Positions 1 to 58,919 of a DNA stretch of 58,919 nt are shown here, piece by piece. The notes beneath the pieces were generated by a model, which was not told the DNA's origin, searched no databases, and worked only from the letters and a program-made list of their open reading frames with translations. The position numbers and the translations under genes are program-made. Each line of letters begins with the position of its first letter. The stretch's first letter is position 1. This stretch comes from an uncultured Deferribacteres bacterium (GTDB lineage: Bacteria > Zhuqueibacterota > JdFR-76 > DREG01). The stretch is from the NCBI GenBank assembly GCA_913009825.1, contig CAJVYQ010000031.1, positions 1 to 58,919 of the forward strand. The letters run 5' to 3'.

Positions 1-225
1 TGGAGGAGTCAAACCGAGCACCTACCTTGCGAGTGAGAAAATACGGCATCGCAACCTTATATATCAAGGGAAAATATCCACAATGGCCTAACTGCCTAAA
101 TTTGAGGATAGAATCATTAAAGTTTTTTCCACCCCACCCTGAGCTTAACAACAGAGCTCTGGGTGGGAAATAATTTGAAAGTTATCCACATTTATGAACT
201 GTAATTAATATACGAGGAGAAAACA
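1..225. other. leader region upstream of the thiolase gene
   Basis: No gene was recognised in this edge region. It holds one clear inverted repeat (listed separately) and ends with a good ribosome binding site, ACGAGGAGA, just before the thiolase ATG. It may be the tail of an upstream intergenic region cut by the window edge. Confidence 0.5.
133..167. repeat. 13-bp-arm inverted repeat
   Basis: Arms CCCACCCTGAGCT (133-145) and AGCTCTGGGTGGG (155-167) pair with a single T/T mismatch around a 9-base loop. There is no T-run after it on either strand, so it is not a standard terminator. It could be a palindromic repeat or an operator/leader hairpin about 60 bases before the thiolase start. Confidence 0.55.
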
Positions 226-1407
226 ATGATAGATGCTGTAATTGTAACTGCGGTGCGGACACCCGTGGGAAAGGCCGTAAAAGGGACGCTGAAAAATGTA
301 CGTCCCGATGACCTGGCCGCGCTTGTTATGAAAGAGGTGGTGGCCGGAACTCCCGGATTAAAACCCGTGGAGATCGATGATATTTTAGTCGGTTGTGCGT
401 TCCCGGAAGCGGAGCAGGGAATGAATGTAGCCAGAATCGCCATGTTGCGGGCCGGATTCCCCAATTCTGTACCGGCCGCTACAATCAATCGTTTCTGTTC
501 TTCCGGATTGCAGACCATCGCATTCGCAGCGGACCGGATCAGGACCGGCGGTGCGGACATAATTTTAGCCGGCGGCACGGAAAGTATGAGTTTAGTGCCG
601 ATGATCGGCAATAAATTTCGCGCCAATCCATATTTGGCGACAAACTGGCCCAAAGCTTACCTGGGCATGGGATTAACCGCAGAGCGGGTTGCCGAAATGT
701 ACAACATCAGCCGGGAAGAACAGGACGAGTTTTCACTGCAAAGCAATTTAAAAGCGGCAGAAGCAATTAAGGACGGCAAATTTAAAGATGAGACTGTCCC
801 GGTACGCGTGGAAGAAAATGTGATCGGGAAGAAAAATAAAATTGTCAGGAGAGAGGTCGTTTTAGAAGTTGATGAAGGGCCGAGGGCAGATACCTCCATG
901 GAAAAATTGGCTAAATTACGGCCGGCCTTCAAAATGAACGGAACGGTTACCGCCGGCAATACGTCGCAAATGAGTGACGGCGCGGCCATGGTTGTGGTCA
1001 TGTCGGCGCAGCGGGCCAAAGATATGGGATTGAAGCCGCTGGCCCGTTTTGTCGGCTACGGTGTCGGCGGTGTGGATCCGGAAGTGATGGGTTTGGGACC
1101 GACGGTGGCCATTCCCAAAGCGCTGAAACTGACCGGATTGCGCATGAACGATATCGACCTGGTCGAATTGAATGAAGCATTCGCCGCCCAGTCTCTGGGA
1201 GTAATTAAGGAATTGGATCTGGATATTGAGAAAATCAATGTGAACGGCGGCGCCATTGCACTGGGCCATCCGTTAGGGTGCACGGGCGCAAAGTTAACGG
1301 TTCAGATATTAAACGAAATGAAACGACGCAATTCAAAATACGGCATGGTTACCATGTGTATTGGCGGCGGCATGGGCGCTGCAGGTATTTTTGAAAATCT
1401 TTCCTGA
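226..1407 (+). CDS. fadA: thiolase, acetyl-CoA C-acyltransferase
   Basis: Thiolase family enzyme that cleaves 3-ketoacyl-CoA with CoA in beta-oxidation, or condenses acetyl-CoA in reverse. The 393-residue length is typical. The nucleophilic Cys91 sits in NRFCSSGLQ, His348 in [10 protein letters not shown] and the acid/base Cys378 in [11 protein letters not shown], so the active site is complete. The ATG follows a strong AGGAGA ribosome binding site. It is followed 119 bases later by an acyl-CoA dehydrogenase on the same strand, which supports a fatty-acid degradation role over acetoacetyl-CoA synthesis. Family is near certain; the physiological direction and the choice of FadA over AtoB are inferred from context. 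Confidence 0.93.
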
Positions 1408-1526
1408 TTTTTGCGCCTGGCCTGGCGGAGAAAAGTGAAAAAATGAAACGAACCACTTCTTTCCGCCTGCTATGCATAAGGGAACTTTATTAAAATAGAT
1501 GTGACAAAAAACAAGAGAGGTGAAAA

Positions 1527-3320
1527 ATGAGCGAAGCAAAATTAGCGGAGCAGTATATCCCCGGCGGCAGTTTTCTTTATGAACATGTGACACCGGAAGA
1601 GATGTTTACACCTGAAGATTTTACCGATGAGCATAAAATGATCGCCGAGACCACCGAAGATTTTGTGGCTAAAGAAGTCGTTACGCAGGCGGATAAAATT
1701 GAGGAGAAAATTGAAGAACTCAGCGTGAGACTTTTGCGAAAAGCCGGAGAACTTGGCTTGTTAGCCGTGGATATTCCCGAAGAATACGGCGGATTGGGAT
1801 TGGATAAAACGTCATCCATCATCGTGGCGGAAAAAATTGGTAGAGCCGGTTCCTGGGCAGTAAGCTTTGGCGCCCATACCGGCATCGGAACGCTGCCTAT
1901 CGTTTACTTTGGTACAAAGGAGCAGAAGGACAAATATTTAGCTAAAATCGGTTCGGCTGAGTTGGTTTCCTCCTATTCCTTATCGGAACCGGGTTCCGGT
2001 TCGGATGCGCTTTCTGCCCGGACAACAGCTAACCTGAACGACGACGGCAAATATTATCTGTTGAACGGCACTAAAATGTGGTTGACCAACGCCGGCTGGG
2101 CCGATGTCTATATCACATTCGCCAAAGTGGATGGCGATAAATTTACCGCATTCATCATCGATAAAGGAACGCCGGGCGTTTCATTGGGCGCCGAAGAAAA
2201 CAAATTAGGGATTCATGGCTCTTCTACGCGGGAACTTCTACTGGACAATGCAAAAATACCGGTGGAGAACGTTTTGGGTGAAATCGACAAAGGACATAAA
2301 GTGGCGTTTAATATTTTGAACATCGGCCGTTTTAAATTGGGCGCCGAAGTGTTGGGCGCCATGAAAGAGATAACTACTCAGGCTTTAAAATATGCCATGG
2401 AACGGGAGCAATTTAATCAACCGATAGTTAGTTTCGGTTTGATTAAACATAAATTGGGTGAAATGGCCATTCGTTCCTTTATTTCGGAGAGTATGGTTTA
2501 CCGCACTTCCGGCCTGATCGATTCTATCCTGGAAAGCGTAACGCCGGGGAGTCCCAATTATGAGCAGGTTACTTTGAAGGGAATCGAGGAATATGCCACG
2601 GAATGTTCCATCATCAAAGTTTATGCCAGTGAAGCGTTGGATTATGTTGTAGATGAAGGCCTGCAGATTTACGGCGGGTACGGTTATTCGGAAGATTATC
2701 CCATGGCGCGCGCCTACCGGGATTCCCGGATCAACCGAATTTTTGAAGGGACAAACGAAATTAATCGCCTGCTGATGCCGGGTATGTTGATCAAACGGGC
2801 AACGAAAGGACAATTGCCCATTCTGCAGAAAGCTCAGGCATTGTTGGATGAAGTGTTGGGCTTTTCCATGCCGGAAGAACCGGAAGATGAATTTCTGGCG
2901 GAGGAAACCAAAATCGTGGAGAACGCAAAAAAAATTGCCCTGCTGATGATTGGCGGCGGCGTGCAGAAATTTATGGCCAAAATCGGTGACCAGCAGGAAA
3001 TTCTCGGCCATATTGCCGACATCATGATGGAAGTTTATGCCATGGAGAGTGTGCTGGTTCGCGTGAAAAAAATGGCGCAGAACCGGAGCGAAGAAGCTGT
3101 TTCCGTTTATGTGGATGTGGCGCAGACCTGTATCAATGATGCGATCAACCGCGTCGCTTTTTCCGCCATGCAAATATTGCCCATCATCGAAGAGGGCGAT
3201 ACGCTGCGCACTTATGTAACCATGCTGCGCCGGTTCACAAAACATACACCGCTCAACACGGCGGCCAGGCGCAGAAATATTGTGGCGCACATGATGGAAG
3301 CGGAAAAGTATAATTTGTAA
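1527..3320 (+). CDS. fadE: acyl-CoA dehydrogenase, long form
   Basis: FAD-dependent acyl-CoA dehydrogenase that introduces the alpha,beta double bond in the first step of beta-oxidation. At 597 residues it is longer than the ~380-residue short enzymes. Residues about 30-430 form the standard dehydrogenase domain (SSYSLSEPGSGSDA flavin/substrate motif, YGGYGYSEDYPMARAYRD) with catalytic Glu407 in FEGTNEINRL. The remaining ~170 residues are an extra helical C-terminal domain like that of VLCAD-type and Bacillus FadE-type proteins, which suggests membrane association or long-chain substrates. AGAGGTG precedes the ATG. It forms a pair with the upstream thiolase. Confidence 0.93.
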   Translation: MSEAKLAEQYIPGGSFLYEHVTPEEMFTPEDFTDEHKMIAETTEDFVAKEVVTQADKIEEKIEELSVRLLRKAGELGLLAVDIPEEYGGLGLDKTSSIIVAEKIGRAGSWAVSFGAHTGIGTLPIVYFGTKEQKDKYLAKIGSAELVSSYSLSEPGSGSDALSARTTANLNDDGKYYLLNGTKMWLTNAGWADVYITFAKVDGDKFTAFIIDKGTPGVSLGAEENKLGIHGSSTRELLLDNAKIPVENVLGEIDKGHKVAFNILNIGRFKLGAEVLGAMKEITTQALKYAMEREQFNQPIVSFGLIKHKLGEMAIRSFISESMVYRTSGLIDSILESVTPGSPNYEQVTLKGIEEYATECSIIKVYASEALDYVVDEGLQIYGGYGYSEDYPMARAYRDSRINRIFEGTNEINRLLMPGMLIKRATKGQLPILQKAQALLDEVLGFSMPEEPEDEFLAEETKIVENAKKIALLMIGGGVQKFMAKIGDQQEILGHIADIMMEVYAMESVLVRVKKMAQNRSEEAVSVYVDVAQTCINDAINRVAFSAMQILPIIEEGDTLRTYVTMLRRFTKHTPLNTAARRRNIVAHMMEAEKYNL

Positions 3321-3341
3321 ACAAAAGTAGGTAAACGATGT

Positions 3342-3378
3342 AAACCTTCCAGGTTTTCAAAACCTGGAAGGTTTTTTA
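3342..3378 (+). terminator. perfect palindrome with T-run after fadE (palindrome family AACCTTCCAGG)
   Basis: A 16-bp-arm palindrome reading AACCTTCCAGGTTTT then its complement, followed by TTTTTT, 22 bases after the fadE stop. It has the form of an intrinsic terminator. The same palindrome recurs near 40108-40143 and 41654-41688, so it is also a dispersed repeat that appears to have been used as a terminator here. Confidence 0.75.
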
Positions 3379-3434
3379 GTTGAACCTAAAAGGCTTTTTT
3401 GTGGTACCCGCAAGGTTTTTTGAATGTATTATAA

Positions 3435-4010
3435 TTATCCTCTACCAAGATAAATTCCGCTGTAGGCTTCGATGTAATACCGTGTCCGATCTCCGTTTTC
3501 CCTGATATATGTAACTTCCCAGGCAGTTTTTGTTGGGTTGTTTGCCGGCCAAACCGGTTCGCCCAACAGTTTGCAGACGATGGTTTTAACCTTCGTTAAT
3601 TTGTTGCCGCCGTTCTGTTCCGCTTTTTTTACCGCGTCAGGCGAGTCGATATAATGAGGCAAAATTTCCTGCAAACTCTGCAGATTATCGATGGTAATAC
3701 TGGTGAGGTATGTTCTGGTTGCAATTACTTCGATTAAAATGCCGCGCGGAACACTGGGTGAATAATAGAAAAACCACCATTTTCCCTTTTCGCCCCGTGT
3801 CAACCGTCCCCCGGTATTCACTCCACCGCCGTCCTCCGGCGTTTCCATCCTGACCAGAACCGGATCATCCCATACTTCCAGCGCCCGGGTGCTGGCCAAC
3901 TGTTCCGCTTCTTTGGCGGTGAACCCCTTTTTAGCCGGTTCGTTGGGTGAACTGCAACTCAGGGCAAGAATTAAAATTGCTGAAAACAAAAGTTGAGAAT
4001 ATTTTTTCAT
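3435..4010 (-). CDS. hypothetical lipoprotein
   Basis: Short exported lipoprotein of unknown function. From the chosen start (CAT at 4008-4010, preceded on its strand by AAGGGT) the protein begins MKKYSQLLFSAILILALSCSS, a type II signal peptide with lipobox LALSC. The mature part of about 170 residues has no motif I recognise; it contains several Trp/Tyr residues and a predicted mixed alpha/beta character, possibly PepSY-like (it ends in YYIEAYSGIYLGRG, reminiscent of PepSY-type repeats, which is inference). An upstream in-frame start at 4058 exists but lacks a signal peptide and ribosome binding site. It stands alone between fadE and the menaquinone genes, transcribed the other way. Confidence 0.75.
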   Translation of the reverse strand: MKKYSQLLFSAILILALSCSSPNEPAKKGFTAKEAEQLASTRALEVWDDPVLVRMETPEDGGGVNTGGRLTRGEKGKWWFFYYSPSVPRGILIEVIATRTYLTSITIDNLQSLQEILPHYIDSPDAVKKAEQNGGNKLTKVKTIVCKLLGEPVWPANNPTKTAWEVTYIRENGDRTRYYIEAYSGIYLGRG

Positions 4011-4412
4011 GTTAGCAACCCTTTTTTCAAATGTAAATGATGAACAGAGAAAATGCAATTTATATTTGATTTTTGAAATCCGATTACCAGGTAACTGAAA
4101 TTAATTGGCATATTCTTAACGATTCAGATATGATCACTGAAACAGGTAAAATTTTTTTGCAAAAAACAAATCGGAAATATCCGGTTAACAATTTATAAAA
4201 AGAAAACTGAATGAGGTTCCACCTAAAACCGGGAAACGAAGTTTGAGTTCTTTTTGCCCGTTTGAAAACGGGTGCCGGTTTTCCCTCATCTCAAATTCTC
4301 TTGCAATTCTTATCTGTAAATTTTATCTTTAATGTCTTTAGAAATAGGGAAATGGGTCGCCTTGCGATAGAAAAAAGCGGAGAGAAGAATAGATAACCAC
4401 AAAAAGGTTCCG
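4011..4412. other. divergent intergenic region with nested inverted repeats
   Basis: About 400 bases between the divergent lipoprotein and menG genes, so it should hold both promoters. It contains a nested structure. AAAACCGG (4225-4232) pairs with CCGGTTTT (4276-4283) around an inner hairpin CCCGTTT (4257-4263) / AAACGGG (4266-4272). It is not followed by a T-run. It could be a leader structure of the menG transcript or simply a palindromic repeat; I do not recognise a known riboswitch. Confidence 0.4.
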
Positions 4413-5114
4413 TTGAAGTCGGAATCACCGAAGATGTTCGACCGGATTTCCGGTCGCTATGATTGTTTGAACCATTTTTTATCCGCCCGGCAGGATATTC
4501 GCTGGCGAAGAAAGGCGGCGGCGCAGTTCAAAAACCAGGCGGATCAGACGATTCTCGATTTGGCTACCGGAACCGGCGATCTGATCCTGACCGGTTTTGA
4601 ACGTAAGCCCTCTTTTGTCAAAGGCATCGGCATCGATCCTGCTGAAGGGATGCTGCGAATTGCGCAGAAGAAAATTCATGACAAACATTTATCCGCCCGG
4701 ATCCAACTCGTCCGCGGCGATGGAATCGCCATCCCGCTGGCTGCCGGCTCTGTGGACGGCGTCATGATCGCGTTTGGTATCCGCAATATCGATGATTTCA
4801 AATTGGGTTTGCAGGAAACGCTTCGGGTTCTAAACATCGGCGGGCGGTTGGTTGTTTTGGAATTTTCGCTGCCGGAAAGCAGTTTGCTGCGTAAAATGTA
4901 CTTGCTTTATTTTCGGCACATTTTAACCTGGTTGGGCGGTATTTTTTCAGGAGATAAAGAAGCCTACAAATATCTGATTGAAACAGTGGAGAATTTTTAT
5001 TACGGTGAAGAATTTTGTGAGAAAATGAAGGAAGCCGGATTCGGGAAAGTACATAGAATCCCGCTGACTCTCGGCATCGCGACCATTTATATCGGCGATA
5101 GAGGAACTGTGTAG
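4413..5114 (+). CDS. menG: demethylmenaquinone methyltransferase
   Basis: SAM-dependent C-methyltransferase of the UbiE/MenG family that methylates demethylmenaquinone, the last step of menaquinone synthesis. The 233-residue protein has the family opening MFDRISGRYDCLNHFLS, the SAM-binding ILDLATGTGDLI (glycine-rich motif I), the RGDGIAIPLAAGSVDGV segment and FGIRNIDD. The likely start is TTG at 4413, preceded by AAAAAGG; an ATG at 4434 would give a protein beginning exactly at MFDRISGR, shorter than usual for the family. It heads a men run with menF and menD on the same strand. No ubiquinone genes are visible, so menG is preferred over ubiE. Confidence 0.93.
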   Translation: MKSESPKMFDRISGRYDCLNHFLSARQDIRWRRKAAAQFKNQADQTILDLATGTGDLILTGFERKPSFVKGIGIDPAEGMLRIAQKKIHDKHLSARIQLVRGDGIAIPLAAGSVDGVMIAFGIRNIDDFKLGLQETLRVLNIGGRLVVLEFSLPESSLLRKMYLLYFRHILTWLGGIFSGDKEAYKYLIETVENFYYGEEFCEKMKEAGFGKVHRIPLTLGIATIYIGDRGTV

Positions 5115-5206
5115 TGTGAAAAAAATGAGTGCTATTATTATGCTTCCCGGAAAATGGTGTGTCCGGTGTTTCTTCGGGATTAGCAGACGTAAAAAGGGGT
5201 TCAAAA

Positions 5207-6625
5207 ATGGCTGTGACTTATAATGATCCGAAAACAGTAGAAATAAATTTTGCTGAAATTAAACAACAGGTTTCCGGATATCTGGCGAAAGTTCGGATAA
5301 AAACCAATGGTGAAAATCTACCGCAGCCAATCATGGTTCAGTTAAAATGGAAAGGTGAGGACATTCTCACCTGGCTGCAAGCTCAACGGAAATTGCCCAA
5401 AATTTACTGGCAGGGAAGAGACGATGGTCTTGAAATTGGCGGCGTTGGCGCCGCGTTAACCCTTTCGGAGAATGATCCGGAACGTGTTGGCGAAAAATAT
5501 CGGTTCATCCGGAATATTCTCGAAAATGTGCCGGGATCATCCTGCCTGCGTTTTTTTGGCGGCGCCGGTTTTAACAATAATGTACACCCCCAAAAACCAT
5601 GGCAGGATTTTCCCGGGTTTTGGTATGTTTTACCGGAGATGATGCTATGCCGGCAGCGGATGGATGTTTTTCTCGTTCTGACCCTCGTAATCGATGCGGA
5701 AAAATCGATCGATGAGCTGACTGAACAATTGTTGCGTAAAATAGAGGGGATGAATTCCGGACCGGATGATCTGCCGGCCCTACCGATTCCTTCTCTTCTA
5801 AAACGGCACGATTATCCCAATATCCATGGTTGGCAACAAAATGTGCTTAAATCTCTTTCTTTGATACACTCCGGTTCTTTGCAAAAAGTTGTCCTGGCAC
5901 GGCAAACCACATTGGATTTTTCCGTCCGGTTAGATTGGGCCGGAATATTATCGCGGCTCAAAGAGCAAAATAAAAACTGTTTTATTTTTCTGTTTCAACC
6001 GAAAGAGGGGAAAGTTTTTTTGGGCGTCACTCCGGAGCGATTGTTCAGAATTGATCATAACTTGTTGATCAGTGAAGCGGTTTCCGGCACCATACCACGC
6101 GGTGCAGATGATTTGGATGATGATCGGCTTGGCCTCGATTTACTGCACAGCGATAAGAATTTGCGCGAACATCGGTTTGTGGCCGAATCGATCAAAAAGA
6201 TGTTTGATGAACTCTGTGACAATACCGGTGCACAGCCAAATCCCAGATTACTCAAACTATCGAATGTTCAGCATCTTTATTCAAAAATTTCCGGCTATTT
6301 GAAAAAAGAGATCTCTCTGTTTGATGTCATCGCAAAAATGCACTCAACGCCGGCGGTGGGCGGCACGCCCAGGGATGCGGCTGTAGCGCTCATCGAAGAA
6401 TTGGAACCGTTCGATCGCGGCTGGTACGCGGGACAGGTGGGATTCATCTCCCGGGATACCGGAGAAATGGTTGTTGCTTTGCGGTCCATGCTGCTGGATG
6501 AAAGCCGAATCCATCTTTTCGCAGGCGCCGGCATTGTATCCGGTTCGGAACCCGATTTGGAATGGCAGGAGTTGGAGAGTAAAATATCCATTCCGCTACA
6601 AATATTTGCGGGAGAAAAAAATTGA
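5207..6625 (+). CDS. menF: isochorismate synthase
   Basis: Chorismate-binding enzyme that converts chorismate to isochorismate, the committing step of menaquinone synthesis. The C-terminal ~270 residues carry the family signature LQKVVLARQTT, FLFQPKEGKVFLGVTPERLF, HSTPAVGGTPRDAA and GWYAGQVGFI. I place the start at ATG 5207 (MAVTYND) because AAGGGG stands seven bases upstream; an in-frame GTG at 5129 would add a leader without family character. Its stop overlaps the menD start, indicating translational coupling. Salicylate synthase or anthranilate synthase component I are the alternatives, but the men context decides for MenF. Confidence 0.92.
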   Translation: MAVTYNDPKTVEINFAEIKQQVSGYLAKVRIKTNGENLPQPIMVQLKWKGEDILTWLQAQRKLPKIYWQGRDDGLEIGGVGAALTLSENDPERVGEKYRFIRNILENVPGSSCLRFFGGAGFNNNVHPQKPWQDFPGFWYVLPEMMLCRQRMDVFLVLTLVIDAEKSIDELTEQLLRKIEGMNSGPDDLPALPIPSLLKRHDYPNIHGWQQNVLKSLSLIHSGSLQKVVLARQTTLDFSVRLDWAGILSRLKEQNKNCFIFLFQPKEGKVFLGVTPERLFRIDHNLLISEAVSGTIPRGADDLDDDRLGLDLLHSDKNLREHRFVAESIKKMFDELCDNTGAQPNPRLLKLSNVQHLYSKISGYLKKEISLFDVIAKMHSTPAVGGTPRDAAVALIEELEPFDRGWYAGQVGFISRDTGEMVVALRSMLLDESRIHLFAGAGIVSGSEPDLEWQELESKISIPLQIFAGEKN

Positions 6626-8394
6626 ATTCTCCCAATATCAATTATGTCTGGGCGGAACTGATTATCGAAGAATTGCTGCGTAACGGGATCAACCGGTTTG
6701 TCATTTCTCCCGGCTCCAGAAATTCGCCATTGATTGTCGCGGTGGCGAAACATGCCAAAACCAAAAAAGTGGTGCATGTTGATGAACGGAGTGCGGCCTT
6801 TTTTGCCCTCGGTTATGCCAAAGCCAACGGAAAACCGGCGGTTCTGATAGCTACTTCCGGCACCGCGGCGGCTAATTATTTTCCGGCGGTTTGCGAAGCC
6901 GGTCAATCCGGTGTACCGATGATTCTTTTAACAGCCGACCGGCCGGTTGAGCTGCGCGATACCGGCGCATCCCAAACCATGGAACAGGTTGGCCTGTATG
7001 GGAATTATCTCCGTTGGAGTTTTGATCTGCCGGCGCCGTCAACCGAAGTTACACCCCGAATGGTTTTGACCACCGTGGATCAGGCTGTTTACCGTGCTGT
7101 TCGCTCCCCGGCCGGACCGGTGCAGATCAATTGCCAGTTTCGTGAACCGCTGGCGCCGGAAAACAGCGGTGTGGATTTTACGGAATATCTCCGTTCTGTC
7201 GCTTCCCGGCAGCAGAACGGTGCGGCTTTTACGCGATATTTACCTTCAACCGCGCAATTAGCGCCGCAAGCCTTCGCAGCGGTTTCCGGGGAAATTAAAA
7301 AATCCCGCCGGGGAATCATCGTTCTCGGGCCAATGCAGACACACGCTGCCTTAAATCATATTCTTCCCGCGCTGCAGCAACTGGGAATGCCGATTTTAAT
7401 TGATATCACTTCCGGATTACGGTTTGCCCCGGGCGCCCAAAACGCAGTTGTTCTGTATGATTATTTTTTGCGTGCAGAAAAATTTTTAAAAAAAGCGCAG
7501 CCGGATTTTATTCTGCATCTGGGCGGCATGCCCCGTTCCAAACCGTTAAATCGATTTTTGCAAAATAGCCAATCCCGCTACGTTCTGGTGAATAATCTGC
7601 CTTTTCGCCAGGATCCGTTTCACCGGGTGGGGCTCCGTTTTGAATTGTCTCCCGAACGGTTCTGTCGGATTTTGGCGCAAAATGGGGTGAATGCCGCATC
7701 GGAGCTGCTGCCTGTTTTTTTGCGGGCGGAGAACCGGGCTTCCGCCGCGCTGGATGAATGGTTCAATGCTCAAAATAAACTGTCCGAGCCCGCAATTCTC
7801 CGATCCGTTTTACATAATTTACCCGGAGAAAATAATCTCTTTTTAGCCAACAGCATGCCGGTGCGGGATGCGGATGCCTCCGGCATTTTTCTGCCGGCAG
7901 CAAACCGTATTGGCGTGAATTACGGCGTCAACGGCATAGACGGTACCATCGCTTCTGCGGTGGGATTTGCCGCCGGCAATCGGCAACCGACAACTGCCGT
8001 GCTGGGTGATCTGGCGTTTTTTCACGATCTGAATTCACTTCAGCTTGTGCGTTATTCCCCTGTTCCGGTTACCCTGATTGTGATCAACAACAACGGCGGC
8101 GGGATTTTTTCTTTTTTGCCCATCAACCGGTATGAGGATGTTTTTACAGAATATTTCGGCACACCGCAAAACCTCGATTTTAAAAATGCCGCCGGTCTGT
8201 TTGATTTGCCCTATTTTGCTCCCCGGAAAATGCAGGATTTCCGCGCTGTTTACAAATCCGCCGTTGCCTCGGGGAAAAATAGTCTGATCGAAGTTCAATC
8301 GGATCGGAATGAAAATTATGCTGTTCACCGGGAATTGTGGGAGTTGGTAACTACTCAGGTTGCCCGCGAAATACACGAAGGCACTAAAATTTGA
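6622..8394 (+). CDS. menD: SEPHCHC synthase (MenD)
   Basis: Thiamine-diphosphate enzyme that joins isochorismate and 2-oxoglutarate to give SEPHCHC. The 590-residue length is normal. Visible signatures: VISPGSRNSPLIVA and HVDERSAAFFALGYAKANGKP at the N-terminus, LTADRPVELRDTGASQTMEQ, and the ThDP/metal segment VLGDLAFFHDLNSL followed by IVINNNGGGIF. Translation starts at TTG 6622, which overlaps the menF TGA (TTGA), after GGGAG in the menF 3' end. The stop codon (8392-8394) lies inside the left end of a small inverted-repeat element (see 8390-8492), so the last codons may have been set by the insertion. Confidence 0.95.
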   Translation: MNSPNINYVWAELIIEELLRNGINRFVISPGSRNSPLIVAVAKHAKTKKVVHVDERSAAFFALGYAKANGKPAVLIATSGTAAANYFPAVCEAGQSGVPMILLTADRPVELRDTGASQTMEQVGLYGNYLRWSFDLPAPSTEVTPRMVLTTVDQAVYRAVRSPAGPVQINCQFREPLAPENSGVDFTEYLRSVASRQQNGAAFTRYLPSTAQLAPQAFAAVSGEIKKSRRGIIVLGPMQTHAALNHILPALQQLGMPILIDITSGLRFAPGAQNAVVLYDYFLRAEKFLKKAQPDFILHLGGMPRSKPLNRFLQNSQSRYVLVNNLPFRQDPFHRVGLRFELSPERFCRILAQNGVNAASELLPVFLRAENRASAALDEWFNAQNKLSEPAILRSVLHNLPGENNLFLANSMPVRDADASGIFLPAANRIGVNYGVNGIDGTIASAVGFAAGNRQPTTAVLGDLAFFHDLNSLQLVRYSPVPVTLIVINNNGGGIFSFLPINRYEDVFTEYFGTPQNLDFKNAAGLFDLPYFAPRKMQDFRAVYKSAVASGKNSLIEVQSDRNENYAVHRELWELVTTQVAREIHEGTKI

Positions 8395-8492
8395 ATTATG
8401 CGATTGTAGGTTGATTCGCTGAATCGATATTCAGATTTATGCTGAAAATTCCGACAACTGTTTTGCAATAAGAACAAGCGTAATTATTCAGG
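8390..8492. mobile_element. MITE-like element, CCTGAATTGA family, copy 1
   Basis: Degenerate copy of a ~100-130 bp family with terminal inverted repeats CCTGAATTGAGCGATT. Left end TTTGAATTATGCGATT, right end TAATTATTCAGG. The internal GATTCGCTGAATCG palindrome is shared with the copies at 9653-9769 and 32389-32506. It begins over the stop codon of menD. Confidence 0.6.
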
Positions 8493-8673
8493 ATAAAATA
8501 TGATTATATCGGAAGTTGTTTTACACCCCCCGTACCCCCCCCCCTCAAGGTGGTACGGCACTGTTGTTGACTCGAGGAAGATTCTCATACTTAACCCGGA
8601 TTATTTACAAGTTTTGCCGGAATAAACCTTAGCCTGTTCATATATCATCTGCTAAGCAGTGGTTTATATAAAA

Positions 8674-8784
8674 CCTGAATTGAGCGATTCTATATTTAAG
8701 ACAACCACCCAAAGAGTGAAATGTCATTCAGCCTGTCCGACCGCAGCGGGCAGGCTGAATAACATGAGAATCGCTCAATTCAGG
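8674..8784. mobile_element. MITE-like element, CCTGAATTGA family, copy 2
   Basis: Perfect 18-bp terminal inverted repeats CCTGAATTGAGCGATTCT (8674-8691 and complement 8767-8784), flanked by a 5-bp direct duplication TAAAA (8669-8673 and 8685+100, that is 8785-8789). The interior is a second hairpin, ATTCAGCCTG / CAGGCTGAAT, about 8725-8759. No coding capacity; a non-autonomous element is the simplest reading. Confidence 0.8.
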
Positions 8785-8805
8785 TAAAAGCAAGTTTTTA
8801 AACGA

Positions 8806-8972
8806 AGAGTTCGCAAAGAACGCAGAGAAAGAAGATTTATTTTCTCCAATATTTTCCGGTTGATAACGATCTCTTATGGTATCAAAAAGTTAAGTTTTTC
8901 TCTGCGTAACTCTGCGTTTTAATTCTTGCCCTCTTTTTTAACGCAGAGGACGCTGAGAGCGCAGAGAGATAG
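8806..8972. repeat. CGCAGAG-rich repeat cluster
   Basis: Three related segments containing AACGCAGAG / CTCTGCGTT in both orientations (about 8808-8835, 8893-8922, 8938-8970). The same kind of sequence occurs at 22480-22556. This resembles the REP-like sequences scattered in many environmental genomes. No protein is encoded. Confidence 0.65.
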
Positions 8973-8994
8973 CACAAGGGAAAAACACCTCACT

Positions 8995-9077
8995 ATTCAG
9001 CAATTTGTGATTCCTCATCCTGTTAAATGGAGTTCACTGGTCTGTGGCAGACAGGTGAGGCCAACCTGAATAGTTAC
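8995..9077. repeat. short element ending in CTGAATAGTTAC
   Basis: Left end CACTATTCAG (about 8995-9004), right end ACCTGAATAGTTAC (about 9063-9076), with an inner CTGTGGCAGACAG hairpin. It shares its termini with the 25110-25269 element and its interior (CCTCAC..CCTGTCTG) with sequence at 22328-22365. Confidence 0.5.
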
Positions 9078-9646
9078 TAACTCAAGTTTCGCATTTATAA
9101 TAACTCAAGTATTATAACTTGTCAGGATCCGAAAAATACAGTTGTCCGGAATATCTTTTGTTCCATTTTTCGATGTTTATCATCTTGTGCTTAAAACAAG
9201 TATCCGTATGTTTCCGGGACAATCCCTGTTCATTGATTCATATCCTGTGAGCCTTGAAAGGGCGGAATACAAAATTCAAATGAACAGACCGTACCGGCAC
9301 CGGTAAATATTCCGCCCTTTCAGGGCTTGTTATTCTTTTTCCTCTTTCCCCCCCGGCCCCCCGGAACCCCGGAACATTGCCCCGGGCTATTGTATTTCAC
9401 CCCGTTGGGACGGCTGAAAATGTCTTTTAATTGCTATGAATTTCTCACTGATATCTGAAAGAGTATCACCGGCTTTTTCAGGTTGGGTAAAAAATCCTTT
9501 TAATTCGTACAATTTTGTAATACCTTCAATATACAGCATATAATCTCTGTTTTGGAATTATGTATTAACATATTATAACTTATTAAGTTGTGAGGTTGTA
9601 TGCTGCTTTTTTTTATGCTGGTTAACTAACTGCGAAACTTGAGTTA
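9078..9646. mobile_element. 569-bp inverted-repeat element, carries a repeat also found at 33.8-34.1 kb
   Basis: Bounded by TAACTCAAGTTTCGCA (9078-9093) and its complement (9631-9646). Bases 9078 to about 9345 are repeated, inverted and nearly identical, at about 33812-34094, including the hairpin-forming GAAAGGGCGGAAT / ATTCCGCCCTTTC pair and the GGACAATCCCTGTTCATTGA segment. The rest holds a C-rich tract, a CCCGTTGGGACGG motif and a short minus-strand reading frame (9387-9539). No transposase is encoded. No clear target duplication was seen. Confidence 0.6.
9387..9539 (-). CDS. possible 50-residue fragment inside the repeat island
   Basis: An open frame starting MLYIEGITKLYELKG and continuing through a charged, helical-looking sequence to a stop in the CCCGGGGC repeat. 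Amino acid composition is protein-like, but the C-terminal end is made of repeat sequence and no ribosome binding site is evident. It is most likely the tail of a decayed gene carried by the element. Function not recognised. Confidence 0.25.
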   Translation of the reverse strand: MLYIEGITKLYELKGFFTQPEKAGDTLSDISEKFIAIKRHFQPSQRGEIQ

Positions 9647-9652
9647 TTAACT

Positions 9653-9769
9653 CCTGAGTTGAGCGATTCTTTGGTTTTTGAGTTTGTTATTGTTAACAAA
9701 CGTGTTTTCATTTTTAATGTAAATCCGGTTGGCGATTCAGCGAATCGCCCTACAATCGCGCAATTCGGG
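9653..9769. mobile_element. MITE-like element, CCTGAATTGA family, copy 3
   Basis: Ends CCTGAGTTGAGCGATT and (complement) CCCGAATTGCGCGATT, flanked by a 5-bp direct duplication TAACT (9648-9652, 9770-9774). It carries the GGCGATTCAGCGAATCGCC palindrome and matches the 32389-32506 copy in inverted orientation almost throughout. It ends nine bases before the menH ATG, so the menH leader is partly element sequence. Confidence 0.8.
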
Positions 9770-9778
9770 TAACTCTCT

Positions 9779-10594
9779 ATGTCAATTGATCCTATGTTAC
9801 ACTACCGAACCAAAGGAAATCCCCATCATCCTTCCCTACTTTTTCTTCACGGATTTTTGGGCAGCGGCGCCGATTGGACCGACATCGCTGCGCGGTTTGA
9901 AAACCGCTATTTCTGCATCCAGCCGGATTTGCCCGGGCACGGTAAGTCCCTTTTGGCTTTGACTGACCGGAATTACGGTTTTGCCGGAGTATGCCGCCGG
10001 ATCAATGAAATTCTTGATGAATTGAATGTGGCAAAGACAGCGTTGGTTGGGTATTCAATGGGCGGGCGAATAGCCCTGGCTTGCGCGCTTGAGCATGCCG
10101 ACAGGTTTTCCGCCCTGATTCTTGCCGGCGCCAATCCCGGACTGAATGATGCGGAGGAACGCGCCCGGCGAAAGACGTGGGAGCGGGAAATTATTGCTGA
10201 AATTTTGCGGGATGATTTCGCCGCATTTATCGATGAATGGTACAACTTGCCGGTTTTTCAATCTCTGCTTACAAATCCGAAGCTGCTGTTTAAATTGAAA
10301 GAGATGAGGCGTAAAAATCATCCCCGTTCGATTGCGTACGCCATGGAAAAAGCGGGACTGGCGGAACAGCCGGATTTTTGGCTGCGTCTGTCCGAAATTA
10401 CCATGCCGGTTCTGTTTATTGCCGGAGAGATGGACCGGAAATACCGTTCTTTGGGAGTAGAAATGGCACGACAAATGCCGAATTGCCAAAATGTTATTGT
10501 TTCCGGCGCCGGGCATAATGTACTCCTGGAACAGAGCGAAAAATTTTGCCGGCAATTGGATAGATTTCTCATGCGTAACGGCAGTGCCGGTTGA
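9779..10594 (+). CDS. menH: SHCHC synthase, alpha/beta hydrolase
   Basis: MenH-type alpha/beta hydrolase fold enzyme that eliminates pyruvate from SEPHCHC to give SHCHC. The oxyanion segment HGFLGSGADW, nucleophile Ser93 in VGYSMGGR (the MenH form of GxSxG), Asp219 in AGEMDRKYR and His246 in GAGHNVLLEQ complete the triad. Length 271. No good ribosome binding site precedes the ATG, because a small element ends nine bases before it; M6 (9794) is an alternative start. It is separated from menD by a 1.4 kb repeat island and converges on the PorV-OmpA gene. Confidence 0.88.
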   Translation: MSIDPMLHYRTKGNPHHPSLLFLHGFLGSGADWTDIAARFENRYFCIQPDLPGHGKSLLALTDRNYGFAGVCRRINEILDELNVAKTALVGYSMGGRIALACALEHADRFSALILAGANPGLNDAEERARRKTWEREIIAEILRDDFAAFIDEWYNLPVFQSLLTNPKLLFKLKEMRRKNHPRSIAYAMEKAGLAEQPDFWLRLSEITMPVLFIAGEMDRKYRSLGVEMARQMPNCQNVIVSGAGHNVLLEQSEKFCRQLDRFLMRNGSAG

Positions 10595-10619
10595 TTAAAC
10601 CTGTTTCCGGATTAGACTC

Positions 10620-13172
10620 TTACTTACACGGCCGCAGACGGATCACAATTCTTCTGTTCTTTTGCCGGCCCTCTTTCGTCTCATTGCTTGCCACCGGTTT
10701 TCGCTCCCCGTATCCTTTTGTGCCGATGTGCAGTTTGTCTGCGGAAATACCGCTGTTCTGCACGATCCAATTTACGATAAAATCTTGTGCCGATTTTGCT
10801 CTTTTCAGGGATAATTTTAGATTGTACGCATCGGAACCTTTGCCGTCTGTGTGCCCCTGAATACAAACCTGAATATTCGGTGATTTCTCCAGATACCTGG
10901 CCCAAACCAGTAACGTGCTCTCTTCTTTATTTTGGATATTCGTTTTGTTAAAAGAGAAATGAATGACCGTATCCGGTGAACCGATGACAAATACGGCGGC
11001 GCTGTCCACATTGTTGAAAAGATTGGTGTCATTTACGGCAGATACCCGGCTAAGGTTGATCATCTCATAAGGATTTGTATCGACAAAATTTGGCGCCATG
11101 ACCCGGAAAGAATAGATCAGGGAATCCCCGCCCGCCAGTGAGTCCGCCTGCCAAATAAGTTGCTTGCCGGAAATTTTCGGTTGGATATTGAAATTGTGCG
11201 GATGGAGCGTGTCGGGCAGCATGTCTTTAACGGTGATTCCCTTTGCTGTCGTGGTGTCGATATTTTCAATTTTTAATTTGTAGATAAATTGGGCGCCATG
11301 TATAACCACGGGAATCAATTTTTCTTGCGTTGAATTATCTCCCATCTTGGTGAACTTCAACTCCACCCGGCGATTTTCAGCATATTCCTCTTCCGTTTTG
11401 GCGTTGGGAATTAGCGGCCGGGATTCGCCGTATCCCTTTGCGGTTAGGCGTTCCTTACTCACGCCTGATTCACGCACCAGAAATCTTTTTGCACTATTCA
11501 CTCTGCGTTGGGATAATGCCAGATTGTATGTGTCGCTTCCCCTGGAATCTGTGTGACCGCCCAGTTCGATGTGCTGATTCAGGAGTTCATCCGATTTCAA
11601 TGCAATACCCAACATGTTCAACTGCTCCCGCGCCGGATAGGTGAGTTCTGCAGAATTATACTCAAAATTGATGTCCATCCGTATCGGTTCTGTTTCCACC
11701 TTTTTGGTCATGACCAGATCGGCGAGAGTGTCCACCGGCACAGGTTCGGGCAGCTTCCTTTCGATCACTTTGAAATGGCGGATTTTGTGCTCGTCATTTA
11801 CGGCAAAACGGACGTGTAAATCTTCATCGTAAGCCCAGGCTGCCCAATAGTAATCACCAGCCGCCAGTGGTTTCAGATTCAGCCGGAATAATTGTTCTTC
11901 ATTATCTTTTTGCGTTTTGATCTGATGGGTGTTAAAAGCGATGGTTTCATCCGGTGTTTTGAAAAAGTCGATTTGTTGATCTTCGGTTTTTTGTATGAAA
12001 TCCGCTATTTTCAGACTGTCTTTCACCACAATGTAGCCGAATTTAGCATCGTCGAACAGATCCGGATCTTTGCTCACTTGCCAGGCCAGTTTAACCGTAT
12101 CTTCGGTTGTATATTTTTCATCCGGTTTGGTAGCAAAATAAAATTTTTCCGGACCGATGGGAATATGAGTGATGGTTACACGGTACGCATCGTTAAAGAA
12201 ATCATTGCTCTCCAACGCCACCATATCAAAACCAAGCGCGTTATTTCTTCCGGCAATAAAGTTATTGAAAGATGATTGCACATCATCGAGCCGAATACTA
12301 ATGCCCATGGAAAATTTGCTTAAATAGCTGTTGTTAAAATTGTAACCGCCGCGGAATGCCACCCTTCGTCGCCAGGAAAGTTCCGCGCCCAACCCCATGG
12401 TGCCGGTTTCATCTTTGATCCTGCGGTAATCCGCTGAAATCTGAAATTGCAGACCGGTGTGAGAACCGGCATAAAAGGCAACGCCGGAGCGGATGGTCCG
12501 CGGTAAGGGAGTGCTTTCCCGGATAAATTGAAGGGGCCTACCCATATTGGTAATGGAAATACCTGCAGAAAGAATGCCCTGTTGGAACAATCCTGATTTC
12601 CGCAGATGGAACCGGTTGGTGCGTATCAGCGTGCCGAAATCAAAAATAAAAGAGCTGGCGCTGTAATTGTAGAGATCACTTTTCAAATATTTAAAATTTG
12701 CACCCAGAGAAATATTGTTTGAAATAGCTGTGAGCGGACTGCCCAGACTTGCCGCAATAAGCAGATCGCCGGCGGAAGCCACCGGTGTTGCGCCCTGTGA
12801 GCTATCGAATTCGCGCGCCCCCTGATAATTGATGCCCAGGGCAATATGAGTTCTGTTGCTCCAGGGTGTTGGCACCGGTCTGGCATAGTTGAGGGAGATG
12901 TTGTAAATATCGGCGATCCATTTGGTGTAGGTCAGCGTCCATTGCCGCTCGCGAAAAAAACCGGTAGCCGCCGGATTGGCATAATAAGCGTAGGTTTCGT
13001 CAATCAGCGCCGTTGTGTTGTATGCCAGTCCCTGTAACCGCGCGCCGGGAAGAATTTTCAGAAAAGCGGCGCCGGAACGAATTTGTCCGTCTGCGCTGTG
13101 AGAATGGCTCATTAAAATGAATAGAATTACAATGAATAGGCGTAACTGTTTCAAAATGATTTCTCTTTTCAT
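10620..13172 (-). CDS. PorV-like barrel fused to two OmpA domains
   Basis: Outer-membrane protein of 850 residues with an unusual architecture. Residues 1-29 are a signal peptide; about 30-310 resemble the PorV/UPF0164 beta-barrel family (AYYANPAATGF near the N-terminus, alternating barrel strands); about 320-470 are a beta-rich spacer; about 498-608 form a first OmpA peptidoglycan-binding domain (INFEYNSAEL, GGHTDSRGSDTYNLALSQRR, KGYGESRP, ENRRVELKF); about 615-735 form a DUF11-like beta domain; about 736-847 form a second OmpA domain (GHTDGKGSDAYNLKLSLKRA, GYGERKP, KNRRIVIRL). It starts seven bases after the stop of the upstream secreted repeat protein, so the two form an operon. It probably anchors or exports its partner at the cell surface; that is inference. 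Confidence 0.85.
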   Translation of the reverse strand: MKREIILKQLRLFIVILFILMSHSHSADGQIRSGAAFLKILPGARLQGLAYNTTALIDETYAYYANPAATGFFRERQWTLTYTKWIADIYNISLNYARPVPTPWSNRTHIALGINYQGAREFDSSQGATPVASAGDLLIAASLGSPLTAISNNISLGANFKYLKSDLYNYSASSFIFDFGTLIRTNRFHLRKSGLFQQGILSAGISITNMGRPLQFIRESTPLPRTIRSGVAFYAGSHTGLQFQISADYRRIKDETGTMGLGAELSWRRRVAFRGGYNFNNSYLSKFSMGISIRLDDVQSSFNNFIAGRNNALGFDMVALESNDFFNDAYRVTITHIPIGPEKFYFATKPDEKYTTEDTVKLAWQVSKDPDLFDDAKFGYIVVKDSLKIADFIQKTEDQQIDFFKTPDETIAFNTHQIKTQKDNEEQLFRLNLKPLAAGDYYWAAWAYDEDLHVRFAVNDEHKIRHFKVIERKLPEPVPVDTLADLVMTKKVETEPIRMDINFEYNSAELTYPAREQLNMLGIALKSDELLNQHIELGGHTDSRGSDTYNLALSQRRVNSAKRFLVRESGVSKERLTAKGYGESRPLIPNAKTEEEYAENRRVELKFTKMGDNSTQEKLIPVVIHGAQFIYKLKIENIDTTTAKGITVKDMLPDTLHPHNFNIQPKISGKQLIWQADSLAGGDSLIYSFRVMAPNFVDTNPYEMINLSRVSAVNDTNLFNNVDSAAVFVIGSPDTVIHFSFNKTNIQNKEESTLLVWARYLEKSPNIQVCIQGHTDGKGSDAYNLKLSLKRAKSAQDFIVNWIVQNSGISADKLHIGTKGYGERKPVASNETKEGRQKNRRIVIRLRPCK

Positions 13173-13179
13173 AAGTGGT

Positions 13180-16100
13180 TTATCTCGCTATTATGACTTT
13201 TTTCCAACAATAAAAATTTCCCGACCGGATGGTGACAATATACAAACCGCTGCCAACCGGCTGACCGCTCGTTGTCAGGCCATTCCAGGGATATTTGTTC
13301 CAGCCGGCGTTGAACGGGCCTTCGGTTATTTTGGTAACATGGTAGCCGGTGACATCGTACAAATCCAGTCTGGCGCTGCGATTTGAACTGAGTTTGAAAA
13401 GAATGCCCAGCGCGGCGGCGGAACCCGGTTCGAACACATTACGGTCAAGCAGACAATCGTTGCTGCTCTTTATGGAAACGGAGGTTTGCGCCACCTTGGT
13501 GTTATTGCATTTGTCAACTGTCCGAAGTTCGAAAATGACATTTTCATGTTCTGCGGAGGTGATCAGATTGGTATTGGTAAACAAAGGTTCAACTGTTAGC
13601 CATTGATTAGCCGTTAACGGAGAAGCGGTAATAAAATCATCCGCGAAACTGGAATCGATGGTTCCATTCACATATCTCACCCACAAATTCCAGGACACAA
13701 CGCGGTTGGGCAGAGATACCCGAACGGTTAACGAATCGCCCACTTCAATGAGGGACTGATCCGTTTCGATTTGTGGCGTTCCGGGTTGAAAGAAGAAACA
13801 GGAATCCACGATAGCGTAAACCGGAACATTTGCGGCATTGTTACTTTTGTCAGCATCGCATCGGGTGTCCACACCGCTTTGGCTGAGCAGTTGAAACGGG
13901 TTGGCAGGGAGGGATTGGGGAACGTCCGCATTGAAAGTAATATCTATCTGTTGGGAAGCGGTCAACTCAGGGAAATTCCAGAAGAGCGTATCGCTGGAAG
14001 TATTGTCCGGCTGAAGATTGAAATTTGAAAGTTGAATCTCGCTTGGCGCTTTAGCCCACAGACGAGCATCTTGTGCGCTGCGATTACCCAGATTATTGAG
14101 GCTCAAATGATAAGAATACCGGTTTCCGGAAAGAACCGCCTGCTCCATGTTGCCATTGATTTCAATAGTCGTATCGGTTTGGGCTGTGTAGGTGAGGGCG
14201 ATGTCATACCCGCCTTCTATTTTTACTAGAAAAATTTGAGTGACATGAACACCCTGCGGTGTAGCCATTAAACCGGTACTGTCCGACGGGCCTATCCAAA
14301 AATCGGAATATTGTTCGGCTATGATGGCGTAGTGGTTCAAAACAAGCCGGTTGACGCCCGCTTGCAAATAGAATGTCCCGGCATCCTGTAATCCGGTTGG
14401 GTTGCTTCCTGAAATATCCGGCACAACTTTCCATGAGCCAAGATTAGGATCACAAAGCGGCGCGATTTTCCCATCCGGATAGATGACAGACATAAAATAA
14501 CTTTCGTTAGGTTGGTTTGCATCATTCCAGGTATTAACCAGGATTTGATAGTAACCGGGTTCATCTGCCCGCACTTGCACCGCGCATCTGCTGCGCCGTT
14601 CAATTACATCCGCAATTACCACCGTCTGATTCGGATCCCTTGATATTCGTGTTGTGTCCGGTCCCGCATTAATTGTGTCACATACTGTTGTTGCAAAGTA
14701 ACCGGTATCAACCACGTAAACCGTATCATCGGCGCTATCGTTACTGGCATTGGTATCATAGATATAATCCAAACCGCTTATGACCGGTAAACGATATGGA
14801 ACGTTGTACAAATTATGGGAAACATCCGCCTGAAATGTAATATCAACTTGCTGCCCCAGCGGAAGATTGTCAAAAACCCAGAATAAGGTATCGCCGGAAG
14901 TACGGCTTGGCGGGATGTTAAAGTTGTGCAGTTGAACCGTATCCGGAGAAATGACCCATAAAATGACATCCTGCGCCGGGTTTGGTCCTTGATTTCTAAC
15001 ATGTAATGCATAATTAAACCGGCCGCCAACCGGAACAACCTGTTCTTTATTTCCGCCTATTTCCATGGTGGAATCCGTCCGGATGGTTTGAGTCAGAGAG
15101 ATATCCGTGCCCCAAATTGTGAAGGGATCGATGACATATACCGTATCTTGCGCGGCATTGTTGCCGGTATCCGTGTCATAAGGATAATTAACCCGGCTGA
15201 TTAATGGCAGCGGGAATGGCGTATAGGGCACAGTGTCCGTTACTCCTGCCTGAAATGTAATATCTATCAGTTGACCCGGTGTCAAACTGTCGAAGCGCCA
15301 AAACAGCGTGTCGCCGGAACTGTTATCAGGCGGAATATTGAAATTGACCAGCTTGACGGAATCCGGTTGCACTAACCACAGCATCACTTCACTGGATGTC
15401 TTTGGCCCCTTATTTTCTACTTGAATTTCAACGGTGAAATATTTTCCGGCCGGAACCACGGGCGCCAAATTCCCGTTTATTTGCAGGCTGGTGTCCGTTT
15501 GGACATTTTGGGTTAGATTTATATCAGTACCAAAATAATCCGGAAGATTTATCGCATAAACAGTAGTTTCGGCAGTATTATTGTTTGTATTGTTTTCACA
15601 GCCGCTTTCAATTGCACATTCGCTGAAGAGAAGAAATGGGGTTACCGGCAAAACAGATGCAACTTCTGCATCATAAGTGATGCTGATTTTTTGTCCCGGA
15701 TTAACTTCATAGAAATTCCAATAAAGGGTATCCGAATCAGCTCCGTCCGGTGGAATGTTATAATTCGATAATCGAGTGGAATCCGGAGGAATCATCCATA
15801 ATTTTATATCATTTTTAGTCTGAGTGCCAAGGCCTTCCACATCAATTTGATATGAATAAGTTTTACCAGCCGGGACCACTTGTTCCACATTCCCATTAAT
15901 TGGCAAACTGGCATCTGTTTTTGCAGAGTAGGTTACTGCAAGATCGTATCCATCCGCAGCAACCTTTTCCATAACAATTTGAGAAACATGTACACTATTA
16001 GGTGAACCGTTGATGATACTGGCGCTATCAGATGGGCCGATCCAGAGGTCCGGATAATCTTTTACAATGATCGCATAGTGGTTCAAAGTAATTTGATTCA

Positions 16101-16518
16101 CTCCACTCTTAAAATAGAAAGTGCCGGCATAGCGTAATCCCGTTGTATCGCTAACCAGTGTGTCCGGCACAACTTTCCAGGAACCGAGATTGGGATCACA
16201 TGGAAATGCCCAGGTTCCGTCAGGGTATTGTACCGCCAAATAGTAACTTTCATTGGGTTGATCTAAATCATTTTTCGTGTCCACGAAAATTTTAAAGTAT
16301 CCTGCCTCGTTCATATCCGTGTATACGGCACACTTTGATCTTCGTGCAGGACTGTCTGCCAGTACAGCTAAAATCTGTGGATCCCTTGGAATTTCGGTTC
16401 TGTTCGTAATAACGGCTACTGTATCACATTCCTGAGCCAATAAGGATTGATTGTGTGAGATCAAAACCAAAATAGAAGCAATCAAAATTGCAAGGCTAAA
16501 ATTTATTTTATTTCTCAT
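13180..16518 (-). CDS. secreted DUF11-like repeat protein with C-terminal sorting-type domain
   Basis: Large exported protein, 1112 residues, with a Sec signal peptide ending about LLAQ. A ~160-residue module (CDPNLGSWKVVPD, NHYAI..DYPDLWIGPSDS) occurs twice, at about 30-190 and 612-770. DUF11/CARDB-like beta domains follow, four copies at about 191-323, 328-465, 468-605 and 770-903, each with a NGN..VVPAG entry and a FNIPPD..SGDTLFW core. The last ~85 residues (LDLYDVTGYHV, PWNGLTTSGQPVGSGLYIVTI) are FlgD-like, of the kind used as type IX-type C-terminal signals. Likely a surface or matrix protein in an operon with the PorV-OmpA gene. The pair sits inside the men cluster without metabolic relation to it. 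Confidence 0.82.
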   Translation of the reverse strand: MRNKINFSLAILIASILVLISHNQSLLAQECDTVAVITNRTEIPRDPQILAVLADSPARRSKCAVYTDMNEAGYFKIFVDTKNDLDQPNESYYLAVQYPDGTWAFPCDPNLGSWKVVPDTLVSDTTGLRYAGTFYFKSGVNQITLNHYAIIVKDYPDLWIGPSDSASIINGSPNSVHVSQIVMEKVAADGYDLAVTYSAKTDASLPINGNVEQVVPAGKTYSYQIDVEGLGTQTKNDIKLWMIPPDSTRLSNYNIPPDGADSDTLYWNFYEVNPGQKISITYDAEVASVLPVTPFLLFSECAIESGCENNTNNNTAETTVYAINLPDYFGTDINLTQNVQTDTSLQINGNLAPVVPAGKYFTVEIQVENKGPKTSSEVMLWLVQPDSVKLVNFNIPPDNSSGDTLFWRFDSLTPGQLIDITFQAGVTDTVPYTPFPLPLISRVNYPYDTDTGNNAAQDTVYVIDPFTIWGTDISLTQTIRTDSTMEIGGNKEQVVPVGGRFNYALHVRNQGPNPAQDVILWVISPDTVQLHNFNIPPSRTSGDTLFWVFDNLPLGQQVDITFQADVSHNLYNVPYRLPVISGLDYIYDTNASNDSADDTVYVVDTGYFATTVCDTINAGPDTTRISRDPNQTVVIADVIERRSRCAVQVRADEPGYYQILVNTWNDANQPNESYFMSVIYPDGKIAPLCDPNLGSWKVVPDISGSNPTGLQDAGTFYLQAGVNRLVLNHYAIIAEQYSDFWIGPSDSTGLMATPQGVHVTQIFLVKIEGGYDIALTYTAQTDTTIEINGNMEQAVLSGNRYSYHLSLNNLGNRSAQDARLWAKAPSEIQLSNFNLQPDNTSSDTLFWNFPELTASQQIDITFNADVPQSLPANPFQLLSQSGVDTRCDADKSNNAANVPVYAIVDSCFFFQPGTPQIETDQSLIEVGDSLTVRVSLPNRVVSWNLWVRYVNGTIDSSFADDFITASPLTANQWLTVEPLFTNTNLITSAEHENVIFELRTVDKCNNTKVAQTSVSIKSSNDCLLDRNVFEPGSAAALGILFKLSSNRSARLDLYDVTGYHVTKITEGPFNAGWNKYPWNGLTTSGQPVGSGLYIVTIRSGNFYCWKKVIIAR

Positions 16519-17269
16519 ATTTAAATTTCTACCCTTTAAATTGTAAAATGAGAGGATTAATTAAAAATTAGTTTCGTTCTGTGCAATCTTCATACCATGA
16601 TTTTATGCTATGTAATTGAAAGATAACATCTTACCAAAATAATAAAGGTTTTTGTTGATTTTGTCAGGTATTCTTTACTTTTTGCTGGAAAATAATAAGG
16701 GTTATATAAAACGGGTCTCCTGTAGAATTTGTGGATAAAAACGACGCATTGAACAAAAAGGTTTTTTAAGGCATAATAATGGTAATAACAGATTTAAGCT
16801 GAATGCGATGAGAACAACCTTCTTTTTCTCGTTTGGGAGCGATATTCATAGCAAAACAAAACTGACCGTGAGAAAAATATACTGCTCCGGAGTAGTCAAA
16901 ACCATCTTATTTGCTTTAAATCAACACTATGCGAATTTGCAAGGTTTGAAAGTTACCCACAAATTCTTACGAAGAGGCTATAAAACAATATATTATATGA
17001 ATTATTATTTTTAAAATGAGTTAATCCATAAGTTAAAAATGATTAATCTGAAAAAGACGGGAGAATTTAAAATTTATTATTTAATAAAATGAGTGTACAA
17101 ATTAGGGTACATCTATTTACCGGGATTGTCTCATTTCAAATCAGGTGGTAAAATAAGAAGCAGTTAATTTAACTTGAAAATTATTCGGTTTTCGTGTAAA
17201 CTACTATACTGATTTCTCCGTTTAGTGTAAGGGAATCTTTTGATGATACAGAAAAAATGAGGAGCGGCG
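16519..17269. other. AT-rich divergent intergenic region
   Basis: About 750 bases between the divergent envelope operon and menB; it should hold both promoters. It is markedly A+T rich. I see no convincing gene, repeat or operator in it. A short plus-strand frame at 16808-17014 lacks a ribosome binding site and protein-like composition. Confidence 0.5.
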
Positions 17270-18085
17270 ATGATCAATTGGCAAAAGGCAGGTAAGTTTA
17301 CCGATATCAAATATGAAAAGGCGGAAGGGATCGCAAAAATTATCATCAACCGGCCGGAAGTTCGCAACGCTTTTCGACCGTTAACGGTGCGGGAGATGTC
17401 GCAGGCTTTTGCGGATGCCCGGGAAGACGGCAGTATCGGTGTGGTAATCCTGACGGGTGAGGGAAGGGAAGCTTTCTGTTCCGGAGGCGACCAAAAGATC
17501 CGCGGCAATGCCGGTTATGTGGATGGAGAAGGCGTGCCCCGTTTGAATGTGTTGGACCTGCAGCGCCAGATTCGCACGCTGCCCAAACCGGTAATTGCCA
17601 TGGTGGCCGGTTACGCGGTGGGCGGCGGCCATGTGCTGCATTTAATGTGCGATTTAACCATAGCGGCCGACAATGCAAAGTTTGGCCAGACCGGCCCGAA
17701 AGTCGGTTCATTTGACGGCGGATACGGCGCCGGCTATCTGGCGCGGATCGTCGGGCAGAAAAAAGCGCGGGAGATCTGGTTCCTCTGCCGCATGTATGAT
17801 GCACAACAGGCGCTTGATATGGGGCTGGTGAACCGGGTTGTTCCTTATGAGAAATTGGCAGAAGAAACCGTGCAATGGTGCCGTGAAATCCTCGCCAACA
17901 GCCCCATGGCCATCCGCGTATTAAAAGCCGCGCTCAATGCCGATTGTGACGGACAGGCCGGATTGCAGGAATTGGCCGGCAATGCCACGTTGTTGTTCTA
18001 CATGTCGGAAGAAGCTCAGGAGGGCAGGGATGCGTTTAAAGAAAAAAGGAAACCGGATTTCAGTAAATTCCCCCGTTTTCCCTGA
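17270..18085 (+). CDS. menB: 1,4-dihydroxy-2-naphthoyl-CoA synthase
   Basis: Crotonase-fold enzyme that cyclises o-succinylbenzoyl-CoA to DHNA-CoA. The 271-residue protein carries the MenB-specific [11 protein letters not shown], the oxyanion/active-site run [28 protein letters not shown] (split here only by description), the VGSFDGGYG loop with the conserved Asp and aromatic residues, and the usual [22 protein letters not shown] precedes the ATG. It is the first of the second men group, 17.3-21.1 kb, with menA and menE. Confidence 0.95.
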
Positions 18086-18103
18086 TGAACGATTCTGTTA
18101 AGT

Positions 18104-18215
18104 AAACAAACTTCCAAAGTTTCTCTATAATTGTTTATCAAATATCAGTATGTGGTATGTTCTGAAAATGATACTTATTTTTACAGAATGGATTAAAAAC
18201 TTTGGAAGTTTGTTT
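18104..18215. repeat. inverted-repeat element with 19-bp perfect arms
   Basis: AAACAAACTTCCAAAGTTT (18104-18122) and its exact complement (18197-18215) enclose ~75 A+T-rich bases. It begins 18 bases after the menB stop. Probably a small non-autonomous element; no target duplication seen. Confidence 0.65.
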
Positions 18216-18223
18216 CCAGTACT

Positions 18224-18333
18224 GTAGTTTGGCAAAAATGTCATTCTGAGTGTAGCGAAGAATCTATTTCCCCACACCGGAGATTCTTCGACAAGCTCAG
18301 AATGACGCCCCCCTCTAAAATTTGCCAAACTAC
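18224..18333. repeat. inverted-repeat element with GTCATTCTGAG core
   Basis: Outer 13-bp arms GTAGTTTGGCAAA (18224-18236 and complement 18321-18333) enclose a hairpin GTCATTCTGAG...GAAGAATC / GATTCTTCGACAAGCTCAGAATGAC-type sequence. This core is a widespread environmental-genome REP-like sequence. It follows the preceding element directly. Confidence 0.65.
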
Positions 18334-18460
18334 TATTACAGTAAATCACCAAACTAATAAATTCAATTCGGAAATATTTTTACCGGTAATGAAAATGAGT
18401 ATGGCGATGCGTCCCGTCGCGCTAAGAACATAAATTTTTACGGCAAAATGGCAGAGAAAC

Positions 18461-18745
18461 ATGACAAAACAAACTAAAAATCATAACGATCTGGTTGAAT
18501 CGTTGTTGACGGTGGATCTCCCTCCTGTGGCTGCGGAGCGGATGTACCGGCTGCCGCCCTGCTTGTTCGGCAAGATCGATGCAATTAAATCTCAGTTGCG
18601 TAGAAAAGGTGTGGATATCATCGATCCGGGGATTCGGCGAAGAGGGGAGGGATATCTGCGCATCGCTCTGGTAGAAAATGAAGAACGGCTCAAGCAGGCC
18701 GGCCGGCAAATCCGCCGGGCGTTCCCGCTGGACAACAGATTATAA
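18461..18745 (+). pseudogene. internally deleted LL-diaminopimelate aminotransferase-type remnant
   Basis: A 94-codon frame in which residues about 20-55 (LPPCLFGKIDAIKSQLRRKG then VDIIDPGI) match the N-terminus of class I/II aminotransferases of the LL-diaminopimelate aminotransferase kind, which read LPPYLFaeID...GvDVIDLGIGDPD. Residues about 60-90 (RRGEGYLRIALVENEERLKQA) match the extreme C-terminus of the same family. The ~300 intervening residues, including the PLP lysine, are missing, and the join is in frame near 18629-18645. It has an AGAG ribosome binding site and is followed 11 bases later by menA. Best read as a collapsed gene; a repurposed mini-protein is possible. Confidence 0.7.
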
Positions 18746-18756
18746 CGGCTCGAATT

Positions 18757-19644
18757 GTGAGTAACAAACTTCCCAAATGGAAAATCTGGCTTTTAGCCGC
18801 ACGACCCAAAACGCTTTGGGCCGGCATCACGCCCGTGGTTATCGGCGGCGCTCTGGCACTCGATATCGGCCGGTTTCATCTGTTGTCCTTTTTTGCCGCG
18901 CTGTCGGGTTCCATTCTGATTCAGATCGGCGCCAATTTTGCCAACGATCTTTTTGATTTTTTAAAGGCTGCCGATGATGAAAATCGCCTGGGACCTACAC
19001 GGGTCACCCAAACGGGACTGGTTACGCTGCAGGAGATGAAAACTGCTACGATTGTTGTCTTTGTCCTGTCCGCTTTTGTTGGCTTTTATCTGGTGTATCG
19101 CGGTGGTGTACCCATTTTAATCATCGGTCTGACTTCCATTCTGTTTGCGGTTTTGTACACGGCCGGCCCGTATCCCCTCGGCTACATCGGACTCGGCGAA
19201 CTGTTTGTCCTGATTTATTACGGTCCGGTCGCTGTCGCCGGCACCTTTTATGTGATGGCGCTTAAACTGAACTGGATTTCTGTTTTGGCCGGTATTCCAC
19301 CGGGGATGATCTCCGCGGCCATCCTTACGGTGAACAATCTGCGTGATGCGGACAACGACCAAAGAAGCGGAAAAAAAACACTGGCTGTCCGATTCGGCAA
19401 GACGTTTGCCAAATGGGAATACTTGATTCTTATGCTCGGTGCCATTCTGTTCCCAACAGCATTATTTTTTCTGAACCATTCTCATCCCCGGGTGTTTTTG
19501 ACAGGACTTGCCCTGTTCCCGGCGATTCCTGAAATAAAAAAGGTTTTTACAATCCGGGGCGCTGAACTGAATCAGGTGTTGGCACAAACGGGAAAAATCC
19601 TGGCATTGTTCGGTGTTCTGTTTTCTATTGGTTGGTTGTTATAA
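18757..19644 (+). CDS. menA: 1,4-dihydroxy-2-naphthoate polyprenyltransferase
   Basis: Membrane UbiA-family prenyltransferase that attaches the polyprenyl tail to DHNA, giving demethylmenaquinone. 295 residues, about eight or nine hydrophobic segments. Both aspartate motifs are present: NDLFDFLKAADDENR (NDxxDxxxD) and NNLRDADNDQRSGK near 190-205. The RPKTLWAG and GPTRVTQTGL segments are typical of MenA. The start is GTG at 18757. menE begins 13 bases after the stop, so the two are probably cotranscribed. Confidence 0.93.
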   Translation: MSNKLPKWKIWLLAARPKTLWAGITPVVIGGALALDIGRFHLLSFFAALSGSILIQIGANFANDLFDFLKAADDENRLGPTRVTQTGLVTLQEMKTATIVVFVLSAFVGFYLVYRGGVPILIIGLTSILFAVLYTAGPYPLGYIGLGELFVLIYYGPVAVAGTFYVMALKLNWISVLAGIPPGMISAAILTVNNLRDADNDQRSGKKTLAVRFGKTFAKWEYLILMLGAILFPTALFFLNHSHPRVFLTGLALFPAIPEIKKVFTIRGAELNQVLAQTGKILALFGVLFSIGWLL

Positions 19645-19657
19645 AGACTCAGCTAAA

Positions 19658-21121
19658 ATGAAATTCCTTTGTCCCATTCATCGATCTGCACAACGAGAGC
19701 CGGACGCGATTGCCATCCGGGATACAACCCGGGTTCTATCTTACCGGGAATTGGACGAGCTGATCGAACAGTTTGCCAAAAGAATGGCGGCGCTTGGCAT
19801 TGACCGGAAAGATCGCATCGCTATTTTGTCCCGCAATTCAATTGAATACGCGGCTGCTGTTTTTGCCGCAATCCGACTGGGCGCTTTTTTTATGCCAATC
19901 AATCTTCGCCGGTCGAAAATTGAATGGCAGCAAATGTTTACTGCGGTTTCTCCAAGAATTATCCTGACGGATGAAAACGATTATTCCGGCGTGAACTTTC
20001 CGGTTCCTCACTATCCGCTGAAAATGGCGGCGGAACGAACTTTGCCATCATCAGGCGCTGAACAGGCTGTACGCGCTTCCGTTGAAATCGACGAAAAACA
20101 GGAAATTGCTATTGTTTTCACTTCGGGTAGCAGCGATGCGCCCAAAGGCGTTATTTTATCGATGGCCAATTTTTATTTCAATGCGGTTGGTTCAAATCTC
20201 AATTTACCGGTTGAACGGGAAGATTGCTGGCTGGCATCGTTGCCGTTCTATCATGTAGGCGGACTTGCCATCCTTTTTCGTTGTTTCATCGCCGGGGCGT
20301 CGGTGTTCGTTTCGCCCCGGCAAGAGACGACCGGCATTTTGACATTGTTGCAGCAGGAGAAGATCACTCATGTATCGTTGGTGCCAACCATGCTGCGTAA
20401 TATGTTTCGGAGTTATCCGTCTCCCCGGTTTTTGAAATACGTCTTGTTGGGCGGCGCCCCGGTTTCTAAAAAGCTGATTGAACAGTCGCGTCGCCGGCCT
20501 TTTACAACGTTATCAACGTACGGTATGACAGAAACCGCATCCCAGATCACCACATTGTCTCCCCTTGCCCCAGCGGACAAGTTGTATACTGCCGGCCGAT
20601 GTTTGAAATTTGCGGAAATTCGCATACTGGCCGAAAATAGCAGGGAATTACCGGCCGGCAAAACAGGGGAAATTGCCGTCCGCGGCAAAATAGTATCCCC
20701 GGGGAATTTAACCGGTGTAGAAAACAGTAGGCAAAATGGCTGGCTTTTAACGGGCGATCTCGGTTTCATCGATAGGGATGGTTATTTGGTTCTGCAGGGC
20801 AGGAAGGATGATATGATCATCTCCGGGGGCGAAAATATCCATCCGGCCGCTGTGGAAAATGTAGCAGCGGAATTCTCCGGAGTGCACGATTGCTTCCTTC
20901 TTGGGGTGGCCGATGAAAAATGGGGCATGCGTCCCGTTTTATTCGTGGAAGTGGAAAATCCGGCGGCATTTAATTTGCCGGATTTGCAAAACTTTCTAAA
21001 CAGAAAACTGTCAAAATTATCCTGTCCGGATAGAATCATTCTGCTCCGGAAATTACCCCGCCGGTCCATCGGAAAAGTCGACAGGAAAGCGCTGAAGAAA
21101 TATTTGTCTTATTCCGTTTGA
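19658..21121 (+). CDS. menE: o-succinylbenzoate--CoA ligase
   Basis: ANL-superfamily adenylating enzyme that activates o-succinylbenzoate to its CoA ester. 487 residues from ATG 19658 (MKFLCPIHRSAQ); an in-frame GTG at 19613 lies inside menA and is unlikely. Phosphate-binding loop FTSGSSDAPKG, adenine motif STYGMTETASQ, LTGDLGFIDRDGYL with the ribose-binding Asp, hinge QGRKDDMIISGGENIHP and the catalytic Lys in RRSIGKVDRKAL are all intact. The product of MenC is its substrate, but no menC is in the window. Confidence 0.92.
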   Translation: MKFLCPIHRSAQREPDAIAIRDTTRVLSYRELDELIEQFAKRMAALGIDRKDRIAILSRNSIEYAAAVFAAIRLGAFFMPINLRRSKIEWQQMFTAVSPRIILTDENDYSGVNFPVPHYPLKMAAERTLPSSGAEQAVRASVEIDEKQEIAIVFTSGSSDAPKGVILSMANFYFNAVGSNLNLPVEREDCWLASLPFYHVGGLAILFRCFIAGASVFVSPRQETTGILTLLQQEKITHVSLVPTMLRNMFRSYPSPRFLKYVLLGGAPVSKKLIEQSRRRPFTTLSTYGMTETASQITTLSPLAPADKLYTAGRCLKFAEIRILAENSRELPAGKTGEIAVRGKIVSPGNLTGVENSRQNGWLLTGDLGFIDRDGYLVLQGRKDDMIISGGENIHPAAVENVAAEFSGVHDCFLLGVADEKWGMRPVLFVEVENPAAFNLPDLQNFLNRKLSKLSCPDRIILLRKLPRRSIGKVDRKALKKYLSYSV

Positions 21122-21159
21122 TCGTAATTAGTGGTTGAATGAAAACCTCACTTTTCTGT

Positions 21160-21190
21160 CATTCCCGAATGCTCTTACCGGGAATCCATT
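21160..21190. repeat. truncated GTCATTCC-type hairpin
   Basis: TCATTCCCG / CGGGAATCC-type arms around about ten bases, downstream of menE. It resembles the ends of the larger elements at 24332 and 51145 and may also act as a weak terminator; no long T-run follows. Confidence 0.45.
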
Positions 21191-21331
21191 TTAAACTTTC
21201 TGCAATATTGGCATAATTGTGAAAAATTGTTCGATCATTCTGTCATAATTATAGACTTGCAGTGAAACTGGTTTTTACCCGTATTTTCCCAATAATTCCA
21301 TAACAATAATATAATCAATAAGATAATATTT

Positions 21332-21347
21332 TTGGCACGCCTATTGC
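21332..21347 (+). promoter_or_regulatory. sigma-54 (RpoN) type -24/-12 promoter of the Hsp20 pair
   Basis: TTGGCACG (21332-21339), four bases, then TTGC (21344-21347) matches the -24/-12 consensus TTGGCACG-N4-TTGCW closely and with exact spacing. Initiation would be expected near 21359, leaving a ~45-base leader before the first Hsp20 gene. Sigma-54 promoters need an enhancer-binding activator; none is encoded nearby. No CIRCE element is present. Confidence 0.7.
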
Positions 21348-21403
21348 CAAATACTAAGTAGAGTTTTGAAAAATAAAAACAACTAAAGAACAGGAGGCTG
21401 AAA

Positions 21404-21838
21404 ATGTTGTATAGTACTTTCTTACAAAAAACAGATCCCATGCGGGAATTGAATCGAATTCAACATGAGATTGACCGTTTGTTTGGTGCGGAAAGGCCGG
21501 TAAAGAGAAAACTATTCCCGCCGGTAAACGTTTGGACCAATCAGGATGCGGCAATTATTAGTGCAGAATTACCCGGGTTCGACATGAAGGATGTTCATCT
21601 CTCCATTGTGGGTAATGAATTGACCATGAAAGGAAAAAGAGAGATGCCGGAAATGAAAGATGGTGAATTTTTTCATCGCCGTGAACGTTCTTATGGTGAG
21701 TTTGAACGTATTATTCAGTTACCTTTCGTTGTGGATCACGCAAAAATCGAGGCCAGCTTAACCGATGGCGTGTTAAAAATTGCACTGCCGCGTGCCGAAT
21801 CCGACAAACCCATCAATATCGAAATCAAATCAAATTAA
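21404..21838 (+). CDS. small heat shock protein Hsp20, first copy
   Basis: Alpha-crystallin-domain holdase chaperone of 144 residues that binds unfolding proteins in the cytoplasm. N-terminal arm to about 40, alpha-crystallin domain about 42-135 with PPVNVWTNQDAAIISAELPG, the GEFFHRRERSYGEFERIIQLP dimer-loop region and the C-terminal GVLKIALPRAESDKP, then the I-x-I-type tail INIEIKSN. AGGAGGCTGAAA precedes the ATG. The second Hsp20 gene starts 17 bases after the stop, and the pair lies behind a sigma-54-type promoter. Confidence 0.93.
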   Translation: MLYSTFLQKTDPMRELNRIQHEIDRLFGAERPVKRKLFPPVNVWTNQDAAIISAELPGFDMKDVHLSIVGNELTMKGKREMPEMKDGEFFHRRERSYGEFERIIQLPFVVDHAKIEASLTDGVLKIALPRAESDKPINIEIKSN

Positions 21839-21854
21839 AAAGGAGGAATGAGAA

Positions 21855-22259
21855 ATGGCTGATAAAAAAGAAGAAATTCAAAAAAAGGAAGCGGAGGCCG
21901 TGGACACGGTGGAAAGAACCCGTTCCGGTAAGGTTTTTTTTCCGCTGGTAGATATTATGGAAACGGAGAAAGAGATCATTCTGTTTGCCGATATGCCGGG
22001 AGTCGATAAAAAATCGATCGATGTCACGCTGGAAAAAGATGTGCTCTCTATCGATGCCAATGTTCAGCCGGTGGTTTATGATGATTTTGAACTGGATTAT
22101 GCCGAATACGAAGTGGGAGATTTTCACCGCTCTTTTACGTTGAACGATAACGTTGACCAAAAGAAGATTCGGGCCGGTTACAAAAATGGCGTTTTACAAC
22201 TCACTTTGCCAAAAGCCGAACCGGAAAAACCGAAACGAATTAAGATTGTGGAAGAATAA
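21855..22259 (+). CDS. small heat shock protein Hsp20, second copy
   Basis: Second alpha-crystallin-domain chaperone, 134 residues, diverged from its neighbour (shorter, more acidic). The N-terminal arm is lysine/glutamate rich. The crystallin domain spans about 30-122, with FFPLVDIMETEKEIILFADMPG, VGDFHRSFTLNDNVDQ and GVLQLTLPKAEPEKP, then a C-terminal I-x-I-like RIKIVEE. AAGGAGG precedes the start. Two unlike Hsp20s in one operon often form mixed oligomers; that is inference here. Confidence 0.93.
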   Translation: MADKKEEIQKKEAEAVDTVERTRSGKVFFPLVDIMETEKEIILFADMPGVDKKSIDVTLEKDVLSIDANVQPVVYDDFELDYAEYEVGDFHRSFTLNDNVDQKKIRAGYKNGVLQLTLPKAEPEKPKRIKIVEE

Positions 22260-22862
22260 AAGGAGAGCAAATTGTGACTATTTAACTCACGAAATCCATG
22301 AAACACTCTGAAAGTTTTATCTGATTTTGTAACTATTCACCTCACGCCTGTCTGACACAGGCAGAAAACACACTAAACAATCGAAAGATCTCATCTAACT
22401 TTTTTCCTGTTTTTTTTTGAGTCTTTCGCGGGCTGCCTGAGTAGTGACAATACCGTAACACTTTAGTTCTTTGAACAAATCCGCTTCCTTTGCGCTCTCT
22501 GCGTTTTAAAGCGCCTGTTTTTTTAACGCAGAAACGCGGAGAGCGCAGAGAAATTGAAAAAATCGTCTGCCTGTTCAGCCCGTGAATTACACGAATCATA
22601 CGAATAGGACAAAATAGTGAACGATTCGTGTTTTTTAGCGATATTAGCGGGCTACCTGAGTAGTTACAACAAATTAATGATTCCATCGCCCCAAGCAATG
22701 GAATCATTTTTTTGCCTGCTGTTACCGCTTGCCATTTCCCTTTGTCTTGACAATATCGCCCTTTTTTTGTAATATAAATAAATAGTGCAGTTTATCTTCT
22801 GTTAATAATCCCATCATCCGAAGCGATGGAATTATGTTTTCATTTTTTATCGGCGACGAATC
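22260..22862. repeat. repeat-filled intergenic region
   Basis: About 600 bases without a gene. It holds GTAACTATTCA (22331) and CTGAGTAGTGAC (22438) ends of a CTGAATAGTTAC-family element, a larger pair GTGACTATTTA (22274) / CTGAGTAGTTAC (22656), the CGCAGAG-type repeat at 22480-22556, and an ACACGAATCATACG / AACGATTCGTGTT inverted pair near 22600-22632. It looks like nested insertions of small elements. Confidence 0.6.
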
Positions 22863-23348
22863 ATGTTAATCGGAATCATGAGCGACAGTCACGACAATTT
22901 AAAGGCCATCGCAAGTGCGGTTCAATATTTTAACCGGCGGGAAGTTCTGACCGTGCTCCACGCCGGTGATTTGGTCGCGCCCTTCACTTACAGAGAACTG
23001 AAAAAATTACAGATGCCGCTACAGATTACTTTTGGCAACAACGACGGTGAAAGACTGGGCTTGAAAAATATTTTTGGTGAAAAAATCCATGTACCGCCCT
23101 ACAAATTGAAGATTGATGCTAAAAAAGTTCTATTATTGCATGAACCGGACAATATGGCGGCCATTGCCGACAGTGGTCATTTTGATCTCATTGTTTACGG
23201 CCATACCCATGAGATCGATGTCGGGACGGGAAAGACTCTGATTATCAATCCGGGCGAATGTGGGGGGTGGGTGACTGGTAAATCCACGATTGCTGTTTGG
23301 AATACGGCAACAAACGAGGTAGAGATAATTGATTTGAAAAGCGTTTGA
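22863..23348 (+). CDS. YfcE/MJ0936-type metallophosphoesterase
   Basis: Small cytoplasmic calcineurin-like phosphodiesterase, 161 residues, in the YfcE/MJ0936 family that hydrolyses phosphodiesters in vitro and whose natural substrate is usually unknown. Metal-binding motifs are complete: SDSHDN (Asp8, His10), AGDLVAP, GNNDGE, LLHEP and YGHTHEID, with the closing NPGECGGW. The ATG follows a repeat-rich stretch and lacks a strong ribosome binding site (GGCGACGA). The patatin gene follows after 41 bases. Confidence 0.9.
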   Translation: MLIGIMSDSHDNLKAIASAVQYFNRREVLTVLHAGDLVAPFTYRELKKLQMPLQITFGNNDGERLGLKNIFGEKIHVPPYKLKIDAKKVLLLHEPDNMAAIADSGHFDLIVYGHTHEIDVGTGKTLIINPGECGGWVTGKSTIAVWNTATNEVEIIDLKSV

Positions 23349-23389
23349 ACCGGTGCCTTGCAAAGGCTCTTTTTTAAGGAGAGTGAAAT

Positions 23390-24316
23390 ATGGCGAAAAA
23401 ACTGAAAGTCGGAATTGCATTGGGCGGCGGCGGCGCCCGGGGGCTTGCTCATATTGGTGTTCTCAACATATTAGTCCGGGAGAAAATTCCCTTCCATCTG
23501 ATCACCGGCAGCAGCATGGGGGCCGTTGTCGGCGCTGCTTTTGCTCTCTTTGGTGAGATTGAACCGGTGATCAGGATCGCCCGTGAAATTCCTGCGCAAA
23601 TTCCCCGACTGGAAGAATTGAAAAATGTGAACCAAATACCCCGCCAACAAAAACATGCAGTGGGAAGGATTGTAAATTTTATCAAAGAATTATATATTTT
23701 GAATCTTGAAGCTACCAGGAAAAGTTTGGTAGCCAATGAAGAGATACTTCCTGTGTTGGAAGGTGTGTTTGGTAACAAAACGTTTGCGGATCTTAAATTT
23801 CCGTTCGCCGCAATCGCCACCGATCTGCAAACCGGTGAAGAAATCATTATCAAAGAAGGTTTGCTGACGCAGGGGATTCTTGCCAGCATGGCCATTCCCG
23901 GGATATTTGAGCCGGTGGAATGGAATGGCAGAATCCTGGTCGATGGCAGCGTCACCGGTCTTGTGCCTATCGAAGCCTGCAGAAAACTGGGCGCCGAACT
24001 GGTTTTTGCCGTGAATGTGGAGAGTAACATTTTTAAGCGAAAATTTGAACGCGGTATCGATGTTCTTTTTCAGGTTGATGAAATACGCGGCGCCGAGTTG
24101 AACCGGTTAAAATTGCAACAGGCAGATTTTGTCATCAGACCCAGAATTGGCCATGTCAATTGGTCGCAATTTTCGAAAGTCGATGAGTGCATTCGCCGGG
24201 GAGAGCAGGCAACCGTACCGTCGTTACAAAAGATGCGTGATATTTTGCGAGAGCATGAGCGGGGAATATTCGGCAAATTATTTCAGCATTTTACCGGGGG
24301 AAGTTCTTTTTCCTGA
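23390..24316 (+). CDS. patatin-like phospholipase (RssA/YlbK type)
   Basis: Ser-Asp dyad lipid acyl hydrolase, 308 residues, of the bacterial NTE/RssA group. Oxyanion loop GGGGARGLAHIGVL at 12-25, nucleophile Ser42 in GSSMG, catalytic Asp185 in VDGSVTG. No signal peptide, so cytoplasmic or membrane-associated. Residues about 80-125 form a helical insertion. AAGGAGAG precedes the ATG. Substrate is unknown; phospholipid or lysophospholipid turnover is the family role. Confidence 0.9.
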   Translation: MAKKLKVGIALGGGGARGLAHIGVLNILVREKIPFHLITGSSMGAVVGAAFALFGEIEPVIRIAREIPAQIPRLEELKNVNQIPRQQKHAVGRIVNFIKELYILNLEATRKSLVANEEILPVLEGVFGNKTFADLKFPFAAIATDLQTGEEIIIKEGLLTQGILASMAIPGIFEPVEWNGRILVDGSVTGLVPIEACRKLGAELVFAVNVESNIFKRKFERGIDVLFQVDEIRGAELNRLKLQQADFVIRPRIGHVNWSQFSKVDECIRRGEQATVPSLQKMRDILREHERGIFGKLFQHFTGGSSFS

Positions 24317-24331
24317 ATGAGTTGTAGCCAT

Positions 24332-24515
24332 TTAGTGCCTGAACGAATACTCTGAAAAATAGTAAAAAACGTCATTCCTGCCGTGCCCGGGGCCTGCCCG
24401 TCCTCAGGCGGGGAATCCATTATTGCTCTAAAATAGATTCCCTGTCTGCAAACGGGCAGGCGGCTTAAAGATTGCCGGAATGACACTTTTGTGGGTATTT
24501 TCGGACAAACACTAA
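24332..24515. mobile_element. MITE-like element, TTAGTGCCTGAAC family, copy 1
   Basis: Ends TTAGTGCCTGAACGAA (24332-24347) and, inverted, TTCGGACAAACACTAA (24500-24515), with an inner pair GTCATTCC / GGAATGAC. A second copy is at 51145-51279. Its right boundary abuts the 3' end of the decayed zwf fragment, so it may have caused the truncation. Confidence 0.65.
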
Positions 24516-24519
24516 GTAA

Positions 24520-24905
24520 CTGCACATTTTTTGACAAACGATGCGGCGTTTTTTTGAAGTGAATGGCCACTTCGGTCATGCGGGTCGGCAATCACTTTCC
24601 GGTACGAATAAAAAACGGCACGCCGTCCCAGCGCCAGTTATCGATGAACAGCTTACGCGCGACAAACGTCTCCGTCTTCGAGTCGCCGGCGACGTTTTTT
24701 TCACTCCGATAGGCAGGCATGTTTTCGCCCTGAATAATGGATTCGATATACTGTCAGCGTACCACTCTTTCGGGCACCTGCTGCGGCACAATCGGGCACA
24801 GCGATTGGAAAATTTTCACTTATTCATCCCGAATCGATTTGGCATTAAATTTCGCCGGCGGTTCCATGGCCACAGTGGCAACAACCTGCTCAGAAATAAC
24901 GGTAA
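24520..24905 (-). pseudogene. zwf: decayed glucose-6-phosphate dehydrogenase fragment
   Basis: Reading the minus strand from 24905 in one constant frame gives ~128 codons with unmistakable G6PD sequence: EQVVATVAMEPPAKFNA, then KVKIF-type context, [34 protein letters not shown] and LPTRMTEVAIHFKKTPHRL. This is the C-terminal half core of the enzyme. The frame is broken by three stop codons at 24820-24822 (TAA), 24754-24756 (TGA, where family has Gly) and 24592-24594 (TGA, where family has Arg). Both ends of the gene are missing; the 3' end stops at a MITE-like element. No frameshift is needed, so decay was by point mutation after truncation. Confidence 0.88.
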
Positions 24906-25109
24906 ATGATTTTTACATTTGTAAGTTATTAAAAAACAACATCATAGATTCTCATAATAAACTGTGCATAAAATATTTTTATGTGATATGTAAGTTATTG
25001 ATAATATTGAATTGCTATTTTTACATATTTCATTGTAATTGTTATAAATCTTTTATTATCAATAACTACGCTTTTTTTATACTTTCACAAATTTAATTTA
25101 CAAAAAATG

Positions 25110-25269
25110 GTAACTATTCAGGTCGCCTGAGAGTGAACCCTCAGGCTAAGACATGAAAGCATCCTGAAGGATGCTATCGTAAATAGGACGCTTTAGCGCC
25201 CTTTCATTTCTTAGCCTTGTCGTTCACGGCAAGGCGAAAAAGATTGAAAGAAAACACCTGAATAGTTAC
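25110..25269. mobile_element. 160-bp MITE-like element, GTAACTATTCAGG family
   Basis: Terminal inverted repeats GTAACTATTCAGGT (25110-25123) and its complement (25256-25269), flanked by a direct duplication of AAAAAATG (25102-25109 and 25270-25277; 9 bp if the C of CAAAAAATG is counted). Inside are the hairpins GCCTGAG / CTCAGGC and GCATCCT / AGGATGC. The same end sequence recurs near 9063, 22656 and 32704. Confidence 0.8.
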
Positions 25270-25300
25270 AAAAAATGTAATAAACCGTGATCTCTGAAGA

Positions 25301-28300
25301 TTATTGTGAATAGTATTTCTCAGGCCCTAATATCTTCAACAATGACAGCTGCAGCAGGTCTTCATTGATTTCACCCTCTGTGGAAGACAGATGCTGAATT
25401 CTTGAGTTATCGTTGTCTACAAACTGCATAATTTTAGGATTGAGCATTTCACCCATCGAGGCCACCATACAACCTTCAGGTGCAACATTTAAAACCAGGT
25501 TTTTACCGTGATTAAGCTGGGAAATTGTTTCACCTACATAAGGGACCAGTTCTCCGAATGGTTTATATTTAGGAAGTACCGGCTTAGCTGCTACAATTGC
25601 ATTTTTCATTTCTTCCGGAAGTTCTAAACCAGCCGCCTTATATAACGGTCCCGCAAATACATTCCTCAGATTCTTAATAGTTTTTGATGTGCTTTTAATA
25701 GTAACTTTCTTTTCCGCAATTAGTTTTTCCAATTTGTTTTTTTCACTTTCTACATCATCATCATCCATTTTATTCCGGTACATTTCAATATCCTTATTGG
25801 CAATCAGGATTCTTGATTCTAATATATATTCAAAGAAACTCCACATAGGCGTATAAGTCAGGTCAAAAGAACCAAATCCAAGCGTATCTATCAGGAATTT
25901 TTGAATTTCTTCAATTTGGGCGACTCGTAAATAGATCTCACCTTCTACGTGAATATTCATTTTTTTGTTTGTTAAATTTGCTCCATTGGTATGATTACCA
26001 ATCCATTTATCCCCGAATTGTTTGAATACTTTTCGTAGGCCATTATTATTATATAAACCATAACCAAAATATTGGGCCGGTCCACCGAGCATGGGTATTT
26101 TTTGTTCAATTTTATCGACAATAAATTTGGAAAATCTACCTGGTTTAATATGGTTCTCTAAAATATGATAAACATTTTTCTTTAATTTTTTGTAATCAAT
26201 CCTAAGACGGTCAAATTCTGCATAATTTCTGCAATTCGAATTCGCTTTTAGATAGGCAGAATGCAATACACCTTTAATAATTAAAGCGTGAAATGATTGT
26301 ATGGCAGTCCATCTCTCAATTTCAGACGGAAAATCCCTTTTATTGTGTAAGCTGGTAGCTATATTTTCCAGAAATTTAATAGGATAGTGGCCATTGTTTT
26401 GACCGTTATTTTGATTGACTGATTTACCTAACATTCGATAAAAATTCAGCTTACAAATATCAATATATTGTCCCTGTCGACAGGGTCCGTCCCCGGAATG
26501 CATAAATAGAACCATTCGCTCTTTTCCATCTATTAAAGGATCATCTGCTGCTTTTCTTTTCGTAAAATCTTCGACGGCATGCAACATATCTGCAAAAACA
26601 GAGGCTAAAGGTACACAAGCTGAGTCTCCTACATATTTTCTGCCTATTTTTGCTTTTTCTTCCAGATCATAAGAGTCATCTTCATAGTTGTCAATTACAG
26701 AAAATCCGGCGGCTCTAAATACACTGGTGATTGGCCGGTTATCGTTTGCAGTAGGAAAGTAAATGACATCCGTTTCTTTATGTAAACCATCCAAGGAGAA
26801 ACTATCCATTGTTTCAATGGAAAATTTTGTCTCTCCTTTTCGAGACAGCTCATCATGTAATCTTTTATTTACTTGATTTAAATGAGTATTTACGCGATTC
26901 TCAAGATGGGCCAATTCGGCGGTCATTGCATCAGATTGAATCAATAATGAGGGCTCATTTTTAGTAATTTCTGCTAAAATCGGCAGGGTTATACTATCCG
27001 GTCCACATCTGAATGTTGAAACCGTAACGATAGACATTAATACTTCTGCATTACCCGATTCAATAGTTTTTATTAATTTCCTTAAACGCGGATGTTTGAT
27101 TATTTTATGAAAGCGCTTGTTAGCGATCGCATAAGCTTTAGTCAGTATGTCGTGAGGATTTTTCCAGTAGGCGTAATTAAATTGTCTATCCGGATATACA
27201 TCAAAAATATAAGCGGGAATGGCTACAACACCTCTATCTTTAAGTAGTTTCCCGATATGACTATCATAAATTCCGGGATTCAGGATATACTCTCTGGCGT
27301 TAATGATCGAAATATTTAATTTTTTGTTAATCGCCTCTTCAATGAAATCAGCAGTAATCTCTACTATTTGGTCTTGTAATTTTTCAAATTCCTTTATAGC
27401 GGAAGTAATCACTTCAACAAATTTATTTTGGGAAACGTTTACACCATAATATGCAAAAATAGATTGGAATTCATTATATAACTGGTCGGCAATATATTCC
27501 GGATCGTTTTTGTCCAGGCTTATGTCAAACAATTTGAAACGAGCAGCCGGGTACTTTATTTTAGCGAGATGGTGAGCAATTAGAATTCCCCCCTGATTTG
27601 TGGTACAGGTTCTGCCAAGACTCTCTCCATCGATAGGTAAAAAGTCTATTTGCGGTACCAGAATAATTCCGTGTTGTTCTCCGGCAAGACGTAGAAATTG
27701 CCCAGCCGCACCAATATTCGGAGCACATGTATCTATAGTGAATAACGGTTGACCTTCCAAAATATCTCTTTCTTGAACATTATCAATGTGCACTGGTAAG
27801 CCAAATTGTTCGAATATCTTACTAAAGAAAAAGGCTTTTTCAGAGACGGCAAAGCTTCTTGGAATCACCAATCTTTCTTTATCTACAGATTTTGGTAATT
27901 GGCTATCGATAAATTTCCAGATTTTTTTGTACGCATCGGGAACCGCAATCTGATTGTTTGTTCTCTTCCGTGCTTGAAACTCATTAATTGCTGTACAGCC
28001 TCCCAGAGTTAGGGAGATTTTGCCATGAATATCATTAGAACTAAGTTTTGTTCGCGAGCAGCGTGCATTCTTATCTCCACAAACCGCACCCCGGCAGACA
28101 ATAATTTTTTTATTAAATTTACTTACAAGGAGATCATCGAGAAAACTGTATTCTTCGATTTGCGGTAAATCTTTGTCTTCGATGCTGTTAATGAGACCAA
28201 TACATGCCCTGTGTCCCGGAAAAGGAGGTACCAGACAAAAAACTTCTGTATCGGTATATTCTTGTGCTCTGTGGGTAACTGCTAAAGGTAATGGATCGCT

Positions 28301-30244
28301 CAGCATTGTCTGCCCATGCAGCAGTGCGATGGTATGGGGCGGAAATTCTACTTGATCCCACAAGGATCTAGCCATATTCTCCACAATTGCGTAACAGCAG
28401 GAAGCTAATATCTCGTCTTTACCATAACCCTCAGCTTGCATTTTTCTGGCATTTTCCATCAGAAATACAGCACAGGTGGCATTGATTCCATAAGCTTTCA
28501 GTGCTTCGAAAGCATTACCATAAGCTTCGGCTATATCTTCAATATTAAATAAAGCTTTGAGAGTGTCCATCAGGCTTCCGGTTCCCGCCGAACACTTGAG
28601 GTTCATTGCATTATCAAATAATTCCTCTTTTTTGAGGGAAATGGCTGAAATTTTAGTATCTTCACCGCCAATATCAATTAGCAGGTAAAAATCCTCATTC
28701 ACGTTACTATTACCATTAATTTTTAATTTTGCAATATGATCTCTGGCATACTGAATTGATCCCCTCGCATGGGCATAATTTTCAACTAACACAAAAATTC
28801 TGTCTTTAATATGGGGGTAGATTGCTTGTAATGCCTTCTGAACCTGATATCTTCCGCTGCCGGTTATACCAATGTTTTGAATCTTTAGTTTATCAATATG
28901 ATTTGATTTCAATTTTCTAAATATATGTTTGATTGTCTCGATAGTATCCCCATGATTATTATAGGAATTTTGAAACAGTTGTTTCCCGGTATTAGCCTCG
29001 GTTATCACAATTTTCGCCATTGTTGACCCAACATCGAGACCAATATTTACCGGCAGGTCTACAAATATTTCCGATGAAACAATCTCAATTCTTGGGTTTG
29101 GTGATCTTTCATACAGCCCTTCCTGTTCATACTTTTCTTTTAACGTTTTAAATGAAGGTAATTCGATTGAGGTGTTGGGTTTTCTCAATTGTTTCGGATT
29201 TTTTTTGCGAAAATTTTCTATCCCAATACGTTGCACCAGGTACTTCATCCCCAGCAACAACACCGGCTGTTTCTCATTGAAGATAATTTCTTTTACCTGG
29301 TTTTTTTTCAACAAATCTTCAGCACAATCTCTGGCATATTGCCATTTGAATACACCTCCGGCGAGGTAGACTTTGTCAGTTCCATGAGACATTTTGCTAC
29401 AAGCTTTCATTACTTCGGACTTCATGGTTACGGCTAGCGCATGCTCCAGCGGTATTCCCTGATTTTTATCAGAAATTGTCGCTGAAGAGCTGAATACTCC
29501 GCATCGATCGGCTCTGACAGAAGTCTGTTCGCGTTTGTCTTTTCCTGCAGCACCCAGATAGTCTGCCAGCAAACTATCTACATCCTCCCGGTTTATGGCT
29601 AATTTTTCGAGAATCCTGCTCAAATTGACTCCGGTTCCCGCGCCACATCGGGGATTTGCTATGAGAAGGTCATCTTTCAACTTTTCGTTTTTATCAACAC
29701 AGATAACCATGTAACCCGAGGCTGAAAGATCTATAATACCAACCGTTTCTATTTCTTTATTCTCTTCGCTTTTTAAATAGAATTTTGCCGCTGCCCAGAG
29801 AGCTGCGGCCGGCAAAATAGATTTGCCCCGCTTTAAAAATTTTTGAGTGATTTCAGAAATCTTCCCGGTTATAAATATTGATGGATTACTATTTTTCGAT
29901 GAATTCCGACTGTCGCTGATCAGAGCCATGATCCCGGATTCCCGGAACAACTTCTGAATATCATCATTATTTTTTACTATTATATCATTTGTCAATATTT
30001 CAGAATTATTGTCAGGAAATGTGTCGTAGGTTTGTACATGAATATGCTCGATACCGGCATCGATAAAAACCTCTCGTTTTGTCGGAGTATCCTGCCTGGA
30101 TTCAACTTTTTTATTCAAAATATTTTGAAGATTAAGAGGGGCATGTTCCACTATTAAGCCGGCAGGCAAGGAAACATTTGTTTTGTCACTATCAAGATTG
30201 TTTACTGTTGCTACTTGCGGACGGTTCTGCGTAAAAACATTCAT
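25301..30244 (-). CDS. giant acyl-CoA dehydratase activase-related protein
   Basis: A 1647-residue fusion protein of the 2-hydroxyacyl-CoA dehydratase activator (HgdC/BcrA/BadF ATPase) group. The first ASKHA-type ATPase domain is about 55-340, with NPRCGAGTGVNLSRIL; its phosphate-1 motif reads DAGIE, not the usual DxGST. The second is about 399-690 with GLDVGSTMAK, LLIDIGGEDTK and LKCSAGTGSL. A Cys cluster (CRGAVCGDKNARC at 717-729, then Cys750) follows, then a DUF2229/HgdB-like region (about 790-1000, TIDTCAPNIGAAGQF) and a long C-terminal part with SGDGPCRQGQY. Such proteins are thought to couple ATP hydrolysis to low-potential electron transfer through a bridging 4Fe-4S cluster. Substrate unknown. 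The gene stands alone and is A+T richer than its neighbours. Confidence 0.88.
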   Translation of the reverse strand: MNVFTQNRPQVATVNNLDSDKTNVSLPAGLIVEHAPLNLQNILNKKVESRQDTPTKREVFIDAGIEHIHVQTYDTFPDNNSEILTNDIIVKNNDDIQKLFRESGIMALISDSRNSSKNSNPSIFITGKISEITQKFLKRGKSILPAAALWAAAKFYLKSEENKEIETVGIIDLSASGYMVICVDKNEKLKDDLLIANPRCGAGTGVNLSRILEKLAINREDVDSLLADYLGAAGKDKREQTSVRADRCGVFSSSATISDKNQGIPLEHALAVTMKSEVMKACSKMSHGTDKVYLAGGVFKWQYARDCAEDLLKKNQVKEIIFNEKQPVLLLGMKYLVQRIGIENFRKKNPKQLRKPNTSIELPSFKTLKEKYEQEGLYERSPNPRIEIVSSEIFVDLPVNIGLDVGSTMAKIVITEANTGKQLFQNSYNNHGDTIETIKHIFRKLKSNHIDKLKIQNIGITGSGRYQVQKALQAIYPHIKDRIFVLVENYAHARGSIQYARDHIAKLKINGNSNVNEDFYLLIDIGGEDTKISAISLKKEELFDNAMNLKCSAGTGSLMDTLKALFNIEDIAEAYGNAFEALKAYGINATCAVFLMENARKMQAEGYGKDEILASCCYAIVENMARSLWDQVEFPPHTIALLHGQTMLSDPLPLAVTHRAQEYTDTEVFCLVPPFPGHRACIGLINSIEDKDLPQIEEYSFLDDLLVSKFNKKIIVCRGAVCGDKNARCSRTKLSSNDIHGKISLTLGGCTAINEFQARKRTNNQIAVPDAYKKIWKFIDSQLPKSVDKERLVIPRSFAVSEKAFFFSKIFEQFGLPVHIDNVQERDILEGQPLFTIDTCAPNIGAAGQFLRLAGEQHGIILVPQIDFLPIDGESLGRTCTTNQGGILIAHHLAKIKYPAARFKLFDISLDKNDPEYIADQLYNEFQSIFAYYGVNVSQNKFVEVITSAIKEFEKLQDQIVEITADFIEEAINKKLNISIINAREYILNPGIYDSHIGKLLKDRGVVAIPAYIFDVYPDRQFNYAYWKNPHDILTKAYAIANKRFHKIIKHPRLRKLIKTIESGNAEVLMSIVTVSTFRCGPDSITLPILAEITKNEPSLLIQSDAMTAELAHLENRVNTHLNQVNKRLHDELSRKGETKFSIETMDSFSLDGLHKETDVIYFPTANDNRPITSVFRAAGFSVIDNYEDDSYDLEEKAKIGRKYVGDSACVPLASVFADMLHAVEDFTKRKAADDPLIDGKERMVLFMHSGDGPCRQGQYIDICKLNFYRMLGKSVNQNNGQNNGHYPIKFLENIATSLHNKRDFPSEIERWTAIQSFHALIIKGVLHSAYLKANSNCRNYAEFDRLRIDYKKLKKNVYHILENHIKPGRFSKFIVDKIEQKIPMLGGPAQYFGYGLYNNNGLRKVFKQFGDKWIGNHTNGANLTNKKMNIHVEGEIYLRVAQIEEIQKFLIDTLGFGSFDLTYTPMWSFFEYILESRILIANKDIEMYRNKMDDDDVESEKNKLEKLIAEKKVTIKSTSKTIKNLRNVFAGPLYKAAGLELPEEMKNAIVAAKPVLPKYKPFGELVPYVGETISQLNHGKNLVLNVAPEGCMVASMGEMLNPKIMQFVDNDNSRIQHLSSTEGEINEDLLQLSLLKILGPEKYYSQ

Positions 30245-30396
30245 TTTCCCTCCATTATAATGATTAACTGATAAACTTTAGCTTCACAACAGTAATAGGG
30301 TGTTTAAACAAAACGATATAATAATAAAAACAATAAACATAGACAAACATTTTCACTATATTATCATATAACTATTAGAATAACATAAGGATATGT

Positions 30397-30780
30397 ATGT
30401 CTAAATCACTAAAAGATATAAAACGGATCGTTCGAAAGCAAATAAAAAAAGTTTATCCCGGCTTTAATTCTCACAACAAAAAACGGAAGAAAGAAATTTT
30501 AAAAGACATTTGCCGAAGGTGTTCGATAGCTATAATATGTCGGTAGAAGTGATATCAACCATTGACGAATTATTGAATATTAGCCCACTTCCCCAGTTGA
30601 TAATAACAATCGGTCAAAGTCAACTTTGCCAATTTAGATATTCTATCAATTTTACTCAATTATCGAATCGTGATGGATTGGAATCTTTACGAACTAAGGG
30701 CATTGAAAAGTCTGTTCTTGGTACCGGTTTCTTACACGTTTCGCTGATCTGTTTTGTCTCGATTTGAACATATTCTTTTT
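30397..30780 (+). pseudogene. degenerate small open frame, unidentified
   Basis: After AAGGATATGT an ATG at 30397 opens a lysine-rich frame (MSKSLKDIKRIVRKQIKKVY) that stops near 30547. Another frame continues with protein-like sequence (VFDSYNMSVEVISTIDELLN) from about 30510. The two together look like one gene broken by a frameshift near 30515-30530, possibly the start of a transposase, but I do not recognise the family. The rest of 30245-31064 is A+T rich with a CCGGTAA / TTACCGG inverted repeat at 30855-30878. Confidence 0.35.
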
Positions 30781-31064
30781 ATTTTGCAAAGAGAAGAACA
30801 AGAATGTTAGAATAATTTAGTTCCAACTTTGCCTGTATTGGCTAAAATAATCCTCCGGTAATTCCATTATTTTACCGGTGGCCTGCCACTTTCACTTCCT
30901 CGTTGAAGAGGATTTCAATTTCTATGAAACATTTTTGCGTGTTTATCGTTGAAATAGTCGTTCGGTTTTACTATTATAAAAAACTGTTAAAGAAATTGAC
31001 ATTTTGTTCGATATATTATTGTACAGGAGTGGAATCAGGAGAATCGGTATTTACGGTGCTAAGG

Positions 31065-32318
31065 ATGGAACGGATTAGTAAGATTTTTGGGGGAAAGTAT
31101 TTTTTTATTTATTTGGTTGGCTTGTCCCTCTTATTTGCCGGAAATTTATTCGGCGGCAAAAAAAAGCGGGCGAATTATCTCCCATTAATTGAAAAATCTT
31201 TGTCTGAAACCATAGAATATATTTTTGAAGAAAATTACAGTTCGGCGGATTCGGTATGTCAGGTTTTGATCGATGAATATCCCGGTCATCCTGCCGGTTA
31301 TTTTATGAAAGGAATCATGTACTGGCGGCAGGGATATTTTCGTAACGATTACAATAAATACAATGATATTACTTTATCGTGGCTAAAAAAAGCCGAAAAA
31401 ATTGCTAAGGAAAACATCAAGCAAAATCCTGATGACGCCATTGCTTTCTTTTTTGCCGGCGGTGCTTACGGCTACGAAGGTTCCGTTTATGCCCGGCGCA
31501 AAAGCTGGCTGAAGACCGGTCGCTATGCTTACAAGGGGATCCGCTCGCTGGAAAAATCGATGCAATTGGATTCCAGTTTGTACGATATTTATTATGGTTC
31601 CGGCTTGTACCATGTTTTAGCAAGCCACCAACCGGGCGCAATCAAATGGATTCAAAAACTGTTGCCCATCCCCACCGGCAATTCTCAAATGGGGCTGGAT
31701 TATCTGAAAGTGGCCATCGAAAAAGGGACATTTACAAATCTGGCTGCCCAATCTGCCCTGGCCATGGCGTACGTTTACTACGAAAAAAAATACCAAAATG
31801 CAATTGAACTGTTAAATCCGTTGGTTAAAAAATATCCCCGGAATCTTGATTTCTTAACCACCCTTATCAATGCCTATTTTTACCGGGAACTCTCTCTCCA
31901 TACCAATGAATGGCAGCCGATTGCAAAAAGAATCAAACAAGTTCGGCTGATTGTGAAAAATAAAGGCCTGAATTTTCAGCGATGGTGGCTGCATAAATTC
32001 AATTTTATGGAAGCATATATGCAATACATGAACGGCCATTATCTAATCGCCGAAGCGATGTTGTCTGCTTATTGCGAAGAATATCCGGACAAAGGGGATA
32101 GTTATTTAACCGGCTTGGCTTATCTTACATTGGGGAAAATTTACGACCTGCAGGGCAAACGTGAACGGGCGGTTGAATCTTACAAAAAAGTTTCGAAATT
32201 TGAACGGATGGGCAACGAAATACAGTTAGCCAGGTTGTTTCTATCTTCTCCGTTTTCGGGAGAAGCGAATGCACCTTTTTTCACCGGAGCTTTTGTTGAT
32301 CTACCCGATCGTCCGTGA
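31065..32318 (+). CDS. exported TPR-like protein
   Basis: Protein of about 417 residues with an N-terminal hydrophobic segment (YFFIYLVGLSLLFAGNLFGG) that reads as a signal peptide, then TPR-like helical repeats: ADSVCQVLIDEYPGHPAGYF, AKENIKQNPDDAIAFFFAGG, AIELLNPLVKKYPRNLDFL and AVESYKKVSKFERMG. Likely a periplasmic scaffold. I place the start at ATG 31065, which gives the signal peptide; an in-frame TTG at 30903 would add 54 residues with no clear character. AAGG is very close to the chosen ATG, so the exact start is uncertain. No partner is evident. Confidence 0.75.
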   Translation: MERISKIFGGKYFFIYLVGLSLLFAGNLFGGKKKRANYLPLIEKSLSETIEYIFEENYSSADSVCQVLIDEYPGHPAGYFMKGIMYWRQGYFRNDYNKYNDITLSWLKKAEKIAKENIKQNPDDAIAFFFAGGAYGYEGSVYARRKSWLKTGRYAYKGIRSLEKSMQLDSSLYDIYYGSGLYHVLASHQPGAIKWIQKLLPIPTGNSQMGLDYLKVAIEKGTFTNLAAQSALAMAYVYYEKKYQNAIELLNPLVKKYPRNLDFLTTLINAYFYRELSLHTNEWQPIAKRIKQVRLIVKNKGLNFQRWWLHKFNFMEAYMQYMNGHYLIAEAMLSAYCEEYPDKGDSYLTGLAYLTLGKIYDLQGKRERAVESYKKVSKFERMGNEIQLARLFLSSPFSGEANAPFFTGAFVDLPDRP

Positions 32319-32388
32319 GCACCAAAGGGTTCCGGTTCACCACACAAGAAAATCGTTTGACTTTCTTTCCGGCAACTATTATCTTTAA

Positions 32389-32506
32389 CCTGCATCGAGC
32401 GATTGTTGGGCGATTCGCTGAATCGCCAACCGGATTTACATTAAAAATTGAAAATCCGTTTTGTAACAAAAACAAGCTCAAAGACAAGAGAATTGCTCAA
32501 TTCATG
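32389..32506. mobile_element. MITE-like element, CCTGAATTGA family, copy 4
   Basis: Ends CCTGCATCGAGCGATT and (complement) CATGAATTGAGCAATT, with the GGCGATTCGCTGAATCGCC palindrome inside. It is nearly the reverse complement of the 9653-9769 copy. Flanks CTTTAA / CTTAAG suggest a mutated 5-bp duplication. Confidence 0.65.
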
Positions 32507-32570
32507 CTTAAGAAATTGTTTAACAATCCAGGTATATAAATTGTTTGTTTTACAGTAAGTCTTCGATAAC

Positions 32571-32606
32571 GTTTATCCTGAGCCTTTCGACAAGCTCAGG
32601 ATAAAC
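32571..32606. repeat. GTTTATCCTGAG hairpin
   Basis: Arms GTTTATCCTGAGC and GCTCAGGATAAAC around TTTCGACAA-type loop sequence. This is one of the REP-like sequences common in environmental genomes. No T-run follows. The rest of 32319-32849 holds the element above, a CTGAATAGTTAC end at 32704, and no gene that I can support. Confidence 0.6.
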
Positions 32607-32849
32607 TTGCCGAAAGGGCTATGGCTGGTTTCAATAGCCACGCTGCACTCTTGCCCAACGCAAACAGGGAGTCGAGGCGTTCTCTTATAGTTAAAATAAA
32701 GTATAGCTGAATAGTTACACGATTGCTTTCTTTATCTTCTGAATTATCAATTGTGCAGAGTTAAGGTTTACATGACAATGCAGAAAGACCCCTTTTGGTT
32801 AAATTATCACAATTTATTTTTCAAATTTGCTTGGAAAGGAGAAAAAGGA

Positions 32850-33842
32850 ATGCGGCAACTGAACCGTAAAAATCGATCGATCATCTTCTATCTGCTTTTG
32901 CTTCTGTTGGCGGCAAATTTTTCTTTCTTTTCCTGCAACCGACAAAACGATAAAAAATTCAGTTTTGTTTTTATGACGGATATCCATTTACAACCGGAAG
33001 GGTACGCCATCGAGGGTTTTAATCATGCGATAAAACATATCAACGAGTTACAACCGGATTTTGTCATCACAGGCGGCGATTTGGTGATGGATGCGCTGGG
33101 ACAAAGGTACGGCAGAGCGGATTCTTTGTACAATTTGTACATCGAAACAATTAAAAAAATTCATGCACCTGTTTACAATTCAATCGGCAACCACGAAGTT
33201 TTTGGCATTTATGAGAAGAGCGACGTAAGTTCCGATCACCCGGAATACGGGAAAAAGATGTTCCGCAACCGGTTGGGCAACGGTTCAACCTACCACGCTT
33301 TTGATTACAAAGGCTGGCATTTCATGCAGCTCGACGGAATAGGTTTAACCGGTCACCATACTTACTACGGTCATATCGATTCCACCCAAATTGAGTGGAT
33401 CAAAAAAGACCTGGCAAAAACAGCGCCAACGACACCCATTGTTATTACTATTCATATTCCGTTTTACTCAATTATTGCCCAGGTTACCAACCGTCCAACG
33501 GCAGCAAACGGAGAAGGTGAAGTTATCACCAATGGCAATGAAGTTTTAAAACTGTTCGATGGTCACAATCTGAAAATGGTACTCAGTGGTCATCATCACT
33601 GGATGGAGGAAATCAAATTCCGGGGCGTGGATTACTTCAACGTACCGGCGGTATGTGCCGCCTGGTGGCGGGGGCCGAACCGGGGTTTTACCGAAGGGTT
33701 TGCGGTAATCAATATCGATGGAGATAAATTTACCGGGCGATACGAAGATTACGGTTGGCACGTACCACAGAAGCCCGGGAATAAAAAATGGATTCTACCG
33801 GCAGATAGCAACGCCCCGGGGAGGAAAGAGGAAAAAGAATAA
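32850..33842 (+). CDS. exported calcineurin-like metallophosphoesterase
   Basis: Periplasmic or membrane-anchored phosphoesterase, about 330 residues. From ATG 32850 (preceded by AAAGGAG) the N-terminus is MRQLNRKNRSIIFYLLLLLLA then NFSFFSC, a probable lipoprotein signal with a weak lipobox. Metal motifs: FMTDIHL, TGGDLVMDA, SIGNHEV, ITIHIPF and LSGHHHWME; all five are present. Family members act on phosphodiesters or phosphomonoesters; substrate unknown. The last ~10 residues (NAPGRKEEKE) are encoded by the edge of a dispersed repeat shared with 9078-9345, so the C-terminus was probably altered by its insertion. Confidence 0.85.
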   Translation: MRQLNRKNRSIIFYLLLLLLAANFSFFSCNRQNDKKFSFVFMTDIHLQPEGYAIEGFNHAIKHINELQPDFVITGGDLVMDALGQRYGRADSLYNLYIETIKKIHAPVYNSIGNHEVFGIYEKSDVSSDHPEYGKKMFRNRLGNGSTYHAFDYKGWHFMQLDGIGLTGHHTYYGHIDSTQIEWIKKDLAKTAPTTPIVITIHIPFYSIIAQVTNRPTAANGEGEVITNGNEVLKLFDGHNLKMVLSGHHHWMEEIKFRGVDYFNVPAVCAAWWRGPNRGFTEGFAVINIDGDKFTGRYEDYGWHVPQKPGNKKWILPADSNAPGRKEEKE

Positions 33843-34094
33843 CAAGCCCTGAAAGGGCGGAATATTTACCTGTGCCGGTACGATCTGTTCATTTGAATTT
33901 TGTATTTCGCCCTTTCAGGGCTCGCAGGATATGAATCAATGAACAGGGATTGTCCCGGAAACATACGGATACTTGTTTTATACACAGGATGATTAACATC
34001 GAAGAATGAAACAAAAGATATTCCGGACAACTGTATTTTTCGGATCCCGACAAGTTACAATACATGAGTTATTATAAATGCGAAACTTGAGTAA
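33812..34094. repeat. second copy of the 9.1-9.35 kb repeat, inverted
   Basis: Near-identical reverse complement of 9078-~9345 across about 270 bases: GGAAAGAGGAAAAAGAATAA, GCCCTGAAAGGGCGGAAT, CAATGAACAGGGATTGTCCC, GGACAACTGTATTTTTCGGA and the end GCGAAACTTGAGT can be followed in both. The left edge lies inside the metallophosphoesterase gene and the right edge is about 20 bases before the PhoH gene, so it fills the whole spacer. Confidence 0.85.
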
Positions 34095-34114
34095 AGATAA
34101 CCGAAAGAACTACC

Positions 34115-35440
34115 ATGGCAAAAAAGAAAAAAATTTTTGTTTTGGACACCAATGTAATTCTCCACGACCATAACTGCCTCAGCCAATTTCGGGAGAATGA
34201 TGTTGCCATTCCTATCACGGTTTTGGAGGAACTGGATAATTTCAAAAAAGGTCATGATCAGATTAATTACAACGCCCGGGAATTTATCCGAACCTTAGAT
34301 TCTCTTTCCGGTGACAAGTTGGTAGATGGCGGTGTTTCTCCCGGTAAGGGGAAAGGTAAAATCGAGGTGATCACTTCTCATTTGGAAGAAGCGGCCGTCA
34401 GGCAAACTTTTCTGGAAAAGAAGCCGGATCACCGGATTTTGAGCGTGGCTCTTTATCTAACTCAATCTAACGGGGACCGGGACGTAATCCTCATTTCCAA
34501 AGATGTGAATTTACGCTTAAAAGCTAAATCCCTTGGCGTAAAAGCTGAGGATTACACAACAGACAGAATCAGTGATATTGCCAAGCTTTATAGCGGCCGC
34601 GCGATTGTGGAAGATATGCCGGATCATTTTATTGATCGATTTTACACTACGCCTTACGAAATTCCGGCGCAGGAACTGCCGGTGAAAGAATATCTGCCCA
34701 ATCAATTTTTCATTTTGAAGAACCGGCAGAAATCTGTGCTGGCATTTTATAACGCGGAAACAGATACATTTCAAAAAGTGCAAAAAGAGCCTGCCTATGG
34801 AATTACACCGCGTAACTCGGAACAGACTTTTGCCCTGCATGCGCTGAGAAATAAAAATGCGCAGTTGGTAACATTAGCGGGTAAGGCGGGAACCGGAAAA
34901 ACCCTGTTGGCGCTGGCGGCGGCGCTGGAAGAACGGAAAGATTATCAGCAGATTTTTTTAGCACGGCCGATCATTCCGTTATCCAACCGGGATATGGGAT
35001 TTTTACCGGGCAGCCTGGAAGCCAAGATGGACCCTTTCATGCAGCCACTTTATGACAACCTTGGCGTGATCAAAAATCAATTTTCTGAAAAGGATAAAAA
35101 TTACCAGCGCTTAGACGATATGCTGAAATCGGAAAAACTGCATATCGCGCCGCTGGCTTATATTCGCGGTCGCAGTTTAGAACGAATTTTTTTCATCGTC
35201 GATGAAGCCCAGAATTTAACGCCTCACGAAATCAAAACCATCATTACCAGAGCCGGCGACGGCACAAAAATTGTCTTCACCGGCGATCCGTACCAGATCG
35301 ACACGCCCTATCTGGACGCCCAATCAAACGGATTGACTTATCTTATCGACCGGATGAAAGGCCAATCGGTTTATGCCCACGTAACGCTGGAAAGAGGCGA
35401 ACGTTCCTATCTGGCGGAGTTGGCCAGTGATTTACTCTGA
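34115..35440 (+). CDS. PhoH-like ATPase with N-terminal PIN domain
   Basis: Cytoplasmic 441-residue protein of the PIN-PhoH type (YlaK-like; PhoH2 in mycobacteria), associated with RNA unwinding and cleavage. PIN domain about 5-150 with FVLDTNVILHD, VLEELDNFKKG and the late acidic ISKDVNLRLKAKSLG. PhoH ATPase about 225-440: Walker A GKAGTGKT near 255, FLPGSLEAKMDPFMQPLYDN, Walker B FFIVDEAQNLTPHE and TGDPYQID. CCGAAAGAACTACC precedes the ATG. It follows a repeat and precedes an ABC exporter with no obvious functional link. Confidence 0.92.
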   Translation: MAKKKKIFVLDTNVILHDHNCLSQFRENDVAIPITVLEELDNFKKGHDQINYNAREFIRTLDSLSGDKLVDGGVSPGKGKGKIEVITSHLEEAAVRQTFLEKKPDHRILSVALYLTQSNGDRDVILISKDVNLRLKAKSLGVKAEDYTTDRISDIAKLYSGRAIVEDMPDHFIDRFYTTPYEIPAQELPVKEYLPNQFFILKNRQKSVLAFYNAETDTFQKVQKEPAYGITPRNSEQTFALHALRNKNAQLVTLAGKAGTGKTLLALAAALEERKDYQQIFLARPIIPLSNRDMGFLPGSLEAKMDPFMQPLYDNLGVIKNQFSEKDKNYQRLDDMLKSEKLHIAPLAYIRGRSLERIFFIVDEAQNLTPHEIKTIITRAGDGTKIVFTGDPYQIDTPYLDAQSNGLTYLIDRMKGQSVYAHVTLERGERSYLAELASDLL

Positions 35441-35480
35441 AACCATTCTGTTGCAAAAATAAGTTAGGTCACTCGTAAAT

Positions 35481-36401
35481 ATGACACAACCTATTATTGA
35501 AATGAAGGACATTGTCAAGTTTTACGGCGAGGTAAAGGCTGTGGATCACCTGTCATTGAATATTTTTCATAAAGAGGTGTTCGGTTTGCTGGGCCCTAAT
35601 GGCGCCGGGAAGACCACTGTCGTAGAAATACTGGAAGGCCTGCGCAAGGCAGATGCGGGCGAGATTTCTGTTTTAGATCAGCCCGTACCGGAAAAATTAG
35701 ACCGGATCAAACAGAAATTAGGCGTGCAATTGCAAATTACCGATCTGCCCGAATTGATCCGGGTGAAAGAGCTGTTAGTTCTGTTCGCCGGTTATTACAA
35801 TCACTCTCTCCCCGTGGCTCAGGTCCTGGAAATGGCCGGCTTAACTGAAAAAAAACAGGTGTACACAAAACATCTGTCCGGTGGGCAAAAACAACGTCTG
35901 GCACTGGCGCTGGCGCTAATCAACGATCCGGAGATTTTGATTTTAGATGAACCGACAACCGGGCTGGACCCGCAGGCGAGGAGAAATATCTGGGAAATCA
36001 TTAAAAACTGGCAGAAAGCGGGCAAGACGATTTTATTGACGACCCACTACATGGAAGAAGCGGAGCAGATCTGTGACCGGGTGGGAATCATCGATCGGGG
36101 TAAAATCATTGCATTGGGCACTCCGGAAGAATTGATCCGGAAACAAAATTTAGCCACCGCCATTGAATTTGAACTGTCGGAAAATGCAGAAAATTTTGAC
36201 GAAAAACTGTTTCCGGAGATTGAGGAATTCTACCGGCAAGGTCAGAATATTACTGCTTTTTCACGGGAACCGCAAAAAATTTTAGTTGAACTTGTCCGCG
36301 CCCTGGATAACGGCAGTCTGCCTATTAAACAGATCTCCCTGCGCAAAACAAGTCTGGAGGATGTATTCCTTGAATTAACCGGGAGAAAAATAAGAGATTA
36401 G
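35481..36401 (+). CDS. ABC transporter ATP-binding protein
   Basis: 306-residue nucleotide-binding subunit of an ABC-2 type exporter of the DrrA/NatA kind. Walker A GPNGAGKTT, Q-loop region VQLQITDLPE, signature LSGGQKQRLALALAL, Walker B ILILDEPTTGLD, switch His in LLTTHYMEEAE. The C-terminal ~80 residues after ALGTPEELI are the usual accessory domain. The permease begins two bases after its stop. Substrate could be a drug, lipid or polysaccharide; not predictable. Confidence 0.93.
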   Translation: MTQPIIEMKDIVKFYGEVKAVDHLSLNIFHKEVFGLLGPNGAGKTTVVEILEGLRKADAGEISVLDQPVPEKLDRIKQKLGVQLQITDLPELIRVKELLVLFAGYYNHSLPVAQVLEMAGLTEKKQVYTKHLSGGQKQRLALALALINDPEILILDEPTTGLDPQARRNIWEIIKNWQKAGKTILLTTHYMEEAEQICDRVGIIDRGKIIALGTPEELIRKQNLATAIEFELSENAENFDEKLFPEIEEFYRQGQNITAFSREPQKILVELVRALDNGSLPIKQISLRKTSLEDVFLELTGRKIRD

Positions 36402-36403
36402 TT

Positions 36404-37123
36404 ATGCACACTTTGGTTCAACAATATCTTTTTGAAAACCGATTGTTCTTCCGCAATAAAATGAATGTGTTTTGGAACTACATTTTCCCGCTGTTTTTTC
36501 TGCTGCTTTTCGGCAGCCTTAATTTTGGCGGTTCCATCGACTATGTACTGCCCGGCATCATCATCATGGCCATCGCATCTTCCTGCCTGATTTCCACCGG
36601 TATCTCTTTTGTTTTGATGCGGGAAAAGGGATATTACCGCCGAATGAGTATAGTTCCTGTGAGTCGCTTTTTTCTGTTGGGAACGCAAATTTTGCAGCGC
36701 TATGTAGTTGTTTTAACCCAAATTGTTTTTCTTAACTTAGTGGCGCTGATCGTATTTTCTGCTTCTCCCGCCTATTTCGGTTTAGATGTCTGGCTTCTGG
36801 TTAGTTTCGGCATATTCACTTTTTTAGCGCTGGGATTTTTGGCGGCAAACATTTCTCCCAATGTCGAAGCCGCCGAAGCATTCACCATGCTGCCCTTTTT
36901 TACCCTGCTGTTTTTAGGCGGCGCTTTCTGGCCGTTGTCGATCATGCCGGAATTTCTGCAAAAATTCGCTGTTTTTTTGCCTACTCCCTATTTGATCGGT
37001 GGAATTCAATCTATCGTAATGATCGATGCTTCTATTTTTGATCTGGGGAAAAATATCCTGGTGCTCATTGCCTGGGGTGCTGTCAGTTTGATCATGGCCG
37101 TAAAATTTTTTAGATGGGAGTAA
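36404..37123 (+). CDS. ABC-2 type permease
   Basis: 239-residue integral membrane subunit with about six hydrophobic segments (IFPLFFLLLFGSL, VLPGIIIMAIASSCLI, VVVLTQIVFLNLVALIVF, LLVSFGIFTFLALGFLAA, LPFFTLLFLGGAFWPLSIMP, ILVLIAWGAVSLIMAV). The segment NVEAAEAFTMLPFFTLLFLG followed by FWPLSIMPEFLQ is typical of ABC-2 exporters. Starts two bases after the ATPase stop, so the pair is translationally coupled. Confidence 0.9.
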   Translation: MHTLVQQYLFENRLFFRNKMNVFWNYIFPLFFLLLFGSLNFGGSIDYVLPGIIIMAIASSCLISTGISFVLMREKGYYRRMSIVPVSRFFLLGTQILQRYVVVLTQIVFLNLVALIVFSASPAYFGLDVWLLVSFGIFTFLALGFLAANISPNVEAAEAFTMLPFFTLLFLGGAFWPLSIMPEFLQKFAVFLPTPYLIGGIQSIVMIDASIFDLGKNILVLIAWGAVSLIMAVKFFRWE

Positions 37124-37174
37124 ATTCGGTTACAATATAAAAAAGATTAATTTTTTAGGTATGTTGCAATAATA

Positions 37175-37231
37175 ACGCATCGACTCCACTCGGCATGGCT
37201 ATTTAAACCATGCTGAGTGGAGTCGATGCGT
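37175..37231. repeat. near-perfect 24-bp-arm hairpin
   Basis: ACGCATCGACTCCACTCGGC... (37175-37198) pairs with 37208-37231 over 24 bp with one G-U-type mismatch and a 9-base loop CTATTTAAA. It lies between the ABC permease and the next gene. No T-run follows directly. It ends next to ACCTGAATAGCTA, a relic of the GTAACTATTCAGG element ends, so it is probably the interior of such an element. Confidence 0.75.
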
Positions 37232-37272
37232 GATACCTGAATAGCTATGTATTATTTAAATTGGAGGTCGAG

Positions 37273-38271
37273 ATGAAAAAATTAATCACCCTGTCATTGG
37301 TTTTAATTTTGGGGGCGTCTTTCTGTTTTGCCGATGTCACCGTAAAGGAAAAATCAAAAGTGAAAATGCACGGCACGGTTGGCGTTTTAATCAATGCGTT
37401 CACTTCTGCCGGCAATGAGATCAAAACGAAAACAATAGTTAAAGGGAATTACCTGCGTTCTGAGCGGAAGAATGAGATCACCATTACGGATTTGGAAAAT
37501 GAACGGATCATCAACATTTATCCGAAACGAAAAGAGTACTCTGTGGTCACTTTTGCCGAAATGAAACAGCAGATGGAGGCCGTGGGGGAGCAAGTTAAAT
37601 CTTCCGGTGAAGAACAGCCGGAAACGGTGGCGCCCGAAAAGCCGCAAAAAGAATTGGAAGTGCTGTTCGATGTGAACCCAACCGGGAGATCCAAAAAATT
37701 TCACGGGATTCAAGCAAAACAATTAATCATGACCGTCACTATCAAACAGAAAGGATACGCTCTGGAAGATTCCGGCGGTATGGTGATCACCGCAGATCAA
37801 TGGATGGCTTCCAATGTGGACGGTTACGATGAATACCGTCAATTCCAGGAAAAGATGATGCAAAAAATGGATCTTCCCCTATCCATGAAGAATATGGCAA
37901 CGGGTATCATGTCCATCATCGATCAATATCCGCAAGTAAAGGAAGGGATGGACAAACTCAGAGAAGAAACGGATCAGGCAAAAGAAGTTGCAGTTAAATC
38001 TACCACTACCATCGAAATTGTGAAGAGTAAAAAACAGATGACCACCGACAAAGGAAATGAATCCGGCACAACGGATATTACCAATGTCAGCAAAATGCTG
38101 GGCGGTTTTGCCAAAAAACTGGCAAAGAAGAAAAAGGCTGCCGGGAATCGCAGCAAACTGATGGATATTTTCACGGAAATCGAAAATGTCTCCACTAAAC
38201 CGGTCGATACTTCCCTTTTTGAGATTCCCAAGGGGTTCAAAAAGATAGATAATTTTAACCCGAATAATTAG
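37273..38271 (+). CDS. exported protein of unknown function
   Basis: 332 residues from ATG 37273, which is preceded by TTGGAGG. Signal peptide MKKLITLSLVLILGASFCFA. The mature protein is mixed: a beta-rich first half (VTVKEKSKVKMHG, LRSERKNEITITDLENERIINIYPKRKEYSVVTFAEMKQQM) and a charged, lysine-rich second half ending FEIPKGFKKIDNF. The pattern, in which a track of ion-like values is followed by a final FEIPKGF, resembles DUF4412-type periplasmic proteins; that is a guess. It is followed closely by an asparaginase-family gene with an almost identical ribosome binding site region. Confidence 0.75.
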   Translation: MKKLITLSLVLILGASFCFADVTVKEKSKVKMHGTVGVLINAFTSAGNEIKTKTIVKGNYLRSERKNEITITDLENERIINIYPKRKEYSVVTFAEMKQQMEAVGEQVKSSGEEQPETVAPEKPQKELEVLFDVNPTGRSKKFHGIQAKQLIMTVTIKQKGYALEDSGGMVITADQWMASNVDGYDEYRQFQEKMMQKMDLPLSMKNMATGIMSIIDQYPQVKEGMDKLREETDQAKEVAVKSTTTIEIVKSKKQMTTDKGNESGTTDITNVSKMLGGFAKKLAKKKKAAGNRSKLMDIFTEIENVSTKPVDTSLFEIPKGFKKIDNFNPNN

Positions 38272-38294
38272 TAATTTATTAGTTGGAGGTGACT

Positions 38295-39344
38295 ATGCAA
38301 AACGACAGTGGAAGAAGAAAGTTTTTGAAAAGTTTTTTAAGTGTGGGAGCGGCCATTCCATTTCTATCCTCCCCACCACCTTATATGGCAAAGAATCCAA
38401 TACGAAAAAAAGGCAAACAATCCCTCATCCTGACCAGCCGGGGAAAGGGAGGGAACTGGGGAGAAAAGGTTTTGACGAACGGTTGGCAGGCTTATGAAAA
38501 AACCGGCGATATGATGGACGGCGTCATCGGCGGCGCCAATGTGGTTGAATTGGATCCTACAGATATGAGCGTTGGCTATGGCGGCCTGCCCAATGAGGAC
38601 GGCGTGGTGCAATTGGATTCTTCTGTGATGCACGGGCCAACTTATAACGCCGGCGCTGTGGGTGCGCTCGAGCACATTAAAACAGCAAGTAAAATAGCTC
38701 GATTGGTGATGGAAAGAAGCGACCATGTTATGCTGGTCGGGGAAGGCGCGCTGGATTTTGCCCTGGCGCACGGGTTTAAAAAGGAGAACCTATTGACGGA
38801 AGAAGCCCGCGTTCGCTGGCTGCAATGGAAAGAAAATTTAAGCGACAGCGATGACTGGTTCCCCCGCAAAGATGGTGATTATAAAAGGGAAATCCGGCAA
38901 ACGGGTACTATCAATGTGTTGGGCATCGATGAAAACGGCGACATTTTCGGCGTAACCACTACCTCCGGTTTATCCTACAAAATTCCCGGCCGGGTTGGCG
39001 ACTCACCCATCATCGGCGCCGGGTTGTATGTGGATAACGATGTGGGCGCCTGCGGTGCAACGGGACGCGGTGAAGCAGTGATGAAAATATGCGGCAGTTT
39101 TTTGGTGGTGGAAAATATGCGCCGCGGCATGTCGCCCAAAGAAGCCATTGAAAATGCGTGCAAGCGCATTGTGGATCACAATCATGGCAAAGTGAACTTC
39201 AATGATCAATTCACCGCTCTGAATAAAGACGGCGAATGCTATCGCGGACAGATTCGCGGCTACGGAAAAGGCGCCGGGCCGGAATATTCCATCGCTACAA
39301 AGGACGGTGTGGAAACTTTGCGCGGCGGATCTTTTCTGAAATAA
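38295..39344 (+). CDS. asparaginase-family Ntn hydrolase (glycosylasparaginase type)
   Basis: Autoprocessing N-terminal-nucleophile hydrolase, 349 residues, like N4-(beta-N-acetylglucosaminyl)-L-asparaginase, which cleaves the GlcNAc-Asn link. From ATG 38295 (GGAGG upstream) the N-terminus GRRKFLKSFLSVGAAIPF is a twin-arginine-like export signal. DGVIGGANVVELDPTDMSVGYGG, the probable nucleophile Thr205 in TGTINVLGID (the family usually has a D-T or G-T cleavage), FGVTTTSG and GAGLYVDNDVGACGATGRGE are all family-like. Its location outside the cytoplasm suggests glycoprotein or peptide scavenging. Confidence 0.88.
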   Translation: MQNDSGRRKFLKSFLSVGAAIPFLSSPPPYMAKNPIRKKGKQSLILTSRGKGGNWGEKVLTNGWQAYEKTGDMMDGVIGGANVVELDPTDMSVGYGGLPNEDGVVQLDSSVMHGPTYNAGAVGALEHIKTASKIARLVMERSDHVMLVGEGALDFALAHGFKKENLLTEEARVRWLQWKENLSDSDDWFPRKDGDYKREIRQTGTINVLGIDENGDIFGVTTTSGLSYKIPGRVGDSPIIGAGLYVDNDVGACGATGRGEAVMKICGSFLVVENMRRGMSPKEAIENACKRIVDHNHGKVNFNDQFTALNKDGECYRGQIRGYGKGAGPEYSIATKDGVETLRGGSFLK

Positions 39345-39428
39345 CGTTTTCCTGCTACAACACAAAGACTAAATCATGCGGTGTCTGCTAAGAGTTCACC
39401 GCATGATTTTTTTTACGGAGATGATTGC

Positions 39429-39767
39429 ATGGAATTGCTGAAAAAGTATCTTGATCTGAAAATAAATATCTCATTTATCGGTAATTCCGGCGAGATGAAA
39501 TCATTGGGCATCTCTCCCCGTTATATCCCGGAATCATTTGAATATCTGGACGAAATGGAGTTTTTGCTTGATTACAAACCGGAAATGAAAATTGTCTTCG
39601 CCGTGGCTGTTGAGGATGAAGTAATCAAGCGAATGATGTTCGGTTGGGCAGGCCCGGATGATGACGAAGAAGCATTCCATCCGTTGCAAGAAAAAGAATT
39701 GCAAAATTTTTTCACGAAAGAAGAAAAAACCTTGCTTACCTTCTTTGATCGACTGACGAAGGCTTAG
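39429..39767 (+). CDS. small hypothetical protein
   Basis: 112 residues, start ATG 39429 behind ACGGAG. Acidic, with MELLKKYLDLKINISFIGNSG and a closing FFTKEEKTLLTFFDRLTKA. No domain recognised and no signal peptide. Its TAG stop overlaps the 9-bp target duplication of the next element, which sits immediately downstream. A longer in-frame start at 39381 lacks a ribosome binding site. Confidence 0.65.
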   Translation: MELLKKYLDLKINISFIGNSGEMKSLGISPRYIPESFEYLDEMEFLLDYKPEMKIVFAVAVEDEVIKRMMFGWAGPDDDEEAFHPLQEKELQNFFTKEEKTLLTFFDRLTKA

Positions 39768-39774
39768 TTTATAT

Positions 39775-40004
39775 CAGTAATTTCCGGTTAGGTTTTTGCA
39801 ATTGGCAACATAGTCAAAAAAGAGAACAAACAAAAACGGTGTTTGCTATTCCGCCCCGTGGTGAACCACGAGACTAAGAATAGAAAGGATCCGCCTGAGG
39901 CAGACCCTGCGTTGTAAGCGCTATTTATGGCGCTTCCTATTTTTAGTCCCGTAGGACGAGCTTTGTAAATTACAGGGCTGCAAAAACCTAACCGGAAATC
40001 ACTG
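39775..40004. mobile_element. 230-bp MITE with 26-bp terminal repeats and 9-bp duplication
   Basis: Ends CAGTAATTTCCGGTTAGG... (39775-39800) and its complement (39979-40004), 26 bp with one mismatch. A perfect 9-bp direct repeat AGTTTATAT flanks it (39766-39774, 40005-40013). Nine-base duplications are made by several DDE transposase families. The interior has no coding capacity and includes a GAGACTAAGAATAG / CTATTTTTAGTC inverted pair. Confidence 0.9.
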
Positions 40005-40033
40005 AGTTTATATGGCAAAAAAAATAGTATGAT

Positions 40034-40097
40034 TTGACAATTTTAAAAACAATTTTTATACTACCAGGGTATTTTTAAAATTTATTTACAAAATACC
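40034..40097 (+). promoter_or_regulatory. promoter plus operator-like inverted repeat, unit 1
   Basis: TTGACA (40034-40039), 17-base spacer, TATACT (40057-40062): a near-consensus housekeeping promoter. Just downstream lies an inverted repeat GGTATTTT (40068-40075) / AAAATACC (40090-40097), overlapping the expected start site. The unit is repeated at 40206-40269. Confidence 0.65.
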
Positions 40098-40107
40098 TGC
40101 CTTCTTG

Positions 40108-40143
40108 AAACCTTCCAGGTTTTGAAAACCTTGAAGGTTTTTT
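40108..40143. repeat. AACCTTCCAGG palindrome, copy 2
   Basis: Palindrome AAACCTTCCAGGTTTT / AAAACCTTGAAGGTTT, one mismatch, followed by TTTTC. Related to 3342-3378. Preceded by ACCTGCCTTCTT, which also precedes the third copy downstream of the ATPase gene. Confidence 0.7.
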
Positions 40144-40205
40144 CAATGTCCCGTTTGTAAAACAGGATTAAATTTACCTTAACGTGTGGGGATAGATAAT
40201 ATTAT

Positions 40206-40269
40206 TTGACTATTTGCAAAATTATTTTTATATTACCATGGTAATTTTAAAATATATTTCAAAATTACC
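40206..40269 (+). promoter_or_regulatory. promoter plus operator-like inverted repeat, unit 2
   Basis: TTGACT (40206-40211), 17-base spacer, TATATT (40229-40234). An inverted repeat GGTAATTTT (40240-40248) / AAAATTACC (40261-40269) follows, and a 14-bp perfect palindrome ATTACCATGGTAAT spans 40232-40245. The ATPase ATG is only 12 bases downstream, so a protein bound here would block expression. Confidence 0.7.
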
Positions 40270-40280
40270 AGGTTAATAGC

Positions 40281-41618
40281 ATGCTTTCTACATTCAAACT
40301 TCAAAATCCCTGGCGACAATCCAATTATAAATTTGCAACTGAGCCCTATATTCACAGAAAAATTATTTCCGATCTGGTCGTACATCTTGACAAAAAAGAA
40401 ATCACTGTTATCGTCGGTTCCCGGCAGGTAGGCAAAACATTTGCCATAGAAAGATTAATTGAATATCTGATTACAGAAAAAACCATTGATCCCCGGCAAA
40501 TTTTCTATTTTAATTTTGATGCCTTTGATCTCATCGAATTTATCCAAAAGCAAACATCTTTTCTGGATTTCCTGCATACATACGGCAAACCAAACAGTAA
40601 ATTTTACGTATTTTTTGATGAGGCTCAAAGAATCCCCGATTGCGGTTTACTGTTAAAACAATATTACGACCTGGACCTACCAATAAAGATCATTGTCTCC
40701 GGCTCTTCCTCACTTGAAATCAAAGGACAGGTTAAAGAAACTCTTACCGGAAGAAAACGCTTGTTTGAAATGCTTCCGGTTTCATTTACGGAGTTTCTGG
40801 AATACAGAGGAGTAAATACGGGAATTACGCTTCTCAAAAAAGTAGAATTTGAAATGGAGATTTACCACCAAATGCTGGAAGAGTTTATTCTTTTTGGCGG
40901 ATATCCGGGCGTTGTTATATTAAAAGCCAAAGAGGAAAAAATTGCCGCTTTGGATGAAATTTACCGGTCGTACATTCAAAAAGATATCAGCGATTTTCTG
41001 AAGGTTCAGGATGTTTTGGGTTTTAACCGACTGGTACAATTTGTTGCAGCGCAGAATGCCGGATTATTTAACTTAAACGAAATATCAAAATCCATTTCTC
41101 TGTCGAGATATCAATTAAATCAATATGTTAAATTTTTAGAGGAAACCTATATTCTGAAATTGCTCAAACCTTTTTACATAAATTTGGGCAAAACAATAAT
41201 AAAAATGCCCAAGGTTTATTTTATAGATACCGGAATCAGGAATGTAGTGGTCAAACAGTTTAGCAGCTTAAAAACACGAGCCGATTTAGGACAGATTGTT
41301 GAAAATTTTGTTTTTTCTGAGCTCATCAAATTTTTAGACATGGACAGATTGTGGTTTTACCGCACAACCACAGGTGCTGAAGTTGATTTTTGTTTTGGCT
41401 TTGTGGAGGCATTAAATTTTATCGAAGTGAAATATTCCGCCGGGAAACAAAGGTTGATACCAAAAGTTTTTAAATCTCTCATCGAAAAACTTAATGTAAA
41501 TAAATGTTTTGTTTTGACTAAATCCTATATTGATAAAAAATCCACGGCCAATGTCCCTGTATATTTCAGCCCGGTTTGGGGTTTGCCGGATTTAATCAGG
41601 AATTATTTTGGAGAATAA
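40281..41618 (+). CDS. AAA ATPase with C-terminal DUF4143 nuclease-like domain
   Basis: 445-residue protein of the widespread AAA_14/DUF4143 family. Walker A GSRQVGKT at 46-53, Walker B-like FYVFFDEAQRIPD near 112, a sensor-like IVSGSSSLEIKGQ, a winged-helix-like region about 240-290 (RLVQFVAAQNAG, SLSRYQLNQYV) and a C-terminal PD-(D/E)xK-like core GAEVDF...FIEVKYS. The cellular role of the family is unclear; defence or DNA transactions are often suggested. It stands alone, A+T rich, between two copies of a palindrome and behind two promoter/operator units, so tight self-regulation is likely. Confidence 0.85.
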   Translation: MLSTFKLQNPWRQSNYKFATEPYIHRKIISDLVVHLDKKEITVIVGSRQVGKTFAIERLIEYLITEKTIDPRQIFYFNFDAFDLIEFIQKQTSFLDFLHTYGKPNSKFYVFFDEAQRIPDCGLLLKQYYDLDLPIKIIVSGSSSLEIKGQVKETLTGRKRLFEMLPVSFTEFLEYRGVNTGITLLKKVEFEMEIYHQMLEEFILFGGYPGVVILKAKEEKIAALDEIYRSYIQKDISDFLKVQDVLGFNRLVQFVAAQNAGLFNLNEISKSISLSRYQLNQYVKFLEETYILKLLKPFYINLGKTIIKMPKVYFIDTGIRNVVVKQFSSLKTRADLGQIVENFVFSELIKFLDMDRLWFYRTTTGAEVDFCFGFVEALNFIEVKYSAGKQRLIPKVFKSLIEKLNVNKCFVLTKSYIDKKSTANVPVYFSPVWGLPDLIRNYFGE

Positions 41619-41639
41619 AATAATACCTTTTTAAAACCT

Positions 41640-41690
41640 TCCTGCCTTCTTTTAAACCTGCCAGGTTTTGAAAACCCGGAAGGTTTTTGA
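41640..41690. repeat. AACCTTCCAGG palindrome, copy 3
   Basis: Palindrome AAACCTGCCAGGTTTT / AAAACCCGGAAGGTTT with two mismatches, then TTTTT. It can act as a terminator for the ATPase gene. Preceded by CCTGCCTTCTT as in copy 2, giving imperfect direct repeats on both sides of that gene. Confidence 0.7.
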
Positions 41691-41718
41691 TGACCGGAAG
41701 GTTTAAGACTGTCAGATT

Positions 41719-43518
41719 TCACAAACTCAATAATACCGCAAATTGCCAGTATTTTAAATCCAGCCATTCTGTACCCATAGCTACCTCAAAACGCACCAGA
41801 TTTGTGGGTTGAAAACTCAAACCAAGACTGAAATCGGTAGACGATTGACTTTTCCGGGTCGGCGAAGCCCGGTATCTATCAATCCGTTGCGGCTTATTTT
41901 CACTGGATGTTCCTGAAGAATTTATAGTGATCGTTGAATCGGTGCGATACCAGATATCAACAATTTCGTCGGTTTTAAATTTGTAAAATTGCTTCACAGC
42001 GCCAAGATGAGCCGTGAAACCTTTGCCGAGGTAAAAATCCATCGCCACAGGCAAAGCAACTCTTAACATGCTGTTCTCTTTGGTAAAGCGCAGCGTTTTA
42101 TCTTCAAATTCAGTCGTCATTTCCGGTGTTTGATAGGGTGTTTCCGTCTCCCGGTTTCTGAAGCGGGTTAGTTTGGTGTCTTCGTAAATTTTGGTTTGGC
42201 TCGTCGTTTTTTCTGTGAATAGACCCAGTATCAACCGACTGTTTTTATAAAGAGGAATAACCAAACCAACGGCGCCTTCTTTCTTCTCGCGATTTTCTCC
42301 GCCATCGCCGGTTCGTTCATCCGAGAATTTTGAACTGTAAATATAATTATAAATTTGATTATCCAGATAATACCGATAGCGGTAGTGATGGTGACTGGTG
42401 TCGATCATGGTATCACCGTTTGCCAGATCCAAATCCGATTTTAAATATTCAAAGCGGAATTTAAAAGAAATTCCCTGCTTCATCGGCAGGTTTCCGTGAA
42501 TGCCGCCGAACCGGGTTTTTCCCTGATGCAGCCAATTGCTTTGATTACGGTGGTTGCTTGTCGACCGGGAAAACTGATCCTGTGAAGCGGGATCTCCCCA
42601 GGCATAAAAGCTGCTGTCCGTTTCGGAAGCCTTCTGAGAATGGTTCCCCTCGATATAACCCGTCCAGAAACCAATTTCCCGGTTTTGTGTGGGTTTTATG
42701 ATGAATCCGGCGCTGTATTCATTTTGGCTTAAAGTGGCCTCATTTCCTTTCCGGTTCAGGTAGCGGGAGGAATAGTGAGACCGGCTGCCTGTATCATCAT
42801 AATTATTCAGACGCAAATAATCACCGGAAATTGCTGTTTGCGTGCGGCTAACCTTTGCCCCCAGGGAGAGAAACTTACCTACGGAAAAAGACAAGTAGGC
42901 GTCCATAAAATGAGCGGTTTCGGATTTTTCATCCAATCCGTCCCGTTTAAGGTTGACCGGTAATTCCGGAAAATCTTTATTCGCCTCTGCCCGCATGCCA
43001 AAGGCATCGTAAGCGCCGTAATACCAGATCGGGACAGGTTCATAATAGGGACCCTGATGATGAATTAACTCATAAGAAAATCCGTATTTGAAGCCGGGCA
43101 GCCATTTTTCTGCAATGTCGCCTACAAAAATTACAGACAGCATAGGTTGCAGTTTTCGTTCGGCAAATCTGGCCATATAGGGAGGGTAAAAATAAGCGTT
43201 ATCGTACGCGTACCTGGGATAGATATAATTGGGCAGGATTGTAAATTTGTCTTCACTGCCTTTCATATCCAGATAAAGTTTGGTCCCCCGGATAAATGAC
43301 AACCGCGCCGGCTGGTACGAAATTTCGCTCAGAGAATCCGGGCGAATTCCCAACAAGCCCATATCAACATTTTTAGTTTGCAGCGTAACAATCCGGTGGG
43401 GTTGTAAAAAATAATCCCGCGCATTGAACCCTTTTTCCAAAACATAATCGCTCCAATATTGGGCCTGAACGGAGCTGACGCTCATGCTGACTAGTAGTAA
43501 AAACAACAATCTTTTCAT
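41719..43518 (-). CDS. probable outer-membrane beta-barrel protein
   Basis: 599 residues from the ATG at 43516-43518 (GGAGAA six bases upstream on its strand), with signal peptide MKRLLFLLLVSMSVSSVQAQ. The remainder is rich in Tyr, Ser and Thr with many alternating beta strands of barrel character (SAGFIIKPTQNREIGFWTGYIEG, AVGLVIPLYKNSRLILGLF, VRFEVAMGTEW). Likely an outer-membrane barrel; family not recognised. A longer in-frame start at 43614 places the signal peptide internally and is rejected. It converges with the ATPase gene. Confidence 0.72.
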   Translation of the reverse strand: MKRLLFLLLVSMSVSSVQAQYWSDYVLEKGFNARDYFLQPHRIVTLQTKNVDMGLLGIRPDSLSEISYQPARLSFIRGTKLYLDMKGSEDKFTILPNYIYPRYAYDNAYFYPPYMARFAERKLQPMLSVIFVGDIAEKWLPGFKYGFSYELIHHQGPYYEPVPIWYYGAYDAFGMRAEANKDFPELPVNLKRDGLDEKSETAHFMDAYLSFSVGKFLSLGAKVSRTQTAISGDYLRLNNYDDTGSRSHYSSRYLNRKGNEATLSQNEYSAGFIIKPTQNREIGFWTGYIEGNHSQKASETDSSFYAWGDPASQDQFSRSTSNHRNQSNWLHQGKTRFGGIHGNLPMKQGISFKFRFEYLKSDLDLANGDTMIDTSHHHYRYRYYLDNQIYNYIYSSKFSDERTGDGGENREKKEGAVGLVIPLYKNSRLILGLFTEKTTSQTKIYEDTKLTRFRNRETETPYQTPEMTTEFEDKTLRFTKENSMLRVALPVAMDFYLGKGFTAHLGAVKQFYKFKTDEIVDIWYRTDSTITINSSGTSSENKPQRIDRYRASPTRKSQSSTDFSLGLSFQPTNLVRFEVAMGTEWLDLKYWQFAVLLSL

Positions 43519-43864
43519 GGGATATTCTCCTTCTATTTTTCCCGTGTACTTCCGGGACAGATGAAAGGCAATCCACATGCCAGAAAAAAGGATGGGAATC
43601 AGTTTGTTTTTCAAAGCGAAATGAACTGGATCGGTTGCGAGAATTCCGGGATGAAAATCAATTTTTCGGAAAACGGTTCAAAATTTTGAACATTTAGGGA
43701 AATTAGAGAGGTCATAATCAGATTCAGGCTAACCCGGCAAATAGGCCAAAAAATTAGTGCAGCTTGTTGGAAAACATTTGCAAATAGCAATAATAAATGT
43801 TATATATTGTATAATGTTGTAGAAGGTTATAGAATCTTTTTAAACAAAATTTCGCAGGTGAAAG
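43519..43864. other. A+T-rich divergent spacer
   Basis: About 350 bases between the divergent barrel and methyltransferase genes. Strongly A+T rich, especially 43780-43850. It should contain both promoters; I cannot assign a clear -35/-10 pair or operator. No gene or repeat found. Confidence 0.4.
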
Positions 43865-44950
43865 ATGGAAGGTTATTTAAACGTCAGCGAAGCAGCTAAA
43901 TTATTAGGTGTTAACACAGAAACTCTCCGGCGATGGGATAAATCCGGGAAATTCACTTCTTCCAGAAATCCAATAAACAATTACCGGGTTTACAATATTG
44001 AAAAGGTTCATCATTTTATCAAAGAAATTCAATTGCAACTGGAATTTGGGACAAAGATAAAAGAAGTTGAAAAAGAGAATAGAAATATTCCGTTTTTTGA
44101 AACTCAGCACGGAGCGCTATATAATTTGGATGCAATCGCATTTTTAAAAGCTATCGACAATGAAAGTATAGATCTCATTTTTGCAGATCCTCCGTGTAAC
44201 ATTAAAAAAGCTGAATGGGATTCCTTCGCATCGCAACAGCAATATGTCGAATGGAGCCTCCGGTGGATAAAAGAGGCGCATAGGATTCTAAAGCCAACCG
44301 GAACATTATATGTATGTGGCTTTTCAGAAATTCTCGCCGATATAAAATGGGCGGCAAATCACTTATTTAAAGGTTGTAAATGGCTTGTTTGGTATTATCG
44401 CAATAAAGCTAATTTAGGCAATGACTGGGGGAGATCCCATGAAAGCCTTCTGCATTTTAGAAAAAGTAAACAATTTATATCAAATATTGATAATGTCAGA
44501 ATCCCCTACAATGCTCATACCCTAAAATATCCCAAACGTCCACAGGCACAAACTTCTCAGTATAACAATGGAAAAGACAAAAAGTACATTTGGGAACCAA
44601 ATCCACAAGGGGCCAAGCCGAAGGATGTGTTTGAAATCCCAACTCTGTCAAATGGTTCATGGGAAAAAACCAACCATACAACACAAAAGCCGATTGAACT
44701 TGTAAAAAAGTGTATTTTGGCATCTTCAAATCCGGGAGATATCGTAGTAGATCCCTTTGGTGGTTCCGGGACAACCTACGCAGTAGCAGAGGCATTTAAT
44801 CGAAAATGGCTCGGAACAGACTTGAATAAAGAGTATTGTGAAATTTCAAAAAAACGCTTATTAGACAAAAACCACATTGCCAGAATATCATCTGGAAAAG
44901 ATGAAGCTGAAGCGCTTGAGCGCAGAAAAAAATTACGCACTATCCAGTAA
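43865..44950 (+). CDS. DNA methyltransferase with N-terminal MerR-type helix-turn-helix
   Basis: 361-residue amino-methyltransferase of the beta-type motif order. Residues 4-52 form a MerR/excisionase-like DNA-binding domain (YLNVSEAAKLLGVNTETLRRWDKSGK). The catalytic motif IV is ADPPC at 107-111 (DPPY is usual) and the SAM-binding motif I is DPFGGSGTT at 296-304, near the C-terminus. TTQKPIELVKKCIL precedes motif I. CGCAGGTGAAAG precedes the ATG. It is A+T richer than the core genes and overlaps the next, convergent gene by 18 bases. Methylation of adenine-N6 or cytosine-N4 is expected; sequence specificity is unknown. Confidence 0.88.
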   Translation: MEGYLNVSEAAKLLGVNTETLRRWDKSGKFTSSRNPINNYRVYNIEKVHHFIKEIQLQLEFGTKIKEVEKENRNIPFFETQHGALYNLDAIAFLKAIDNESIDLIFADPPCNIKKAEWDSFASQQQYVEWSLRWIKEAHRILKPTGTLYVCGFSEILADIKWAANHLFKGCKWLVWYYRNKANLGNDWGRSHESLLHFRKSKQFISNIDNVRIPYNAHTLKYPKRPQAQTSQYNNGKDKKYIWEPNPQGAKPKDVFEIPTLSNGSWEKTNHTTQKPIELVKKCILASSNPGDIVVDPFGGSGTTYAVAEAFNRKWLGTDLNKEYCEISKKRLLDKNHIARISSGKDEAEALERRKKLRTIQ

Positions 44951-45277
44951 TTTCCAGATATCCTCAAGAATAAATTGAGAAAATGGGAAAATATGTTGAT
45001 TATATGGTGCTATTAGAGCTTTTTTAGGAATATCCAGATAATAGTATCCTTCTAACCGAGCGAGAAATCTTGTATACACCATAAAAAGATATTTATTAAA
45101 TGGACGAATTCGTTTAGTACTGCCGGCAGTTGTTGATGAACAAATGAGGTACTCATGATATACCACTTTTTCATCGATAACAGCAGGCATATATTGCAAA
45201 ATACGATCAGCAATATTTTTAAATTCCTCAAGTCTTATCTTAGAGGATTGGAGATCTTGTGTTAATGTTAAAGTCAT
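44933..45277 (-). CDS. small hypothetical protein convergent with the methyltransferase
   Basis: 114 residues from CAT at 45275-45277 (AGGAAA upstream on its strand). Sequence begins MTLTLTQDLQSSKIRLEEFK and includes DEKVVYHEYLICSST and FLARLEGYYYLDIPKKAL. No catalytic motif recognised. Its 3' end overlaps the methyltransferase 3' end by 18 bases, an arrangement seen in restriction-modification pairs, but the protein is short for a restriction enzyme and lacks a visible PD-(D/E)xK or HNH motif. A partner role is inference only. Confidence 0.6.
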   Translation of the reverse strand: MTLTLTQDLQSSKIRLEEFKNIADRILQYMPAVIDEKVVYHEYLICSSTTAGSTKRIRPFNKYLFMVYTRFLARLEGYYYLDIPKKALIAPYNQHIFPFSQFILEDIWKLLDSA

Positions 45278-45374
45278 AAACTTTCCTGTGTAGAATTTTT
45301 TCCAATACAATGCGAGGACCCCAATGAACAAATCCTTTTTTAAATATACAAATACAGAAATACTACAGCGGCTA

Positions 45375-47084
45375 TCACCTTGTCAATTTGGGGTGCTGCA
45401 GATGAAAACCGGTAGCATCCTGGTAGGCTTTGGCAACTGCCAGAGCATCAGACTCCTTGAACAGATTGCCGATGAATGTGATGCTCACCGGCGTTCCGTC
45501 TTCACGAAAACCGTTGGGCAGCACTACAACCGGATGGCCGGTGAGATTGGTCAGCAGCAGCGTCGGGCCGGCGAACGGAGGGGACACAATCACATCCACT
45601 GAGCTCATAACTGTGGCCATTTTTTCCATCAGAATCGTTCGCGCCCGGTTTGCCTGAATATACTCGACGGCAGGAATAAAACGGGAAGTACGGAAGGAAT
45701 TGGGCCAGGCGCCTCTGTCCTGTCGCACCATCGAGTCAACTTCTCCGTTGCGGGTAATTTCATCAAATGCAGCGGCGGCTTCGGCGCTGAGAATAGGACG
45801 CAATCCGCCGTACGGAAACTCGGGCAATTCGATTTCCTTCAAATGAAATCCCAGAGATTTCAGTGTGTCCGGCACTTTTCCAGCAAAAGTGTCGGCCTCT
45901 TGTTCTCCGGCGAAATATTCCTTCACATAACCAATTTTCAACTGTTTAACATTTCGATCCGGATTCCAGTAGAAGGGGAAATCATGGACCGTCAAATCTT
46001 TGCCATCCGTGCCGTGAATGGCCTGGAATACCAGGGCACAATCTTCAACAGAGCGACAGATGGGTCCGATTTTATCCATTGACCAGCTTAACGCCATAGC
46101 GCCGGCGCGACTCACCCGGCCAAAAGTAGGCCGCAATCCGGTTGCACCGCAGCGGCTGCTGGGAGAAACAATGGAGCCTAATGTTTCTGTGCCGATGGAA
46201 AAACCCACTAATCCGGCCGCCGTGGCAGAAGCAGGTCCGGCCGATGAACCGCTGGAGCCCTGCTCCGGATTCCAGGGATTACGGGTTTTGCCGCCAAACC
46301 AGACATCGCCCATGGCCAGGGCGCCGAGAGTCAATTTAGCGACCAGAACTGCGCCGGCATTATTCAATTTTTCAACCACTGTAGCATTTTTATCAATGGT
46401 CTGATCCTTGTAAGGCATGGCGCCCCAGGTTGTCTTGTAGCCCTTTACCGCGAACAAATCTTTAGCGCCCCAGGGGATGCCGTGCAGCGGCCCGCGGTAG
46501 TTACCGACACGGATTTCACGATCCGCTTGCTTTGCTTGCCGTAAAGCCGGTTCTTCGGTCAGCGTAATCACACAATGAAGAACCGGATCATATTTTTTTA
46601 GCCTCTCAAGATACAGTTTTGTTAAATCCAGAGAAGATATCTGCTGTGTTTTTATCAGATGGGCAAGATGGGTAACCGGCAGGAAGGCTAACTTCTCTTC
46701 CTTTTGCGGCAATGAAAACGATTTAAGCCGGCTGTACTTCAGGCTGTTCTTTTCCGGCTGAACCGTCATTCCCGCAGTTAACGGAGAAAAAGAAAGGGCC
46801 GGCGGGATTGAATTATCAATCTTCAGTGTGCGCAGGGATTCGTAGCCTTTCAGCCGGGACCGGATCCCCCGGATCATTAATTTCCGGTTTTCATCGGTAA
46901 AATGAAGACCAATGATCTTCTCTGCGTTTTTTAGATCCTCTTCGCTTATTTCCCCGGTAGAAACATTTTGTGCCCCGGCTACTTTGGCTATAGCTGCCGG
47001 GCTTACTCCCAAAGCAGACAACGCAGCAATAAAGGCGCGTCGGGAAATGGTTATTTTTTTGTCCGGTTTCGATTTTTCTTCCAT
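45375..47084 (-). CDS. Tat-exported amidase
   Basis: Amidase-signature enzyme of 569 residues. From CAT at 47082-47084 (GGAGG on its strand) the N-terminus holds SRRAFIAALSALGVSPAAIA, a twin-arginine signal. The Ser-cisSer-Lys triad is present: GAKDLFAVKGYKT (Lys), QGSSGSSAGPASATAAG (cis-Ser) and GFSIGTETLGSIVSPSSRCG (nucleophilic Ser). Residues about 30-150 form a family-variable N-terminal extension. Relatives act on amides or nitriles; as an exported enzyme it is not GatA. No gatB/gatC neighbours. Confidence 0.9.
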   Translation of the reverse strand: MEEKSKPDKKITISRRAFIAALSALGVSPAAIAKVAGAQNVSTGEISEEDLKNAEKIIGLHFTDENRKLMIRGIRSRLKGYESLRTLKIDNSIPPALSFSPLTAGMTVQPEKNSLKYSRLKSFSLPQKEEKLAFLPVTHLAHLIKTQQISSLDLTKLYLERLKKYDPVLHCVITLTEEPALRQAKQADREIRVGNYRGPLHGIPWGAKDLFAVKGYKTTWGAMPYKDQTIDKNATVVEKLNNAGAVLVAKLTLGALAMGDVWFGGKTRNPWNPEQGSSGSSAGPASATAAGLVGFSIGTETLGSIVSPSSRCGATGLRPTFGRVSRAGAMALSWSMDKIGPICRSVEDCALVFQAIHGTDGKDLTVHDFPFYWNPDRNVKQLKIGYVKEYFAGEQEADTFAGKVPDTLKSLGFHLKEIELPEFPYGGLRPILSAEAAAAFDEITRNGEVDSMVRQDRGAWPNSFRTSRFIPAVEYIQANRARTILMEKMATVMSSVDVIVSPPFAGPTLLLTNLTGHPVVVLPNGFREDGTPVSITFIGNLFKESDALAVAKAYQDATGFHLQHPKLTR

Positions 47085-47319
47085 ACAATCCTCCGGTAAT
47101 TTATTTTGATTGATTACAAATAAAATTTTGAGCCGTTTAGAATTCATCATTCTTCAGATAACAGATGGAAATATTTTTTCAATCTTACGGATTATACCGT
47201 AAAAATGCAACAAAAAAGATGAAATGCAATGCAAATATATTTGGGTTTGCGGAATATATACCGTATATTTAAGGCGTTTTAACTTACAAGAATATTTATT
47301 TATGTTGAAAGGTTGTAAT

Positions 47320-48348
47320 ATGAAAAGAGTATATTTTTTGACCATGCTTGCATTCTTACTGATTGTTGCGGCTTGCGGTAAAAAGGGGCCGGAACCGCGT
47401 TATTCGTCGGATGCGAAGGAGTACCAGTTCTTTAAAGCCGTTTCGGACACATTTCAAATTCCCGTTTTAAATCCAAACGAGTCCTCCGAATTAGTCAGGA
47501 CAAAAAGTTTTAGTGTCTACAACAATGATGTGATGCCGGGATTGTACCGGGCGTTAAACCGTTACAGCAACAACCTGAAAGCAATTCCCAGGCAGGATTT
47601 AATCAATTTGGTGAAACAGGCGGCACAGCAGGAAGCAGAACGTAAACTTCTGCTGGCAACTGCCGCAGAAAAAACCATCGGTGTACCGGAAGATACCGTT
47701 AAAGCGGAATTGACTAAAATTTATACAAATTTTGGCGGCAAAGATAAATTTGTCAAGAATATTACTTCTCAGGGTTTCACACTGGATTTTGTGAAAAATG
47801 ATGTGAAAAAAAATCTAACCGTGCAAAAATATCTTGATAAATATGTTTACAAAAATATTGCCGTGGATGAAAAGGAGATTCAGGACAGGTACAACCAGGA
47901 CAAAACCGCCACAGTACGGCATATTTTGATGATGACGCAGGGCAAATCCGATAAGGAGAAGCAAGCGATTCGCAAAAAAATGGAAGATGTCCTGGCACAA
48001 GCACGTGCCGGCAAGGATTTTGGTGAACTGGCAAAAAAATATTCAGAGGATCCCGGTTCCAAGGATAAAGGCGGACTCTATGAAAAATTCCCAAAGGGGC
48101 GAATGGTCAAATCGTTTGAAGATGCTTCTTTCAACCTGCCGGTCGGCAGTATCAGCGATCTCGTGGAAACCCGGTACGGATATCATATCATCAAAGTGGT
48201 CGGCAGAGAGGAGGAAACCAGGCCGCTGGAAGAAGTCCGCGGGGAAATTACTGCTCAATTAACCAAGGCAAAAAAAAAGGATGAAGTAAAAAAATATCTG
48301 GAAAAACTGAAAACGGATAATCAATACCAGGAAATTTACACCGGCTGA
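47320..48348 (+). CDS. parvulin-type peptidyl-prolyl isomerase lipoprotein
   Basis: 342-residue lipoprotein (PrsA/SurA-like) assisting folding of exported and outer-membrane proteins. Signal peptide MKRVYFLTMLAFLLIVAACG with lipobox VAAC; AAAGG lies eight bases before ATG 47320. Helical SurA_N-like chaperone part about 60-210 (RYSNNLKAIPRQDLINLVKQ), then a parvulin domain about 220-315: VRHILMMTQG, GKDFGELAKKYSEDPGSKDKGGLYE, GSISDLVETRYGYHIIKV. The context with many exported proteins fits. Confidence 0.9.
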   Translation: MKRVYFLTMLAFLLIVAACGKKGPEPRYSSDAKEYQFFKAVSDTFQIPVLNPNESSELVRTKSFSVYNNDVMPGLYRALNRYSNNLKAIPRQDLINLVKQAAQQEAERKLLLATAAEKTIGVPEDTVKAELTKIYTNFGGKDKFVKNITSQGFTLDFVKNDVKKNLTVQKYLDKYVYKNIAVDEKEIQDRYNQDKTATVRHILMMTQGKSDKEKQAIRKKMEDVLAQARAGKDFGELAKKYSEDPGSKDKGGLYEKFPKGRMVKSFEDASFNLPVGSISDLVETRYGYHIIKVVGREEETRPLEEVRGEITAQLTKAKKKDEVKKYLEKLKTDNQYQEIYTG

Positions 48349-48498
48349 GAAGCGGCCAGACAGAGCGAGTATCGCTTGCCTCTGAATGGCACAAATGTGC
48401 AACTTTTTTGGGCAGCGTAGTCGCTTGGCGGTTCAAAAAAACATTTGACGAAACCGGAATTAAACGGTTCACCCGCCCCGGTTTTTCCCTTTTTTCAA

Positions 48499-48535
48499 GT
48501 CGCCTGAGGGTTCACTCTCAGGCGAATGTTTTTTT
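48499..48535 (+). terminator. hairpin plus T-run after the PPIase gene
   Basis: TCGCCTGAG (48500-48508) pairs with CTCAGGCGA (48517-48525), then ATG and seven T residues. The hairpin sequence is the same as the one inside the 25110-25269 element (GCCTGAG / CTCAGGC), so it is probably a relic of that family used as a terminator. Confidence 0.65.
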
Positions 48536-48569
48536 AGCCACCGTTGTCCGGTTAAGGTAAATTCCAAAT

Positions 48570-48874
48570 CGGTTTTTTAGCTAAATGAGTCTTACTTTTA
48601 AATATTGTTGCCGGGTTCCGCGCGGCAACTTTGGTGAAGATTCATCGCTCTGATAACGGAGATTTTTTTATCGGGATGTCGTATCCGCGCGATGTAGCAA
48701 TGGAACCGCTTAAAAAACAGGATGTAATAACCCTTAGTTTGAATTTTGATGATTACGGATGAAGAGAAAGTAAACCGGTACGGTCTGTCCGCTCTGCCGA
48801 TGGTGATTGCCTTAAAAGAAGGCGTGAAAGATACCGGTCGTATCCCTTATCTCATGCGGTTAAAGAGTGTTTAA
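48570..48874 (+). pseudogene. unidentified gene fragments
   Basis: Two protein-like plus-strand frames. One contains RAATLVKIHRSDNGDFFIGM and ends near 48763; another from ATG 48749 runs MITDEEKVNRYGLSALPM and stops at 48874. They may be pieces of one broken gene. I could not identify it. The rest of 48349-48963 holds the terminator above and no other feature. Confidence 0.3.
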
Positions 48875-48963
48875 AATATCTGGTTTAGAGAAAATATTGG
48901 CTGGGGATAAAATGAGAATAAAAAAATAGAATCGATAGAATAAAATTTTAATAGTTGTGAACA

Positions 48964-50808
48964 ATGAATGAAGACAAAATGAGAAAAAGTAATTTCCGCA
49001 ACATCGTAATTATTGCCCACGTGGATCACGGGAAAACAACTTTGTTGGATGGGATGTTGAAACAGAGTGGTATTTTCCGGGAGAACCAGGATGTTGCCGT
49101 ACGAATTATGGATTCGATGGACCTGGAAAAAGAACGGGGCATCACCATCATGGCTAAAAACACGGCGGTTTGGTACCATGATGTTAAAATAAACATCGTC
49201 GATACTCCCGGCCATGCGGATTTTGGCGGCGAAGTGGAGCGCAGCCTGAACCTGGTGGACGGCGCTCTGCTGCTGGTGGACGCCCGGGAAGGGCCGCTGC
49301 CGCAAACCCGTTTTGTAGTGAAAAAAGCGTTGGCAAAAAATTTGCCCATCATTTTGGTGATCAATAAAATCGATCGCAGCGATGCGCGTATAGAAGAAGT
49401 AGTGAATGAAGTGTACGATCTGTTCATCGATCTTGGCGCCGCGGAAGACCAGATTGAATTTCCCATTCTATATACAAACGCAAAAAAAGGAATTGCTCAC
49501 GCTGAAATTGGTGATGATTCCACCGATTTGAATCTATTGTTTGAAACGATTATTTCGGTGATTCCGGGACCGGTAGCCAACGATGATCACATCCCGCAAT
49601 TTCTGGTCACCAACCTTTTTTACGACCCCTATGTCGGCCAGATTGCTGTTGGGAGACTGAGTAACGGCAGTTTGGAGATGAATCAAACCTATAGTTTATG
49701 CGCTGAAAACGGTATTACCCGCGGCATTAAATTCTCCGCCTGCTACACTTTCCAGGAATTGCAAAGAACCCAGGTGCAAAGTCTGCAGGCAGGTGACATT
49801 ATTGCGGTTTCCGGAGTTGAAAATGTGAAGATAGGCGACACCATTTCTGCCGAAGAGAATCCAAAACCGCTGCCGCGCATCAAGGTGGACGAACCTACCG
49901 TCTCGATGATATTTTACGTAAATAACAGTCCTTTTGCCGGCAAAGAGGGGAAATATCTCACTTCCCGGCATCTGAAAGACAGACTGCAAAAGGAAGTGCT
50001 TGGCAATGTTTCTCTGGAGGTGAAAGCAACGGATCGTGCCAATGCTTTTGAAGTTTGCGGCCGCGGCGAATTGCAAATGGCCGTGCTTATCGAAACCATG
50101 CGCCGCGAGGGATACGAATTTATGGTGTCGAAACCGCGCATCATCACCAAGGAAAAAAACGACAAGGTGATGGAACCGATAGAGCGGGTTTTCTTCGATA
50201 TTCCGGAAGATAAAGTGGGTGTGGTTACGGAAAAACTTGCTGCCCGAAAAGGGAAAATGACCAATATGCAGAACCATGGTCACGGCCGGATTTCCATGGA
50301 ATTCATTATTCCGTCCCGGGGTTTAATCGGATTTCGCAGTCAGTTCCTTACCGACACCAATGGCGCGGGTGTGATGAACACGCTATTTGAAGGCTATTCC
50401 CCGTGGTTCGGCCCCATTCCACAGCGGAATAGCGGCGCCCTGGTTGCAGACCGGCCCGGCCGGGTGACGGCATACGCCAGTTTCGGAATGGTTGATCGCG
50501 GCGAACTGTTTGTGGAAGTAGGCACTAATGTATACGCCGGCATGGTAATCGGCGAACGCAACCGAACCGGCGACTTGGTTGTGAATATTACCCGGGAGAA
50601 AAAATTAACCAATATGCGCAGTTCTACATCGGATGCTACCGTAACGTTGCGTCCGCCGCGGATTTTGTCGTTAGATCAATCCATTGAATTTATTGCCGAA
50701 GATGAATTGGTTGAGGTGACACCAAAGAATGTTCGTCTGCGTAAAATGGAATTAGATGCCGGCAAACGGATTGCCGCCCGGAGAAAAGAGAAAATTACCG
50801 AAATCTGA
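48964..50808 (+). CDS. typA: ribosome-associated GTPase BipA/TypA
   Basis: Translational GTPase of 614 residues that binds the 70S ribosome and helps late 50S assembly and stress adaptation. G1 AHVDHGKTT, G2 RGITIM, G3 DTPGHADFGGEVER, G4 NKIDRSDAR. EF-G-like domain II about 205-295, domain III, the BipA-specific C-terminus (SRGLIGFRSQFLTDTNGAGVMNTLF split between GFRSQF and NTNG in function) and the closing ARRKEKITEI. The family is essentially certain. The ribosome binding site is weak; M6 (48979) is an alternative start. Confidence 0.95.
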   Translation: MNEDKMRKSNFRNIVIIAHVDHGKTTLLDGMLKQSGIFRENQDVAVRIMDSMDLEKERGITIMAKNTAVWYHDVKINIVDTPGHADFGGEVERSLNLVDGALLLVDAREGPLPQTRFVVKKALAKNLPIILVINKIDRSDARIEEVVNEVYDLFIDLGAAEDQIEFPILYTNAKKGIAHAEIGDDSTDLNLLFETIISVIPGPVANDDHIPQFLVTNLFYDPYVGQIAVGRLSNGSLEMNQTYSLCAENGITRGIKFSACYTFQELQRTQVQSLQAGDIIAVSGVENVKIGDTISAEENPKPLPRIKVDEPTVSMIFYVNNSPFAGKEGKYLTSRHLKDRLQKEVLGNVSLEVKATDRANAFEVCGRGELQMAVLIETMRREGYEFMVSKPRIITKEKNDKVMEPIERVFFDIPEDKVGVVTEKLAARKGKMTNMQNHGHGRISMEFIIPSRGLIGFRSQFLTDTNGAGVMNTLFEGYSPWFGPIPQRNSGALVADRPGRVTAYASFGMVDRGELFVEVGTNVYAGMVIGERNRTGDLVVNITREKKLTNMRSSTSDATVTLRPPRILSLDQSIEFIAEDELVEVTPKNVRLRKMELDAGKRIAARRKEKITEI

Positions 50809-50993
50809 TTGGAGATGACAGGGTGGTTACGAATCCATAGTGTTGCCGCAGTTGGCTATTTGCGCGCCAATTGTTGTGTAGTTATCCGGTAATTTTTTAG
50901 TTCTCCCGGCGATTAAGTGTAATTTAGTTCCACTTTTCCAATTAATCGACTGTTTGTCCATCCCGGCTCCGGCATCCTTCTCCTCATTATAAA

Positions 50994-51121
50994 CCTAAAT
51001 TAAACGATTAACCTATTTTTACGATTGCTTTTGACACTGAACGGGTTTTTATTTTTTTGCATCAATCAAATGGAAGCAAATTATCGATTAAGCAAATCAA
51101 CCTACAATCGTTCAATTCAGG
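50994..51121. mobile_element. MITE-like element, CCTGAATTGA family, copy 5
   Basis: Ends CCTAAATTAAACGATT (50994-51009) and, inverted, AATCGTTCAATTCAGG (51106-51121), flanked by a perfect 5-bp direct duplication ATAAA (50989-50993, 51122-51126). The interior is A+T rich and non-coding. Lies downstream of typA. Confidence 0.75.
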
Positions 51122-51144
51122 ATAAAATGGAAACTATAAGATAG

Positions 51145-51279
51145 TTAGTGTCTGAAGGGAAACTCTCTTTTCCCATCATTCCGCCGTGCCTGAGATAGGC
51201 GGGCGAAGGCGGACAGGCAGGCTGCTTTCACAGGAATGACACTTTTTACTGTTTCTGGGGTTTTCGTTCAGGCATTAGT
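51145..51279. mobile_element. MITE-like element, TTAGTGCCTGAAC family, copy 2
   Basis: Left end TTAGTGTCTGAAGGG, right end (inverted) CTAATGCCTGAACGAA, with inner TCATTCC / GGAATGA and a GCCTGAGATAGGCGGG core. It resembles 24332-24515. The remainder of 50809-51452 holds no gene. Confidence 0.6.
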
Positions 51280-51452
51280 TAGATATCCTTTTCTCTTGAT
51301 TTTTTTACTGAATCTAAGTAATATGAATTGATTTGTAAAAATATTACATTTATGCAACAGAATGGTGATTGCAGTAGACTTTCTTATAAAAAGATGATAC
51401 TCATTTCTATCTAAAAAAGAAATTGTGTTCATTCAAATAATGGAGGAAAACC

Positions 51453-52064
51453 ATGCCGGAACTATCCCTGCCTTTATCAAATAATTTTACTCTTGGAGAG
51501 TTTTTGAGATCGGAAACCGCCGAGCGTGATTACGAGCTTAAAAAGGAGCAGGAAAATCCCCCGCACGAAGTGATTGACAATTTGGAATATCTGGTCGAAA
51601 CAGCCCTGCAGCCTATTCGGGAAGCTTTGAACTATCCCATCAAAATCAGTTCAGGGTACAGATGTCAGGTAGTGAACAAGTTGGTCGGCGGCAGCGCAAC
51701 TTCGCAGCATTGTCTTGGAGAAGCGGCAGATTGTCAGTTGTTGCCCAGATTTTTACATGATCCGGCTGCCGATGCTGTTCGGGAACAGACCGGAAGGGAA
51801 ATTCAGGAAAGAACCGGAAGGGCGCTGAAACCGGAGATTAATGAAAATTATAACCTGTTCGCTTTTGTGTGTTTACGTCTGGAGAATTTTGATGTTGACC
51901 AGTTGATCCATGAGTACGGTGAAGATTTTGGCCGTCCCGCCTGGGTGCATATTTCCGCTTCAACCGGGCAGAATAAACGACAAATTTTAGCTGTTGGCCG
52001 TTATACCAACAAACAATACCTGCAACCGGCGATGGTTGAAGCGATCGCTTATGGTGTTGTGTGA
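51453..52064 (+). CDS. M15-type peptidase, endolysin-like
   Basis: 203-residue zinc peptidase of the Peptidase_M15_3 kind, common in phage endolysins that cut peptidoglycan cross-links. FTLGEFLRSETA at the N-terminus, the family run PIKISSGYRCQVVNKLVGG, zinc ligands His86 and Asp93 in SQHCLGEAADC, and His166 in AWVHIS. No signal peptide, as expected for an endolysin needing a holin. A holin-like gene follows 227 bases later; no other phage genes are near. GGAGG precedes the ATG. Confidence 0.85.
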   Translation: MPELSLPLSNNFTLGEFLRSETAERDYELKKEQENPPHEVIDNLEYLVETALQPIREALNYPIKISSGYRCQVVNKLVGGSATSQHCLGEAADCQLLPRFLHDPAADAVREQTGREIQERTGRALKPEINENYNLFAFVCLRLENFDVDQLIHEYGEDFGRPAWVHISASTGQNKRQILAVGRYTNKQYLQPAMVEAIAYGVV

Positions 52065-52105
52065 ATGATCTCTTATCAATCGCTGAAGCAATTAAAAAAT
52101 TTTCA

Positions 52106-52131
52106 TAGCCCACGACTTAAGTCGTGGGCTA
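52106..52131. repeat. 26-bp perfect palindrome, REP-like
   Basis: TAGCCCACGACTT and its complement AAGTCGTGGGCTA meet directly; an adjacent CAACCGTTTTAACGGTT inverted repeat lies at about 52150-52168. This combination is a familiar REP-like unit of several bacterial phyla. It lies between the endolysin- and holin-like genes. Confidence 0.75.
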
Positions 52132-52291
52132 ACGTATCGACACGGACTGCAACCGTTTTAACGGTTTATGATATTTTCATACATCCTGTAATTAGTTACT
52201 GAAAGCCTTCGGGAAAAACAAAAAGCACTTTTTTCCAAAGAACAAAAATGGCACCGGAATTGAATTTGACCGAAAATAAGGAGTTGAGAAA

Positions 52292-52852
52292 ATGAGCTTA
52301 GAAGATTTAGCAAAATCGATCGTGAAAAAAGGCGCTCCGTTATTAGGTTCCGTTTTAGGCGGGCCGGCAGGGAGTGCGGTTGGCGGTCTTCTCGCCTCCG
52401 TTTTTGGTGCAGACCCTGATGAGCCGGATGAATTACTTACCAAAATCGAAGCGGACCCTGAAGCGGCAACCAAGTTACGCGCGATCGAATTGAAACACAG
52501 AGAAAAGTTAGAAGAACTTAAACTTGAAGAAGCAAGCATTGTTTTAGAAGAGAAGAAACTCTATTTTGCCGATACAAATTCAGCGCGGGAACGGGAGAAA
52601 GCGATTGTTGAGAGGACCGGTAAAAAGGATATAAATCTTTATGTTCTTGCCTGGGTGGTTGTTGGCGGTTTCTTTATATTGACCGGAATATTAATGTTTA
52701 AGGGTATTGGGAATAATCCTGTTTTAGATATTCTGTTTGGCGGTCTGGTTTCCGGTTTTGCTACAGTTCTGGGTTACTTCTTTGGCAGTTCAAAAGGTTC
52801 GGCTGATAAAACACATCTCTTGACGTTGCAGCAGCCGGTAAAAAAGGGATGA
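52292..52852 (+). CDS. holin-like membrane protein
   Basis: 186 residues with a glycine-rich amphipathic N-terminus (LLGSVLGGPAGSAVGGLLAS), a charged coiled-coil-like middle (about 60-115), and two hydrophobic segments near the C-terminus (YVLAWVVVGGFFILTGILMF and VLDILFGGLVSGFATVLGYFF) separated by a short loop, then a basic tail. This layout matches the 'holin of 3TMs' type of phage lysis proteins. AAGGAGTTGAG precedes the ATG. Its neighbour is an endolysin-like peptidase, which supports a lysis pair. Confidence 0.75.
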   Translation: MSLEDLAKSIVKKGAPLLGSVLGGPAGSAVGGLLASVFGADPDEPDELLTKIEADPEAATKLRAIELKHREKLEELKLEEASIVLEEKKLYFADTNSAREREKAIVERTGKKDINLYVLAWVVVGGFFILTGILMFKGIGNNPVLDILFGGLVSGFATVLGYFFGSSKGSADKTHLLTLQQPVKKG

Positions 52853-53062
52853 TTGCAAGACCGGAGAATTAAAAGCTGCTTTTTTTACCTGAATAACACC
52901 TCAGCAGCAGCTTCGACAGCTTAACCGGTAAAATTTTAAAGAACAATATTCTGATGTGTCCCGGGATCTATTAAGTATCCCGTTTTATGGTTTGAGCACC
53001 CTGTGAATGATTGCTGCTGCGTATCTAATAAAAAATTCCGGAGAACAGAATATCAGGGAGAC

Positions 53063-53341
53063 CGTAAAACCTCAGTTACGGGTGGATAAAAGTGGTTTCG
53101 CTTCATTATTTTGTAGCCTGAGCTACCCATTTTAGAGTTCTGAAAACCTTATTTTTATCTTTTACACCTTAATAGCATGATTTGCAACTAAGTCTCTAAA
53201 CCTTATTATCTTAGTTGTGACATGAAAGAATGAAAAATAAGGTAATAAGGTAAAAATGGGGTGGGGCTACTTGCAGCTATTAAGGTTGAAAAAACAAAAA
53301 TAAGGTTTATGCATACTTCCACCCGTAACTGAGGTTTTACG
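53063..53341. mobile_element. 279-bp inverted-repeat element with 6-bp flanking duplication
   Basis: Terminal repeats beginning CGTAAAACCTCAGTTACGGG (24 bp perfect; 53063-53086 and complement 53318-53341), flanked by a GGAGAC direct repeat (53057-53062 and 53342-53347). Further inside, AAACCTTATTTTT and CCTTAATAG are also repeated in inverted order, so the element is largely palindromic. No coding capacity. The rest of 52853-53496 holds no gene. Confidence 0.8.
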
Positions 53342-53496
53342 GGAGACCCTCTTTAAAAACACTTCTAAAATTGAATACTTGCAAGCAACCCTGCAAGGCT
53401 CTTGCACATTTCATTCTAAGATATTATATTTAAGCACACAATTTCCAGACATTTTTTACGCCGGGAACGCAAAATTTAAAAAAGGTGTTTTTATCC

Positions 53497-53901
53497 GTGA
53501 AGAAACCTGTAGGACAAACAAAAGATACCGGTTTTCAATTCGGCATCAGAAAAACATTCCCGGTTTCATTAGATCGAGCCCGGCAATTTCTATTCTCGGA
53601 TGACGGTTTAAAAATTTGGCTGGGAAATCTGATTTCAGGAAGCATTGAAGAAAAAAAACAGTTTAAAACTGCAGACGGGACAGAAGGCATGGTTCGGGTT
53701 TTAAAACCTCTGTCTCATATTCGACTTACCTGGAAAAAGAAAGAGTGGGATAATTTTTCAACGCTGCAAATACGTGTGATTGGCACAAAAGGTAAAACGA
53801 CCATCAGCTTTCACCAGGAAAAACTCCTTAACAGTCAACAACGAATTGAAGTGCGATTTTACTGGCAAAAAGTGATGGCAAAAATAGCCGAAAAATTTTA
53901 A
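53497..53901 (+). CDS. SRPBCC (AHSA1-like) domain protein
   Basis: Small cytoplasmic protein of about 134 residues with the START/Bet v1-like fold of the AHSA1 type: IRKTFPVSLDRARQFLFSDDGLKIWLG at the N-terminus, KPLSHIRLTWKKKEW in the middle and a final long helix. Ligand unknown. I chose GTG 53497, with AAGGTG nine bases before it; GTG 53485 is the alternative. The HsmA-like gene follows after 13 bases. Confidence 0.75.
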   Translation: MKKPVGQTKDTGFQFGIRKTFPVSLDRARQFLFSDDGLKIWLGNLISGSIEEKKQFKTADGTEGMVRVLKPLSHIRLTWKKKEWDNFSTLQIRVIGTKGKTTISFHQEKLLNSQQRIEVRFYWQKVMAKIAEKF

Positions 53902-53914
53902 ATAAGGAATCATT

Positions 53915-54295
53915 ATGTCTGTACCTCTCATGCTGTCTACCTCACTCATCACACTTGCTTTGATTTTTTACTCTCTGGGAGTCTGGTCCGAACGGATCGC
54001 CCGCTACCTGAAGCCATGGCACGTAGCTGCTTTTTGGTGCGGTTTTATTTTTGATGTCTCCGGCACGCTGGCCATGCATCGACTTGCCGGAGGACAGTTT
54101 AACATTCTGGACCTGCACACACTTACAGGGCAGATTGCCCTGTGGCTCATGCTGGTTCATGCCATTTGGGCTACGTATGTAGCGCGGAAAGGAAGCGAAG
54201 AAGCGCGCACCGGGTTCCACCGCTACAGCCTTTTTGTCTGGCTGATCTGGCTGGTTCCCTATTTCGGCGGCATGTACATTGGCATGACGGGATAA
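53915..54295 (+). CDS. HsmA-like integral membrane protein
   Basis: 126-residue protein with four predicted membrane segments (LMLSTSLITLALIFYSLGVW, VAAFWCGFIFDVSGTLAM, TLTGQIALWLMLVHAIWATY, YSLFVWLIWLVPYFGGMYIG). The conserved FDVSGTLAMHRLAGG and LHTLTGQIAL match the HsmA/TIGR03987 family of small membrane proteins of unknown function. AATAAGGAATC precedes the ATG. It is probably cotranscribed with the SRPBCC gene. Confidence 0.82.
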   Translation: MSVPLMLSTSLITLALIFYSLGVWSERIARYLKPWHVAAFWCGFIFDVSGTLAMHRLAGGQFNILDLHTLTGQIALWLMLVHAIWATYVARKGSEEARTGFHRYSLFVWLIWLVPYFGGMYIGMTG

Positions 54296-54523
54296 AATGT
54301 CTGGATGTGCCGAAAATGTTTTGTCGAATATGAACTAAATAAACAAAAGAATGCTCTTTCGAAATTAGAGATTAGAAGTTAGGTTTATCATATCATCTGC
54401 TCTATACATTTCTTTTTTCGATTTACTAATTTCCAATTTTAATTTGAATATTTTCATGCAGGAAAAATATAAATAGATCATTTTTGCGATATAAATTCAA
54501 AACCCTTTCGGGAGGAAGATCAC

Positions 54524-56593
54524 ATGAGAATCAAGACAAAAAGTTTTTTGTTTGCAGCCATTTTACTGCTTCTGTTTGAAAATCATTCACTGATCAACGC
54601 AAAAGAGAAGCCATCGCATTATTTGCAGCCCATCGATATTTTCCAGATGGAGTATGTGTCCTCTCCGCAAATTTCGCCGGATGGAAGTAAAATTGTTTAT
54701 CTGCGCAATTTTTTTGATATTATGACCGACAAACGATATACCGACTTGTGGATTATCAATTTTAACGGCACAGAAAACCGGCCGCTGACAACGGGGAAGC
54801 GCAACGATTTTTCTCCGGTCTGGTCTCCCGACGGGAAGAAACTGTTGTACGCTTCCACAGAAGAAGGAAGCGCGCAACTCTATCTTCGCTGGATGGATAC
54901 GGGGCAGACGGCTAAATTAACCAATCTGACCAAATCACCCCGCGGGTTCACCTGGTCGCCGGACGGAAAGATGATTGCCTTCTCCATGTTTGTGCCGGCA
55001 CAGCCTAAAAGATTTATTTCCCTGCCGCCAAAACCGAAAGGAGCCAAATGGGCGGAACCGGCAAAAGTGATCGACAAACTGATTTACCGCTCCGATGGCG
55101 CCGGTTATCTACCGGACGGCTTTTCCCAGCTTTTTGTTTTGCCTGCAGAAGGAGGCACGCCGCGGCAAATTACCTTTGGTAATTTTCAGCACAACAGCGC
55201 GCCGGTCTGGAGCAGAGACGGGAAAGCGCTCATTTTTTCCGCCAATCGCCATCCCGGCTGGGAATACGATCCGCAGAATTCGGAAATCTACCGGGTTTCA
55301 TTGCAGAACGGCGCCATTGTTTCCCTCACGGATCGCAAAGGACCGGATGCCGGTCCGACTGTTTCACCGAACGGAAAAAAAATTGCCTATATCGGTTACG
55401 ATGATAAATTGCAGGGATATCAGGTCAGAAAACTGTATGTGATGAATGCAGACGGCAGCGGTAAAAAATTACTTTCGGCCGAACTGGACCGCGATGTGAA
55501 CCGGCCCGTATGGAGCAGCGACAGCAAGGGTGTCTTTTTTCAATACGATGACCGGGGCAATACAAAAATCGGGTATTATTCATTAAACGGGAATATGAAA
55601 ACACTTGCTAAAGATGTGGGCGGACTTTCTCTGGGCAGACCTTATAGCGCCGGCTCGTTTTCCGTTGCCCGGAACGGTCATTTTGTCTTCACCCAAACGC
55701 GACCCGATCATCCTGCCGATCTGGCTGCCGGCAGTAACGGTTCGAAAGAAATGAAACGACTTACACATTTGAACGACGACCTGTTTTCCTTTAAAAAATT
55801 GGGCACTGTGGCAGATATCCGTTTCAAATCTTCTTACGATGGCCGGGAAATTCAGGGCTGGATTGTTAAACCGCCGGATTTTGACGCCGATAAAAAATAC
55901 CCTTTGATTCTGGAAATCCATGGCGGACCCTTTGCCAATTACGGCGACCGTTTTTCCGCCGAAATCCAGATGTATGCGGCGGCGGGCTATGTAGTGCTCT
56001 ACACCAATCCGCGCGGCAGCACCGGTTACGGCGGGGAATTCGGCAATTTGATCCATCATAATTATCCGGGGCAGGATTACGACGATCTCATGTCCGGCGT
56101 GGACGCCGTCATCGCCAAAGGGTGTATCGACAGCGACAATCTTTTTGTCACCGGCGGCAGCGGCGGCGGCGTATTAACCAGTTGGATTGTGGGAAAAACC
56201 GGCCGTTTCCGCGCTGCGGTTGCAGCCAAACCGGTGATCAACTGGTACAGTTTCGTGCTTACTTCCGATCATTACAATGTTTACTACAAATACTGGTTTC
56301 CCGGTTTTCCTTGGGATTATCCGGAACAATACATGAAGCGATCCCCCATTTCCTACGCGGGCAATGTTACCACCCCAACCATGCTGCTAACCGGTGAGGC
56401 GGATCACCGAACACCCATCAGCGAATCGGAACAGTTTTATCAGGCGCTGAAATTGCGCAAGGTCGACGCGGTGATGGTGCGGATTCCCAATGCCTCACAC
56501 AGCATCACAGCCAGACCCAGTAATTTGATGACCAAGGTTAGCTATATTCTGGCCTGGTTCGAAAAATACAGGATAAACAAAAACCTAAACTGA
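54524..56593 (+). CDS. exported S9 family (prolyl oligopeptidase-like) peptidase
   Basis: 689-residue serine peptidase. Signal peptide MRIKTKSFLFAAILLLLFEN and NHSLINA; then an N-terminal beta-propeller of WD40-like/TolB-like blades (SPQISPDGSKIVYLR, SPVWSPDGKKLLYAS, FTWSPDGKMIAFS, PTVSPNGKKIAYIG) to about 420, and an alpha/beta-hydrolase domain with LEIHGGPFANYGD, nucleophile Ser546 in TGGSGGG, Asp627 in GEADHRTP and His659 in NASHSIT. GGGAGGAAG precedes the ATG. It probably degrades peptides in the periplasm or outside the cell. The last codons and stop lie inside the start of a MITE-like element at 56584. Confidence 0.92.
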   Translation: MRIKTKSFLFAAILLLLFENHSLINAKEKPSHYLQPIDIFQMEYVSSPQISPDGSKIVYLRNFFDIMTDKRYTDLWIINFNGTENRPLTTGKRNDFSPVWSPDGKKLLYASTEEGSAQLYLRWMDTGQTAKLTNLTKSPRGFTWSPDGKMIAFSMFVPAQPKRFISLPPKPKGAKWAEPAKVIDKLIYRSDGAGYLPDGFSQLFVLPAEGGTPRQITFGNFQHNSAPVWSRDGKALIFSANRHPGWEYDPQNSEIYRVSLQNGAIVSLTDRKGPDAGPTVSPNGKKIAYIGYDDKLQGYQVRKLYVMNADGSGKKLLSAELDRDVNRPVWSSDSKGVFFQYDDRGNTKIGYYSLNGNMKTLAKDVGGLSLGRPYSAGSFSVARNGHFVFTQTRPDHPADLAAGSNGSKEMKRLTHLNDDLFSFKKLGTVADIRFKSSYDGREIQGWIVKPPDFDADKKYPLILEIHGGPFANYGDRFSAEIQMYAAAGYVVLYTNPRGSTGYGGEFGNLIHHNYPGQDYDDLMSGVDAVIAKGCIDSDNLFVTGGSGGGVLTSWIVGKTGRFRAAVAAKPVINWYSFVLTSDHYNVYYKYWFPGFPWDYPEQYMKRSPISYAGNVTTPTMLLTGEADHRTPISESEQFYQALKLRKVDAVMVRIPNASHSITARPSNLMTKVSYILAWFEKYRINKNLN

Positions 56594-56740
56594 ACGATTC
56601 TTCCGTCATTCAGCCTGCCCGACGAATTACAGGCGGGGAGGAAACTTTTTAATTTTTAGCATCAAAACAACAAGATTCCTGCTGAATGACATTCCACTTA
56701 ATAAGGTGATAGCCTGAGGTTCATAATCGTTCAATCACGG
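56584..56740. mobile_element. MITE-like element, CCTGAATTGA family, copy 6
   Basis: Left end CCTAAACTGAACGATTCTT, right end (inverted) CGTGATTGAACGATT, with an inner ATTCAGCCTGCC-type sequence as in the 8674-8784 copy. It starts 10 bases before the end of the S9 peptidase gene and supplies its stop codon (56591-56593). No clear target duplication. The remaining bases to 56921 hold no gene. Confidence 0.6.
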
Positions 56741-56921
56741 AAGTAATAAGCGCTTTTAAACTGCCCCGGTATGACTTGGGCCGGCAGCAAAAATAACGTT
56801 CTGCAAACGGCGCTACCCAGTGAAATGAACCGGAGTTAAAACTTGATTTTTGTTTTGTGAACCGTTACTATTAATTTAAATAGGTTTGGTTTAAACAAGC
56901 GGAACCGGGAGAAAAAGAAAC

Positions 56922-57260
56922 ATGAAAAAAGTAAATATTGCCGAGAAGTTGTCTCTTTTCAAAGAATATTGGCGCCCCCGTATTGTGGGCGAGTTGAACG
57001 ACCAGTACGTAAAAGTAGCCAAAGTGAAGGGAGAATTCATCCGGCACAAACACGACAAAGAAGACGAGCTGTTTTTAATCCTGAAGGGCAGTCTTGAAAT
57101 AAAGCTTCGCAAACAGAACGTTATTTTGAACGAAGGCGAGTTTTTCATTGTTCCCCGCGGTGTGGAACATAAAACCGTTGCCAAAGAGGAAACCCACATC
57201 CTGCTCTTTGAACCCAAAACCACTCTGATAACCGGCAGTACAACCAGCGAGGTGATTTGA
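56922..57260 (+). CDS. cupin domain protein
   Basis: Small single-domain cupin of 112 residues. The metal-binding motif is visible in GEFIRHKHDKEDELFLILKG (His-x-His...Glu) and PRGVEHKTVA (second His). A possible sugar-binding or regulatory beta-barrel; substrate unknown. GGGAGAAAAAG precedes the ATG. A methyltransferase gene follows 35 bases later. Confidence 0.85.
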   Translation: MKKVNIAEKLSLFKEYWRPRIVGELNDQYVKVAKVKGEFIRHKHDKEDELFLILKGSLEIKLRKQNVILNEGEFFIVPRGVEHKTVAKEETHILLFEPKTTLITGSTTSEVI

Positions 57261-57295
57261 GATGCAGAAAAATGGGAATAAGGGATAAAAACAAA

Positions 57296-58919
57296 ATGGA
57301 TGGAAAATCAATGAATGCTACAGAGGAAAAACTAAAAAAACTCAAAGAGATTATTCCCGAAGCATTCACTGAAAATAAAATAGACTGGGAAAAGCTGAAA
57401 GCCGTTTTGGGCGAAGATATAGAATTTAAAAACGAACGCTATGTTTTGAACTGGGCGGGAAAATCCGAGGCTTTCCGGGTATTGCAAACCCCAACAACCG
57501 CCACACTAATTCCGGCAAAAGAAGAGTCGGTAAATTTTAATACTACTGAAAATATTTTTGTCGAGGGCGAAAACCTTGAAGTGCTGAAAGTATTGCAGAA
57601 GGCGTACTTCGGCAAAATCAAGATGATTTACATCGACCCGCCGTACAACACCGGGAACGACAACTTTATTTATCCGGACAAATTCTCCGAAACCAAAGAA
57701 GACTATTTAAGCAGAATCGGCGACAAAGACGAAAGCGGTTATTTAACCCGTGAAGGACTTTTTAGAAAAAACAGTAAAGATAGCGGGCATTACCACAGTA
57801 ACTGGCTTTCTATGATGTATCCGAGGCTGTTTTTGGCGAGAAATTTACTGCGCGACGACGGAGTGATTTTTGTTAGTATTGACGATAATGAAGTGCATAA
57901 TTTGCGACTTTTGATGAATGAGGTTTTTGGGGAAGAGAATTTTATTGATTGCATTATTTGGAAAAAACGCTATGGCGGTGGTGCAAAAGAGAAATACCTA
58001 ATTTCATTACATGAGTATGCATTAGTATATGCAAAAAGTTTATCTGATTTGGCGGAAATATATATCCCATTGGAAAAGGATTCAATTAATAGATATTACA
58101 AATTAAAAGATAAAAACTATTCAATACGAGGGCCATATCGAACTCACCCGTTAGAAGCTACAAAAAGCATGGGGGAAAGGAAAAATTTGGTTTTCCCAAT
58201 TACTGCGCCTGATGGTTCAAATATACAACCCAAAAGGCAATGGTTATGGAGCAAAGAAAGAGTGCAAGAGGCATTAAATAAAGGTGAATTAGCGTTTATT
58301 AAAAGCAAAAACGGAGAGTGGTCAGTCCATACTAAACAATACTTAAAAGATGAAAATGGTGAAGTTAGAAAAGATAAAGCATTTTCAATTATCGACAACG
58401 TATATACTCAACATGGTACTAATGAAATTATCAACTTATTTGGGAATGCTCAGATTTTTTCATTTCCAAAGCCAGTGCAATTTTTAAAGTATATTATTAA
58501 CATAGGTATTCAAGATAAAGATGGAATAATAATTGATTTTTTCCCGGGCTCATGTTCAATTGCACATGCAGTCCTTGAAATCAATAAACAAGATGATGGA
58601 AATCGTAAATTTATTTGTGTACAGCTTCCCGAAAAAACCGATGAAAAAAGTGAAGCCTACAAAGCCGGTTACAAAACCATTGCCGAAATCGGCAAAGAAC
58701 GTATCCGCCGGGTTATTAAAAAAATCAAGGAAGAACAAGAAGGTAAACTTGATTTGGACGGCAATGCCGGAAAACAGGATTTAGGGTTTAAGGTCTTTAA
58801 ACTGAAAGAGTCCAACTTCAAAATCTGGCGGCAGGACATTAAAACCGAAGAAGAGTTAGCCAGGCAAATGGAAGCATTTACCGAACCTTTGGATGAAAAC
58901 GCAAAGACGGAAGATGTGC
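57296..58919 (+). CDS. DNA methyltransferase, Mod (type III) like, cut by window end
   Basis: A continuous frame from ATG 57296 to the last base of the window, at least 541 codons, so the gene is partial. It has the beta-type motif order: motif IV IDPPYNTGND at about 113-122 and, late, motif I in the form DFFPGSCSIAHAV at about 414 (DFFAGSGTTAHA is usual), followed by GNRKFICVQLPE. Length and ending suggest the Mod subunit of a type III restriction-modification system; the res gene would be expected beyond the window. The middle (about residues 222-410), where the target-recognition domain sits, is richer in A+T than the flanks. AAGGGAT precedes the start. Confidence 0.85.
   Translation, partial: MDGKSMNATEEKLKKLKEIIPEAFTENKIDWEKLKAVLGEDIEFKNERYVLNWAGKSEAFRVLQTPTTATLIPAKEESVNFNTTENIFVEGENLEVLKVLQKAYFGKIKMIYIDPPYNTGNDNFIYPDKFSETKEDYLSRIGDKDESGYLTREGLFRKNSKDSGHYHSNWLSMMYPRLFLARNLLRDDGVIFVSIDDNEVHNLRLLMNEVFGEENFIDCIIWKKRYGGGAKEKYLISLHEYALVYAKSLSDLAEIYIPLEKDSINRYYKLKDKNYSIRGPYRTHPLEATKSMGERKNLVFPITAPDGSNIQPKRQWLWSKERVQEALNKGELAFIKSKNGEWSVHTKQYLKDENGEVRKDKAFSIIDNVYTQHGTNEIINLFGNAQIFSFPKPVQFLKYIINIGIQDKDGIIIDFFPGSCSIAHAVLEINKQDDGNRKFICVQLPEKTDEKSEAYKAGYKTIAEIGKERIRRVIKKIKEEQEGKLDLDGNAGKQDLGFKVFKLKESNFKIWRQDIKTEEELARQMEAFTEPLDENAKTEDV

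Follow-up and report, generated by a model that had tools for sequence, protein, structure and literature searches.

Private palindromes before DUF4143 ATPase-nuclease genes as candidate self-operators

Self-repression through palindromes is an old theme: in type II toxin-antitoxin systems, a harmful gene is held low by its product, which binds to palindromes at the promoter it is made from. Control of defence genes by DNA-binding proteins is also known. In passages of three papers, the WYL-domain regulators BrxR and CapW are described as separate DNA-binding proteins that control defence operons (PMC9122601, PMC9122588, PMC9122589), such that regulation of defence genes by separate WYL regulators is already on record (PMC9122601, PMC9122588). 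The described family closest to the gene analyzed here is PDC-S01, a candidate defence family represented by a PADLOC model and counted in PMC12988326, passages of which present a widespread single gene for an ATPase with a PD-(D/E)XK nuclease, the fourth most common defence family in prokaryotes, with most such candidates awaiting experimental validation. Those passages give nothing on regulation, and the operator rule proposed below is an addition to them. In the open-access literature searched, DUF4143 was named only in a Thermus study (PMC4406477), and no earlier report of an operator rule or of DUF4143 regulation was found.

The window, the whole 58,919-nt stretch of DNA analyzed here, carries a gene of the same architecture (Table 1). 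Its 445-aa product matched Pfam profiles PF13173 (E 1.6e-31) and PF13635 (E 1.2e-36) and, over most of its length, the PADLOC PDC-S01 model (E 3.1e-83; residues 24-404, profile positions 2-359 of 375), which places it in that family. Invariant across an alignment of 82 homologues were G46, R48, G51, and K52 of Walker A, D113 and E114 of Walker B, and E367, D369, and K384. A fusion of an ATPase to a PD-(D/E)XK nuclease, as in PDC-S01, is thus predicted, the nuclease part from PMC12988326 and a reading of the motif. A confident AlphaFold2 model (mean pLDDT 93.6) contains helices at 245-257, 265-272, and 276-288 and a strand at 292-295, which form the winged-helix region. Searches of solved structures by sequence and of NCBIfam profiles with the product gave no match, and a search for close orthologues in the species genome collection found only two, at 54%. 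With Foldseek, the best solved matches were Orc1/Cdc6-like and CED-4-like AAA+ proteins, all partial (TM <=0.40 by query length) and in some cases with structures solved on DNA. Among them, archaeal Orc1/Cdc6 (PDB 2qby, 2v1u) likewise combines AAA+ with a winged helix that binds repeated DNA sites but serves origin recognition and is without a nuclease domain.

Table 1. Features at the DUF4143 ATPase-nuclease gene, in window coordinates
Feature	Position	Strand	Basis or remark
Promoter P1, TTGACA-17-TATACT, upstream unit (unit 1)	40034..40062	+	consensus match
Palindrome 1, unit 1, ACTACC-AG-GGTATT, degenerate	40060..40073	.	repeat comparison
Palindrome 2, unit 1, AATACC-TG-CCTTCT; left half retained, right half lost	40092..40105	.	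consensus mismatches
REP-like hairpin and T run, terminator-like, between units 1 and 2	40108..40145	+	dispersed in genome
Promoter P2, TTGACT-17-TATATT (unit 2)	40206..40234	+	consensus match; TTGAC spacing shared with L015, L013, L012, L016, and unit 1
Candidate operator palindrome 1, unit 2, ATTACC-AT-GGTAAT	40232..40245	.	overlaps -10 box
30-bp inverted repeat (inner half-sites of unit 2 palindromes)	40240..40269	.	repeat comparison
Candidate operator palindrome 2, unit 2, ATTACC-AG-GTTAAT	40264..40277	.	centre 32 bp from palindrome 1
CDS, 445 aa, AAA_14 ATPase and DUF4143 (winged helix, then PD-(D/E)XK-like nuclease domain)	40281..41618	+	Pfam, PADLOC
Winged-helix region, residues 245-300, proposed operator reader	41013..41180	+	AlphaFold2 model
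Second REP-like hairpin copy, just past stop codon	41641..41688	+	90% identity to the copy after unit 1, E 9.7e-11

Two versions of a promoter-palindrome unit precede the gene. Nucleotides 40024-40097 and 40196-40269 are 74-nt direct repeats, 81% identical and 172 bp apart, with a score that lies 17 sd over that of dinucleotide shuffles and exceeds 300/300 of them. The original prediction had given each unit a promoter with a 17-bp spacer and a 30-bp inverted repeat, and all four elements were recovered: P1 and P2 score 11/12 and 10/12, respectively, against the consensus, and the GGTA...TACC repeats GGTATTTTTAAAATTTATTTACAAAATACC (40068-40097) and GGTAATTTTAAAATATATTTCAAAATTACC (40240-40269) occupy the equivalent place in each unit. 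The second repeat does lie near the start codon, as had been claimed, though it ends 11 and not 12 bases before the ATG at 40281. The same consensus scan returned 13 promoter-like sites where 7.9 +/- 3.0 were expected, so that the promoter matches alone are little proof; P1 and P2 draw their support from the distance between TTGAC and palindrome, which is kept in orthologues of the window's clade (L015, L013, L012, and L016).

The 30-bp repeat proved to be the inner half of a larger design that the earlier note had missed, namely, two 14-bp palindromes with centres 32 bp apart. In unit 2 this spacing is exactly 32 bp, or three helical turns, the pair adjoins the ATG, the inverted repeat stands well above chance (z 5.9, p 0.002), and the two palindromes together deviate from their consensus at 1 position, compared to 7 in unit 1. 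Sites related to palindrome 1 occupy the equivalent position in L015, L012, L013, and L016 and recur in L019 and L020 with a shifted promoter. In the latter two, at 38-39% protein identity, the 32-bp pair itself is found, the half-site TTACC having become TAACC. At unit 2, a palindrome overlaps the gene's own promoter as recognized by consensus, and we propose from these sequence features that unit 2 (40206-40280) is the promoter-operator of the AAA_14-DUF4143 gene.

Unit 1 fits this design less well. Its best-scoring inverted repeat is a different and weak stretch (z 2.5, p 0.03), no second promoter-palindrome unit was present in the close homologues checked, and a terminator-like hairpin separates the unit from the gene; the idea that two control units serve one gene is not supported on these grounds. 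Unit 1 is probably the relic of an old tandem duplication. The simplest history would be that unit, gene, and REP-like hairpin were duplicated together and the first ORF was then lost, with no remnant of it left. The REP copy behind unit 1 finds its best genome match elsewhere in the copy behind the ATPase gene, and both share a short flank, CTGCCTTCTT, before which the matches of other copies stop; a best match of this kind and a short unique flank are what deletion of an ORF copy would leave. That unit 1 still works, either as a second control unit of the gene or as the source of a short terminated RNA, is an unlikely alternative: it has kept its promoter and most of palindrome 1 but has lost palindrome 2, is cut off from the gene by the hairpin, and lacks a counterpart bearing palindromes in close homologues. 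The REP-like hairpin, AAACCTTCCAGGTTTTGAAAACCTGGAAGGTTT, lies at 3342-3377 in addition to the two places given in Table 1 and occurs at tens of places on many contigs genome-wide. A MITE-like insertion (39766-40013) sits directly upstream of unit 1, with 27-nt terminal inverted repeats (96%) and flanked by an apparent 9-bp target duplication, AGTTTATAT.

Upstream inverted repeats proved to be common in the family. DUF4143 is present in 67/82 genomes of the phylum, with 11 matches in the window's genome. We took 129 DUF4143 genes, all from this phylum save two from other bacteria and with start codons assigned by rule, and scored the strongest inverted repeat within 100 bp upstream of each start relative to dinucleotide shuffles; 146 other genes from related genomes served as controls, as did the region from -300 to -200 of the DUF4143 genes themselves. 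In a first run, p<=0.05 was reached by 59% of the 129 genes and 12% of controls; in a second, z>=3 was reached by 59/129 (46%) versus 7/146 (5%), and by 11/125 (9%) further upstream, at -300 to -200; the enrichment had a Mann-Whitney p of 2e-19 and a Fisher p of 2e-16. The pattern held after thinning to <40% protein identity, with 11/30 at z>=3. The repeats are centred at a median of 30 bp upstream and have a median arm of 15 and spacer of 7. Direct repeats were enriched more weakly (12/129 versus 2/146 controls), and about half of the DUF4143 genes were without a strong inverted or direct repeat by the same measure. Among plasmid-borne relatives from other phyla, with annotated starts, 8/26 reached p<=0.05; strong palindromes were found in relatives from Moraxella bovis (21-bp arms, z 13.5), Treponema succinifaciens (19-bp arms, z 12.1), Listeria seeligeri (z 9.1), and Azotobacter (z 6.2). 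In two members from Thermus-family plasmids (L217, L219), the palindrome search returned nothing significant.

Some members show other arrangements. Five (L187, L198, L201, L211, and L214) have no palindrome; inspected by eye, they seem to bear directly repeated half-sites ahead of the start codon, which may represent a second class of operator. Palindromes resembling CCTTGCA...TGCAAGG are common to family members from viral contigs, alphaproteobacterial plasmids, and this phylum (L205, L208, L218, L215, and L062) and end at or beside the ATG, suggesting leaderless transcripts with the promoter built into the palindrome. In the Desulfobacula MAG contig L012, two DUF4143 genes face each other (602-1951 and 2121-3341). 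An archaeal plasmid member (L178) has a viperin-family antiviral gene and an ISH3 transposase in its vicinity.

When members are arranged in protein-tree order, palindromes are common to tree neighbours and not to distant members. Operator similarity climbs with protein identity, while the flanking DNA of the same pairs shows no such similarity (p 1.7e-8 to 2.3e-10), and pairs with 50-85% identical AAA domains have like operators and unlike flanks of equal length; the site is thus conserved with the protein while its surroundings are not. Within the window's genome, the expectation that the same arms would stand before other DUF4143 genes held in altered form: identical arms were not found, but in front of several paralogues stands an operator-like repeat with its own, different sequence. 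The paralogues' sites are unrelated to one another except for one weak pair (L003/L006, z 3.1). A search of the genome turned up no convincing further instance of the 30-bp arms or the unit 2 sequence, and hence no indication of a wider regulon. On this comparative evidence we propose that in many DUF4143/PDC-S01 genes the promoter is overlaid by a private palindrome specific to the subfamily and that the window holds a local case.

Which protein reads these sites is partly a question of what lies beside them. No neighbouring gene family recurred beyond two small groups in 41 loci, and the sites are in this sense independent of neighbouring genes. No antitoxin gene therefore accompanies the single gene: the palindromes over its own promoter and the harmful gene proposed to be held low resemble a type II toxin-antitoxin system, but there is no partner, and one protein would be both repressor and effector. 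Nor is there a widely recurring neighbour in these loci that could be a WYL regulator beside the effector, and no WYL domain was found among the window neighbours scanned with Pfam (part of the flanking ORFs). As far as passages of the BrxR and CapW papers describe them, those systems likewise place defence genes under transcriptional control by a DNA-binding protein, yet there the regulator is separate, whereas here no separate regulator gene is seen and the effector itself has a winged helix. A DNA methyltransferase with an N-terminal MerR-type helix-turn-helix is encoded at 43865-44950, convergent to a 132-aa ORF at 44933-45331 with a weak restriction-enzyme match (E 0.004); the two, 2 kb from the ATPase, may form a restriction-modification pair.

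Since no neighbour recurs widely and the sole constant is the winged-helix protein, we infer autorepression. The palindromes might instead be operators of one or several separate host repressors, to which we give only a small chance. In its favour, attribution to the winged helix could not be separated from overall relatedness: with the identity of the other domains removed, operator similarity had a partial r of 0.06 with the winged helix and 0.13 with the AAA domain. Against it, the sites track protein relatedness across genera and no regulator gene recurs beside them; because they are specific to subfamilies and to paralogues, with the one weak pair as the exception, many separate host repressors would be needed.

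Because the palindromes overlap promoter elements, we read them as DNA operators. The inverted repeats could in principle act as RNA, through a leader hairpin that controls translation or termination, and folding of the 30-bp repeat is possible in the P2 transcript (65 nt, -10.2 kcal/mol; z -2.3). Palindrome 1, though, lies over the -10 box, which would leave its left half outside the transcript; in the Treponema member L184 the palindrome starts right after TTGAC and covers the expected -10, and in other members it seems to span -35 to -10 and to end at the ATG. The fixed 32-bp helical spacing also better suits DNA binding, and the position over the promoter makes an RNA function very improbable. 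We give a similarly low probability to a role other than operator, in which the palindrome would be cut by the nuclease itself or would serve in mobility or replication. The conserved PD-(D/E)XK-like signature, the origin-binding Orc1/Cdc6 proteins among the nearest solved folds, and the fact that long palindromes are typical of nuclease and recombinase sites would suit such a role, but the site stands by the promoter and, as a rule, has no further copy after the gene (mean z 0.22; z>=3 in 4/57), a result that also rules against mobile-element ends. The palindrome could be a candidate operator and a cleavage site at once.

Autorepression of a defence-like gene, as originally predicted, gained good comparative support from the homologues' promoter-overlapping palindromes, far above controls, and from the PDC-S01 match, and we regard it as likely that each such gene specifies an ATPase-nuclease that represses its own synthesis through a private operator over the promoter. 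The mechanism that we infer has the protein as binder, its binding as repressive, and a signal for release. The gene's own product would bind the two palindromes, 32 bp apart on one face of the DNA, as an oligomer via the winged helix that joins its ATPase domain to its nuclease domain, and would block RNA polymerase, such that a potentially harmful ATPase-nuclease is kept low. Release may follow from nucleotide state, foreign DNA, or titration of the protein. A hint of inducibility comes from Thermus TT_P0211 (AAA_14, DUF4143), whose RNA was 6.6-fold higher in plasmid-bearing cells and only with Argonaute present (PMC4406477); this rise, not the aim of that study, would fit release of self-control, and since L217 and L219 had no significant palindrome, the hint rests on no seen operator.

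As a feature general to a family of single-gene ATPase-nucleases, a private operator appears to be new. A cis site readable from sequence offers a ready binding assay and reporter for each member, and it might account for activity that went undetected in clones of such genes lacking the native promoter. More tentatively, and with less than even confidence, PDC-S01/DUF4143 may be a one-protein immune switch, in which one ATPase-nuclease doubles as the private repressor of its own gene and the operator belongs to the sensor. Displacement of the enzyme from its promoter, by foreign DNA, nucleotide state, or a viral protein, would both arm the nuclease and raise its synthesis, and divergence of operator and winged helix would insulate paralogues in one cell. 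The operator hints at how a self-harming nuclease may be held in check without a partner gene, suggesting that each member of the family would switch itself off until needed.
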